DNA from: an uncultured Rhodobiaceae bacterium | GTDB lineage: Bacteria; Pseudomonadota; Alphaproteobacteria; Parvibaculales; Parvibaculaceae | NCBI GenBank assembly: GCA_913057645.1 | Contig: CAJXOU010000020.1 | Location: forward strand, 1 to 45,857 | Direction of reading: 5' to 3' | Length of the DNA stretch: 45,857 nt | Shown here: positions 1 through 45,857 of the stretch, piece by piece | Layout: every line of letters begins with the position of its first letter | Numbering within the stretch: the first letter of the stretch is position 1 | Program-made: the position numbers and the translations under genes | The notes under the pieces: generated by a model | Seen by the model: only the letters and a program-made list of their open reading frames with translations | What the model was told of the DNA's origin: nothing | The model's database searches: none

Positions 1-1
1 G

Positions 2-169
2 GGCGGGAGCTATCTCGACCGGATGGCCGCGCAGTCTCAGCAACGCCTGCTGAGTACCGCGCCCTGCGATCCAGTGGCGCGCGCGCATTGGCGCGAACGC
101 ATACGCGCGAACTCTCAAGGGATCGATGTCGGGGATCTCTACAAGACCCCGCCTCACTGCAGAAACTGA
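2..169 (+). CDS. C-terminal end of an unrecognised protein (partial)
   Basis: The second reading frame is open from the window edge to a TGA at 167-169 and reads like a genuine protein tail, with mixed charged and hydrophobic residues (…SYLDRMAAQSQQRLL… …IDVGDLYKTPPHCRN). It precedes the lipoprotein gene by 66 bp in the same direction, so the two may share a transcript. I do not recognise the family. The gap to the next gene holds a 6-bp inverted repeat (CCGGCA 185-190, TGCCGG 201-206), too weak to call a terminator. The assignment rests only on codon-like composition and position. Confidence 0.4.
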   Translation, partial: GGSYLDRMAAQSQQRLLSTAPCDPVARAHWRERIRANSQGIDVGDLYKTPPHCRN

Positions 170-235
170 TCCAGAACGGCCCTGCCGGCAGTGCTTCACA
201 TGCCGGTGTGAGGCCCAAAGCCAAGGAGCGAACGC

Positions 236-1525
236 ATGCGTTACCTCAAGCTGATTGGCAGCCTGTTTCTCGTGAGCCTCCTCACCGGTTGCGAAACGGC
301 CCAGATGGACCGGTATCTCACCCCAGAACTCGGCGATGCACTCGGCACGGCCATTGGCGGCGTGATCGGCGCGAAGATTGGAGGGACCACCTATAACGGC
401 CCGATAGCCATACCGCTTCCCAGCCACGGCGGTTCCAGCTCTCCCTCATCGGCAGGGTATGGCGGTGTGGGAACGGGCTCTGTGCCGGGCGGCGTCCCCA
501 ACACACCCGAGTGCCGGCAGTTCTGGGACATGGTCTATGGTTCCTGCTCATCATCAAGGGCGATGTACGGAACCTGCAACGTTCCCCTTTTGCAGCAAAA
601 AGCGGCCGCCTGTAATGCATCCGGCAGCAGGCAAATGGCCGGCTGTCCGGCCGGTTACTTCCACAACGGACGGACATGCGCACCGCTCCCGGCGGGCGCC
701 ACGCAATGCACCGTGGGTGGTTACTGTCCGCAGGGAACGCAGTGCCGTCCCAATGGCGGCTGCGAGGCGACCCGGAGCGCGATGGAAGACATCGAGGATT
801 TCCGGAAGAAGCTCGAAAAGGACAACGCGGACAGCGCGAAGAAACAGGAAGTACTGCAGCGCGTGGACAAGGAACTCGAAGCCCACCGCGCCTCGAACGG
901 GACCGCGTCTACGGGACCGCAAACGAGCATCGCGGCGAGCGACAGCGCAGCCAGCTCCCGCAGTGCTCCGTCTGCCGCGGGCGCATCCGGGACAGTCGCT
1001 TCCAACGCGCCGGATGCCACTCCCGAGGCCCAACACGAGCCCTTTACGGGTGAGATGACCCATCCCGTGTACAAGAAAGCCCCGTCCATCAACAATGGGC
1101 AGGGCACGCCATCGCCCTCCAGCGGCAACGCCGCTGCCTCGAGCGGGAAGACAACCTCCTTCGTGCAGGACTGGCTCGACGGCAAGCCGGTTGATCCGGT
1201 GAAGCTCTCACCGGAGCAGCGCCGCAAATATTATGAGCAGAAGGCGAAGGACGAAGCGGCCGCCAGGGCGCAGGCTTCGCGCAAGACACAGGCCGCCGAT
1301 CGCGCATACCGAGAGACCTTCGGAGGAGCAGGCCCGAACGGCACGGCAGGCACGGAGCCTGACGCATCCGGCACATCCTCTGGACCATCGGCCGGGAAGC
1401 CGGCGGAGGACTCAGAGGACTCCCCCAGCCTTCTCGAGAAGACCTCCAATACCTGGCTTCGGCCGGATGAGGATTTTACCCCGCCGATCGAGGCCCAAGG
1501 CTCCGAGCCCAAGACCTACAAATAG
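236..1525 (+). CDS. Predicted lipoprotein with Cys-rich middle and low-complexity tail
   Basis: The 429-aa product starts with a short charged/hydrophobic leader ending in the lipobox LLTGC, so Cys19 is the likely lipidation site and the protein should be membrane-anchored outside the cytoplasm. An AAGGAG ribosome site lies 7 bases before the ATG. Residues ~34-50 are Gly-rich (GTAIGGVIGAKIGG), like the glycine-zipper segments of small envelope lipoproteins. Residues ~90-175 hold about a dozen Cys residues (CPAGYF, GGYCPQGTQC), probably disulfide-bonded. A charged, probably helical stretch (~180-215) follows, and the rest is Ser/Ala/Pro/Gly-rich and probably disordered. I recognise no named family. 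The neighbouring plasmid/ICE-type genes make a role in a transfer or envelope complex possible but unproven. Confidence 0.75.
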   Translation: MRYLKLIGSLFLVSLLTGCETAQMDRYLTPELGDALGTAIGGVIGAKIGGTTYNGPIAIPLPSHGGSSSPSSAGYGGVGTGSVPGGVPNTPECRQFWDMVYGSCSSSRAMYGTCNVPLLQQKAAACNASGSRQMAGCPAGYFHNGRTCAPLPAGATQCTVGGYCPQGTQCRPNGGCEATRSAMEDIEDFRKKLEKDNADSAKKQEVLQRVDKELEAHRASNGTASTGPQTSIAASDSAASSRSAPSAAGASGTVASNAPDATPEAQHEPFTGEMTHPVYKKAPSINNGQGTPSPSSGNAAASSGKTTSFVQDWLDGKPVDPVKLSPEQRRKYYEQKAKDEAAARAQASRKTQAADRAYRETFGGAGPNGTAGTEPDASGTSSGPSAGKPAEDSEDSPSLLEKTSNTWLRPDEDFTPPIEAQGSEPKTYK

Positions 1526-1547
1526 GCGCCATCGCCCTGACATAGAA

Positions 1548-1573
1548 AAGCACCCCGCCAAGGCGGGGTGCTT
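1548..1573. terminator. Intrinsic terminator between convergent genes
   Basis: A perfect 12-bp stem (AAGCACCCCGCC / GGCGGGGTGCTT) with a 2-base AA loop sits 22 bases after the lipoprotein stop and 20 bases past the stop of the leftward DUF3768 gene. Upstream AAAA lies on the plus strand, giving a short T-run on the minus strand, so it could end transcription from both sides. Confidence 0.75.
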
Positions 1574-1593
1574 CGCAGAGTCCGGTGCTCATC

Positions 1594-1929
1594 TCAATAC
1601 TCATCAGCCAGCATGATCGTCAGCACCCTTGTGGTGACCTCCGGATCGGCTGGATCGGGCGAGCCCGCCTCCATGGAACGGTCGTAATAGTCGATCTTCC
1701 AGAAGATCGCGTTCTCGCCGATCCTCACCGACCCGAAATCATGCTCGCCATGCGGGTCATTGTCGGGGGTGAAATCGTCGAACGCCTTCACCGCGTCAAT
1801 CACCTTCTGAATGACCTCTTGCGGCAGGGCCTGGATGCCCTGGGTCATCAAAACCCTTCCGTCCTGCCCTTTTTGCCGGAGATCGTCATTCAGGCGGCGA
1901 ATGACCAGCACATCTTCTCTCATGCCCAT
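1594..1929 (-). CDS. DUF3768 family protein
   Basis: The 111-aa product matches what I know of DUF3768: the core FDDFTPDNDPHGEHDFG is followed by IFWKIDYYD and the C-terminal RVLTIMLADEY. The family is small, cytosolic and of unknown function, and is common on alphaproteobacterial plasmids and integrative elements. The open frame extends 23 codons further upstream, but the internal ATG at 1929 is chosen because it has AAGGAG seven bases before it and gives the usual family length. It is the last gene of a leftward block (AAA+ ATPase, XRE regulator, RuvC-like protein) and ends against the bidirectional terminator at 1548-1573. Confidence 0.85.
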   Translation of the reverse strand: MGMREDVLVIRRLNDDLRQKGQDGRVLMTQGIQALPQEVIQKVIDAVKAFDDFTPDNDPHGEHDFGSVRIGENAIFWKIDYYDRSMEAGSPDPADPEVTTRVLTIMLADEY

Positions 1930-1991
1930 GATGAGGCTCCTTCTCTGTCGGCCGGGCCCCAGGATTGGGGCGCAGCCGTCAAAGACAGGCG

Positions 1992-2516
1992 TCAGCAAGG
2001 TGGCTGTGGGTCTCCGTCTGGTGAGAAGTAAGTGAGCGCGAGGGCTGCCGCCTGGAAGAGACCGAGGCGCCTATGCTCGGAGCTCCAGAGCTTCCGTCGC
2101 GGCGGCACGATATGGCGGAGCGGCGCCACCTGGAGCGCGACTGCTTCCGCGACCTCCTGCCTTGTCCGGGCTCTCGCAGGCCCGAAACAGGCCCCGACCG
2201 CCGAGCGTGGGTAGATCCTCACCGCGACCTCATGCTCTTCCGCCACGCGGATCATCGAGCGGTAGAGGATTCTCACACGTTCGCTGCGGCGCGACCGGCC
2301 GCAATGAACATCCTCCAGAACGAGGACCGCAGGAGAGTGCCGGCGGAGGAGGACCTCCATGCGAAGAAGACAGCCTGCATTCTTGTCCCCATTCACATCG
2401 ACCATGCCCCAACTCGCGAGGTGGCCCGGGCGGTCGAAGAGCACCCAGCAGAAACCGCGCGACGTCGGATGGATGGCGAAGACAAGCTCGAACCGCCGGT
2501 GGGACCTCCCGCTCAT
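1992..2516 (-). CDS. RuvC/RNase H-fold protein, possibly catalytically impaired
   Basis: The 174-aa protein has the layout of a RuvC-like Holliday junction resolvase fold: an N-terminal strand pair (LVFAIHPTSRGFCWVLF), a second strand ending VLVLEDVHC, and a C-terminal helix FQAAALALTYF. In active RuvC enzymes the first strand carries an Asp and the last helix begins with Asp; here His and Gln occupy those places, while the Glu-Asp pair of the second strand is kept. It may therefore bind DNA without cutting or use other residues. It starts 12 bases after the XRE regulator's stop, with GAGG before its ATG, so the two are almost surely cotranscribed. Fold call by eye; no alignment was run. Confidence 0.6.
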   Translation of the reverse strand: MSGRSHRRFELVFAIHPTSRGFCWVLFDRPGHLASWGMVDVNGDKNAGCLLRMEVLLRRHSPAVLVLEDVHCGRSRRSERVRILYRSMIRVAEEHEVAVRIYPRSAVGACFGPARARTRQEVAEAVALQVAPLRHIVPPRRKLWSSEHRRLGLFQAAALALTYFSPDGDPQPPC

Positions 2517-2528
2517 AAGCCTCGGGCG

Positions 2529-2864
2529 CTAACTGCGCCGGATGATATAGGCCAGTAATGCGAGAGCCTCTTGCGACTTCGGGTCCGTCCGTCCCTCAAG
2601 CTCCCGGTAGAGCACCTTTGCGCGGTCAGCCACTTCGATTTCCGCACGCCGGTAGAGACCGGGAAAGATGTCGCCGGAGCCGCTCTCGAAAAGCGCCTCG
2701 ATCTTGAGCGCCGTCATGAGATTGGGAAGCCGCCCCATGGACTCGAAGCGCGAAACGGAGCTCGCCGAATCCCATCCCAGGAGATAGGCGAGCTGGCGCT
2801 GCGAAAGCCCCCATCTCTTGCGGTAGGTTGCGAGGTAGTTGTGCGAAAAGAACGACATACTCAT
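2529..2864 (-). CDS. XRE-family helix-turn-helix regulator
   Basis: The 111-aa protein has an N-terminal HTH_3 type domain (residues ~10-60): YRKRWGLSQRQLAYLLGWDS followed by SVSRFESMGRLPNL, the usual pattern of a Cro/C1-type DNA-binding helix pair. The remainder is helical and may mediate dimerisation. It lies between the AAA+ ATPase gene (122-bp gap upstream) and the RuvC-like gene (12-bp gap downstream), so it likely controls this leftward block, perhaps its own promoter in 2865-2986. The start is either the ATG at 2864 or the one two codons later; neither has a strong ribosome site. Confidence 0.8.
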   Translation of the reverse strand: MSMSFFSHNYLATYRKRWGLSQRQLAYLLGWDSASSVSRFESMGRLPNLMTALKIEALFESGSGDIFPGLYRRAEIEVADRAKVLYRELEGRTDPKSQEALALLAYIIRRS

Positions 2865-2986
2865 AGCTGCATCTCAGCGGCCGTGACTGTCGCTCTGCAT
2901 TTTCTCGTACCGGCGAAAACGCGGTAGGCCCAAAAATTTGCCGGATGGGCACAAAATGCAGTCTTGATGAAGTCGCATTGTAACAT

Positions 2987-4324
2987 CTATCTGCCGTCCA
3001 GGCGTGGCGCCGCATTCCCTTCCGGAAGGGCAACGCCCAACCGCTTCACAAGGAGATCTACCTTCGGCCGCTCCGAGACGGGAACGACATAGATGCCATT
3101 GCTCTTCTGCGTCTTCAGCCGAAGATGCTTTCTGAGCACGGTGCCGATCGTCTTATTCGAGAGCGTGCGGTCATAATCCTCACCGAACCGCGCGTTGAAC
3201 CCATCGGCGATCTCGCGGACGGAAATGCTCGGCCGGTCGCTTGCCGTGAAAGCTTCCGCCACGATCTGCAGGACTTGCGCCGGGAGCGTTTGCCCCCTTT
3301 CGTTGACGAGATCCTCCTGCAGTTGGAGAAGCGTCTTCCCTATCGATTTCCTCGTTTCGGCATCATCGATGAGACTCAGAAGCGACAAGGCGGTCTGGTT
3401 GAGCCGCGGTTCGATCTCCGCAATCACGACGCCTGGATCGACCTTGACGGCATTTCTGTAAGTCAGTCGGAAATGGAGAAGCCGGTTGCGCAACACGGCT
3501 GCTTCTTCCTTGAGGCTGTTCGGGAGATGGACCGGAATGTCGCCACGCAAGCCTCTCTGCCCCGTCTCCTCGGTGAGAAAGCGGCTCTCCAGTGCCCGAT
3601 CGTCGAAAGAATGCCGCATGCCGACGATCTTGGGGCCGAAGACATGAAAGGCCTGCGGGTTGAACTCCTTCGCACGGGTGACGATCGTCCGGAGAACCGG
3701 TAGGCCTTTGACGTTCCCATTGTTCAATATCTTGACGATATCCGCCTTGGCGTCCGAGAAGCGCAGATCCGCTTCGTCGAGAATGAGCGTGCCGCCGAAA
3801 CTGTCAAGCGTGTGGAAGATGGGCGAGACCGTCGACGCCCCGCTTGCAAAGAAGGACTTGTAGCAGAGCGAGCCGATCGTCATCAGCCCGCGCGTCTTGC
3901 CGGTCCCGTAGTCGCCGCGGAATCTCAGATAAGGCACTTCGTTGAAGGCGTCGTAGACCCAGGTGAGAAGGACGTAATAAGACGCGATCGTCTCGAACTC
4001 AGGCGAGAGATCGGTGTAGCGATGCAGAAAGGCCCGAACGTCCTCGCGGAGCCGGTCCTTCCCGCCGTGATCCGTCACGTCGGAGGGAAGCAGGACACAT
4101 TCATTGGCAATGAGGTTGTTGTGCGCCGAATACGGCACCAGCCTCTCCCCTGCCCGCGTCAGGAATTCGTCCTCGTATCGCCAATCCCCGTTCGCTTCGG
4201 CAATGACGAGCGAAGTGCGCTTCTCCCCGGCACGGTAGACAAGCTCGACAATCGTGCCGTCCTCCAGCACACGCGACACGGTAGGCGTCGGCTCCGGCTT
4301 TTCCTTTCTGGATTGCTTCTTCAT
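2987..4324 (-). CDS. AAA+ primase/helicase-like ATPase of a mobile element
   Basis: From the ATG at 4324 the product is 445 aa. It has a Walker A motif GDYGTGKT (residues ~137-144), a Walker B TLILDEADL (DE at ~183-184) and a likely sensor region (FGPKIVGMRHSF), followed by an arginine-containing segment and a C-terminal winged-helix-like part (ISVREIADGF … TIGTVLRKHL … YVVPV). This resembles the helicase half of phage/plasmid primase-helicases and related element-borne ATPases that act in replication or transfer; no primase domain is present. The open frame runs 20 codons further upstream to 4384, but that stretch looks non-coding. It is the first gene of the leftward block. Its exact substrate cannot be told from sequence alone. 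Confidence 0.65.
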   Translation of the reverse strand: MKKQSRKEKPEPTPTVSRVLEDGTIVELVYRAGEKRTSLVIAEANGDWRYEDEFLTRAGERLVPYSAHNNLIANECVLLPSDVTDHGGKDRLREDVRAFLHRYTDLSPEFETIASYYVLLTWVYDAFNEVPYLRFRGDYGTGKTRGLMTIGSLCYKSFFASGASTVSPIFHTLDSFGGTLILDEADLRFSDAKADIVKILNNGNVKGLPVLRTIVTRAKEFNPQAFHVFGPKIVGMRHSFDDRALESRFLTEETGQRGLRGDIPVHLPNSLKEEAAVLRNRLLHFRLTYRNAVKVDPGVVIAEIEPRLNQTALSLLSLIDDAETRKSIGKTLLQLQEDLVNERGQTLPAQVLQIVAEAFTASDRPSISVREIADGFNARFGEDYDRTLSNKTIGTVLRKHLRLKTQKSNGIYVVPVSERPKVDLLVKRLGVALPEGNAAPRLDGR

Positions 4325-4507
4325 CCCGACATCGTACCCGGCGCGCCGGAACGCAATAGGTGCCGGGATTTGCCGGTCAGGCATATGAGATACACACAGT
4401 CACGATTCGCGCGGGCGCCCACCGCACGGTAGAGTCTGACTCGCAGCTCAGGATTCCAGGCGCGATTGCGGGCACCCCGCCCGATCGAAGAACCGCGGAC
4501 GGGGAGT

Positions 4508-4524
4508 TTGGGGACATCGGGGAC
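4508..4524 (+). repeat. Left inverted repeat of recombinase cassette
   Basis: TTGGGGACATCGGGGAC; the reverse complement matches 6464-6480 at 16 of 17 positions. It runs on into the first GGGGACGTTCCC copy (4519-4530). Confidence 0.7.
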
Positions 4525-4630
4525 GTTCCCATACGGAGCGCGGCAGCCATCGAATATGCCGGACTGACAAATCGCGGTGCCTAGGGCGGTGCGGTGCGGC
4601 GGCTATCATGAGATGGCGGAGGGTTGAAAC

Positions 4631-4642
4631 GGGGACGTTCCC
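4631..4642 (+). repeat. Second copy of GGGGACGTTCCC (first at 4519-4530)
   Basis: The exact 12-base sequence occurs at 4519-4530 and again at 4631-4642, both upstream of the small gene and the recombinase. The spacing (112 bp) and position fit binding sites for the recombinase or a partner, but this is inference from repetition only. Confidence 0.6.
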
Positions 4643-4666
4643 TGTCTGCCCATCCGCCCCCTCATC

Positions 4667-4864
4667 ATGACGCAAAACCGGAACAATCAGCCACGCCGCT
4701 CCTTCATCGCCGACCTCTGTGTGCATATGTCCGAGGAAGAGATCGCGGCGGCCGAGGATCGCTTCCGCCGCTATGTCGAGATCGTCCGGCGGATTCACGA
4801 GTATGTCGAAGAGCAATCGGCGGATGCAGAGCATCCCGCCGGCAACGCTGCCGACAGCCCTTGA
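4667..4864 (+). CDS. Small charged protein upstream of the recombinase
   Basis: The 65-aa product is acidic and helical (MSEEEIAAAEDRFRRYVEIV), with no signal peptide or membrane segment. It ends 18 bases before the recombinase ATG inside the same inverted-repeat cassette, so it probably travels and is transcribed with it. It could be an accessory or directionality factor, but I do not recognise the family and no motif proves that. An internal ATG (residue 21) is an alternative start; neither has a clear Shine-Dalgarno sequence. Confidence 0.55.
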   Translation: MTQNRNNQPRRSFIADLCVHMSEEEIAAAEDRFRRYVEIVRRIHEYVEEQSADAEHPAGNAADSP

Positions 4865-4882
4865 GGATCAATCCTATGTCTT

Positions 4883-6463
4883 ATGAAAAAGTACGTTGCC
4901 TACATACGAGTCTCGACACAGAAGCAAGGACAGACAGGTGTCTCCCTGCAGGAGCAGCGTGCGGCTATCGAACGCTATGCTGAGATCAACCGGCTCCAGA
5001 TCGAAACCTGGTATGAGGAGCGCGAGACGGCTGCAAAGCGCGGCCGCCCGATCTTCACCCAGATGCTCGAGCAGGTGGAACGCAGCTCGATATCGGGGAT
5101 CATCCTCCACAAGATCGACCGCGGCGCCCGTAACCTCCGGGATTGGGCGGACCTTGGAGGTCTGGTCGACAAAGGCATCGAGGTTCATTCGGCAAATGAA
5201 AGCCTCGACCTACACTCGCGGGGCGGCAGGCTGTCTGCGGACATCCAGGCGGTTGTCGCCGCCGATTACATCCGGAATCTTCGAGAAGAGACGCTCAAGG
5301 GCTTCTACGGCCGCCTGAGACAAGGGCTCTACCCGTTGGCGGCACCCTACGGCTATCTCGACCAGGGACGCGGCAAGGCCAAGATACCGGATCCGAAAAC
5401 CGCTCCCTTCATCCGCCACGCCTTCGAACTCTACGCAAGCGGCAGATACACACTTCGGGCATTGCGGGAAGAACTTCACAAACTCGGTCTGCGCAATCGG
5501 GGCGGCAAGAAGATCTCCCTCGACTGGCTGTCACGAACGCTCAACAACCCCTTTTATGCTGGCATCATCAAGCTCAAGACGACAGATGAGACGTTTCGAG
5601 GCATCCACGAGCCCCTGGTCACAAAGGATCTATACGACAGGGTTCAGGATATTCTGAACGGTCGCAAGAACATCAAAACCTTTCGTCACGACTTTCTCTA
5701 CAGATGCCTCCTGACCTGCGGTGACTGTGGCTATTCCCTTATCGGTGAACGTCAGAAAGGACACATCTACTACCGCTGCCACGAGAGAGCCTGTCCGACA
5801 AAGAGCATCCGACAGGAACTGGTGGATGTGCAGATCGGACGCGTACTGAAGCGTGTGCAGCTCAGTCCCGAAGAGATGGATCAGGTAGTCAAACACTTCG
5901 ACGCCTTCGATCATCACTGGGAGGAACGGCAGACAACGATGATTGCTGCGGCGGAACTCCGCCTCAGCAATATGACGGAGCGCATGGATCGGCTAACGGA
6001 TGCGCTGATTGACGGCCTGATTTCGAAAGACACGTTCGAGCGCCGCCGAGCGAGTATTCTTGAGAACCAGGTGGCCACGGAGCAGAGTCTCGCGTCCTTA
6101 CGGGCTGGAGATCGCTCAATTCTCGAACGGCTGGAAAAATTCCTCGAACTTCTGAAAACGGCTCAACGGAGCTATCTGGCCGGAAATGCCGATCACAAGC
6201 GCATCCTGCTCCAGGAGGTCACCTCGAACCGCCTCGTATCCGGAAAAAACGTTGCAGTTGAGCTGTTTCCGCCGTTCGACCTGATCGCAAATCGCGAAAA
6301 AAGTGACTGGTGCTGCCCTTCTCGGGACGAACCTCGAACTTTTTCCGAAAAGACGAGTGTTCTCGGTCAGAAACTCATTGAAGCTATCGTATCGGAGATT
6401 GACGTTGAAAGTGATACGTATACGGATTCTCTAATGACAACTAACGATAATGTTTGGGAGTAA
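4883..6463 (+). CDS. Large serine recombinase
   Basis: The 526-aa protein begins with the resolvase/invertase catalytic domain: YIRVST with the nucleophile Ser11, then QEQRAAIERYA, the RGRPIF segment and KIDRGARN (family IDRLAR). A Recombinase (PF07508-type) domain follows at ~150-260 (PYGYL… FIRHAFELYASG …NPFYAGII), then a zinc ribbon with Cys pairs (CLLTCGDCGYSL … YYRCHERACP, ~277-306) and a coiled-coil stretch (~345-440). This is the layout of phage-type large serine integrases, which carry out directional site-specific DNA integration and excision. Full length, apparently intact. No tyrosine integrase was seen in the window, so this is the only candidate for element mobility here, though it may move only its own small cassette. 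Confidence 0.9.
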   Translation: MKKYVAYIRVSTQKQGQTGVSLQEQRAAIERYAEINRLQIETWYEERETAAKRGRPIFTQMLEQVERSSISGIILHKIDRGARNLRDWADLGGLVDKGIEVHSANESLDLHSRGGRLSADIQAVVAADYIRNLREETLKGFYGRLRQGLYPLAAPYGYLDQGRGKAKIPDPKTAPFIRHAFELYASGRYTLRALREELHKLGLRNRGGKKISLDWLSRTLNNPFYAGIIKLKTTDETFRGIHEPLVTKDLYDRVQDILNGRKNIKTFRHDFLYRCLLTCGDCGYSLIGERQKGHIYYRCHERACPTKSIRQELVDVQIGRVLKRVQLSPEEMDQVVKHFDAFDHHWEERQTTMIAAAELRLSNMTERMDRLTDALIDGLISKDTFERRRASILENQVATEQSLASLRAGDRSILERLEKFLELLKTAQRSYLAGNADHKRILLQEVTSNRLVSGKNVAVELFPPFDLIANREKSDWCCPSRDEPRTFSEKTSVLGQKLIEAIVSEIDVESDTYTDSLMTTNDNVWE

Positions 6464-6480
6464 GTCCCCAATGTCCCCAA
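6464..6480 (-). repeat. Right inverted repeat of recombinase cassette
   Basis: GTCCCCAATGTCCCCAA begins directly after the recombinase TAA (6461-6463) and is the inverted partner of 4508-4524. A further GTCCCT follows. Confidence 0.7.
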
Positions 6481-6507
6481 GTCCCTGCCTCTCCTACCAA
6501 GAATAGA

Positions 6508-6744
6508 TCACCTTCCGTGACAGCGTTTGAATCCTAAACCGGCGCCACAGGGACACTGATCGTTGCGTCCGGGTCTATTTTCCCGGACGTACGATTGGAT
6601 TTTCCGCCCATGTTCGGCGCGTGCTTCCATGAGCTCTCGTTCCGAAAACCGGTCAGGGTGAACAAGTTCAATCCGCGACACCAGGTAGGGCGCTTTGTTG
6701 AAAATCTGAATTGCAATCCACCGTTGATACTTGCCGATAGGCAT
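6508..6744 (-). CDS. SEC-C zinc-motif protein (short, possibly truncated)
   Basis: The 78-aa product ends with a complete SEC-C motif, NDQCPCGAGLGFKRCHGR, which binds one zinc through CxC…CH as in the tail of SecA. The family contains many small proteins of unknown role. The preceding ~55 residues (FNKAPYLVSRIELVHPDRFS) match no domain I know. SEC-C proteins are often longer, and the upstream DNA (6745-7467) contains broken frames on the same strand, so this may be the surviving 3' end of a larger gene. Confidence 0.55.
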   Translation of the reverse strand: MPIGKYQRWIAIQIFNKAPYLVSRIELVHPDRFSERELMEARAEHGRKIQSYVRENRPGRNDQCPCGAGLGFKRCHGR

Positions 6745-7467
6745 TTGAACTACGGACTTGCAAAGTTCCTTCCATCACCATTCGCCGTTCGCTTAAGAAA
6801 GGGTTAGGCCGACATTCGTATTCGATAGAGGAATCCGAAAAGATCGCTGACACCTTTCATCCTTACCAGCGTCTATCTGAGATAAACCTGGATCGAGCAC
6901 CTTTCTGTGCTCTTCGTCGAGCGAGAGAACGATGGAACCTGGCTCAAATCGACAAGGACGCCTAGAAGCACGGAATGCTTCCAATAGCTCGCGCATACGA
7001 AACGGCATTTCCTGTGCGGGAATATCCGGCTATATGCCAGCGCTTCGATCTATGAAGTACCGATCTATGTCACGCATATAGGATGGATCAAAGGTGAAGC
7101 GACTAACATCCTCGACCCGCAAGCCGTGATAATGGTTGATCTTGTTGTAGAGACCTATGTGCTCAATCTCGTCATGCAGGTTGAGCGTGTCTTCTCCGGC
7201 CGCCAGCAAGCGAAGCTCATGGTAGCACATGAACCCGATGCCATCGTTGCGATATAGTTCAGACCGATGCGCAGGTCATTTACCAACACATGCCATGGCT
7301 ACGATTTGCTGAGAGTCTGATCTAGATTTGAAAGTATTTCTAGGCGAGCCCCTACCCGTAATCCGAACGCTGCTTGCCCGTCGAGCGAAGAGAATGTTCC
7401 CGGACCGATTGTACAAACACACAAAATGGAACTCGCGTGTTCTCGTATAAAAATGAATCACTGAAAA
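6745..7467. other. Decayed, AT-richer stretch without an intact gene
   Basis: Only short frames with frequent stops occur between the SEC-C gene and copB. The base composition is clearly less GC-rich than the genes on either side. The one piece that reads like protein is at 7030-7230 (listed separately). I see no terminator for the copper operon here. Confidence 0.5.
7030..7230 (-). pseudogene. Remnant of an unknown gene
   Basis: The minus-strand frame reads like genuine protein (MCYHELRLLAAGEDTLNLHD … IEHIGLYNKINHYHGLRVED … DIDRYFI), and protein-like sequence continues a few codons upstream of the Met (ELYRNDGIGF) to a stop. It lacks a ribosome site and ends abruptly. I do not recognise the family; the surrounding frames are broken, so I treat it as a fragment. 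Confidence 0.35.
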
Positions 7468-8265
7468 TCAGAACCAGAGGCGAATTCCCGTCACCAATGA
7501 CACGGCACCGACATCCTCCCCGCTCGCGCGAGCAATATCCGCCGTCTCGCCCACTGCGCTTTCCCAGGAGACGCCAATATAGGGCGCAAATTCCCTGACC
7601 ACCTCATATCGGAGACGCAGCCCCGTCTCCACCGTGCTCAGCCCCGACCCGATACCAAGCTCGGGTACGTCCTGAACCGAAAAATCGAACTCCGCGCGTG
7701 GCTGCAGGATAAGGCGCTGTGTCAGCAACAACTCATATTCCGCCTCGAAACGGGCCGACAGATCCCCGTCCTCACTCAGGAAAGCGGCCCCATCCACCTC
7801 GAACCAGTAAGGAGCCAGGCCCTGCACGCCCAGAACGGCGAAGCTGCGCGTGGGGTGCGGGCGAAAATCGTGGCGCACCCCCGCTTGTACGTCAAAATAA
7901 GACGAAATGGTGCGCGTATAGAGCGCCTGCACCTCGACGCCTTCGGCCTGATCTTGGTCCAGGAGATATTCGCCTTCCGTCTTCACCGTGACCTTGTCGA
8001 TGTCGCCGCCAAACCAGCCCTGCATGTCCCAGAGCAGCACCGGTTCGCCCTCATTGCTGCGGTATTCCAGCCGGTCACCCATAAGCATGAAGTTGGTCTG
8101 CCCGCCCGTCTCATGTTTCAGCGCGCGGCGGGCAGCCGCCATTTCTTCCGCGTCATAGTGTTCGTCCGCGGCGCTGTAGCCGAATTCATCTTCCGCCGCG
8201 AAAGCCGGAACGGCCACAAGCACACCGAACACCGCCAGCCCGGACATTAAAGTTGCCGTTTTCAT
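7468..8265 (-). CDS. copB: Copper resistance protein B (outer membrane)
   Basis: The 265-aa protein has a signal peptide (cleavage near PAFA-AED) and then a CopB-type body: GDRLEYRSNEGEPVLLWDMQ, then repeated amphipathic strands, ending with IRLWF whose terminal Phe is typical of outer-membrane beta-barrels. CopB binds or exports copper at the outer membrane and works with CopA. Its ATG overlaps the copA stop by four bases (ATGA), so the two are translationally coupled. The N-terminal region is short, lacking the long Met/His-rich stretch that some CopB proteins have; here that stretch is in CopA. Confidence 0.92.
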   Translation of the reverse strand: MKTATLMSGLAVFGVLVAVPAFAAEDEFGYSAADEHYDAEEMAAARRALKHETGGQTNFMLMGDRLEYRSNEGEPVLLWDMQGWFGGDIDKVTVKTEGEYLLDQDQAEGVEVQALYTRTISSYFDVQAGVRHDFRPHPTRSFAVLGVQGLAPYWFEVDGAAFLSEDGDLSARFEAEYELLLTQRLILQPRAEFDFSVQDVPELGIGSGLSTVETGLRLRYEVVREFAPYIGVSWESAVGETADIARASGEDVGAVSLVTGIRLWF

Positions 8266-10118
8266 TGGGACGCCTCCGCCATGTCTTTACGTACCGAAAC
8301 CACCTGAAACATGCCCGCATGCATGTGATAGAGAAGATGGCAGTGAAAGGCCCAGTCGCCCTCTTCATCCGCCGTCACGTCGAAAGACATCTTCTCGCCG
8401 GGCTTGACCACGATGGTGTGCTTGCGAGGTTTGTGATTCCCCGCGCCCGTCACCAGCTCGAAGAACATGCCGTGCAGGTGAATGGGATGCGGCATCATCG
8501 TGTCGTTGACCATTGTCAGGCGCAGACGTTCGCCATAGTGAAAAATGATGGGCTCCGTCACCTCCGAAAACTTCTTACCGTCGAACGACCACATATAGCG
8601 TTCCATGTTTCCGGTCAGATGCAGCTCCATCTCCCGGCCCGGCGCGCGCGTATCCGGATTGGGTGCCAAGCTTTCAAGATCCGTGTAGACGAGAACCCGG
8701 TGCGTCACATCTTCAAGGCCAACGCCCGGTTCACCCAGCCGGTTTTGCGGCTGCATCGCTGTGTTGGCAATGCCGGGTCCGGTAGGGTGGTTGTGCGCCT
8801 CCATCGCGCCCATGCCGTCTTTTTGCATGGCCCCGGCCGGGGCGCTTTCATGGCTCATCACCCCATGATCCATGGCGCCGTGCCCCATGGCGGAATGATC
8901 CATGGACCCGTGGTCCATTTCACCGCTCTTCTGACCGCCCGATTCGCCTTGGCCCATCGCGGCATGATCCATACCGCCATGACTCATTCCACCATGTCCG
9001 GCCATGCCCATGTCCTTCATGGTCAAGAGCGGTCTGGGCCGCAGCGGCGGCACCTCCGCTTCCATGCCCGGACGCGGCGCGAGCGTCGCCCGCCCGTAAC
9101 CGGACCGGTCGATGGATTCGCACATCAGCGTGTAGGCCCGATCCTTGCGGGGCGTGATGACAACGTCATAGGTTTCGGCCACGCCGATCTGAAACTCGTC
9201 CCGCTCCACCGGACGCACATTCTGCCCGTCCGCCTGCACGATGCTCAGCGGGAGGCCCGGAATGCGCACATTGAATATCGACATGGCCGAGGCATTGACG
9301 AAACGCAGCCGCACCCGCTCGCCCGGCTCGAACAACGCCGTCCAGTTATCGCCCGGCCCATGCCCGTTGACGAGGAGGGTATAGGTAGCCCCGGTTACGT
9401 CGGAAATGTCGGTCGGGCTCATGCGCATGTCGCCCCACATCAGGCGTTCCCTGATGGTCTCGCCAAATCCCATCCGGGACACATCACGCATGAAATCACC
9501 GGCGGTACGCTCCTGAAAATTATAGACATCCGACATCTTTTTCAGTTTGGCGAAGACTCGGTGCGGCCCCTCAAACGTGTAGTCCGACAGCACCACCACA
9601 TATTCCCGGTCATAACCCACCGGATCGCTGCCAGCCGGGTCCACGACAAGCGGGCCATAGTGGCCGAGCTGCTCCTGCAACCCCGAATGGCTGTGATACC
9701 AGTAGGTGCCGGACTGGCGCACCGGAAACGTATATTCGAACGTTTCCCCCGCCTTGATCCCGGGGAACGTCACCCCCGGCACACCGTCCATCTGGAAAGG
9801 CACCAGCATGCCGTGCCAGTGAATGGACGTGTCCTCGTCCAGATGATTGGTCACGCGCATGGTGACCTGCTCGCCTTCCTGCCAGCGCAAGAGAGGCGCG
9901 GGCAAGGTGCCGTTGACCGTGATCGCCTCGCCGGTGCGCCCGTCTATATTGATGGCGCTGCGGGCAATATCCAGATCGAACCGGTTGCCGGAAAGAGCGG
10001 TGATACCTGCCTCGGACAGAGAACGCGGCGAACGCGCCCAGGCCGGCAGGAGGCCGGAGGCAGCAAGCATGGCCGCGCCCGATGAAAACGATTTCAGGAG
10101 GTGACGCCGTGTCAGCAT
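8262..10118 (-). CDS. copA: CopA-type periplasmic multicopper oxidase
   Basis: The 618-aa protein starts with a Tat signal peptide (TRRHLLKSF … LLPAWA), consistent with folding around copper before export. The cupredoxin domains carry all four copper-binding motifs: HWHG and YHSHSG near the N terminus, HPIHLHG and FHCHLLYHMHAGM at the C terminus. Residues ~367-440 are a Met/His-rich insert of GHGGM/DHSAM-type repeats, a copper-binding feature of PcoA/CopA. It oxidises Cu(I) and sequesters copper in the periplasm. It lies 2 bp after the DUF2231 gene and overlaps copB, within a leftward operon beginning at the CsoR-type operator. It is not the P-type ATPase that shares the name CopA. Confidence 0.95.
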   Translation of the reverse strand: MLTRRHLLKSFSSGAAMLAASGLLPAWARSPRSLSEAGITALSGNRFDLDIARSAINIDGRTGEAITVNGTLPAPLLRWQEGEQVTMRVTNHLDEDTSIHWHGMLVPFQMDGVPGVTFPGIKAGETFEYTFPVRQSGTYWYHSHSGLQEQLGHYGPLVVDPAGSDPVGYDREYVVVLSDYTFEGPHRVFAKLKKMSDVYNFQERTAGDFMRDVSRMGFGETIRERLMWGDMRMSPTDISDVTGATYTLLVNGHGPGDNWTALFEPGERVRLRFVNASAMSIFNVRIPGLPLSIVQADGQNVRPVERDEFQIGVAETYDVVITPRKDRAYTLMCESIDRSGYGRATLAPRPGMEAEVPPLRPRPLLTMKDMGMAGHGGMSHGGMDHAAMGQGESGGQKSGEMDHGSMDHSAMGHGAMDHGVMSHESAPAGAMQKDGMGAMEAHNHPTGPGIANTAMQPQNRLGEPGVGLEDVTHRVLVYTDLESLAPNPDTRAPGREMELHLTGNMERYMWSFDGKKFSEVTEPIIFHYGERLRLTMVNDTMMPHPIHLHGMFFELVTGAGNHKPRKHTIVVKPGEKMSFDVTADEEGDWAFHCHLLYHMHAGMFQVVSVRKDMAEASQ

Positions 10119-10120
10119 GT

Positions 10121-10840
10121 TCAGTGCTCTTCGTGAGAGTGGGGTGAATGGGTGTGCGCTGCCGGATAGGCGTAATGATCGGCGCCATAAAGCATGCGCC
10201 CACCCAGATAGCCGTTGAGACCGGCAAGAACGGCCAGGACGAAAAGTCCGGTCCGGTAAAGGCTCGGCCCGGATTGCTCACGCCAGTGCCGCTCGCCAAG
10301 CCAGAGAACGGCAAGCGCGAGGATGGCAACGGCCGTGCCGTTCCAGCGGTGAAAGGCAAGAAGCGGCCCGTCGCTGCTCACGGAAAACCCGGCGAAGAAC
10401 CAGCCCAGGATCACCGTGCCCACGGCGGAGACGGTCCCTGCCCAAAGCATGAAACGCGCCGCATTCGGCAAAAGCGCGGCCCGGTAACGGAACCGCAACG
10501 CCTCGGCCAGCGCCGCGCCCATCAGCAACCCGATCGGAAAGTTCGTGGCGGCAGGATGAAGCTTGCCGATCCAGCTTAGAAAACGCTCGAAGCCGGTATC
10601 GGCCCAGCCTGCGTGGGCGCTGTGATCGTGCCCGCCTTCGTCCTGCATCGGCGCAGGCGGACCGACCTTGGCGCTTGCCGGCGCTTGCGCGTCGTGTCGG
10701 TCTTGCGCCGGTACGCGCATATCCGCCTGATCGGATGACCTCTCATGTACTTCGTCACCATGCGCATACGCGCCGCCCGTCATGGCGAGTACGAGAAAAA
10801 GGCCCGCCGTGACGGCAAAAATAGAGAATCTGTGAATCAT
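10121..10840 (-). CDS. DUF2231-type membrane protein of the copper operon
   Basis: From the ATG at 10840 (GGAAGAG upstream) the product is 239 aa. It has a signal peptide (…GGAYA-HGDE), a His/Asp-rich periplasmic segment (DEGGHDHSAHAGW) and four transmembrane helices beginning with LHPAATNFPIGLLMGAALAE, which is the DUF2231 signature. The tail is His-rich (HTHSPHSHEEH). The His clusters at both ends suggest metal binding. It sits 2 bp before copA. The open frame has an earlier ATG at 10870, but the later start gives a clean signal peptide. Function in copper handling is inferred from context and His content. Confidence 0.75.
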   Translation of the reverse strand: MIHRFSIFAVTAGLFLVLAMTGGAYAHGDEVHERSSDQADMRVPAQDRHDAQAPASAKVGPPAPMQDEGGHDHSAHAGWADTGFERFLSWIGKLHPAATNFPIGLLMGAALAEALRFRYRAALLPNAARFMLWAGTVSAVGTVILGWFFAGFSVSSDGPLLAFHRWNGTAVAILALAVLWLGERHWREQSGPSLYRTGLFVLAVLAGLNGYLGGRMLYGADHYAYPAAHTHSPHSHEEH

Positions 10841-10908
10841 TTCATCTCTTCCGTTTTGAATGAGCAACATGCCGCCTCAGGAAGGCAGCCCTCAGTCAAA
10901 CGAAAGAG

Positions 10909-11352
10909 CTAAATCAAAAGAAGATTGTGCAGGCCAACCGGCGTTACCCCAGCAAGGGGTAGCCCGGTTTGCGCCATAGCTGGCATGTGCTGCCAGAGCA
11001 GCAAGGGCGGCAGGCCGACCGGCCCGGCGCGCGCAGCAAGACTCGGTGACATTTCAAACGGAGAAAAAGCCCTTGCCGCTGTCAGCGCGCTCGCACGCAA
11101 CTCTGCAGAGTTGCAGCATTTGACCAGCTCGTGGCCATCTTCCTGTGCGTTTGCGGTTTCGTGTCCGTGGGAAGCAGGTGCCACCGCATCATAAGCACGC
11201 TCCTGATGCGCGTGCCCGGACATAACGTGTCCTGCCAGCGCCGCATGGGCAGCGCCGCCGAGAGGAAAACATGCACCAAAGGCGCCCGCGCCCCAAACAA
11301 GAGCCAGCAAAAATACTGCCATAACGCTGACGGCCGGGTTTCTGCGTGCCAT
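10909..11352 (-). CDS. Small exported Cys/His protein, first gene of the copAB operon
   Basis: The 147-aa product has an N-terminal hydrophobic leader (VMAVFLLALVWGAGAFG), a His-containing segment (GHVMSGHAHQE), a Cys pair (VKCCNS) and a Pro/Leu-rich C terminus. I do not recognise a named family. It is the first gene leftward of the CsoR-type operator, so it is likely copper-induced with copAB. The Cys pair and His/Met residues suggest a periplasmic or membrane-attached copper ligand. The leftward ribosome site is GAGCGG before the ATG. Confidence 0.6.
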   Translation of the reverse strand: MARRNPAVSVMAVFLLALVWGAGAFGACFPLGGAAHAALAGHVMSGHAHQERAYDAVAPASHGHETANAQEDGHELVKCCNSAELRASALTAARAFSPFEMSPSLAARAGPVGLPPLLLWQHMPAMAQTGLPLAGVTPVGLHNLLLI

Positions 11353-11379
11353 ATTCCGCTCACTTAATTAACCTTTCTT

Positions 11380-11396
11380 ATACCCCTATGGAGTAT
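11380..11396. promoter_or_regulatory. Putative CsoR operator
   Basis: ATACCCCTATGGAGTAT is an imperfect palindrome (ATAC…GTAT ends, CCC/GGAG inner arms) of the A/T-C/G-A/T form bound by Cu(I)-sensing CsoR repressors. It lies in the 50-bp gap between the divergent copper operon and csoR itself, so CsoR could repress both until Cu(I) binds. It contains the ATG at 11388, which argues that the real csoR start is the next ATG at 11403. Confidence 0.65.
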
Positions 11397-11402
11397 CCGT
11401 CA

Positions 11403-11675
11403 ATGGAGGTTGCCACGCGCACGACTGTAAACCGTCTGAAACGGATCGAAGGCCAGGTCCGGGGCGTCACGCGGATGTTGCAGGAGGATCGATATTGCAT
11501 AGATGTTCTCCGGCAAATCCAGGCGGTCAAGGCTGCCTTGCGAAAAGTGGAAAGCGAGGTGCTTAAGCAGCACACCGGTCACTGCGTCGAACACGCCATC
11601 AAGAGCGGCTCGGCGAAAGAACAACGAGAGAAGTTCGCGGAACTTATCGATCTATTCGAACAGACCCGGAAATGA
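11403..11675 (+). CDS. csoR: CsoR-type copper-sensing repressor
   Basis: The 90-aa all-helical protein has the CsoR/RcnR hallmark RLKRIEGQVRG and the Cu(I) ligand set Cys32, His57 and Cys61 with the exact CsoR spacing (25 and 4 residues). RcnR and FrmR relatives have an N-terminal His instead, so copper is the likely signal. The ATG at 11403 is chosen because GGAG stands 10 bases upstream and earlier ATGs fall in or before the operator. It is divergent from the copAB operon and 9 bp before the acyltransferase gene, with which it is probably cotranscribed. Confidence 0.85.
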   Translation: MEVATRTTVNRLKRIEGQVRGVTRMLQEDRYCIDVLRQIQAVKAALRKVESEVLKQHTGHCVEHAIKSGSAKEQREKFAELIDLFEQTRK

Positions 11676-11684
11676 CGGAGCAAC

Positions 11685-12803
11685 ATGGCGCGTTTGCGGA
11701 CAAAGACAGTGTTTTTGGGGGACGTTGCGCAAAGCCGCGACAACAATCTCAATCTGCTCCGCTTTCTCGCCGCCGCCGCCGTCGCGCTTTCCCACAGCTT
11801 CCTGCTTGTCACGGGCGACCCGGAAAGCCGTCCGCTCATGAAGGCGACAGGCTTTTCCATCGGCTATCACGCCGTTGACATCTTTTTTGTCATCAGCGGA
11901 TTTCTGGTCACGCAAAGCTGGATGCGCCGGAATTCCTTGCTGGACTTCACGGTGGCCCGCGCCTTGCGCATCTACCCGGCACTTGCCGTATGCGTGGTCC
12001 TGACCGCGCTTGTGCTGCTGCCGCCCCTGAGCAAAATGTCCGCTGCCGACTACTTCTCGTCCTTCGAGACGTTTTCCTATGTGATCATGACCGCCAGCCT
12101 TACCTCACCGGACGGCACATTGCCCGGCATCTTCCTCACGACGCCGGTTGCCAATGAGGTCAACGGCTCCCTTTGGACACTCAGATACGAAGTGCTGTGC
12201 TACGCGGCCCTCGCCCTTTTGGGTATGAGCGGTATCCTCGCACGGCGCAAATGGCTGATCCGCACGGCCTTTGTGATCGGCCTCCCCCTCGCCGCACTGT
12301 CTCTTTTCCCCATCGCCTATGCCGATGATACGATCCTCGTCCACTTCGTGCGGTTTGGCCTGTGCTTCGGGCTGGGCGTACTGGCCCATGAATACCGCGC
12401 GCAAATCCCACTTCATTGGGCGGGTGTCGTGTTTTTATTCCTGCTCACCGTGGCCATGCGACCTTACGCTGTTTTTCCGCTGAGCTTCTACCTTCTCACC
12501 GCCTACAGCGCATTCTGGCTGGCCTATATTCCCGGCGGCCGGATCAGGCGCTTCAACAACGCCGGGGACTATTCCTACGGCCTTTATATTTACGCCTATC
12601 CGCTTCAGCAGGTTCTTGTGCTAACTATACCAGGCTTGATGCCACTCCAACTCTTCGCTGTCACAGTGGCAACGACCCTCCCTGCCGCGATTCTTTCATG
12701 GTATTTCATTGAAAAACCTGCCTTGGCAAAAAAAGAAAATGTTTCGGCGTGGCTGAAGCGCTTTGGCGGGCAGCTGGTCCCGGGCAACCGCACACACCTA
12801 TAG
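11685..12803 (+). CDS. Acyltransferase 3 family membrane protein
   Basis: The 372-aa protein is made of about ten transmembrane helices. It opens with NNLNLLRFLAAAAVALSHS, whose His is the conserved catalytic residue of the acyltransferase-3 (OafA/NodX) family, followed by DIFFVISGFLVTQSW, another family signature. Such enzymes transfer acetyl or other acyl groups to surface polysaccharides or small molecules. A GGAG site precedes the ATG, and the gene starts 9 bp after csoR, so its transcription may be copper-controlled. A link between acyl transfer and copper tolerance (envelope modification) is plausible but unproven. Confidence 0.8.
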   Translation: MARLRTKTVFLGDVAQSRDNNLNLLRFLAAAAVALSHSFLLVTGDPESRPLMKATGFSIGYHAVDIFFVISGFLVTQSWMRRNSLLDFTVARALRIYPALAVCVVLTALVLLPPLSKMSAADYFSSFETFSYVIMTASLTSPDGTLPGIFLTTPVANEVNGSLWTLRYEVLCYAALALLGMSGILARRKWLIRTAFVIGLPLAALSLFPIAYADDTILVHFVRFGLCFGLGVLAHEYRAQIPLHWAGVVFLFLLTVAMRPYAVFPLSFYLLTAYSAFWLAYIPGGRIRRFNNAGDYSYGLYIYAYPLQQVLVLTIPGLMPLQLFAVTVATTLPAAILSWYFIEKPALAKKENVSAWLKRFGGQLVPGNRTHL

Positions 12804-12885
12804 ATCGGCGATATCAGTCAGTGGTGTGCGTGAAATAAGCCTGCGGCATCACGCGAATGTGCGGAACCCGGCCAACGAATACGGC

Positions 12886-12916
12886 TTGACCTTCCTCCTG
12901 CGAGAAGGTTTAGACT
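12886..12916 (+). promoter_or_regulatory. CueR/MerR-type copper-activated promoter
   Basis: TTGACC (12886-12891) and TAGACT (12911-12916) are separated by 19 bp, the over-long spacer typical of MerR-activated promoters. The spacer holds the dyad ACCTTC-n9-GAAGGT (12889-12909), nearly the same as the known CueR operator of copA/cueO promoters. The start of transcription would fall near 12923, about 64 bases before the next gene. No CueR gene is in this window. Confidence 0.8.
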
Positions 12917-12986
12917 CGAATAATCAAAGTGTGATCGTTCCTTTCCTTAGGGACGGTTCTGCGCCTAGCTGATTGGAAATGGAGCC

Positions 12987-13358
12987 ATGCTTCGCACCGG
13001 CAACACTTTCTCATTGTTGCGTGTGCTGGCAATTGCCGCGGCAATCGCCTTTTTCCCGTCTGCCATTTCAGCCAATCCGTTGCCATCCTGTGTGGATCAC
13101 GCCGGTATGAAGAGCCATGCAGCGCCCCAACCAGCAGGTACGCTGGATACGGAATGGCCGGGAGATTCAGCCAAACGGACGTTGAGCTGCTGTTTTGCCG
13201 CCAGTTATTGTCATGCATGGATTGAAACGCCGGGCAAATACTTTTGCCCGGATACCACGCAGGAAGGCCTGATATACTTCTCCGAGCTCCCCGCATCGTT
13301 TGCGTATGAGCCTGCTGCGCCGCCTCCCAAGCGCTTCTCCCCATCCATTCGTACTTGA
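12987..13358 (+). CDS. Small exported Cys-rich protein under the CueR-type promoter
   Basis: The 123-aa product has a signal peptide (LAIAAAIAFFPSAISA-NP), then six Cys residues in the mature part, including TLSCCFAASYCHAW, and a Pro-rich C terminus (EPAAPPPKRFSPS). No family recognised. It is the first gene after the CueR-type promoter, so copper induction is likely. Its general layout (leader, CC pair, Pro-rich tail) resembles the 147-aa protein at 10909-11352, though the sequences are not obviously homologous by eye. GGAA/GGAG lies just before the ATG. Confidence 0.6.
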   Translation: MLRTGNTFSLLRVLAIAAAIAFFPSAISANPLPSCVDHAGMKSHAAPQPAGTLDTEWPGDSAKRTLSCCFAASYCHAWIETPGKYFCPDTTQEGLIYFSELPASFAYEPAAPPPKRFSPSIRT

Positions 13359-13424
13359 TTTTCAATGGAAACACTCGGTAGCCGTGCGCATTACATGCGC
13401 ATGCATCCTTAGTGGAGAAGACTT

Positions 13425-13733
13425 ATGACAACCAAGACAGAGAGTTCGTCCTTTGTGACGGGCGCATTTTTCATCGCGGCAATCTTGCTATCTGCCCCGG
13501 CGTTTGCGGACATGGGGGCGGAGCATGGCACGGATGGCGCCTCCGGCAGCCATGGCATGTCACAGCAGGACGATATGGGCGCGGAGGATCATATGCGTAT
13601 GATGAATGACCATGCGCAAATGCCGTGCTGTGACGAGAAGACACAAATGCCGTGCTGTGACGAGAAGACACAAATGCCGATGCGGGCGGACGAAGACCGC
13701 ACACCGCCGAAATCCAATTATAACAAGAAGTAA
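13425..13733 (+). CDS. Small exported Met/His/Cys-rich metal-binding protein
   Basis: The 102-aa product has a signal peptide (…LLSAPAFA-DMG), a Met/His-rich section (AEHGTDGASGSHGM, DHMRMMNDHAQM) and a tandem repeat MPCCDEKTQ-MPCCDEKTQ-MP. Such density of thioether, imidazole and vicinal Cys ligands is typical of periplasmic copper scavengers, so copper buffering is the natural inference. GGAG stands 7 bases before the ATG. It follows the 123-aa gene by 66 bp and is probably on the same CueR-type transcript, ending at the hairpin 13748-13779. I know no named family for it. Confidence 0.65.
   Translation: MTTKTESSSFVTGAFFIAAILLSAPAFADMGAEHGTDGASGSHGMSQQDDMGAEDHMRMMNDHAQMPCCDEKTQMPCCDEKTQMPMRADEDRTPPKSNYNKK
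13617..13679 (+). repeat. 27-bp in-frame tandem repeat
   Basis: Two identical 27-bp units (13617-13643 and 13644-13670) plus the first 9 bases of a third encode the MPCCDEKTQ repeats. Exact identity at the DNA level indicates a recent duplication, and the length in multiples of three preserves the frame. Confidence 0.9.
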
Positions 13734-13747
13734 CGCGGGTCCTGCGG

Positions 13748-13779
13748 CGTCCTCCCAGGGGTCAGTCCCTGGGAGGACG
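13748..13779 (+). terminator. Strong hairpin after the small copper genes
   Basis: A perfect 13-bp stem (CGTCCTCCCAGGG / CCCTGGGAGGACG) with a 6-base loop lies 14 bases after the stop at 13733. There is no T-run after it, so it may act as a 3' stabilising hairpin or a weak terminator. Confidence 0.6.
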
Positions 13780-14028
13780 TGAGCGCCTCATGCAGGTATT
13801 CATGGGGTTGGCGTTCCCGCTAAAAATGGTTACAGACTTCACGATTCCGCTGGACGCGTTGACGCCAGCCCACGGATACGTTCCGTGATGCAAGGTATCG
13901 GACATTCGTTGTTGACATTGGCGCGGTTTCTTGCCCCTGCTCCTTCCTTCGGCGCCGGAGCGGCATCCTGTTCCGAAAGTGGTTATTCGACCCATACAGC
14001 CCATTCGACATCGCTGGACCGGGCCGGC
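13780..14028. other. Non-coding stretch before the frameshifted Cys-rich gene
   Basis: No gene seen. It holds a small hairpin CACGGA-n5-TCCGTG near 13873-13889 and a TTGACA at 13913-13918 without a clear -10 partner. The promoter for the gene at 14040 should be here. Confidence 0.4.
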
Positions 14029-14039
14029 GGAGGGATTTG

Positions 14040-14328
14040 ATGATCCGCTGTCTTCTATATCCGCTGCTTGCCTTAGCGCTGCTGGTCACGCCCGGCACGT
14101 TTTGCGGATATGAGCATGCCCGCCGCCAAAGCAGACCTAGGTTCAGTGGCGGCGCCCGACGCCGGTGAAGCGAGTGCTACCGCAGAAGAGAAAGTTTCCA
14201 CGGACGAAATGCTCGACTGCGACACTTGCAGCGTCTGCGCAGAAAACGGTGCTTGCACGGCAGATAAAAGTGATGCGGCCTGCGACAAGACTTGCCGCAC
14301 AGCCTGCATCACCGGATTGTGCTCATAA
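14040..14328 (+). pseudogene. Exported Cys-rich protein split by a +1-base frameshift
   Basis: An ATG at 14040 with GGAGGG five bases upstream opens a good signal peptide (MIRCLLYPLLALALLVTPG). After four T's at 14100-14103 that frame loses sense, while the next frame gives DMSMPAAKADLGS and a mature domain with nine Cys (LDCDTCSVCAENGAC … CDKTCRTACITGLC). Removing one T gives TFA-DM, a perfect signal cleavage site like that of the gene at 13425 (AFA-DM). So the gene is one protein of ~95 aa broken by one base in a T-run. It would be a periplasmic metallothionein-like protein. Sequencing error, real inactivation or ribosomal slippage are all possible. The second part alone (14110-14328) has no ribosome site. 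Confidence 0.65.
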
Positions 14329-14518
14329 AGAGTGTGCTGCGGATAGTAACTGGTCCATTCAGGCGGGAAGATTGGCTAAAGGACCTGCTCTGGCCTCGGG
14401 TAGCGCAGCGCTCCGCCGCTTGCTGGTATGTATTCAAAACCGAGCTTGCACGCCTCCAGGATCGCGCATTAGGCCAGTTCCTCCGGGCTTTAACCAATAT
14501 GGCCTCCCCGCGTTTTCT

Positions 14519-14797
14519 CTAGCCTCTTGCATGAAAAAAGTTGCAAAGGGGCACGAAAACGAGGGCGATGTACCAACCGTAGAGATAAGCGCCGATCAAC
14601 CCGAAAAAGAACCCCTGCACCGTTAGCCATTCAAAACCGGGAAGAAGCGGCGCCCAAGCCTCATACATCCGCATCGGTTCCGGCGCGATAAGGCCGAAGG
14701 CGACGCACAAAAGATAGCTAATGAGTAGAAACAAGGACAAGCTGTGCCCGACAGGCAAAATGCGAAATCGTTTTTCTATTTCTGACGTTTCTGTCAT
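14519..14797 (-). CDS. DUF5676 family small membrane protein
   Basis: The 92-aa product has two transmembrane helices: SLSLFLLISYLLCVAFGLI and GFFFGLIGAYLYGWYIALVF, with the loop MYEAWAPLLPGFEWLTVQ between them. This is the pattern I know as DUF5676, a family of unknown function often seen in metal-resistance islands. GAGGA lies 5 bases before the ATG. It is divergent from the APC permease gene, with 253 bp between them. Confidence 0.75.
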   Translation of the reverse strand: MTETSEIEKRFRILPVGHSLSLFLLISYLLCVAFGLIAPEPMRMYEAWAPLLPGFEWLTVQGFFFGLIGAYLYGWYIALVFVPLCNFFHARG

Positions 14798-15050
14798 GGC
14801 ATCCTCTGGTTCTTTATCAGCCCATCGGCTGCTTTCGCTTTGAAAAAGCGTGAACCGATAGCTGCTGATTGTCCAGACTGCAATCCCGGTGAACGGTCAT
14901 TTAATTTGTCCCTAAGCGGATCAAATGGAAAAAACACTGCAGAAACAGCACCGTTTGACATAGAACAAACCCGTTCTCCTTGCGTCGAAATACTGGCCGA
15001 TTCATGCAGGAGTGAGGCTGGCCGCTCAAGCATGGCAAACGGAGGAAAAA

Positions 15051-16370
15051 ATGGATAACGAAGACCGCTCTCCCAAATACGCAGAAAGCAGTTTGACGCT
15101 CGCCGGCGCCGTCATGCTGGGAACGGGCGTGATGATCGGCGCGGGTATTTTTTCACTGACCGGGCAGATGGCCGAACTTTCGGGCTCTTTGTTTCCCATT
15201 GCCTTCCTTTCTGCCGCTATCGTCGTTTCCTTCAGCGCTTATTCCTACGTGAAAATGTCCGCCTCTTATCCCTCGGCAGGCGGCATCGCGATGTATTTGC
15301 ACAAAGCCTACGGAGATAAACTCCCCACGGCCTTCAATGCCCTGCTGATGTATTTTTCCATGGTCATCGCGCAGAGTTTTCTGGCCCGCACATTCGGTGC
15401 CTACACGCTACAGCTTTTCGATATGCCCGATAACAGCATTTGGGTGCCGGTCCTCGGTGTAGCGCTTCTGATTGCGGCTTTCCTGATCAACCTGTCAAAG
15501 AACCAGATCGTCGAAGCCGTCGCTTCATTCATTGGCATACTCAAGCTTGCCGGCATCGTGCTCTTCGGCGCGGTCGGCGTATGGCTGGCGGAGGATATTC
15601 ATGCGGACTTCACTCAGGCGGACTCCCGTGTCTCATGGGAGGGGTTTCTGGCAGCTACCGCGCTTGGGATTCTTGCCTTTAAAGGCTTTACAACCATCAC
15701 GAATAGCGGCTCGGAGCTCACCGAACCCCACAAGAATGTGGGGCGGGCGATCCTGATCTCTATTGCCTTATGCGTCGTGATTTATGCGCTGGTCGGTTTT
15801 GCCGTGGCAAGCAATCTGTCGATCGATCAAATTATAGAAACGAAAAACTATTCACTTGCTGCCGCTGCTCGCCCGGCGCTCGGCGATCTCGGTCTCTGGT
15901 TCACCGTCATTCTGGCCATGGCGGCAACGGCTGGCGGTATTATCGCCAGCATCTTTGCGGTGTCGCGCATGCTTGCCATGCTTACGCAAATGCGTCTGGT
16001 CGCTCATAGCCATTTCGGCATGCCTGGCAGCATCCAGAAACACACTCTCGTTTACACGGTAGTTCTGGGCATTTTTCTCACCGCTTTCTTCGATCTCACC
16101 CGGATTGCGGCGCTGGGGATCATCTTCTATCTGATCATGGATATCGCTGTGCATTGGGGCATCCTGAGATATTTGCGCAAGGAAATTGGCGCAAATGCCG
16201 TGATCCTAGTGTCTGCCATCCTGCTCGATCTGGCCGTTCTCGGCGGCTTTGTCTGGGTTAAAATTGGAACCGATGTCACAGTGATCGGTGTTGCCTTGGG
16301 CGCGATGGCGGTGATCTTTGTTTCCGAAACCATATTTTTGAAGCGCCGCAAAGCGGATGGGTCTCGTTAA
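15051..16370 (+). CDS. APC-superfamily amino acid permease
   Basis: The 439-aa protein begins LTLAGAVMLGTGVMIGAGIF, the helix-1 GxGIGxGIF-type motif of the amino acid-polyamine-organocation family, and has about 12 hydrophobic helices. ALGILAFKGFTTITNSGSEL is the helix-6 region with the conserved E(L) before TEPHKNVGRAI. Substrate not predictable. The ATG at 15051 is chosen because GGAGG stands 5 bases upstream; the longer open frame from 15012 has none. It lies in the copper island between two copies of a 28-bp sequence (14040 and 16631), which suggests that this segment was acquired or duplicated separately. Confidence 0.85.
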   Translation: MDNEDRSPKYAESSLTLAGAVMLGTGVMIGAGIFSLTGQMAELSGSLFPIAFLSAAIVVSFSAYSYVKMSASYPSAGGIAMYLHKAYGDKLPTAFNALLMYFSMVIAQSFLARTFGAYTLQLFDMPDNSIWVPVLGVALLIAAFLINLSKNQIVEAVASFIGILKLAGIVLFGAVGVWLAEDIHADFTQADSRVSWEGFLAATALGILAFKGFTTITNSGSELTEPHKNVGRAILISIALCVVIYALVGFAVASNLSIDQIIETKNYSLAAAARPALGDLGLWFTVILAMAATAGGIIASIFAVSRMLAMLTQMRLVAHSHFGMPGSIQKHTLVYTVVLGIFLTAFFDLTRIAALGIIFYLIMDIAVHWGILRYLRKEIGANAVILVSAILLDLAVLGGFVWVKIGTDVTVIGVALGAMAVIFVSETIFLKRRKADGSR

Positions 16371-16630
16371 CCGAAGCCCAGCACAAAACGGGTGCTGCCC
16401 GTTCCGGAGGAAGGCGGATTTGCGATGATGCAAGAATGCACAGCAGGCGCTTTGTCCTGGCATGCTGGGTTGCTTATTCATCTTGCTAATGGAAGATATT
16501 GCCCTGATCGATCTTCTAGCTTTTACCAGATGGCTAGCGGGCAAGGTCAGCCTGCATGGAGCAAAACGGGATCATATCACCGCATGGCATGTTTTCGTTG
16601 GGCTAGGTCGGCGGAGGCTAGAATGTTCCC

Positions 16631-16684
16631 ATGATCCGTTGTCTTATATATCCGCTGCATTTCTTGGCGTTGAAGTTTTTTTGA
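16631..16684 (+). pseudogene. Truncated second copy of the Cys-rich gene's leader
   Basis: ATGATCCG(T)TGTCTT(A)TATATCCGCTGC matches the start of the gene at 14040 in 26 of 28 bases. It encodes MIRCLIYPLHFLALKFF and then stops after a run of seven T's. A GGCGGAGG like that of the first copy is present, but about 14 bases from the ATG. The mature Cys-rich part is absent. Confidence 0.6.
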
Positions 16685-16783
16685 GGATCAAATCTCCAAC
16701 TTGTTGACCGTTCCGTGATTGTTTTGACCAACAAGGTTACTGAATGAAGGTGGATCGGTTGACGCTTCGACAGTCGATCTAAA

Positions 16784-16807
16784 GTTTCGCACTTCAACGC
16801 GCGAAAC
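16784..16807. repeat. Inverted repeat downstream of parB
   Basis: GTTTCGC (16784-16790) and GCGAAAC (16801-16807) are perfect 7-bp arms. The arms recall half-sites of parS-like GTTTC/GAAAC sequences, but the 10-base gap differs from the canonical site. Its position 150 bp beyond the ParB gene makes a centromere-like role conceivable, no more. Confidence 0.3.
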
Positions 16808-16915
16808 AATCATATTTTCGTCTCCTTACGGATTATACCGCTATGATGCCAGTATTTATCCTGCGATAGAAGAGAGTTTGCGGCGTATGGACGCTAGGTG
16901 TCTCCACACGTTCGC

Positions 16916-16953
16916 GAAGAAAATAAAAGGACCGGGATTGTCTCCCGGTCCTT
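16916..16953 (-). terminator. Rho-independent terminator of the parB gene
   Basis: Read on the minus strand just after the stop, an 11-bp perfect stem (AAGGACCGGGA / TCCCGGTCCTT, loop GACAA) is followed by TTTTATTTTC. This is a textbook intrinsic terminator. Confidence 0.9.
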
Positions 16954-16957
16954 GAGT

Positions 16958-18859
16958 TTATTCGGCGGCATCGACGCTGGTGTCAGCCTCCGAATGTATC
17001 CTCTCGGTCCGCAACATGGCGGGGAGCCATCGCTTGTCCTTGAGGAGCTCTTCGGCACGTTGAGCCATGTCGGCCTTCTTGAGCTCGGCGAGGTACTTGG
17101 CCGTCGAGGCTGTTGTGACCTCGGCGACGACCTCCACGATCTGGCTCTTCGTCAGATGGTCGAAGAAGAGCGCCCGTGTCGGTTGCCACCAGTCCGCCAT
17201 GTCGAGCGAGAGAGCTGTCGCCAGCTGCTCCGCCTCGTTCATGTGGGCGGTACCGCCATTTCGTCTGTGGACCGCGTCCAATGTGAGCGCGCTGCAGTAG
17301 ACGAGCAGGTTGAGGAGGAGTTCCGGGTCGGCTTCAAGAAGCCAGGACCAGAACGCCTCTGCTTCGGGGAGCTTCTCCACCCAGGTCTTGTGACGGGCGA
17401 GAAGCGCCTCCGCGGCTGGGCAGGCCGCGACCGTCTTCGAGAAGACCCCGAGGTCCAGATAGGCCGGCAGGATCTTCACGCAGGAGTCCGCCCGCCGCTC
17501 GTAGAAGAGCGGACAGGCCATCCGGTGGACGAGAGCCGCAAGCGCGACCTTCGGATTCCGGATGAGGACTTCCCTCAGAGCCGCCGTCTTGTGCGCCGAG
17601 AGATCGGTCAGGAGCGTATCGGAGTAGCCGTTGGACCTTTCCGTCTCTTCCCCTTGACCTTCCGAGGTCTCCGCGGATGCGGTGGCCCGTTCCTCGGCAA
17701 GGCGCTTCCGGTCTTCGGGGCGAACGAGCCCCTCATCGACCTTGAGCTCTCCGTTCCGGTCGAGGCTCAGGATAATGCCTGCATATCTCTGCCCGTCCTC
17801 GGGCCATTGGAGCTGGCTCTCCTCGAGTCGTTCCATCTCCTCGACGATCCGGTCGAGTTCCGCCGTGGCCTCGTCGTCCTCCTGCTCCTCGAGCGCCACG
17901 ACGATTTCGTCATAGCGTTCGGAGAGCTCGGAGTGACGCTTCTGTTCCTCCTCGGAAAGAGCAACTTCTATGCGCTGCAGCCGTCCGTAGCGCGACAGCA
18001 GCTCATAGTCGGTCTCGATCATGATCTCGACCCAGGCCCAGCCCAGTGTCCGGTAAGGGGCTGCCTCCTCTTCGAGCTTCTCCCCGACCAGGCGGTCGAG
18101 AAGCTGGCTGTCGGCGAGGTAACCTTCGGATTCCGGCTGGAAGAGGTCACGGATCACCGTGCCTCCTGCCTCCTCATAGGCTTTGAGGCCGACAAAGAGC
18201 GCCCTGCGGTCTCCGGCATCGACGAGCGAACTCGTGAGATGCCGTCTGATTGCCCGTGGCGAGCGGTCGCCATGGAGCTTCTCGAACCAGAAGGCTTCTT
18301 GGGGCCCGTGGTCGTCGGTGATGGCAAAGGCCATCAACTGGTCGAGCGTCATCTCTTCGGCCCGATAGGCCGCCATGAGGCGGGGTGAGACCGCAGCGAG
18401 TTTCAGCCGCTGGCTCACGACCTTCTCCGGCAGGCTGAACCGGGCGGCGATCTCTGCGGCCGACAGGCCGTCCTTCTGCAGCTTCGCAAAAGCATCGAAC
18501 TGATCGGCCGGATGAAGCGGCGCCCGCACGATGTTCTCGGCAAGCGAGACTTCGACATAGTCGGCGATCTCCGCCTCACCGAGCACGCGGCACGGAACCG
18601 GATGGTCCATCGTGATCCTGTGCCGCTTGGCGAGGAGCTTCAGCGCGTCGTAGCGGCGTCCGCCGGCGACGACCTCGTAGAGAGGTTCGGTCTCCTCGCT
18701 CGCGACCCGGACGAGCCGGACCACAAGGTTTTCGAGGAGACCATGCGCCTCGATACTCGTGGCGAGTTGGTCGATATCGGCCTTGCGGGCCGTCTTGCGC
18801 ACATTGAGTGCGGCCCGCTTCAACTGGCGAAGCGGGATCGTCATGAGGTTCTCGCTCAT
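16958..18859 (-). CDS. ParB-like partition/regulatory protein, long form
   Basis: From the ATG at 18859 (GGAG 7 bases upstream) the protein is 633 aa. The N terminus is a ParB/sulfiredoxin-type domain: IPLRQLKRAALNVRKT, YEVVAGGRRYDALKLL (the GERR-like nucleotide-binding box) and SLAENIVRAPLHPADQFDAF. The helix-turn-helix LSAAEIAARFSLPEKVVSQR follows at ~135. The long C-terminal part is unlike chromosomal ParB: an acidic coiled-coil stretch (~320-375) and a Leu/Ala-rich helical region of unknown role. Long ParB-like proteins of this type occur on alphaproteobacterial plasmids and ICEs. No parA is adjacent; it is divergent from a VirD4-like ATPase. The upstream 88 codons of the open frame look non-coding. 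Confidence 0.85.
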   Translation of the reverse strand: MSENLMTIPLRQLKRAALNVRKTARKADIDQLATSIEAHGLLENLVVRLVRVASEETEPLYEVVAGGRRYDALKLLAKRHRITMDHPVPCRVLGEAEIADYVEVSLAENIVRAPLHPADQFDAFAKLQKDGLSAAEIAARFSLPEKVVSQRLKLAAVSPRLMAAYRAEEMTLDQLMAFAITDDHGPQEAFWFEKLHGDRSPRAIRRHLTSSLVDAGDRRALFVGLKAYEEAGGTVIRDLFQPESEGYLADSQLLDRLVGEKLEEEAAPYRTLGWAWVEIMIETDYELLSRYGRLQRIEVALSEEEQKRHSELSERYDEIVVALEEQEDDEATAELDRIVEEMERLEESQLQWPEDGQRYAGIILSLDRNGELKVDEGLVRPEDRKRLAEERATASAETSEGQGEETERSNGYSDTLLTDLSAHKTAALREVLIRNPKVALAALVHRMACPLFYERRADSCVKILPAYLDLGVFSKTVAACPAAEALLARHKTWVEKLPEAEAFWSWLLEADPELLLNLLVYCSALTLDAVHRRNGGTAHMNEAEQLATALSLDMADWWQPTRALFFDHLTKSQIVEVVAEVTTASTAKYLAELKKADMAQRAEELLKDKRWLPAMLRTERIHSEADTSVDAAE

Positions 18860-19169
18860 GTTGCATCTCCATAAATGATGGATGAAGGAGCGTGGCGGCC
18901 TCTTGGGCCGGACCACGCGACGAAGACCCGGAATTGAAAGAACAGGTCTTGCGCCATCATCTCGAATGGAGAGGCCGCTCAGTAGGCACCGGAATTTGCC
19001 GATCCGGCACAAGCCGGGGCGCTTCATTGCTCGTCGGTATTCTAGCGGCGCGAAAGTGCCTCTGGATCTGTAAGGGGGGATCCGGTTCCGAGATTGGAGC
19101 CGGTCCTTGTGCCGAGCCGGCAAAAATCAGCTTCTACAGATGTGCACGATTCGGAGCGACAATGTCCGT
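18860..19169. other. Divergent promoter region between parB-like and VirD4-like genes
   Basis: The 310-bp gap should hold both promoters. It contains an imperfect inverted repeat around CCGGTTCC…GGAGCCGG (19081-19103) and several GCCGG repeats, possible operator or nic-like sequences. No open frame here looks coding. Confidence 0.4.
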
Positions 19170-20348
19170 ATGACGGATCAAAACGACATCTCGTATTTCG
19201 CCAAGGTCGACTATCGAAACGAAGGAAGCAAATTTGGCATCAAGCAGGACGACCGGCTTTCGCACTTCTATGTCATCGGAAAGACCGGAACCGGCAAGAC
19301 GACGCTTCTGGAGACGCTTGCCCGCAGCGACATCGATGCGGGTCGCGGCTTCGCATTGATCGATCCGCATGGCGACCTTGCTGAACGCGTCGCGGCCTAT
19401 GCGCGCGAGGTTCGGCCGGACGACCTGCGCTACCTCGACGTCCCCGATCCGGATCAGCCCTATGGTTACAACCCGATGAGGCGCGTCCCCCTCGACAAGG
19501 TGCCGCTCGCGGTTTCAGGCCTGATGGAGGCGCTCAAGAAGCACTGGTCGGATGCCTGGGGAGTGCGCATGGAACATGTGCTGCGAAACGCCCTCTTCGC
19601 ACTCCTTGAGCATGGTCATGCGAAGCTCGGTGACGTTCTCCGCATGCTCAATGACGAAAAATATCGCAAGAGCATCGCTGCCGAACTCCAGAACGAACCG
19701 GTCAAGGAGTTCTGGGAGAAGGAGTTCGAGAAGTATTCCTTCCGCTACCGGGCCGACGCAATCGCACCGATCCAGAACAAGATCGGTGCCTTTCTGGCGG
19801 ACCCAACCCTAAGACGTCTCCTCACCGAGCCGAAAGAGAAGCTCCGTTTCCGTCGCCTGATGGACGAAGGCCGGATCGTTGTCGTGAACCTCGCCCGTGG
19901 CAAGATCGGAGACGACAGTGCGGCCTTGCTGGGCAGTCTTCTCGTCACCACGATCGGGCTCGCCGCCTTCAGCCGTGCAGACACGGTTGAAAAGAAGCGG
20001 CGCCCCTTCTTCCTCTACATGGACGAGTTCCAGACCTTCACTACGCTTAGCGTTGCCGGAATGATCTCCGAGCTTCGCAAGTACAAGGTTGGGCTCATTC
20101 TCGCGAACCAGCATCTGCATCAATTGGAGCCGGATATTCGCTACGCGGTTCTTGGAAACACGGGCACGCTTGTGTCGTTTCGGACGGGCCCTGACGACGC
20201 AATCATTATGGGGCGTGAATTCGCGCCGCGCTTCGAGATGCTCGACATCATGAATCTCGCTAACCACCACATCTATTTGACATTGATGATCGATGGGGCA
20301 CCGTCCCAGCCGTTCAGCGCAACGACGCTCGCACCACAATCGAGATAA
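19170..20348 (+). CDS. VirD4/HerA-like DNA-transfer ATPase without membrane anchor
   Basis: From the ATG at 19170 the product is 392 aa. It has Walker A GKTGTGKT (~37-44) followed by ALIDPHGDLAERV, a NPMRRVP motif, and Walker B FFLYMDEFQTF with the C-terminal TraM-recognition-type segment (LANQHLHQLEPDIRYAVLGN … SFRTGPDDA). These are the marks of type IV coupling-protein relatives that pump DNA. It lacks the N-terminal transmembrane helices of true VirD4/TraG, so it may be a soluble mobilisation or DNA-translocating ATPase that needs a partner. No relaxase or mating-pair genes are in the window. GGAGCG stands about 11 bases before the ATG. Confidence 0.8.
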   Translation: MTDQNDISYFAKVDYRNEGSKFGIKQDDRLSHFYVIGKTGTGKTTLLETLARSDIDAGRGFALIDPHGDLAERVAAYAREVRPDDLRYLDVPDPDQPYGYNPMRRVPLDKVPLAVSGLMEALKKHWSDAWGVRMEHVLRNALFALLEHGHAKLGDVLRMLNDEKYRKSIAAELQNEPVKEFWEKEFEKYSFRYRADAIAPIQNKIGAFLADPTLRRLLTEPKEKLRFRRLMDEGRIVVVNLARGKIGDDSAALLGSLLVTTIGLAAFSRADTVEKKRRPFFLYMDEFQTFTTLSVAGMISELRKYKVGLILANQHLHQLEPDIRYAVLGNTGTLVSFRTGPDDAIIMGREFAPRFEMLDIMNLANHHIYLTLMIDGAPSQPFSATTLAPQSR

Positions 20349-20574
20349 CGCAGCGCCATCCTGTTCTTACGAGTATCGAGTTTCATGGGCTGCCCGAATG
20401 GGCATAGCGAGAACGGAAATCGTCAGGGCTTCAACTTTGTCCGTTGCGCATTGTTGAAAGCAACGATGACGCTGGCAATACCGAAGAGAATCCGTAACAG
20501 CGAAACTTCCAATCGAGAAAGCTCTCGCCGGAGTATCTTCGAGCCTACTTCCATATGTCCGCCGACCGAATCGC

Positions 20575-22320
20575 CTACCGGCGTCCTCGTCTTGTGCGCT
20601 GCGTCTCGCGCGGCGTTATAAGCAGCGGCTCGTCCAAGGGCAGGTCCTTCTGTCCCTTCTTCTTTCCACCAGCAATGGGCAGCTTGAATGAAGGCGACTT
20701 TCTTATCTCGTCGGCCGACTTGGCTGGAGGTTCTTTCCTTTGAACGCTACGGCGTGCGGCCGCCGCAGCGGAAATAATATCGTGAACCGGCGGTAGATCT
20801 GGCCTATTGCCCTTAAACAGTTCGGCTATCGTGCGGATCTGTACGCGTGGCCGAAGTTTGCCGCCGGCTTCAACAGAACCGGCCTCCCGCGCGGCCTTTT
20901 CCATATCCACTGTTGGCTTGTTGAGCGTCACAAATACACCCAGCTTCGCATCGTGATTGTTCATCGCACCTATGAGATCGCGCACGTGCGAGGCGTGGAT
21001 GTTCTTTCCACCCTTCACCGAAATCACAGCGTTTCCAATGGTCCTGGAATCGTCTTGAAAGTATATCCAGCCATCGACGCCTTTATCGGCCCCCTTTTTC
21101 CCACCTTCCCGCGGCTGACCGTCAACGAGCGTTATCGCCCAAAGTTGGAACTGATGCTCGTCAAGTTCGAACAGACGCTTGGCGCCGTCTACGTCGAGAG
21201 GTATGCCCTCGACGATGTAATGCGAGCCGCGCCGGCGCTTCATTCTTGCGAGGCGACGTTCAACAACGTCAATGGCAAGGGCTGTAATATCTATCCCGAT
21301 CCAATTGCGACCAAGCTTTTCGGCGGCTTCAATGGCAGTACCGCAGCCACAAAATGGGTCTAGGATTGTGTCGCCGGGATCGCTCGATGCACTGATAATG
21401 CGTTCCAAAAGCGCCAACGGTTTTTGGGTTTGATAGCCTAGTGACTCCTTCGATCTATTGCTCAGCACAGGAAGGTCGGCCCAAAGATTCTGAAGTGGCA
21501 CGCCCGGCATTTCATCCAGATAACGTTTGTATTGAGGAACAGTGCCGGGCCGCGTCTGAATTACACGGCCCTGTCGGATCAACTCTTCCATTTTCTCTTT
21601 CGAGTATCGCCAATAGCGGGAAACGCCCATTACTTCATAGTAGGGGTTTCCCTTTTGCGCTCCACCTGGACCCTGTAAATTATCGATACGGTATTTTCGA
21701 CCGTCTTCGTCAACGCGCCGATAGTCGCGGTCAATGTATGCCTGATCGTATGGCTGATATTGTTTGTTCCACGTTTCCGGCTTTCCTTTCGCATAAAACA
21801 AGATGGTATCTGTGACACGTCCGAAGTGGCGCGATCCTTGTTTGCCGTCGCTATGTGCGTGCGAACGTTTCCAGATGATTTCGTTCAGAAAAGCTCCCGA
21901 ACCGAAGATCGAATCCATCAGAATTTTCAGATAGTGGCTTGCACTCGAATCGCAGTGCAGATAGATGCTGCCTCCGGATTTCAGAATGCGATGCAATTCC
22001 AATAAACGTGCGGCCATCATAGTTAGATAGGCCATCAGATCGCTTTTGTGCATGAAGTTTTGAAGCGAACTGATGATACCGGCGGCTGGAGAGCCACTGT
22101 TCATCACTATCGCAAACGCTAGATCGGTGGACGGACCCCACCGCCAGGAATCCACAAAGGCCTGATGTTGTGCCTGGGCCGCCCTTCCGTCCGGAGACTT
22201 GTAAAGAAGGTTGTACGTCGCCTTCGAATTAAATGGCGGATCAAGATAGATTAAACCAACGCTCTCCGATGGCAGCTGCGGCAGCCATTCGAGATTGTCG
22301 CCAAAGTAGAGCTTGTTCAT
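20575..22320 (-). CDS. DNA methyltransferase fused to an Mrr/PD-(D/E)XK-like domain
   Basis: From the ATG at 22320 (GGGAGG 8 bases upstream) the product is 581 aa. The catalytic motif DPPF (27-30) comes first and the AdoMet motif DPFCGCGT (321-328) follows, the beta-type order of N6-adenine or N4-cytosine methylases. After it, GADKGVDGWIYF (Asp416) and AVISVKGG (435-438) match the D…(x)xK core of Mrr-like restriction endonucleases. A Lys/Arg-rich tail ends the protein. So one chain may both methylate and cleave DNA, or the nuclease part may serve recognition. No separate restriction gene is nearby. Recognition sequence not predictable. Confidence 0.85.
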   Translation of the reverse strand: MNKLYFGDNLEWLPQLPSESVGLIYLDPPFNSKATYNLLYKSPDGRAAQAQHQAFVDSWRWGPSTDLAFAIVMNSGSPAAGIISSLQNFMHKSDLMAYLTMMAARLLELHRILKSGGSIYLHCDSSASHYLKILMDSIFGSGAFLNEIIWKRSHAHSDGKQGSRHFGRVTDTILFYAKGKPETWNKQYQPYDQAYIDRDYRRVDEDGRKYRIDNLQGPGGAQKGNPYYEVMGVSRYWRYSKEKMEELIRQGRVIQTRPGTVPQYKRYLDEMPGVPLQNLWADLPVLSNRSKESLGYQTQKPLALLERIISASSDPGDTILDPFCGCGTAIEAAEKLGRNWIGIDITALAIDVVERRLARMKRRRGSHYIVEGIPLDVDGAKRLFELDEHQFQLWAITLVDGQPREGGKKGADKGVDGWIYFQDDSRTIGNAVISVKGGKNIHASHVRDLIGAMNNHDAKLGVFVTLNKPTVDMEKAAREAGSVEAGGKLRPRVQIRTIAELFKGNRPDLPPVHDIISAAAAARRSVQRKEPPAKSADEIRKSPSFKLPIAGGKKKGQKDLPLDEPLLITPRETQRTRRGRR

Positions 22321-22556
22321 CCACCGCGCCTCCCGCCAAATTATCTTGACACGGATGAAACGAGAATTGGTTAACGAGGCGCTTGATAGGCGCGAGTCCG
22401 ACACACTATCTAGTGGTTGGCGACGACTCAGACTCTAGGAGTGAGAGATTTTTGGCTCAAGGATTGGAGCGACGGTAGGAGGAAGACGGTTGAATGACCT
22501 GTTCTCGACCCCTTATCATCTACCTTAAAGTCGGAGCGCTGATAGGACACGGTCGA

Positions 22557-22574
22557 TTATCTGTGGACAGATAA
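22557..22574. promoter_or_regulatory. 18-bp palindrome, possible operator
   Basis: TTATCTGTGGACAGATAA has perfect 8-bp arms around a GG centre. It stands about 240 bp from the starts of both flanking divergent genes. A regulator-binding site is the likeliest reading; the cognate protein is unknown. Confidence 0.45.
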
Positions 22575-22800
22575 ACGTCAAACACCGTGGGCAGCTTCGA
22601 GATCGCCGGCCGAATGCTGGTGTGCAGCGGGTTGGCCCTATGTATCGTTCTAATGGCATATCTTCCGACTCCTCATAGCGTTTCCGACGAGATCGCTTCG
22701 CTATTGCTTTTCGTTGGCGGAGTGCCACTGACCCCTGCGACACTCTGCAAAACGTTGGATATCCGTTACGCACATGTCTGTACGCAGAACGGGTCTGTGC

Positions 22801-22806
22801 TATAAT
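22801..22806 (+). promoter_or_regulatory. Consensus -10 box, possible leaderless start of the antitoxin
   Basis: TATAAT lies so that the expected transcription start (7 bases downstream) coincides with the A of the antitoxin ATG at 22813. No Shine-Dalgarno sequence precedes that ATG, which fits a leaderless mRNA. No good -35 box is seen 17 bp upstream. Confidence 0.45.
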
Positions 22807-22812
22807 TGGTCC

Positions 22813-23016
22813 ATGAGCGAAACGACTACCAAATCCGGCAAACGTCCTTCCAAGGGGTTCACTCTTGGCAGGCAGAGCTTTGCGAAAATCAGCGAGGTCG
22901 AGGGAATTCGGATGTCGGCCACGATGGCTGCCGAGTTTCGCGAGTTTGATCGGAAGGGGCTCTCCCCGGAAGAGCGGCGCAAGATCATCGCCGCCAAGTA
23001 TGGCAAAAATCGCTAG
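22813..23016 (+). CDS. VbhA-type antitoxin of the Fic toxin
   Basis: The 67-aa protein lies 12 bases before the fic gene. Its body, FAKISEVEGIRMS followed by FREFDRKGLSPEERRKIIAA, resembles small antitoxins paired with class I Fic toxins, in which an inhibitory helix with an S/T-xxx-E-G/N motif blocks ATP binding by the toxin. Here the corresponding segment is S-E-V-E-G, one residue shorter than that consensus. An upstream in-frame start (22774) is possible, but the promoter box at 22801 favours 22813. Confidence 0.75.
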   Translation: MSETTTKSGKRPSKGFTLGRQSFAKISEVEGIRMSATMAAEFREFDRKGLSPEERRKIIAAKYGKNR

Positions 23017-23028
23017 TCGCTTTTTCTT

Positions 23029-23601
23029 ATGTATGATGCGGTTGCAGATCCCTATTGCTACCCTGGCACCCCCGTTCTCAAGAATATTCCCGGTCTTCGA
23101 AATCAAGCTGCTCTCGATGAGTTCGAGACGGCGAGCACAACGCAGCGAGCGGATGAGCCACTGCCACCAGGCCGGTTGAGCGTCACCCACTACCGTGCGC
23201 TCCATCACCACCTCTTTCAGGATGTATACGTTTGGGCCGGCAAGTTCCGCACCGTCCGAATTTCAAAGGACGGAAGTGCCTTTTGTTATCCCGAATACAT
23301 TCAACGCGAGATGTCTGCACTCTTCACCGATTTGAAAGAGCAACATTACTTTCAGGATCTGCCCTCGCATGACTTTGTCCGCGAAGCGACACGTTTCCTG
23401 GCCACGCTGAACGCGATCCACCCGTTCAGAGAAGGCAATGGACGGACACAGACTGTTTTTCTTGCTCTGATGGCGGATCATGCCGGCCACCCGTTGGACA
23501 TACAGAGACTTGATCCTGAAGCATTCCTAGAGGCAATGATCGAGAGCTTTCACGGTGATGAGACATCGCTGCTCTGGCAAATCCAGACACTCCTCGCATG
23601 A
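23029..23601 (+). CDS. Fic-domain toxin (AMP transferase)
   Basis: The 190-aa protein contains the full Fic motif HPFREGNGRT (residues ~129-138) with catalytic His and phosphate-binding loop, and the upstream flap region (FRTVRISKDGSAF) that positions the target. The N terminus YDAVADPYCYPGTPVLKN is typical of VbhT/FicT-type toxins. Such enzymes AMPylate target proteins (for VbhT-like toxins, DNA gyrase and topoisomerase IV) and arrest growth unless bound by the antitoxin. No inhibitory motif is seen in the toxin itself, so it belongs to class I, controlled by the preceding gene. It would help keep the element in the population. Confidence 0.9.
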   Translation: MYDAVADPYCYPGTPVLKNIPGLRNQAALDEFETASTTQRADEPLPPGRLSVTHYRALHHHLFQDVYVWAGKFRTVRISKDGSAFCYPEYIQREMSALFTDLKEQHYFQDLPSHDFVREATRFLATLNAIHPFREGNGRTQTVFLALMADHAGHPLDIQRLDPEAFLEAMIESFHGDETSLLWQIQTLLA

Positions 23602-23729
23602 CGCCAATTGCACCCGCGATTTCGCCTCGAATTTCCGTTTTTGTTCAATCACATAGGGAAATCGAGAGCCTATGAAGAGCCTAAGGCTTTAAAACAATTC
23701 TCAAAATACTTGTAAATCATTGGAAAAAA

Positions 23730-23806
23730 TGGCGCGCCCGGAACGATTCGAACGTCCGACCCTCAGATTCGTAGTCTGATGCTCTATCCAGCTGAGCTAC
23801 GGGCGC
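23730..23806 (-). tRNA. tRNA-Arg (anticodon ACG)
   Basis: The minus strand folds into a 77-base cloverleaf. GCGCCCG/CGGGCGC forms the acceptor stem, AGCTCAGCTGGATAGAGC the D arm, CAGA-CTACGAA-TCTG the anticodon arm with ACG, and TTCGAAT lies in the T loop; discriminator G and an encoded CCA end it. A T-run follows the CCA. The 3' end faces the accessory region, and tRNA 3' ends are common integration sites, so this gene probably marks the right edge of the island. Confidence 0.95.
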
Positions 23807-23981
23807 GTGCACATCGCGGAAGCCCTTGGGGCATGGGGCGGAATTCACCGCCACCGTCGAAGGCGGGCCACTCATAAAGCCTTGGCGGGCCGAAGGCAAG
23901 GGGGCCGAGAGGCGGAAATCGGCCGGGGCAATCCCTCAAACTCGCCGGAAGCAGCCATTCCCTGCTGACCAGCCCCCGAAT

Positions 23982-25016
23982 TCAGCCCCCATGCCGTTCG
24001 CGCCAGGAAATGGCGCTTCCGAGCGTCTCTGCCTCATAGACCCCCCGGGCAATCGCACGGGCAACGCAATCGGCCGCGAGCGCGCCGATCCCCGTAACCG
24101 CCCGGTAGCGCGCCTCGGCGCCAAGCGGCACGGTGCCGGTGGCGAGGACGAAGATCGTGTCGCCGTCGACCGGCGCGTGGACAGGGCGGACCGCGCGGGC
24201 GAGGCCGTCCTGCGCCATGATGGCGACACGGCGGGCCTCGACAGGGGTGAGGTCGGCATTGGTGGCGACGATGCCGATGGTCGTGTTCGCGCCGGGCGCG
24301 GCATCGGCCTTGGAGCCCGCCATCGGATCGAGCGCGGCGAAGGCAGGCAGGGGCGAGGGCCAGCCGAGACCGCCGAATTCGCCATCGAGCTCATAGGGTG
24401 CCGCCCAGAACGAGGCACTGCCCGGCATGACGACCGCACCAAAGGGATTGGCGGCCATGAGAGCGGCAACGGCGAGGCCGCTATCCGCAAGGGCGGAAGC
24501 GGAACCAAGGCCGCCTTTATATTTCCCCGCCACCGCCCCGAGGCCCGCACCGGCATTGCCGAGCGCCAGATCCATGCCCGCTTTCTCGCAGGCGGCGCGG
24601 CCGAGGGCGCGATAGGGCGGCTCCTCGCCCCAGCCCTTGTCACCGCCATTCGCCAGATCGAAGAGGATCGCCCCCGGTACGATGGGCGAGACAACCGGAC
24701 TGCCGCCGACGAGGAAGCCGCGGCCGCGCGCACCGAGCCATCCGGCGACCCCGGAGCCGGCTTCCAGCCCCCAGGACGAGCCCCCCGAAAGCACCACCGC
24801 ATCGATCTCGTCGACGAGACAAGCAGGATCGAGGGCGTCTGTCTCGCGGGTGCCGGGCCCGCCGCCTCGTACGTCGCAGGCAGCGACGGCACGCGCCTCC
24901 GGCAACACCACAGTCACGCCAGTGCGGGCAGCGATGTCCTCCGCATTGCCGACCGAAATACCGCCGACATCGACAATATGATTGTGCGGACCTTTGCGAA
25001 TGGCGCCGAAGTGCAT
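23982..25016 (-). CDS. P1 family peptidase (DmpA/L-aminopeptidase-D-esterase type)
   Basis: The 344-aa protein shows family S58/P1 motifs: HIVDVGGISVGNAED near the N terminus, DAVVLSGGSSWGLEAGSGV, and KYKGGLGSASA, the region of the Gly-Ser autocleavage that makes the alpha and beta chains and exposes the catalytic Ser. NTTIGIVATNADLT and GDTIFVLATG complete the fold. These enzymes cleave N-terminal residues from short peptides or beta-peptides. It is divergent from gamma-glutamyltransferase, another N-terminal-nucleophile peptide enzyme, which fits a shared role in peptide or glutathione breakdown. AAGAGG precedes the ATG. Confidence 0.88.
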   Translation of the reverse strand: MHFGAIRKGPHNHIVDVGGISVGNAEDIAARTGVTVVLPEARAVAACDVRGGGPGTRETDALDPACLVDEIDAVVLSGGSSWGLEAGSGVAGWLGARGRGFLVGGSPVVSPIVPGAILFDLANGGDKGWGEEPPYRALGRAACEKAGMDLALGNAGAGLGAVAGKYKGGLGSASALADSGLAVAALMAANPFGAVVMPGSASFWAAPYELDGEFGGLGWPSPLPAFAALDPMAGSKADAAPGANTTIGIVATNADLTPVEARRVAIMAQDGLARAVRPVHAPVDGDTIFVLATGTVPLGAEARYRAVTGIGALAADCVARAIARGVYEAETLGSAISWRERHGG

Positions 25017-25144
25017 ATCTCAACCTCTTCTGCAGCTGGGCTGTTAGGATGACGGGCGGGGCGATTTTCCCGCATCATAGCAAAGTGGCGGACCAATGCC
25101 GCTGCGCATCGTTCGCGGTCGAGATCCGGGAGGAGAGATAGGAT

Positions 25145-26878
25145 ATGAGGCTCAACCGAATCCTGCCGGGGCTCAGCGCGGCTGCGCTCGTTCTCATCGT
25201 CGTCGTTGCGGGCTTTGCCTGGTTCTGGCGGAGCGACGAACCTCAGCCCTTCATGATCGCGGCGGCGAACCCCTACGCGAGCGAAGCGGGCGCGGCGATG
25301 CTGCGCAAGGGAGGCAGCGCGGTCGACGCGGCCATCGCCGTACAGGCGGTGCTCTCGCTCGTCGAGCCCGAATCGTCCGGTCTCGCGGGCGGCGCGTTCA
25401 TGCTTCACTACGACGAGAAGAGCGGCGACGTTGCCGCCTATGACGGGCGCGAGACGGCACCGATGGGCGCGACGCCGGCGCTCTTCCTCGACGATGAAGG
25501 CGAGCCCCTACCCTTTCTCGAAGCGATGATCGGCGGCAGCTCGGTCGGCACACCGGGTGTCGTGAAGATGCTGTGGCTCGCGCATGAGGAGTACGGAAAG
25601 CTCGAATGGGCGGAGCTCTTCCAGCCCGCGATCAAACTCGCGGAGGGGGGCTTCACCGTCGCGCCCAAGCTCGCCGAAGCGATTGCACGCGACCCGGTGC
25701 TGATGCAGATGCCGGTGGCGCAGGACTATTTCTACCGTGTGAATGCAGAGGGCATGCGCGTGCCCGCCGCGGAAGGCGACGTGCTGAAAAACCCGGCCTA
25801 TGCGGAAACGCTGAAGATAATCGCCGCGAAAGGCTGGAAGGGTTTCTACGAGGGGCCGGTTGCGGAAGAGATCGTCACGACGGTGCAGAACGCACCGAGA
25901 CGGCCGGGTACGCTCGCGCTTTCCGATTTCGCCAGCTACGAAGCGAAGAAGCGCGAACCGGTCTGCGCGGCCTATCGCGATTATCGGGTCTGCTCCATGC
26001 CGCCACCCACATCGGGCGGGCTCACAACACTGCAGATCCTCGGCATTCTCGGCAATTACGATCTGAAGGGCATGGGCCCGATGACGCTGACCGCGGTGCA
26101 TTTCATCGCGGAAGCCGAGAAGCTCGCCTATGCCGACCGCGACAAGTATATCGGCGATCCCGACTTCGTGGATGTACCGGTCGACGAGATGCTCGACAGC
26201 GCCTATCTCGAATCGCGCGCGAACGAGATCGACGCCAGCTATTCAATGGGGAAAGCCGAACCCGGACGCCTTGCCGACGAGCGCGCGATGAACTGGGGCA
26301 TGAACCAGCCGGTCGACATGCCTTCGACCAGCCATTTCAGCATTCTCGACAGCAACGGCAATGTGGTGTCGATGACAACATCGGTGGAAGGGCCGTTCGG
26401 CTCTCACCTGATGGCGGGCGGCATGATGCTCAACAACCAGCTCACCGATTTCTCCTTCGCGCCGGAGCAGGACGGAAAACCCGTCGCCAATGCCGTCGCC
26501 CCGGGCAAGCGCCCGCGCTCCTCGATGACGCCGGTGATCGTATTCGACGAAGACGGCGCATTCCGGGCTGCCGTCGGCTCGCCCGGCGGCAGCCGTATTA
26601 TCGGTTACGTCACGCAGACGCTGATCGCGCTGATCGACTGGGACATGGACATGGTGGCCGCCGTCGGCCTGCCACGCTTTCTCGACCGGAACGGCCCGCT
26701 GGAAATTGAAGCGGGGACGCCACTCGAACAGATGACGCCGCAGCTGGAAGAACTCGGACACAGAGTCGAGGCACGGCCGGCGATAAGCGGACTTCACGGC
26801 ATTCTCGTCATGCCGGACGGGCTCGACGGCGCCGCCGATCCACGCCGCGACGGCAATGTGGTGACGGGACAGCCCTGA
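25145..26878 (+). CDS. ggt: Gamma-glutamyltransferase
   Basis: The 577-aa precursor has one N-terminal hydrophobic segment (ALVLIVVVAGFAWFW) that exports or anchors it to the periplasm. NPYASEAGAAMLRKGGSAVDAAIA and PESSGLAGGAFMLHY are family signatures of the large subunit. The processing site is before Thr395 in PSTSHFS; that Thr becomes the nucleophile of the small subunit (GNVVSMTTSVEGPFGSH, and PRSSMTPVIV after it). It transfers or hydrolyses gamma-glutamyl groups of glutathione. GGGAGGAG precedes the ATG. It converges on glk with a 13-bp gap. Confidence 0.95.
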   Translation: MRLNRILPGLSAAALVLIVVVAGFAWFWRSDEPQPFMIAAANPYASEAGAAMLRKGGSAVDAAIAVQAVLSLVEPESSGLAGGAFMLHYDEKSGDVAAYDGRETAPMGATPALFLDDEGEPLPFLEAMIGGSSVGTPGVVKMLWLAHEEYGKLEWAELFQPAIKLAEGGFTVAPKLAEAIARDPVLMQMPVAQDYFYRVNAEGMRVPAAEGDVLKNPAYAETLKIIAAKGWKGFYEGPVAEEIVTTVQNAPRRPGTLALSDFASYEAKKREPVCAAYRDYRVCSMPPPTSGGLTTLQILGILGNYDLKGMGPMTLTAVHFIAEAEKLAYADRDKYIGDPDFVDVPVDEMLDSAYLESRANEIDASYSMGKAEPGRLADERAMNWGMNQPVDMPSTSHFSILDSNGNVVSMTTSVEGPFGSHLMAGGMMLNNQLTDFSFAPEQDGKPVANAVAPGKRPRSSMTPVIVFDEDGAFRAAVGSPGGSRIIGYVTQTLIALIDWDMDMVAAVGLPRFLDRNGPLEIEAGTPLEQMTPQLEELGHRVEARPAISGLHGILVMPDGLDGAADPRRDGNVVTGQP

Positions 26879-26891
26879 ATGGGGGAATGCT

Positions 26892-27908
26892 CTAGGGTTT
26901 CGGATCTCGGGCGGCGCGGGCAAGGCCGAGCAGCGCCGCGTCAGCGCGGCGGATCACGAAGACGGGAATACGCGCGAGCCATGCGCCGAAACGTCCCTTC
27001 GCCTCGAACCGCGTGCGGAACACCTCTTCGTCGAAGAGGCCCGGCATCCCGGCAAGCCAGCCCGGCACGATACCGCCACCGATATAGACGCCGCCCTGTG
27101 CGCCGAGCGTGAGCGCGAGGTCGCCCGCAACCGCACCAAGCCAGCCGCAGAAGAGACGCACGGCTTCCTCAGCGTGGCCGTCCTCCCGCGTGTAGGCACG
27201 GGCGGCGATGTTGGCGGGAGTGAGGCCGGGCTCCTCGCGGCCTGCAAGTGCGGCAAGCGCTGCATGGAGCGTGACGAGGCCCGGCCCGGAGAGGACGCGC
27301 TCGGCGGAAACATGGCCGTGGACCGACTGAAGGAAGGCGAGAATTTCCGCCTCGCGCGGATTGGCGGGCGCGAGATCGACATGTCCGCCCTCTCCCGCCA
27401 CCGGAATTTCATGCGCCTCGCCGAAGACGAGGGCGGAAACGCCGAGCCCCGTGCCCGCGCCAAGGACCGCAACGGGCGCGCGCGGAAGCGCGTCGAGCCT
27501 GGAGCCGACGGGATGAAGATCCTCTGCTCCGAGCGCGGGAACCGAGAGAGCGAGCGCAGCGAAATCGTTCATCAGACGCGGGCTCGCGATGCCGGTAACC
27601 CGGGCGAGCGTTTCGACGGAGACGTCCCAGGGACAATTCGTCATTGCGATGTGCGCTGCAGCGCCCACGCCTGCCACGGGCCCGGCGGCGCAGGCGGCAA
27701 CCCCGGCAAGCGGCGGCCTGCCCGCCGCATCGAGAAAAGCATCGAGCGCAGCCGCGAGACTCGCGTGATCGGCGGTGAGGAAAATATCGGGTGGCGGAAT
27801 GTCGATGTCTTCGCCGCGCGTTGCCGCCAGCGCAAAGCGGGCATTGGTGCCGCCGATATCGGCGACGAGGAGCTTGCCGCCCGGTTCCGGACCGCGGCTC
27901 ACGGTCAC
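26892..27908 (-). CDS. glk: Glucokinase
   Basis: The 338-aa protein has the phosphate-1 loop LLVADIGGTNARFAL of the bacterial glucokinase family, the catalytic-base segment LMNDFAALALSVP, and PVAVLGAGTGLGVSAL (phosphate 2) followed by GEGGHVDLAP. It phosphorylates glucose with ATP. It starts with GTG, whose GTGA overlaps the otsA stop, so it is the last gene of the trehalose operon. In that setting it can recycle glucose released by the GH15 enzyme into glucose-6-phosphate for OtsA or glycolysis. Confidence 0.93.
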   Translation of the reverse strand: MTVSRGPEPGGKLLVADIGGTNARFALAATRGEDIDIPPPDIFLTADHASLAAALDAFLDAAGRPPLAGVAACAAGPVAGVGAAAHIAMTNCPWDVSVETLARVTGIASPRLMNDFAALALSVPALGAEDLHPVGSRLDALPRAPVAVLGAGTGLGVSALVFGEAHEIPVAGEGGHVDLAPANPREAEILAFLQSVHGHVSAERVLSGPGLVTLHAALAALAGREEPGLTPANIAARAYTREDGHAEEAVRLFCGWLGAVAGDLALTLGAQGGVYIGGGIVPGWLAGMPGLFDEEVFRTRFEAKGRFGAWLARIPVFVIRRADAALLGLARAARDPKP

Positions 27909-29302
27909 GATGCGGCCGGCTGGTTACGCCGCTCCGCGACCTCAGCCAATGCGGTCAGGAAATCGTCCCGCCAGTGCGCAACATCTTCGGCCTTGAGCCG
28001 CGTCATCAGTGCCTCGAACCTTTCGCGGCGTTCCTGCTGGCTCATGTAGCGCGCGATCTGGAGCGCGTCGGCGACACCCTTTATGTCGTAGGGGTTCACG
28101 ATGATCGCTTCCGCCATCTGATAGGAGGCGCCGGCAAACCGCGAGAGCACGAGAACGCCGGGATCTTCCGGGTCCTGAGCGGCGACATATTCCTTGGCGA
28201 CCAGATTCATGCCGTCGCGCAACGGCGTCACAAGGCCGATCTTGCTCGCTCGGTAGAGACCTGCAAGAGAACGCCGCGCCAGCGGCCTGTTCAGGTAGCG
28301 CAGCGGCGTCCAGTCGAACTCGCCATAGGCACCGTTGATATGACCGGAGAGGCCGTCAAGCTCTTCCCGCATTTCGCGGTATTCCTGCACATCACCGCGC
28401 GATGTCGCCGCAATCTGGAGATAGGAAACCTCGCGCCGCGTTTCCGGATAGTCCTGCAGCAGACGCTCATAGGCATGAAAACGCTCGGCGATGCCCTTCG
28501 TGTAGTCCAGCCGGTCTACACCGACGATCTGCGTGCGGCCGTTGAGCGAGCTCGTCACCTTGTCGTGCTGCTTGCAAGCATCCTTGTCAGAGGCTGCCAT
28601 CTTCGCAAAACCTTCCGAGTCGATGCCGATCGGGAAGGCACGGACCGTCACAGTCCGCCCGAAGCAATGCAGCTTGTCGCCGTCTTCGCTGCCATGCGCC
28701 TCACGCACGACATAGTCGCGAAAGCGCTCACAGTCGCGTTCGGTCTGGAAGCCGAGCACGTCATAGGCAAAAAGACCGCGCACCATGGCATCGTGATGCG
28801 GCAAGGCGGCAAGCACCTCTCGCGCCGGGAAAGGGATGTGAAGAAAGAAGCCGATCGACTGTTCCGCGCCCATGTGGCGCAGCTCGTTGCCGAAGGCGAG
28901 GAAATGATAGTCATGTACCCAGATCGTGTCGTCGGGCTTCAGCAACGGGTGCAGCACGCGCGCAAATTTCGCGTTCACCCGGCGATAGCCTTCATAGTAA
29001 CGGCGATCGAAGGCGGTGAGGTCGATGCGGTAGTGAAAAAGAGGCCACAGGCAACGGTTGGCGAAGCCATTGTAGTATTCTTCATGTTCTTCCGGCGCGA
29101 GATCGACCGTCGCGAGTGTAAGCGAGCCCACTTCCTCGATCTTCGCGCTGTCGTTGCCGCGCTCGTCCACCTTGCCGCTCCAGCCGTACCAGAGCCCGCC
29201 GCGCGCCTTCAGCGCATCGACAAGCGCGACCGCGAGACCGCCCGCCCGCGCGGCATCCTTGACCGGACCGACACGGTTGGAGACGACGACAAGGCGGCTC
29301 AT
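27905..29302 (-). CDS. otsA: Trehalose-6-phosphate synthase
   Basis: The 465-aa GT20 enzyme begins SRLVVVSNRVGPVKD and has RAGGLAVALVDAL, WVHDYHFLAFGNELR, GFFLHIPFPAREVL and GVDRLDYTKGIAERF, which together form the UDP-glucose and glucose-6-phosphate sites. It makes trehalose-6-phosphate, the OtsB substrate. The ATG at 29302 is chosen because it overlaps the GH15 stop as ATGA; a GTG at 29317 is the only other candidate. Confidence 0.95.
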   Translation of the reverse strand: MSRLVVVSNRVGPVKDAARAGGLAVALVDALKARGGLWYGWSGKVDERGNDSAKIEEVGSLTLATVDLAPEEHEEYYNGFANRCLWPLFHYRIDLTAFDRRYYEGYRRVNAKFARVLHPLLKPDDTIWVHDYHFLAFGNELRHMGAEQSIGFFLHIPFPAREVLAALPHHDAMVRGLFAYDVLGFQTERDCERFRDYVVREAHGSEDGDKLHCFGRTVTVRAFPIGIDSEGFAKMAASDKDACKQHDKVTSSLNGRTQIVGVDRLDYTKGIAERFHAYERLLQDYPETRREVSYLQIAATSRGDVQEYREMREELDGLSGHINGAYGEFDWTPLRYLNRPLARRSLAGLYRASKIGLVTPLRDGMNLVAKEYVAAQDPEDPGVLVLSRFAGASYQMAEAIIVNPYDIKGVADALQIARYMSQQERRERFEALMTRLKAEDVAHWRDDFLTALAEVAERRNQPAAS

Positions 29303-31098
29303 ACCTGCTCTTCCCACTTACGACTCAGACGCATCGCCGTGTTTATGATTCCGACAAGCGAGTAGGTCTGCGGATAATTGCCCCAAAGCTCCCCCGTCGC
29401 CGGGTCGGTATCTTCCGAAAGAAGACCCAGACTGTTCCGGCAGGCGAGAATGGACTCGAATATCTCGCGCGCTTCCTCTGTCCGGCCGACGCGGGTCAGG
29501 GCATCAATGTACCAGAACGTGCAGATATTGAATGCGTTCCGGGGGGTGCCGAAATCGTCCGCCGTTGCGTAGCGGAACATGTGGTGCCCCCGGCGAAGCG
29601 CTTTTTCGACTGCGAGCAAGGTCGATCGGAAACGTGGGTCGTCGGGCTGAAGAAAATTCACCTCCGCCATGAGCAGAAGGCCCGCGTCGAGCTGGTCGCC
29701 GCCGAAACTCTCGGTAAAGGCACCCATCTCCTCATTCCACGCGCACTTACAGATGGTTGCATGAATCTGGTCGGCCTTGCCGCGCCAGTAACGCGAACGC
29801 TCGACGAGCCCCAGATGCTCGGCAATATGAGCAAGGCGGTCGCAGGCCGCCCAGCACATCAGGCTGGACGACGTGTGGACGCGGGCGCGGGTGCGCAATT
29901 CCCACATGCCGGCGTCCGGCTGGTCGTGCATGGCGAAGGCGCGCTCGCCGACTTTCTCGTAGCGTTCGAAATCCGCCTTTGTCGCCGGCTTCAGGAGGCG
30001 CTCATCGAAAAAGGACTGGGACGCCGCGAGAACGACGTTGCCGTAAACATCGTGCTGGAAGTGCTCATAGGCCTGGTTGCCACGGCGAACGGGGCCCATC
30101 CCCCTGTAACCGGACAGCGTATCGACCAGATGCTCCACGAGATGCGTCTCGAGCCCGATGCCGTAAACGGGCTGCAGATGACCGTTCTCGGCGGTACCGA
30201 CAATATTGCCGAGATAGCGGAGATAGCTTTCCATCGTTTCGACTTCGGCGAGCGAATTCAACGCGCGGATCACGAAGAAGGCATCGCGCAACCAGCAAAA
30301 GCGGTAGTCCCAGTTCCGTTCCGTGTCCGCCGCTTCCGGAATGCTGGTCGTCATCGCGGCAACGATGGCTCCCGTTTCCTCGAAGCAGCAGAGTTTCAGG
30401 GTGATGGCGGCGCGGATCACCGCCTGCTGCCACTCCAGCGGAAGCGCCAGGCGGCGCACCCAGCGCGCCCAGTAGTCTTCGGTACGTTCCTCGAATTGCC
30501 GGGCCGTGTCCTCGATACCGCCCGTCAGCGTCTCATCGGGACCAAGAATGAAGCTGATCGGATTGGTGAGGTTGAAGGCGGTCTCGTCGAGCAGATAGGT
30601 GACGGGAGCATTCGTCGTCAATCGCAACGCAAGGCCGCTGTGGAGAAAGCGCATGTGATTGCTGCCGCGCGTCACGTCCGGCTCGCGCAGACCGTAGTTG
30701 AACGCAGGCCGCATGCGAACGCGAACGCGCGGTGAACCCTGCAGGGGGCGGACGCGGCGCACCAGCGTCATGGGCTGAAAAATGCGTTCGCGTTGGGTAA
30801 ATCGCGGCGCGAAATCGCAAATCTCGATCGTGTTGCCGTCCTTGTCTGTCAGCTCGGTGACGAGGATCGCTGTGTTCTGGCGATAATACTGACGCGACGA
30901 TGACGCATTCTCGATCTCGATGGACCAGAAGCCACGATCCTTTTCGCCGTCTTTCTTCGGTTCACCGCCGTTCAGCAGATCGTAAAACACCGGATCGCCG
31001 TCGAGGCGAGGCAGACAGCACCAGACGACGCGCGCCCATTTGTCGATCAGGGCCCCATAGGTACCGTTCCCAACCACTCCTAGATCAAGGGACGACAA
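29299..31098 (-). CDS. Glycoside hydrolase family 15 (glucoamylase/trehalase-like)
   Basis: The ~600-aa protein has the GH15 (alpha/alpha)6-barrel signatures: SLDLGVVGNGTYGALID at the start, AADTERNWDYRFCWLRDAFF (first active-site region) and GLLSEDTDPATGELWGNYPQ (catalytic Glu region). It hydrolyses alpha-glucosides. Placed between otsB and otsA, trehalose is a likely substrate, as known for some GH15 trehalases. The start is taken as TTG at 31098: GGAGG stands 4-5 bases upstream and the product begins MSSLDLG as in relatives. A GTG at 31140, overlapping the otsB stop, is possible but adds 14 atypical residues. Cytoplasmic; no signal peptide. Confidence 0.9.
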   Translation of the reverse strand: MSSLDLGVVGNGTYGALIDKWARVVWCCLPRLDGDPVFYDLLNGGEPKKDGEKDRGFWSIEIENASSSRQYYRQNTAILVTELTDKDGNTIEICDFAPRFTQRERIFQPMTLVRRVRPLQGSPRVRVRMRPAFNYGLREPDVTRGSNHMRFLHSGLALRLTTNAPVTYLLDETAFNLTNPISFILGPDETLTGGIEDTARQFEERTEDYWARWVRRLALPLEWQQAVIRAAITLKLCCFEETGAIVAAMTTSIPEAADTERNWDYRFCWLRDAFFVIRALNSLAEVETMESYLRYLGNIVGTAENGHLQPVYGIGLETHLVEHLVDTLSGYRGMGPVRRGNQAYEHFQHDVYGNVVLAASQSFFDERLLKPATKADFERYEKVGERAFAMHDQPDAGMWELRTRARVHTSSSLMCWAACDRLAHIAEHLGLVERSRYWRGKADQIHATICKCAWNEEMGAFTESFGGDQLDAGLLLMAEVNFLQPDDPRFRSTLLAVEKALRRGHHMFRYATADDFGTPRNAFNICTFWYIDALTRVGRTEEAREIFESILACRNSLGLLSEDTDPATGELWGNYPQTYSLVGIINTAMRLSRKWEEQV

Positions 31099-31136
31099 AA
31101 CACCTCCACATCTTTCCGTGCGCGAATCTCTGCATT

Positions 31137-31889
31137 TCACTTTGTCGCGGCCAGCCGGGATGCGACGCCCTCAAGCCAGACGAGAAATTCCTCGACCGAG
31201 GCCACGCGATACTTCGCCCGCGATTCACCCGAACCGATCTTGATGGTAACGCCTTTCAACGCGTTGACGACCTCAAAGCCATCTTCATCCGTGCGGTCGT
31301 CGCCCGCAAATACCGGAATCCGCCCTGCAAAGGGTTCCGCTCCCATCAACCTGCTGATCGCGTAACCCTTGTTCACATGATCGGGCTTGGCTTCAAGCAC
31401 CATCTTGCCATCGATCAAATGAAGGCCGGAGACGCCCGCAAGCGCCGCCTTCATGGCGGCGCGGCACTCGCTCTCCCGTTCCGGCGCGCGCCTGTAGTGA
31501 AGCGCAACCGCACCGGGTTTTTCCTCGAGGATCAGGCGCGGATCGTCGGCCACCATCGGCATCAAGGCTCGATGGACAGCGGCCGCTGCGCCGTCATCGG
31601 GCGGCGGGTGCGGCGCGCCATCCCGATGTTCGCGCAGTTCAAGTCCGTGCACACCGGCGCCCGGCAGCACGACACCCATGAGCGCATCGATTTCCGCCAG
31701 CGGCCGGCCGGAGACGACGGCGAGCGCACCGCCCAGCTCACGCTCGAGCTGCGCGAGCACATGGGGCAGTGCGGGATCGACCGACACGGCGTCCGGCGAG
31801 GACGCGAGTTCGGTCAACGTTCCGTCGAAATCGAGAAACAAGGCCCAGTCTCGCCGCGGGGCGGGCGGGCGGAAGTCCTGTTCATCCAT
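31137..31889 (-). CDS. otsB: Trehalose-6-phosphate phosphatase
   Basis: The 250-aa HAD phosphatase has motif I LFLDFDGTLTEL, the ALAVVSGRPLAEID segment, and the C-terminal FAGDDRTDEDGFEVVNAL that holds the metal-binding Asp pair. It removes the phosphate from trehalose-6-phosphate to give trehalose, an osmo- and desiccation protectant. It lies 4 bp after the histidine kinase gene and upstream of the GH15 gene. Confidence 0.94.
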   Translation of the reverse strand: MDEQDFRPPAPRRDWALFLDFDGTLTELASSPDAVSVDPALPHVLAQLERELGGALAVVSGRPLAEIDALMGVVLPGAGVHGLELREHRDGAPHPPPDDGAAAAVHRALMPMVADDPRLILEEKPGAVALHYRRAPERESECRAAMKAALAGVSGLHLIDGKMVLEAKPDHVNKGYAISRLMGAEPFAGRIPVFAGDDRTDEDGFEVVNALKGVTIKIGSGESRAKYRVASVEEFLVWLEGVASRLAATK

Positions 31890-31893
31890 GCTG

Positions 31894-33387
31894 CTATTCC
31901 CGTGCCGCGAGACTTTCCGCCTCGGAGCATTCGCGCGAAGCGGCGTCGGTATCGGGGATGCAGATGCGGAAGGTCGTTCCGGTGCTGCCGGTCGAGACGA
32001 GTTCGATATGGCCGCCGTGGACGCGCACGAGTTCCGCCGCTATGGCGAGACCGAGCCCGGTACCGTCGGTCCGGACACCACCAGAGAATGGTTCGAAGAG
32101 ATGTTCGCGCGCCTTGGAGGGAAGGCCGGGGCCGCTATCCGACATGTCGATATGGACATGACCGCCGGCGCGGCTTGCCGTGAGCCGGACTTCACCGCCG
32201 CGTCCGCCTTCGGCAAGCGCTTGCGCCGCGTTGCGCGCGAGATTGAGAAGGATGCGAAACAGGTGGTCGGGATCCGCATCGACGACGAGATCGGGCGGCA
32301 CTTCGTTGACCCATGTCACATCGTCGTCTTCCGGCCAGGCCGCTTCGACAACCTCGTCGGCGAAGGCGCGGAGCGAAACGGGCTTCCTCTCGGGCGCCGC
32401 TTCCTCCGCCCGGCCGAAACGCAGTGTCTTGGCGCAAAGATCGATGGCGCGATCGATCGAGGCGAAGAGACGCGGCGCCAGATGCTGGACCGTCGGATCA
32501 TCGACGGCGCCGATACGGTCGGAAATGAGCTGTGCACTGGCGAGGATGTTGCGGAGATCGTGATTGATCTTGCTCACCGCCACGCCGAGCGAAGCAAGGT
32601 GCGCCTTCTGGCTCAATGTCGCACGAATGTCCTTCTGCATGCGCGACAATTCACGTTCCGCGACACCGATTTCGTCGGCGCGGACCGACGGCGCGATGAC
32701 CAGGCGCGCATCTTCCGGATTGTCGCGAAAGGCAACCATGTTTTCCGTGATGCGGCGCATGGGACGAACGAGAACGAAGTGGAGAACGACATAGATGAGG
32801 CTCGCCGTGATGATCGAGATCACCAGCGAAAGCAGGAAGATATTCTTTCCGTACTGGAGCATGGCATGGCGAAGCGGGGTTTCGTCAAATACGATCTCGA
32901 TCGACTCGCCCGCACCGAAACGTGGCTTGCCCGTCACCAGGATGATGCGGCCATCGCCCGCGAAGACCGTCTCGAAGGCATCCATGACGAGCGTCATCGC
33001 CATCGCGTCGCGCAGGTCGAAACTGGTGTCGACCGTGGGTGGCATGTCCTCGCTGAGCACGAGGCGACGCGAATCGTCGCGGTGAAGCGCCACGGCATAG
33101 ACCTGCGCGTTCTTCAGCAGTTCCTCGCGCAGCGCCGGCGAAACCATATTGTCGGGACGCGCCTCCAGCGCGAGCGAGGCAATCTGGGCGGCGGCGAGGC
33201 GTTGTTCCAGCCAGTTGAGGCGGAAATTGGCGACCGATGGCACGAAGATCAGCACTTCCGCCAGCATGATGAAGAGAACGGTGAGCGCCAGAAGGCGACG
33301 CGACAGGGAACCGCGCAGCGGGCGCAGAAGCCGCGCAAAGCGGCTTTCGGAAATCCGGCAATTGCTGTCTTCGGCCGCGGCTCTCAT
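31894..33387 (-). CDS. Membrane sensor histidine kinase, no adjacent response regulator
   Basis: The 497-aa protein has two transmembrane helices (~31-51 and ~183-206) enclosing a ~130-residue periplasmic sensor, a HAMP-like segment (VRPMRRITENM), the H-box KINHDLRNILAS with His276, and an HATPase domain (FRILLNLARNAAQAL, DSGPGLP, GTGLGLAIAAELV). It should autophosphorylate in response to an envelope signal. The H-box is the less common HDLRN form. No response regulator gene is next to it; the next gene, otsB, follows after 4 bp, so the kinase is cotranscribed with the trehalose genes. Confidence 0.88.
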   Translation of the reverse strand: MRAAAEDSNCRISESRFARLLRPLRGSLSRRLLALTVLFIMLAEVLIFVPSVANFRLNWLEQRLAAAQIASLALEARPDNMVSPALREELLKNAQVYAVALHRDDSRRLVLSEDMPPTVDTSFDLRDAMAMTLVMDAFETVFAGDGRIILVTGKPRFGAGESIEIVFDETPLRHAMLQYGKNIFLLSLVISIITASLIYVVLHFVLVRPMRRITENMVAFRDNPEDARLVIAPSVRADEIGVAERELSRMQKDIRATLSQKAHLASLGVAVSKINHDLRNILASAQLISDRIGAVDDPTVQHLAPRLFASIDRAIDLCAKTLRFGRAEEAAPERKPVSLRAFADEVVEAAWPEDDDVTWVNEVPPDLVVDADPDHLFRILLNLARNAAQALAEGGRGGEVRLTASRAGGHVHIDMSDSGPGLPSKAREHLFEPFSGGVRTDGTGLGLAIAAELVRVHGGHIELVSTGSTGTTFRICIPDTDAASRECSEAESLAARE

Positions 33388-33426
33388 ACCGTACGGTAAA
33401 CTCCGGTGCTGGCGCTCGCGACGATC

Positions 33427-34851
33427 CTAGCCGAACAGGCCCAGAAAACGCACCAGCATCTTCGTCTTGGCACTGAAAAGCGTTGGTGTGTAATAGGCCC
33501 CCGCCGCCCGCTTGCTGATTTCCGAGAGTGTCGGATAGGGCGCGATCACACCCGCCATCGCCGAAAGCTTCAAGGCCTGCGACTTCGCGAGCACCCAGGG
33601 CAGGATCAGCTCTCCCGCATGAGGCGCGACGATGGTGGCGCCGAGCACGCGTGCATGAGAATCGGTCACAACCTTGATGACGCCCTCGGTCTCGCGTTCG
33701 GCCTGCGCGCGGTCGTTCTCGGCGAGATGCCAGCGCAGGATGTTGATCTTCATGTTCTTGTTGCGCGCTTCGTCTTCGGTCAAGCCGACATGGGCGAGTT
33801 CGGGGTCGGTGTAGGTAACCCAGGGAACGGCGCTGTGATCGGCGCGTGCGGGCACACGAAACAGCGCATTCCGGATGACGATGCCGGCATGATAGCCCGC
33901 GACATGCGTGAACTGGAGACCGCCTGCGACGTCGCCGATGGCGAAGATTCGCCTGTTGGTGGTGCGGAGCCGGTCGTCGAGCTTCAGACCGCGCTCGGTA
34001 TATTCGATGCCGGCCTTCTCCAGATCGAGCCCCTCGACATTGGCGCGGCGGCCGGTCGCAACAAGGATATGCGAGCCCGATATTTCCCGTTCGCCTTCCC
34101 GGTCCGCGACGGTGACGGCGATCCTGCCCTCACCGCCGGAGACGGATGAAATCTTCACGCCTTCGAGAATGTCGACGCCTTCCTTGCGGAGACGGTCGAT
34201 CACGATGGCGGTGAGTTCGGGATCGTCCTTGCCGAAAGCACGCAAGCTTTCGAGGACCGTCACCTTCGCGCCGAGGCGGCGATGCGCCTGCGCCATCTCC
34301 ATGCCGATCGGGCCGCCGCCGATGATGATGAGATGCTCGGGGCATTCCTTGTTCGAGAAGATGGTTTCGTTCGTGTGAAAGGGCACCTTGTCGAGACCGG
34401 GAATCTGCGGAACGAAGGGCCGCGAGCCGGTGGCGACGACGAAGCGTCGCGCCGTAATCTCCGCATTACCCGCGATCACGGTATTGCCGTCGCGGAAGCG
34501 CGCATGATCCTTGATGACGGTGACGCCGAGGCCCTCGAAGCGGGCAACGGAATCGTTCGGCGCAATGGCGGCGATGACGCCGTGGACGTGGTCGTGAACC
34601 TTGGCGAAATCGACCTTCGCTTTCGCGGGCGCGATGCCGAAAGGTTCGCCGGCGCCCATGCGGTAGGCCTGCTTCGCGGAGGCGAGCAGCGCCTTCGAGG
34701 GCACGCAGCCCGTGTTCAGGCAGTCGCCACCCATGGCGTCGCGCTCGATCAGCACCGTTCGCGCGCCCATCTGCGCAGCACCCGCCGCGACCGAAAGACC
34801 GCCCGATCCCGCTCCGATCACGCAGATGTCAGCCTTGATCCTTTTCGCCAT
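33427..34851 (-). CDS. Mercuric-reductase-like FAD/NAD(P)H disulfide oxidoreductase
   Basis: The 474-aa flavoprotein opens with a Rossmann FAD motif (ICVIGAGSGGLSVAAGAA) and the redox disulfide GGDCLNTGCVPSK (Cys44/Cys49). A NAD(P) motif LIIIGGGPIGMEMAQAHRRL and the FAD-binding FAIGDVAGG follow, then a dimerisation domain. It lacks the N-terminal metal-binding domain and the C-terminal Cys pair of true MerA, so mercury reduction is unlikely; the substrate is unknown. It follows the TVP38 gene by 33 bp in the same direction, a pairing seen in other proteobacteria. Confidence 0.88.
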   Translation of the reverse strand: MAKRIKADICVIGAGSGGLSVAAGAAQMGARTVLIERDAMGGDCLNTGCVPSKALLASAKQAYRMGAGEPFGIAPAKAKVDFAKVHDHVHGVIAAIAPNDSVARFEGLGVTVIKDHARFRDGNTVIAGNAEITARRFVVATGSRPFVPQIPGLDKVPFHTNETIFSNKECPEHLIIIGGGPIGMEMAQAHRRLGAKVTVLESLRAFGKDDPELTAIVIDRLRKEGVDILEGVKISSVSGGEGRIAVTVADREGEREISGSHILVATGRRANVEGLDLEKAGIEYTERGLKLDDRLRTTNRRIFAIGDVAGGLQFTHVAGYHAGIVIRNALFRVPARADHSAVPWVTYTDPELAHVGLTEDEARNKNMKINILRWHLAENDRAQAERETEGVIKVVTDSHARVLGATIVAPHAGELILPWVLAKSQALKLSAMAGVIAPYPTLSEISKRAAGAYYTPTLFSAKTKMLVRFLGLFG

Positions 34852-34884
34852 GCGATCCCCGGAATGATGTTTGAGCGCCGCGCT

Positions 34885-35625
34885 TCAGGCGGCCTCGTCT
34901 GGAAGGCGGGACTTTCCCGCGAAACGGCGATAGACGACCGGCACCAGGGCGAGAAGCGCCAGCGCCAGTATCGGTCCGATGATCTGCGGCTCGAAGATGA
35001 GGCCGAGATCGGGCTCGCGGCCGGCGTCGAAGACGGCGCCGAGACCGTTGCCGAGGCTCGCGAAAACGAAGGTGCCCGGCATGATGCCGATGAAGGTCGC
35101 AAGAACATAGGTGCCGAGCCGCACGCCGAGAAAGGCCGGCGCGAGGTTGACCAGAAAGAAGGGGAAGATCGGCACGAGCCGCAGCACCAGCATGTAGCTG
35201 AAGGCGTTTTCGCCGAAGCCTTCCTCGAGCTTCCTGAGTTTCGGTCCGGCCCTGGCGCGCAGCGCATCGCCGAGCGCCGTCCGCGCCGCGAGGAAGATCG
35301 CGGTGGCGCCGATGGTCGCGCCGGCGACCGTCAGAAGGCCGCCCAGCAGCGTCCCGAACAGAAATCCGCCCGTCAGGGTCGCGACAAGGGCGCCCGGCAA
35401 GGAAAAGGCGACCATCGCGATATAGGCGGTGATGTATATGAATGCAGCCAGCGCCCAGTTCTCGGCGACCCAGACCGACAGCGCCTGCCGGTTGTCGCGG
35501 AGCGTGTCGAGCGTGACATAGCGCTCGAGGCCGAGCGCGAAGAAGGCCACGAGACCGGCGGCGAGCACCAGCAGAGGCAGAAAGCGCCGAAAGGCGGCCG
35601 GGCTTGCAGGTGCGTTCTCCGTCAT
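34885..35625 (-). CDS. TVP38/TMEM64 family membrane protein
   Basis: The 246-aa protein has about five to six transmembrane helices and the SNARE-associated (DedA-like) core: FSLPGALVATLTGGFLFG, then GATIGATAIFLAARTALGDAL, and RLVPIFPFFLVNLAPAFLGV. Relatives are lipid scramblase-like or small-solute transport proteins. Its ATG overlaps the DUF547 stop (ATGA), and a flavoprotein gene follows, so the three form one operon. Confidence 0.88.
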   Translation of the reverse strand: MTENAPASPAAFRRFLPLLVLAAGLVAFFALGLERYVTLDTLRDNRQALSVWVAENWALAAFIYITAYIAMVAFSLPGALVATLTGGFLFGTLLGGLLTVAGATIGATAIFLAARTALGDALRARAGPKLRKLEEGFGENAFSYMLVLRLVPIFPFFLVNLAPAFLGVRLGTYVLATFIGIMPGTFVFASLGNGLGAVFDAGREPDLGLIFEPQIIGPILALALLALVPVVYRRFAGKSRLPDEAA

Positions 35626-36461
35626 TCCCCGTTCTCCGGTTCGGCCGTGTCGTTGAGCGACCAGTCGTAGTCATAAGACGCGACGGCCGCGATATTTTCC
35701 AGTTTCTCGCGGAGGGCCGGAGCGGCATATTTTCGAAGTTCGGCAAGAACGCCCGCTTCCGTCCCGCCGAAATCCTTCATGTACCATTTGAATATGCTGG
35801 AGGCGGTGAGCTCGCCTCCCTCGACCCTGGCGCCCCGGGGACTGTTCACGTAAGCCCCGGCCGCCTCATCGAGCATCGCGTCGAGGTCTTCGCCCCGGTA
35901 GGGCTCGGCCGCGAGATCGGGGCAGCCGACGGAGGCGCAGTTGACGGCATAATGGACGCGGGGGTCGCCGAATTCGGGCCGGAGAATGCCGTGCTCGATG
36001 TCGTCGAGCGAGAGTTCCCGTCCGCCCACCGTCACCAGCTTCCTGCCCCAGGGACCGTTCGAGAACAGACCCGGCGAGATATCGATGTCGCGGATGGACG
36101 CGATCGGATAATGCTCGACCACGACCTCCACGGTCAGGGCATTGTAGAGATTGACCCAGAAAGCGAAGGCCTCGTCCCGGGACAGGGCTTCGGGATCGAC
36201 GGCCTCCAGCGAGGCGATATAGGCCTTGAGCGCCGCCCTGTCCTCCGGGCTCGCCTTGAGGCCGCCATAGTCGAAACGGTTCGGGGCGCCGCCCTCCCCT
36301 TCGGTCAGCCGGGACTGCAGGAGGCGGCCCCAGGGGGCATGATCAGGCGTCTTCAACGGGTCAGCTCCGGCAGGTGGAACGATAACGCACAAATAGAACA
36401 AAAAGAGTACAAACATCCCGGGCAGACGGAGGGAGGCCGTGTTGTGAAAGGTATCTGTCAT
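35622..36461 (-). CDS. DUF547 domain exported protein
   Basis: From the ATG at 36461 the product is 279 aa with a signal peptide (FVLFLFYLCVIVPPAGA-DP). The DUF547 core is clear: DEAFAFWVNLYNALTVEVVVEHYP, then DDIEHGILRPEFGDPRVHYAVNCASVGCPDL with the conserved Cys pair, which resembles a thiol-protease-like or transglutaminase-like active site. Function unknown. It is translationally coupled to TVP38. The start is uncertain: none of the candidate ATGs (36524, 36461, 36416) has a good ribosome site. Confidence 0.82.
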   Translation of the reverse strand: MTDTFHNTASLRLPGMFVLFLFYLCVIVPPAGADPLKTPDHAPWGRLLQSRLTEGEGGAPNRFDYGGLKASPEDRAALKAYIASLEAVDPEALSRDEAFAFWVNLYNALTVEVVVEHYPIASIRDIDISPGLFSNGPWGRKLVTVGGRELSLDDIEHGILRPEFGDPRVHYAVNCASVGCPDLAAEPYRGEDLDAMLDEAAGAYVNSPRGARVEGGELTASSIFKWYMKDFGGTEAGVLAELRKYAAPALREKLENIAAVASYDYDWSLNDTAEPENGE

Positions 36462-36564
36462 GGCGTGCGGACAATACGCGCAATCGGCGGCGGCGGAAGA
36501 ACCCTTCACCGGTTTGTGAGACAAGTTCAGGCCCGGTGATCGGACAGGAAAACGCCCCCCGCCG

Positions 36565-36594
36565 TTGACTTTCGCCGGTCTTATCGCTTATACA
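36565..36594 (+). promoter_or_regulatory. Sigma-70-type promoter of rpmH-rnpA-yidC
   Basis: TTGACT (36565-36570) and TATACA (36589-36594) are separated by 18 bp, a near-consensus housekeeping promoter. It lies about 145 bp before rpmH on the right strand, as expected for this highly expressed operon. Confidence 0.75.
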
Positions 36595-36739
36595 CCCCGC
36601 CAGACAGCCGTCGGGTGGCAACGCCTGCGGCTCTTGTTTTTATTGGCATACACGAGGCGGCCCCAGGGGACGCCCGGAGCCGGACCGGCCAGCGGATTGG
36701 CAGGCACCGGGCTCGGCCCAGATCTGCCGGAGAAGAGAC

Positions 36740-36874
36740 GTGAAACGGACCTATCAACCGAGCAAACTCGTCCGCAAGCGCCGCCACGGTTTCCGTGCGC
36801 GCACCGCCACCAAGGGCGGCCGCAAGGTGCTCGCGGCGCGCCGTTCCAGGGGACGCAAGCGGCTCAGCGCCTGA
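36740..36874 (+). CDS. rpmH: 50S ribosomal protein L34
   Basis: A GTG start opens a 44-codon gene: [20 protein letters not shown], then [20 protein letters not shown] and LSA. This is bL34 at its usual length and near-universal sequence, a basic protein of the large ribosomal subunit. GGAGAAG lies just upstream. It is followed by rnpA and yidC, the classic order next to the bacterial origin region or dispersed in alphaproteobacteria. Confidence 0.97.
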
Positions 36875-36983
36875 TCCCACGCCCGTGACCTCCGGCGCCG
36901 CGCAAACGGGTTCCGGCCCACGGTCCTTTCCAGCCCAGGCTTTCCTTTCAGGCGCGAGAGACCGCGCCGATGCGAGCAGCCAG

Positions 36984-37394
36984 ATGGACCGCCAGATCGA
37001 ACGTTTGCGCAAACGCAGCGAATTTCTTGCCGCCGCCCGAGGGCGCAAACGCGCCGAGCGCGGGCTCGTGCTGCAGGCACTGAACCGCGACGACGACAAT
37101 CCCCCCCGTGTCGGCTTCACCGTGACCCGCAAGGTCGGGGGCGCGGTCGACCGCAACCGCGCGAAACGGCGTCTGCGCGCGGCCGCTGCCGAAATCCTTC
37201 CACTCGCCGCCAAAGCCGGTTACGACTACGTCCTGATCGGGCGCCAGGACACGCTGACGCGGTTCTGGCCCGATCTTCTCAGCGATCTCAACATCGCGCT
37301 CAGCAAAGTTCACGGTAGCCGCAGAAGCGCGACAGCGCCGGCGCCTTCCGACGCTTCAAGGTCCGCATCCGGGAAAGACCTGCCTCATGGGTGA
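36984..37394 (+). CDS. rnpA: Ribonuclease P protein component
   Basis: The 136-aa basic protein begins DRQIERLRKRSEFLAAARGR and contains the RNR motif VDRNRAKRRLRAA that contacts the catalytic RNA, plus RVGFTVTRKVGGAV. It helps RNase P remove tRNA 5' leaders. The ATG at 36984 is chosen as it matches the family start; the frame is open from 36795, so a longer product is formally possible. The C terminus after SKVHG is a Ser/Ala-rich extension that overlaps the yidC start by 8 bases. Confidence 0.92.
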   Translation: MDRQIERLRKRSEFLAAARGRKRAERGLVLQALNRDDDNPPRVGFTVTRKVGGAVDRNRAKRRLRAAAAEILPLAAKAGYDYVLIGRQDTLTRFWPDLLSDLNIALSKVHGSRRSATAPAPSDASRSASGKDLPHG

Positions 37395-39198
37395 CAACCG
37401 CAACTTCATCATCGCCATTTTCCTGTCGGTCGTTGTTTTCGTCGGATGGCAATATTTCTTCATCGACCCGCAGCTCGAAGCCGAGCGGGCGCGACAGGAA
37501 GCGGTGAGCGAAGGAAGCGGCACCACGGCCGAGACGGCGCCCGGCACGACGGCTCCCGGCGAGGCGCGCCTTCCGACCGTCGACGAGCCTGCGCGCACCA
37601 CCGGCGCGGCGGGCCGGACCGTCGCCCGCGACGAAGCGCTTGCTGCGACGCCGCGCGTTCCCATCCGCTCCGGCGAACTCGACGGATCGGTTTCGCTCAA
37701 GGGCGCCCGCTTCGACGACCTGAAGCTCAGGCAATACCATGTGACGGTCGATCCGGAGAGCCCTGAGGTCACGCTTCTCACGCCTGCCGGAACCGAGACG
37801 CCCTATTTCGCCGAGTTCGGCTTTATCGCCGCACCGGGATCCAATGTCGCGCTGCCGAACTCGAAGACCCAGTGGCAGCTCGAGGACGGTGAGGCGCTGA
37901 CGCCGCAAACACCGGTGACACTTCGCTGGGACAACGGCCAGGGTCTCGTCTTCCACCGGACGATCACGCTCGACGAGCACTTCCTTTTCACCGTCTCCGA
38001 CCGGATCGAGAACAGCTCCGGCGCGCCCGTGACGCTCTATCCCTATGGCCTCGTTTCACGCACGGGCAGTCCCGCGGGCAGCGCCTTCTTCATCCTGCAT
38101 GAAGGCTTTATCGGCGAATTCCCCAGCGTCGGCGAAAAGGCGATCTCCTACGAGGACGCCTCCGAGGACGGACCGGTAAAGGTGAGCGACACCGAAGGCT
38201 GGCTCGGCATCACGGACAAGTACTGGGCGGCGGCACTGGTGCCGCAGTCGGGCAAGAACTTCGTCGCGAATTTCAGCGAGCATCCCGACCCGGCGATCGA
38301 GAACTACCAGGCCGATTTCCGCTACGGTCCGCAGGAGATCGCGCCGGGCGGCAGCATCGAGATCGAGAACCGGCTCTTCGCCGGCGCCAAGGTCTCCACC
38401 GTGATCGACACCTATCACGAAGCCGGCATCTACAAGTTCAACCTGCTGATCGACTGGGGCTGGTTCTGGTTCCTGACGCAGCCGATGTTCGATGCGCTGC
38501 ATTTCGTTGCGCAGCATGTCGGCAATTTCGGCATCGCGATCCTCGTCGTCACAGTGCTCATCAAGCTCGTCTTCTATCCGCTCGCCAACAAGTCATACGT
38601 TGCGATGAGCAAGATGAAGAAGCTGCAGCCCGATATGGAAAAGCTGCGCGAGCGCTACAAAGACGACAAGATGAAGCAGCAGCAGGAGATCATGGAGCTC
38701 TACAAGAAGGAGAAAGTGAATCCTCTTGCCGGCTGCCTGCCGGTGCTGATCCAGATTCCGGTCTTCTTCGCGCTCTACAAGGTTCTCTTCGTCACCATCG
38801 AAATGCGGCATGCGCCATTCTTCGGCTGGATCAACGACCTGTCCGCGCCGGACCCCACGTCGATCTTCAACCTGTTCGGGCTTATCCCGTGGGATCCGCC
38901 GTCGCTTCTCATGATCGGCATATGGCCGCTCATCATGGGCTTCACCATGTTCGTGCAGCAGCGCATGAATCCGCTGCCCGCCGACCCGATTCAGGCGCAG
39001 ATCTTCACCTGGATGCCGGTGATCTTCACCTTCATGCTGGCGAGCTTCCCCGCCGGCCTCGTGATCTACTGGGCGTGGAACAACACGCTCTCGGTCATCC
39101 AGCAGGGCGTCATCATGAAGCGGCAGGGCGTGAAGATCGAGATTTTCAGCAATCTCGGGCTCGACAGACTGTTGGGCGGCGACAAGCCGAAGCCCTGA
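37387..39198 (+). CDS. yidC: Membrane protein insertase YidC
   Basis: The 603-aa protein has the Gram-negative YidC layout: an N-terminal helix (FIIAIFLSVVVFVGWQYFF), a large periplasmic beta-domain (~60-340), then five helices of the insertase core starting at WGWFWFLTQPMFDALHF, with the cytoplasmic helical loop MSKMKKLQPDMEKLRERYKD and the conserved NPLAGCLPVLIQIPVFFALY. It inserts and folds inner-membrane proteins alone or with SecYEG. It is coupled to rnpA by an 8-base overlap and followed 3 bp later by engB. Confidence 0.97.
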   Translation: MGDNRNFIIAIFLSVVVFVGWQYFFIDPQLEAERARQEAVSEGSGTTAETAPGTTAPGEARLPTVDEPARTTGAAGRTVARDEALAATPRVPIRSGELDGSVSLKGARFDDLKLRQYHVTVDPESPEVTLLTPAGTETPYFAEFGFIAAPGSNVALPNSKTQWQLEDGEALTPQTPVTLRWDNGQGLVFHRTITLDEHFLFTVSDRIENSSGAPVTLYPYGLVSRTGSPAGSAFFILHEGFIGEFPSVGEKAISYEDASEDGPVKVSDTEGWLGITDKYWAAALVPQSGKNFVANFSEHPDPAIENYQADFRYGPQEIAPGGSIEIENRLFAGAKVSTVIDTYHEAGIYKFNLLIDWGWFWFLTQPMFDALHFVAQHVGNFGIAILVVTVLIKLVFYPLANKSYVAMSKMKKLQPDMEKLRERYKDDKMKQQQEIMELYKKEKVNPLAGCLPVLIQIPVFFALYKVLFVTIEMRHAPFFGWINDLSAPDPTSIFNLFGLIPWDPPSLLMIGIWPLIMGFTMFVQQRMNPLPADPIQAQIFTWMPVIFTFMLASFPAGLVIYWAWNNTLSVIQQGVIMKRQGVKIEIFSNLGLDRLLGGDKPKP

Positions 39199-39201
39199 AC
39201 C

Positions 39202-39900
39202 ATGACCGGCGCCCCGAGCGACGAAAATCCTCTCGATACGCCGGACATCGAGACGGGGCGATGGCTGTTCTCGCAGCCTTGCGAGTTTCTGCGCGGCGTC
39301 GTCGACATGAAGGGTCTTCCCGCGACGGCGCTTGCCGAAGTTGCCTTTGCCGGACGTTCGAATGTCGGCAAGTCGAGCCTCATCAACGCGCTCACCGGCC
39401 GCAAGACGCTGGCGCGCACATCGAACACGCCGGGCCGCACCAAGGAACTCAACTTCTTCACACTCGGCCCCGGCAACGCACCCGCCGTGATGCTGGTCGA
39501 CCTGCCGGGCTACGGCTATGCGCGGGAAACGAAATCGCGGGTGAACCAGTGGACAGAGCTGGTCATGTCCTATCTCAGGGGCCGCGCGCCGCTTCGCCGC
39601 GTCTTCGTGCTGATCGACGCGCGGCACGGCCTCAAGGACAACGACGAAGAGGTGATGGCGATGCTCGACGAAGCCGCCGTTTCCTATCAGATCGTTCTCA
39701 CCAAGGCCGACAAGCTGAAAGCCGGCGAGGTCGACACGCGCCTCGGCGAAGTCCGCGAACGCCTGCGCACCCACGTCGCGGCCCATCCCCGCATTGTCGT
39801 GACGTCGAGCGAGAAGGGAACGGGCATTGCCGAACTCCGCGCCGAGATCGCCTCGCTGGCCGATCCGGCAGCACTGGGGTATAAATCGCGGACGAACTGA
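39202..39900 (+). CDS. engB: GTP-binding protein EngB/YihA (ribosome assembly)
   Basis: The 232-aa GTPase has G1 [17 protein letters not shown]2 around [14 protein letters not shown]3 [10 protein letters not shown] and G4 TKADK, and a final SSEKGTGI in G5 position. The TRAFAC EngB subfamily helps assemble the large ribosomal subunit and is needed for division. It starts 3 bp after yidC and precedes argB, the usual order in Rhizobiales and relatives. Confidence 0.96.
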
Positions 39901-39934
39901 GCAGCGGCCCCTGGCGGAGGGAGAGCGGAAGCGA

Positions 39935-40837
39935 ATGCCGGACACGACGAACAGGGACGAGACGAAACTCGAGCGGGCGCGCATTCTTTCGGAAGCCCTG
40001 CCCTTCATGCAGCGCTACGACAAGCGGACCGTGGTCGTGAAGTATGGCGGTCATGCGATGGGCGACGAGACGCTCGGCGCCGAATTCGCGCGCGACATCG
40101 TGATGCTGAAACAGGCTGGCCTCAATCCCATCGTCGTGCATGGCGGCGGCCCGCAGATCGGCGCCATGCTGACGCGGCTCGGCATCAAGAGCGAATTCTC
40201 GGGTGGTTTGCGCATCACCGACAGGGCAACCGTCGAGATCGTCGAAATGGTGCTTGCCGGCTCGATCAACAAACAGATCGTCGCCCAGCTCAACCAGGCG
40301 GGAGGCCGCGCCGTCGGCCTTTGCGGCAAGGACGGCAACCTGATCGTCGCCCGCAAGGTACAGCACAAGGTTCACGACCCGGAATCCAACATCGAAAAGC
40401 TTCTCGATCTCGGCTTCGTCGGCGAGCCGGACAGGATCAATCCGGAAATCCTTCAGGTGATCCAGAAGTCCGACATCATTCCTGTCATCGCTCCGATCGG
40501 CGTTTCGGAGAACGGCGAAACCTACAACATCAATGCCGACACGGTCGCAGGCGCCATCGCGGCCGCGATGGGTGCGACGCGCCTCCTTCTCCTTACCGAT
40601 GTAAGCGGAGTGCTCGACAAGCAGGGCAAGCTGATGGAAGTCCTGACCGTCGGTCAGGCGAAGGCCCTCATGAAGGACGGCACGATTTCGGGCGGCATGA
40701 TCCCCAAGCTCGAAACCTGCATCGAATCCGTCGAAGGCGGCGTCGAGGCCGTCGTCATCCTTGACGGACGCGTGCGTCACGCTGTTCTGCTCGAACTTTT
40801 CACCGAGCATGGCGCGGGCACACTGATCCAGAACTGA
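39935..40837 (+). CDS. argB: Acetylglutamate kinase
   Basis: The 300-aa kinase has [29 protein letters not shown] and [17 protein letters not shown], the substrate and nucleotide loops of the acetylglutamate kinase family. It phosphorylates N-acetylglutamate in arginine synthesis. The ATG at 39935 gives the family length and has GGAGGGAG upstream; an open frame from 39827 is the engB shadow. The N-terminal helix [20 protein letters not shown] is that of arginine-sensitive hexameric forms, so feedback inhibition is likely. Confidence 0.96.
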
Positions 40838-40904
40838 GCCTTCGGTCTTTTCGCGACGCGCTCCCGGATGCTAAGGTTTCGAGATCGGGGGGACGTCCGG
40901 ATTC

Positions 40905-41906
40905 ATGAAATACAGCCTGCAGATTACCGCTGCCGCTCTTCTTTTCTGGCTTGTCCTGCCGGCAGAAGCGCATGCCGAATATCGTTTCTGCAACAAGACG
41001 AGCTACGTGCTCGACGGCGCCATCGCATTCGAAGCCGATGGCGGCTGGATGAGCCGAGGCTGGACACGGATACCGCCGGGCGATTGCATGGACGTGCTCG
41101 AAGGGCCGGTCGAAGAGCGTGACTATTTCGTCTTCGCGCGATCCATCGACGCGCATGAAGGCAGTATCAAGTATTTTTCCGGCAATACGGGTTTCTGCAT
41201 CGTCGACGACGCTTTCGAGATCGAGGGACGCGAACAATGCGCGATGCGGGGATACGATTCAGCCGATTTCCTGCGGGTGCAGACAACGGCTGGAGAAAAC
41301 TGGACGACGACCTTCGCGGAGGCAGGTGAATACACCGAGGACGAGGCGCGGATCGCCGGCGCCCAGCGGTTGCTCAAGGATATCGGTTTCGCGCTCAAAC
41401 AGATCGACGGCATCGCGGCGCGCAATACGCTTCGCGCAGTCGAAGCGTTCCAGCGTTCCGAAAAGGAGCTTGCCACAGGGCGGATCGACGAGGCGCTTAT
41501 CGGCCAGTTGATCGCGCGCGCGATCGAGGAACGCGACCGCGTCGGCCTGAACTTCTGCAATCGTACGGGAGAACTTGTCTGGGCGGCGGTCGGATATCGC
41601 AACGGCGAAGAAGACATGTCGAGCGGATGGATTCGTATCGAACCCGGCGGCTGCCGCAAGGCGATCAAGGGCGAACTCGTGGAAGATGCCTACTACGTCT
41701 ATGCCGAAGCTGTGGACGACACAGGGGCGATAGTACGGCGTCAGGGATCGGCCATGATCTGGGGCGGCAATGACAGCTTCTGCACGAAGGCAACCCGCTT
41801 CCAGATAAAGGGGCGCGAACGCTGCGTCGCGCGCGGCTTCGACGAGCGGGGTTTCATGCGCGTGGAAACGAGTGGTGAGACGTTTCGCAGGATCGACTTC
41901 GACTAG
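40905..41906 (+). CDS. Exported protein with two DUF1036 domains
   Basis: The 333-aa protein has a signal peptide (LLFWLVLPAEAHA-EY) and two DUF1036 copies: residues ~25-130 (YRFCNKTSYVLDGAIAF … SRGWTRIPPGDCMDVL) and ~215-325 (LNFCNRTGELVWAAVGY … SSGWIRIEPGGCRKAI). Each has Cys residues positioned for disulfides. The middle (~145-205) is a helical linker (AQRLLKDIGFALKQIDGIAA … TLRAVEAFQRSEKEL) that resembles a peptidoglycan-binding repeat. Periplasmic, function unknown. Its stop shares a CTAG with the convergent DUF2336 gene. Confidence 0.85.
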   Translation: MKYSLQITAAALLFWLVLPAEAHAEYRFCNKTSYVLDGAIAFEADGGWMSRGWTRIPPGDCMDVLEGPVEERDYFVFARSIDAHEGSIKYFSGNTGFCIVDDAFEIEGREQCAMRGYDSADFLRVQTTAGENWTTTFAEAGEYTEDEARIAGAQRLLKDIGFALKQIDGIAARNTLRAVEAFQRSEKELATGRIDEALIGQLIARAIEERDRVGLNFCNRTGELVWAAVGYRNGEEDMSSGWIRIEPGGCRKAIKGELVEDAYYVYAEAVDDTGAIVRRQGSAMIWGGNDSFCTKATRFQIKGRERCVARGFDERGFMRVETSGETFRRIDFD

Positions 41907-43186
41907 ATCCCGCGTTGCGCGCCGCCCGCCTCTATCCCGAAATATTGCAGATGCCAGCGAATCTCGTTTTCCTTGAGCGGATAGTCGATGCCCTCCCGTG
42001 GCAGAACCAGGTTGCCCGTAGGCACATGGGCGATGTGGGTCTGAACCGCGAGCGCGGTACGCATCGACAGCCCGGCCTTCCAGCAAAGTGCGGAAATGCC
42101 GCGGCCGCTCCGGGAGTCGATGACGGTTTCAACCATATGTGCGGGCACACCAGCGAGGAGCGACAAAGCCGTGACGACGGGTTGCCGATGCGCGAGCGTT
42201 GCCGCGCCCGTCACCATCTCATCGCCGAGACGGCCTTCCTTGTGGGCCTCCCTCATTGCCTCGACGGTCAGCGGCTTTTCGCTTCCCGCATCATCGGCTT
42301 CTATTGACGCCTGGGCACGGGCCTTGAGCCACAGAGCGGTGTCGTCGTCGAGGTCGTGTCGGCGGCCGAGTTCGTCTATGAGCGAGCGCGATACAAACGT
42401 TGCTATACGACGCATCGCACGGACAGAAAGATCGGCGCGCATGACGAGCGGCCGATGCCAGACCTCGATACCCGCAGCCTGCGCAATCACCTTGTTCAGG
42501 GTCTCTTCCCTGATCTCCGCTTTTTCGTTCGCGAGAAGCTGCGCGACCGCCGACACATCGAGCGTCGCCGCGACGGCCGCAGTCAGGTCACCGCCCAGAC
42601 CATCGCGTTTGGCAATAGCCTCGACCGCACCGTGCACGCGGGTCGTTGCCACGATTTCTATCAGGTCCTCGTCGGAGAGGAGTGGCGAGTATTGCAGCAT
42701 CGGGCCACATACCGCGATCTCCACGTCGCGCGCCAGCCGAAGTGCGAGGCTGCGAGGAATGGTGGGGCAATGCGCGACTTCGCGGGCAACGATCGCACGG
42801 ACGCGCGACAACTCGTCCTCCGCCAGCCGTTCGAGGAGTTCGACGGCACGCCTTTGAAGCGTGGTGAGCTCGCCTGAGGGCAGATCCGGCATCAGACGGC
42901 CGATCTTGCGCGCGAGTTCTTCTCGCACTTCTCCGTCCACGTCCGTACGCAGCAATTCGTTCGCCTGCATCGGTGCCGCGGGATTTCCCGCCACGAGACT
43001 GCGAACTTCGAGATCGTCGTCGCAGGCAAGGTAGTAGAGCGCTTCCGGCGGCGCATCGTCGCGGCCGGCAAGCTCGCGTTTCACGGCAAGATGGTGGCTC
43101 TCCAGGACGCGGCGCGCGTCCTCGTAGCGAAGCTCCGCAGGAAGCTTCCGCCGGGCGAACAGACGGGACAGCAGGCCGAACGCCAT
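41903..43186 (-). CDS. DUF2336 domain protein
   Basis: The 427-aa protein is all-helical with HEAT-like repeats (RYEDARRVLESH … LLERLAEDELSRVRAIVARE), typical of DUF2336 proteins of alphaproteobacteria. LVMRADLSVRAMRRIATFVS and WKAGLSMRTALAVQTHIAHV are conserved-looking segments. Cytoplasmic; function unknown, and some relatives in Caulobacter-like bacteria relate to flagellar or surface regulation. GGAG lies 6 bases before the ATG. Confidence 0.8.
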   Translation of the reverse strand: MAFGLLSRLFARRKLPAELRYEDARRVLESHHLAVKRELAGRDDAPPEALYYLACDDDLEVRSLVAGNPAAPMQANELLRTDVDGEVREELARKIGRLMPDLPSGELTTLQRRAVELLERLAEDELSRVRAIVAREVAHCPTIPRSLALRLARDVEIAVCGPMLQYSPLLSDEDLIEIVATTRVHGAVEAIAKRDGLGGDLTAAVAATLDVSAVAQLLANEKAEIREETLNKVIAQAAGIEVWHRPLVMRADLSVRAMRRIATFVSRSLIDELGRRHDLDDDTALWLKARAQASIEADDAGSEKPLTVEAMREAHKEGRLGDEMVTGAATLAHRQPVVTALSLLAGVPAHMVETVIDSRSGRGISALCWKAGLSMRTALAVQTHIAHVPTGNLVLPREGIDYPLKENEIRWHLQYFGIEAGGAQRGI

Positions 43187-43306
43187 TCTTTCTCCGAAAT
43201 GCAGCGCATGTTGCCCTCCCAGTTTCGAGCTTTCGCGCTTAACGCCCGATTAATCTCCCCTCTGCGGGTGCTTGCCAGCGGTGCCCTAAAGCGGCACATA
43301 TGGCGC

Positions 43307-44041
43307 ATGACGCTACCGGATATGCCCCTTTCCCCGCCTTCCCGCGGTTTCGCCCATGTCGAAACCTGGGTTTTCGATCTCGACAACACGCTTTATCCGC
43401 CCGCCTGCGATCTCTTTGCGCAGGTCGACCAGCGGATGACCGCCTTTATCGGCGACTATCTGAAAGTCGAAGCTGCCGAGGCGCGGCGCATCCAGAAGGA
43501 TTTCTACGTCGAGCACGGCACGACCCTGTCGGGCCTCATGGCGGTTTACGGGCTGGAGCCGGCCGCCTTTCTCGATTTCGTCCACGATATCGACGTGTCG
43601 GCAGTGATGGCGGACACAGCGCTCGGTGAGGCGATCGCGAAGCTGCCGGGCCGCAAGCTCATTTTCACCAATGGCTCGCACATGCATGCGGAGAATGTCG
43701 TCCGGCAGCTCGGGATCGACCATGTCTTCGACGGGATATTCGATATCGTGGCCACGGCCTACGAACCGAAGCCGCGACGGCGCGCTTATGAACGCTTTGT
43801 CGAGGCGAGCGGGATTGAGCCTGCCCGCGCGGCCATGTTCGAGGATATTGCGCGCAATCTCGAAGTGCCGCACGCGCTCGGCATGACCACCGTCTGGGTG
43901 AGGCCAGATCTTCCCGGGTCCGAACGGCACCATCAGATCTCGCATGAAGGCGCGGATGGCGGCCACGTCCACCACATAACAGAAAATCTCGGAGACTTTC
44001 TGCGCCGGGATTGCCTCGCGCCGTCAGCGCCTGCCGAATAG
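43307..44041 (+). CDS. HAD pyrimidine 5'-nucleotidase-like hydrolase
   Basis: From the ATG at 43307 the product is 244 aa. It has HAD motif [12 protein letters not shown] (Asp24/Asp26), motif [10 protein letters not shown], a Lys in [13 protein letters not shown] and the metal-binding [10 protein letters not shown]. The order and the NTLYP form match the pyrimidine 5'-nucleotidase (SDT1/PyrG-like) subfamily that dephosphorylates UMP/CMP. The open frame extends to 43091 but overlaps the start of the DUF2336 gene antisense; the chosen start fits relatives. Its stop overlaps the convergent mutL end by 18 bases. Confidence 0.88.
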
Positions 44042-44765
44042 CCGCTCGATATCGGAGAGTTTCAGTTCGACGTAAGTCGGGCGGCCGTGATTGCACTGGC
44101 CGGAATGCGGCGTCGCCTCCATCTCTCGAAGCAGCGCATTCATTTCCTCGGCGGTGAGCCGCCTGCCCGCGCGCACCGAGCCGTGACAGGCGATCGTGCC
44201 GCACACCTCTTCCAGCCGTTCCTTCAGCGACAGTGCTTCGTCGAGTTCGGCGAGATCGTCCGCGAGGTCGCGCACAAGGCCCGCCACGTCGAGCTTGCCG
44301 AACAGAGCCGGTACTTCGCGCACGACGATTGCGCCGGGCCCGAAAGATTCGAGCACGAAGCCGAGTTCGGCGAGTTCGGCCGCGCGCGCCACGATGCGCT
44401 CGGCCTCCGCCTCGTCGAGATCGACCACTTCGGGAATGAGGAGCATCTGCCGCGCCACGCCTTTCGCGGCCATTGCCTTTTTCATGCGTTCATAGACGAG
44501 ACGCTCATGCGCTGCGTGCTGATCGACGATCACGATGCCGTCAGCCGTTTGCGCGATCACATAGGTTTCGTGAAGCTGCCCGCGCGCGACGCCGAGGGGC
44601 ATCTCCGGGGCATCCACGACTTCCAGCGGTGCATCCTCCACGCGCGCGGCATGCCCACCGAGACCGGTGAAGGCGCCCTGCCAGTCCGCCACGTCTTCCG
44701 CAAAACCCGGCCGCGAGGGCGGCGCCACATGCGCCACCCTCGCCCTCGCCCCCGCCACTGCCAAA
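44024..44765 (-). pseudogene. mutL: C-terminal half of DNA mismatch repair protein MutL
   Basis: About 247 residues are present: the end of the linker and the dimerisation domain [20 protein letters not shown] then [16 protein letters not shown]. That last stretch is the DQHAxxExxxxE endonuclease motif, and CHGSVRAG with [10 protein letters not shown] completes the metal site, so the intact protein was a nicking-type MutL. The N-terminal GHKL ATPase (~330 residues) is missing: the frame runs into unrelated DNA at about 44,760. Without the ATPase, the gene cannot support mismatch repair as drawn here. The stop overlaps the HAD gene. Confidence 0.9.
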
Positions 44766-44770
44766 GGTCT
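44755..44770. other. Junction between mutL and foreign ABC-transporter sequence
   Basis: On the left, the minus-strand frame reads as MutL linker ([15 protein letters not shown]). On the right, the plus-strand frame reads as the N terminus of an ABC ATPase ([13 protein letters not shown]) with no start codon. Codon use and GC content change here too. The breakpoint lies within about 15 bases. No repeat, IS end or target duplication is visible. Confidence 0.75.
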
Positions 44771-45404
44771 TGAATTACGCCGGGTTTCCATTCGCCTCAA
44801 TGGGCGTGTACTGGTTGATCTCGATACCATCATCAAATCGGGCGAGATCGTGACGCTGATGGGGCCGAGCGGTTCGGGAAAATCAAGTCTGCTGACCTAT
44901 ATTTGCGGAACATTGCCGGTGGGCGGAACCGCCGGGTTTGAGGTCAGCGGGCAGGTTGTTCTGAATGGCCGGGGGCTGGATGGTCTGGCACCACAGGATC
45001 GCCATGTCGGTATCCTGTTTCAGGATGATCTTCTGTTTCCGCATTTATCGGTTGGCGGCAATCTGGCGTTTGCCCTGCCATCAAGTGTTCGGGGGCGGTT
45101 AGAACGCAGAACGCGTATCGAGGACGCGCTGGAAAGTGCGGGGCTTGGTGGTTTTGCCGACCGTGACCCGGCAACATTGTCCGGCGGGCAGCGTGCGCGT
45201 GTCGCCCTGATGCGGGTGTTGCTGTCCGAGCCCGGCGCACTTTTGCTCGATGAACCTTTTTCAAAGCTTGATACCGAGTTACGGGATCAGATCTGGACAT
45301 TTGTTTTTGAACAGGCGCGGTTGCGTGGTTTGCCAACCCTGATGGTGACCCATGATCCCGATGACGGGGCGGCAGCCGGCGGCAGGATCATAAATCCGGT
45401 ATAG
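44766..45404 (+). CDS. YnjD-like ABC transporter ATP-binding protein, N-terminus cut
   Basis: About 212 residues remain: Walker [14 protein letters not shown]-loop [11 protein letters not shown], signature [11 protein letters not shown], Walker [13 protein letters not shown] and the switch His in VTHD. The pattern [28 protein letters not shown] resembles YnjD, the ATPase of the YnjBCD importer. The first real residues are GLELRRVS and no start codon precedes them; the open frame continues upstream only through antisense mutL. The permease and binding-protein genes, usually upstream, are absent. Base composition differs from the chromosome to the left. Confidence 0.85.
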
Positions 45405-45539
45405 CATGCACGCGCTTCTTGCATGATTTTCGCGCTGGTCAATCGGTGCGTTTGGTCCTAAGAGAAGCGCACCGCAAAGAATTGTCTTGGGCCCGAAACA
45501 CGAAATCAAAGGCCCATGCGGCATTGGAGAATGTCGTGA

Positions 45540-45857
45540 ATGTTTCCAGAAGAAATGTATGCGATCGTCCCGGATGCGCTTGATCGTGCAACCTGCAATC
45601 GACTGATTGACGGATTTTCGCAAAAACTTGACGATGGTGGCCTTGTTCAGGGCCAGTCGGCAAGCCATATCCGCCGGTCACAGATCACCTGGTTTAACGA
45701 GACACAGGAACCGGCCGTCATGCGCCGGATCGTTGACATGGTTGCGGATGTAAACCGCAATGTGTTTGATTTTTCCTTTCCGGAATTCGCCGAAGATCCA
45801 CAGTATGCCTGCTTGTCCGTGGATCATCGCGGTCACTATGTCTGGCACAGCGACGTT
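45540..45857 (+). CDS. 2OG-Fe(II) oxygenase (PiuC-like), cut by the window end
   Basis: The frame opens at ATG 45540 and stays open to the last base (106 residues). The end shows HRGHYVWHSDV, the HxD iron-binding motif of a 2-oxoglutarate-dependent dioxygenase. The part before it (QSASHIRRSQITWFNE … FDFSFPEFAEDPQYA) is the arrangement of prolyl-4-hydroxylase-like enzymes. The C terminus with the distal His and Arg lies beyond the window. It shares the base composition of the ABC ATPase, so both belong to the foreign end piece. Confidence 0.75.
   Translation, partial: MFPEEMYAIVPDALDRATCNRLIDGFSQKLDDGGLVQGQSASHIRRSQITWFNETQEPAVMRRIVDMVADVNRNVFDFSFPEFAEDPQYACLSVDHRGHYVWHSDV

Follow-up and report, generated by a model that had tools for sequence, protein, structure and literature searches.

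The window analysed here is an entire contig (C20) of 45,857 b, belonging to a draft assembly with 193 contigs and a total of 3,752,067 b that is rated 99.99% complete and 1.09% contaminated, and whose host we call a Parvibaculum species. Towards its right end lie a gene for a HAD-type hydrolase (43,307-44,041, plus strand; PF00702, E 1.1e-12), whose start was picked by reading (the listed frame begins at 43,091), and, convergent with it on the minus strand, the C-terminal part of the host mutL (44,024-44,742, with the stop codon at 44,024). This mutL part contains the MutL_C dimerisation domain (PF08676, E 4.9e-51) and covers positions 406-611 of the 611 of NF000953, which correspond to residues 374-605 of the intact MutL of the nearest relative, G024, plus a short unalignable linker; 220 of 233 columns are identical between the two, stop included, and the HAD gene is the same mutL neighbour in G024. 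The motif DQHA(x)2E(x)4E, which we take to be that of the MutL C-terminal dimerisation domain, was read as a 12-residue stretch in the C20 protein, in agreement with the domain assignment. For this half the listed frame takes as its start a TTG that lies beyond the joint, within the foreign part of the contig, which carries two incomplete plus-strand genes of Thalassospira: an ABC-transporter ATPase without its first 10 codons (44,745-45,404; PF00005, E 3.1e-29) and the first 106 of the 184 codons of the next gene (45,540-45,857), cut by the contig end.

The left half of the window is filled by an element of a different kind. Over bases 1-23,806 the identity with G024 is 100%, and the point where it falls to about 91% coincides exactly with the 5' end of a tRNA-Arg (acg) gene at 23,730-23,806. 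A 46-base att-like repeat is found at 23,729-23,774, with a second copy on another contig (C24:17,911-17,956), and a phage-type integrase (PF00589, 2.2e-20) adjoins the far end of the island. In the host genome the island extends over bases 1-23,806 of the window and 1-17,968 of C24, or 41.8 kb that are 100% identical between two Parvibaculum species (with flanks at about 91%), and in G024 it occupies about 1,043,400-1,103,944 of contig C1, about 60.5 kb between the 46-base repeats. The cargo comprises CopB, a multicopper oxidase and two RND-type efflux pumps (the pumps named by reading), and besides the integrase the island holds a serine recombinase, a ParB-like protein, a HerA-like ATPase and a DNA methylase with an Mrr-type domain. 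Apparently, the island is a metal-resistance element that was transferred very recently. An 18.8-kb part of the G024 island (G024:C1 1,067,174-1,085,988) has no match in the host genome and falls in the gap between base 1 of C20 and base 1 of C24; this part may be unassembled or unbinned, or the element may be shorter here.

The joint between host and foreign DNA is real in the assembled sequence and sits at 44,743, the first base that follows Thalassospira DNA. When positions 43,800-45,857 were searched against 41 genomes (the host draft plus 40 relatives, of which 24 belong to the same genus), 37 gave matches; of the same-genus genomes, G009 gave no match to this query and G023 one of only 28 bases. 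In the same-genus genomes with matches, the main alignment extends no further than 44,724, the ABC part giving only short similarities; G024, which is 87% identical over the searched region, is collinear with the window from 1 to 44,722. Thalassospira-group DNA (genome G069), on the other side, is alignable from 44,743, and its opening 67 bases match exactly, against 19 identical bases in the 60 to the left of this position, so that the switch is abrupt. The 18 bases between (44,725-44,742) are assignable to neither side and lie within the variable MutL linker. An earlier note on this DNA had described an abrupt switch to foreign DNA inside mutL at 44,755-44,770; the switch stands, but its position has to be moved 12 bases to the left.

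No mobility gene is present among the listed frames at the joint, beyond which there are only the ABC and oxygenase-like genes, and there is no tRNA, the sole one of the window being that of the island. No strong repeats were found there either, only weak ones. An 11-base word, CACCCTCGCCC, is present at 44,735, immediately before the joint, and again at the G069 breakpoint, and a 14-base imperfect inverted repeat surrounds the joint (44,708-44,721 and 44,741-44,754, 86% complementary); one or the other may have helped to form it. As to the remark that neither an IS nor a repeat marks the joint, the frames there include no mobility gene and the repeats are weak.

The tail is attributable to Thalassospira over its whole length. 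Between 44,743 and the contig end, intergenic stretch included, 1,084 of 1,116 columns (97.1%) are identical to G069, and from 44,762 the tail is collinear with L020 (Thalassospira sp. MCCC 1A03138) at 90.8% DNA identity. In the genus group of L020, 28 of 29 genomes match it at E 1e-50 or better, over hundreds of bases, the twenty-ninth (G063) giving only short motif matches. The ABC ATPase piece represents 219 of the 229 codons of the G069 gene, and its start is missing on C20 because that gene begins ten codons upstream of the portion retained; the start of the listed frame is a GTG that occurs by chance at 44,667, within the mutL side of the joint. Its protein has 94% amino acid identity to L020, and a scan of the genome collection gave at least 530 confirmed relatives, of which 80 were kept; the best seven of these 80 are all titled Thalassospira (94-75%) and the eighth is at 66%. 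The piece of the 184-codon gene matches no Pfam or NCBIfam family at a threshold of 0.001, and the complete gene probably encodes a 2OG-Fe(II) oxygenase, which is the annotation in six of the seven plasmid records with a relative 29-37% identical to it. A known plasmid gene was also considered as the identity of the tail and rejected: ABC rows are 66-69% identical among the 20 plasmid records listed of 26, two records in the 80-90% band falling among the six outside these 20.

The composition of the tail differs from that of the host as well. The two tail genes have GC3 values of 0.58 and 0.56, lower than those of the C-terminal part of mutL (0.77), the HAD gene (0.74), argB (0.80) and the N-terminal half of mutL (0.79; located on another contig, see below), and the GC content is 55.3% in the tail versus 60.6% in the host. 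An ABC ATPase that lacks a start of its own, right after the mutL cut and in a different codon style, and a last gene sharing this foreign style, had been read correctly from the sequence; both genes have the same Thalassospira source.

The rest of mutL was found elsewhere in the assembly. A search for the missing N-terminal half, which the earlier note had proposed, located MutL positions 1-263 at C35:31,392-32,204, five bases short of the end of that contig (32,209 b). This half consists of codons 1-275 in an open frame with the start codon kept, takes up the last 0.8 kb of C35, is preceded by pgi (named by reading) and is identical to G024 MutL in 269 of 275 residues; it contains the GHKL ATPase N-terminal domain (PF13589, 5e-11; PF02518, 1e-7), which hence lies outside the window. 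The statement that the entire ATPase half of mutL is lost is accordingly true of C20 but not of the genome, and loss of mutL was rejected with this half present on C35. Each half forms an open frame without internal stops, and 90-98 MutL residues are absent from both, in the gap between the contigs. The host genome yielded no further mutL sharing this C-terminal half, and a second intact copy was rejected: the family matches are on C35 and C20, apart from a weak one on C65 that covers profile positions 20-75 within a frame of 614 codons.

The position of the two halves can be read on G024, in which an intact 605-codon mutL lies between pgi and the convergent HAD gene. C35 (from base 66, with some gaps) runs along G024 989,951-1,022,166, and the host part of C20, together with the island, runs along 1,022,459-1,067,173 in the reverse direction, so that C35 and C20 point towards each other with their right ends, at 1,022,166 and 1,022,459, and 292 bases lie between them. 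Given this spacing, C35 and the host part of C20 are therefore neighbours separated by a small gap. The 292-base interval has 69% GC in G024 and finds no match in the host genome, except for 40 bases at 85% on C15. Across the genus, mutL occupies a single frame in 22 of 27 genomes and is in pieces on two contigs in the host genome and in G022 (84% complete), and in G009, G020 and G023 (57-79% complete) there were weak matches of another kind but no mutL; at 90% completeness or more and 5% contamination or less, mutL is intact in 18 of 19 genomes, the exception being the host. In G022 the pieces lie on C29 and C291, and C291 opens within mutL, at TIGR00585 position 275, not far from position 263, where C35 stops; this break hints that the stretch of mutL in question may be difficult to assemble.

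Taken as a comparison of sequences, these results make it almost certain that the break in mutL is due to chimeric assembly at a contig end, which is the second of the two options left by the earlier note and is borne out by a switch from Parvibaculum to Thalassospira at a contig end, with the rest of mutL ending C35 at a distance of 292 bases. The homology switches sharply between two organisms within one contig, each side is collinear with its own source (1-44,722 with G024 and 44,743-45,857 with G069), and the true continuation is found at another contig end (C35). A chimera explains the joint, the missing ABC start, the contig end and the location of the other mutL half. In the proposed course of events, the assembler would have been unable to bridge the stretch of mutL that is GC-rich in the relative and, from the broken end of C20, the assembly would have run on into Thalassospira DNA of the same sample or library; the 11-base word mentioned above would offer a short GC-rich overlap and may have been the bridge, short as it is for a usual assembly overlap. 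Thalassospira was presumably present in the source sample; PMC8215760, from the literature on the sample, does not name Parvibaculum in its main text. Against the chimera reading stands the rarity of misassemblies, which PMC8201837 describes as relatively rare compared with mis-binning. Most likely, the real chromosome carries one ordinary pgi-mutL locus.

The opposite reading, a real and recent insertion of Thalassospira DNA in the mutL linker that broke mutL and made the strain a mutator, would agree with the clean switch and the weak inverted repeat at the joint, and with a donor segment 97% like a known lineage, which implies that the transfer would be recent; natural transfer also occurs in this host genome, as seen in the island that is 100% identical to that of another species. 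Nevertheless, we hold it to be very unlikely. Only one end of the insert is visible in the host chromosome, since C20 ends within the foreign DNA, and the joint has no mobility gene among its frames, no tRNA and only weak repeats, unlike the island on the same contig. The tail is present once in the host genome, and a search of that genome with 10.6 kb of L020 returned, besides the tail, 262 b at 68% and 42 b at 83% (the latter overlapping the tail's own part of L020), without any second end of the supposed insert, so the remaining L020 neighbourhood is nearly absent. In addition, the N-terminal half of mutL stops at a contig end 292 bases from the C20 part, in host and not in Thalassospira DNA. 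The related proposal that a Parvibaculum lineage took Thalassospira DNA into mutL without a mobile element and became a natural mismatch-repair-deficient mutator, mutS being incomplete too in this assembly, appears extremely unlikely. The earlier suggestion of lost MutL-dependent repair finds no support, with the N-terminal half of mutL on C35, and mutS is itself interrupted at the edge of a contig: C14 (53,037 b) ends after the first 410 codons of the gene (C14 48000-53037, local 3808-5038), the G024 frame has 905 codons, and the MutS_V domain was not found in the host assembly. The last 37 bases of C14 diverge from G024 mutS and have no 16-base word in common with any other locus compared, so this end is possibly another faulty contig end. 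Because both genes are affected in this way, the mismatch-repair status of the host is unreadable from the assembly.

A third reading, in which mutL is split into two separately encoded, cooperating proteins, could appeal to the open frames of both halves, free of internal stops, and is scarcely credible: the listed frame of the C-terminal half starts at its TTG in the foreign part (an internal start may be used instead), the 90-98 residues are in neither half, and the gene is one frame in the 22 of 27 genus genomes. Under the chimera reading, a false claim of a mutator and a false transfer between distant genera are removed from the record, and the tail at 44,743-45,857 is flagged as chimeric despite the 99.99% completeness rating of the genome. 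It also illustrates a simple check, which is to seek the missing half of a broken gene at other contig ends and to map both ends on a relative.

In comparison with known systems, both the N-terminal and the C-terminal half of the host mutL match the MutL family (NF000953 and TIGR00585), but, unlike an intact MutL, they are spread over two contigs with 90-98 residues unassembled. The tail has the gene order and spacing of the Thalassospira locus, which in L020 reads transporter permease, ABC gene and 184-codon gene (the G069 frames at that locus being equal or almost equal in size and spacing), whereas the C20 copy is clipped on the left by the joint and on the right by the contig end. The tRNA-Arg island, as an apparently real insertion, has a tRNA, an att-like repeat and an integrase, and the mutL joint has none of these. 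A further likeness is to the chimeric contig dealt with in PMC8201837, where fragments from two sources likewise share one contig with an abrupt change of lineage; there is no difference in kind from the chimeric contigs described there, and here both source genera and the likely neighbour contig can be named.
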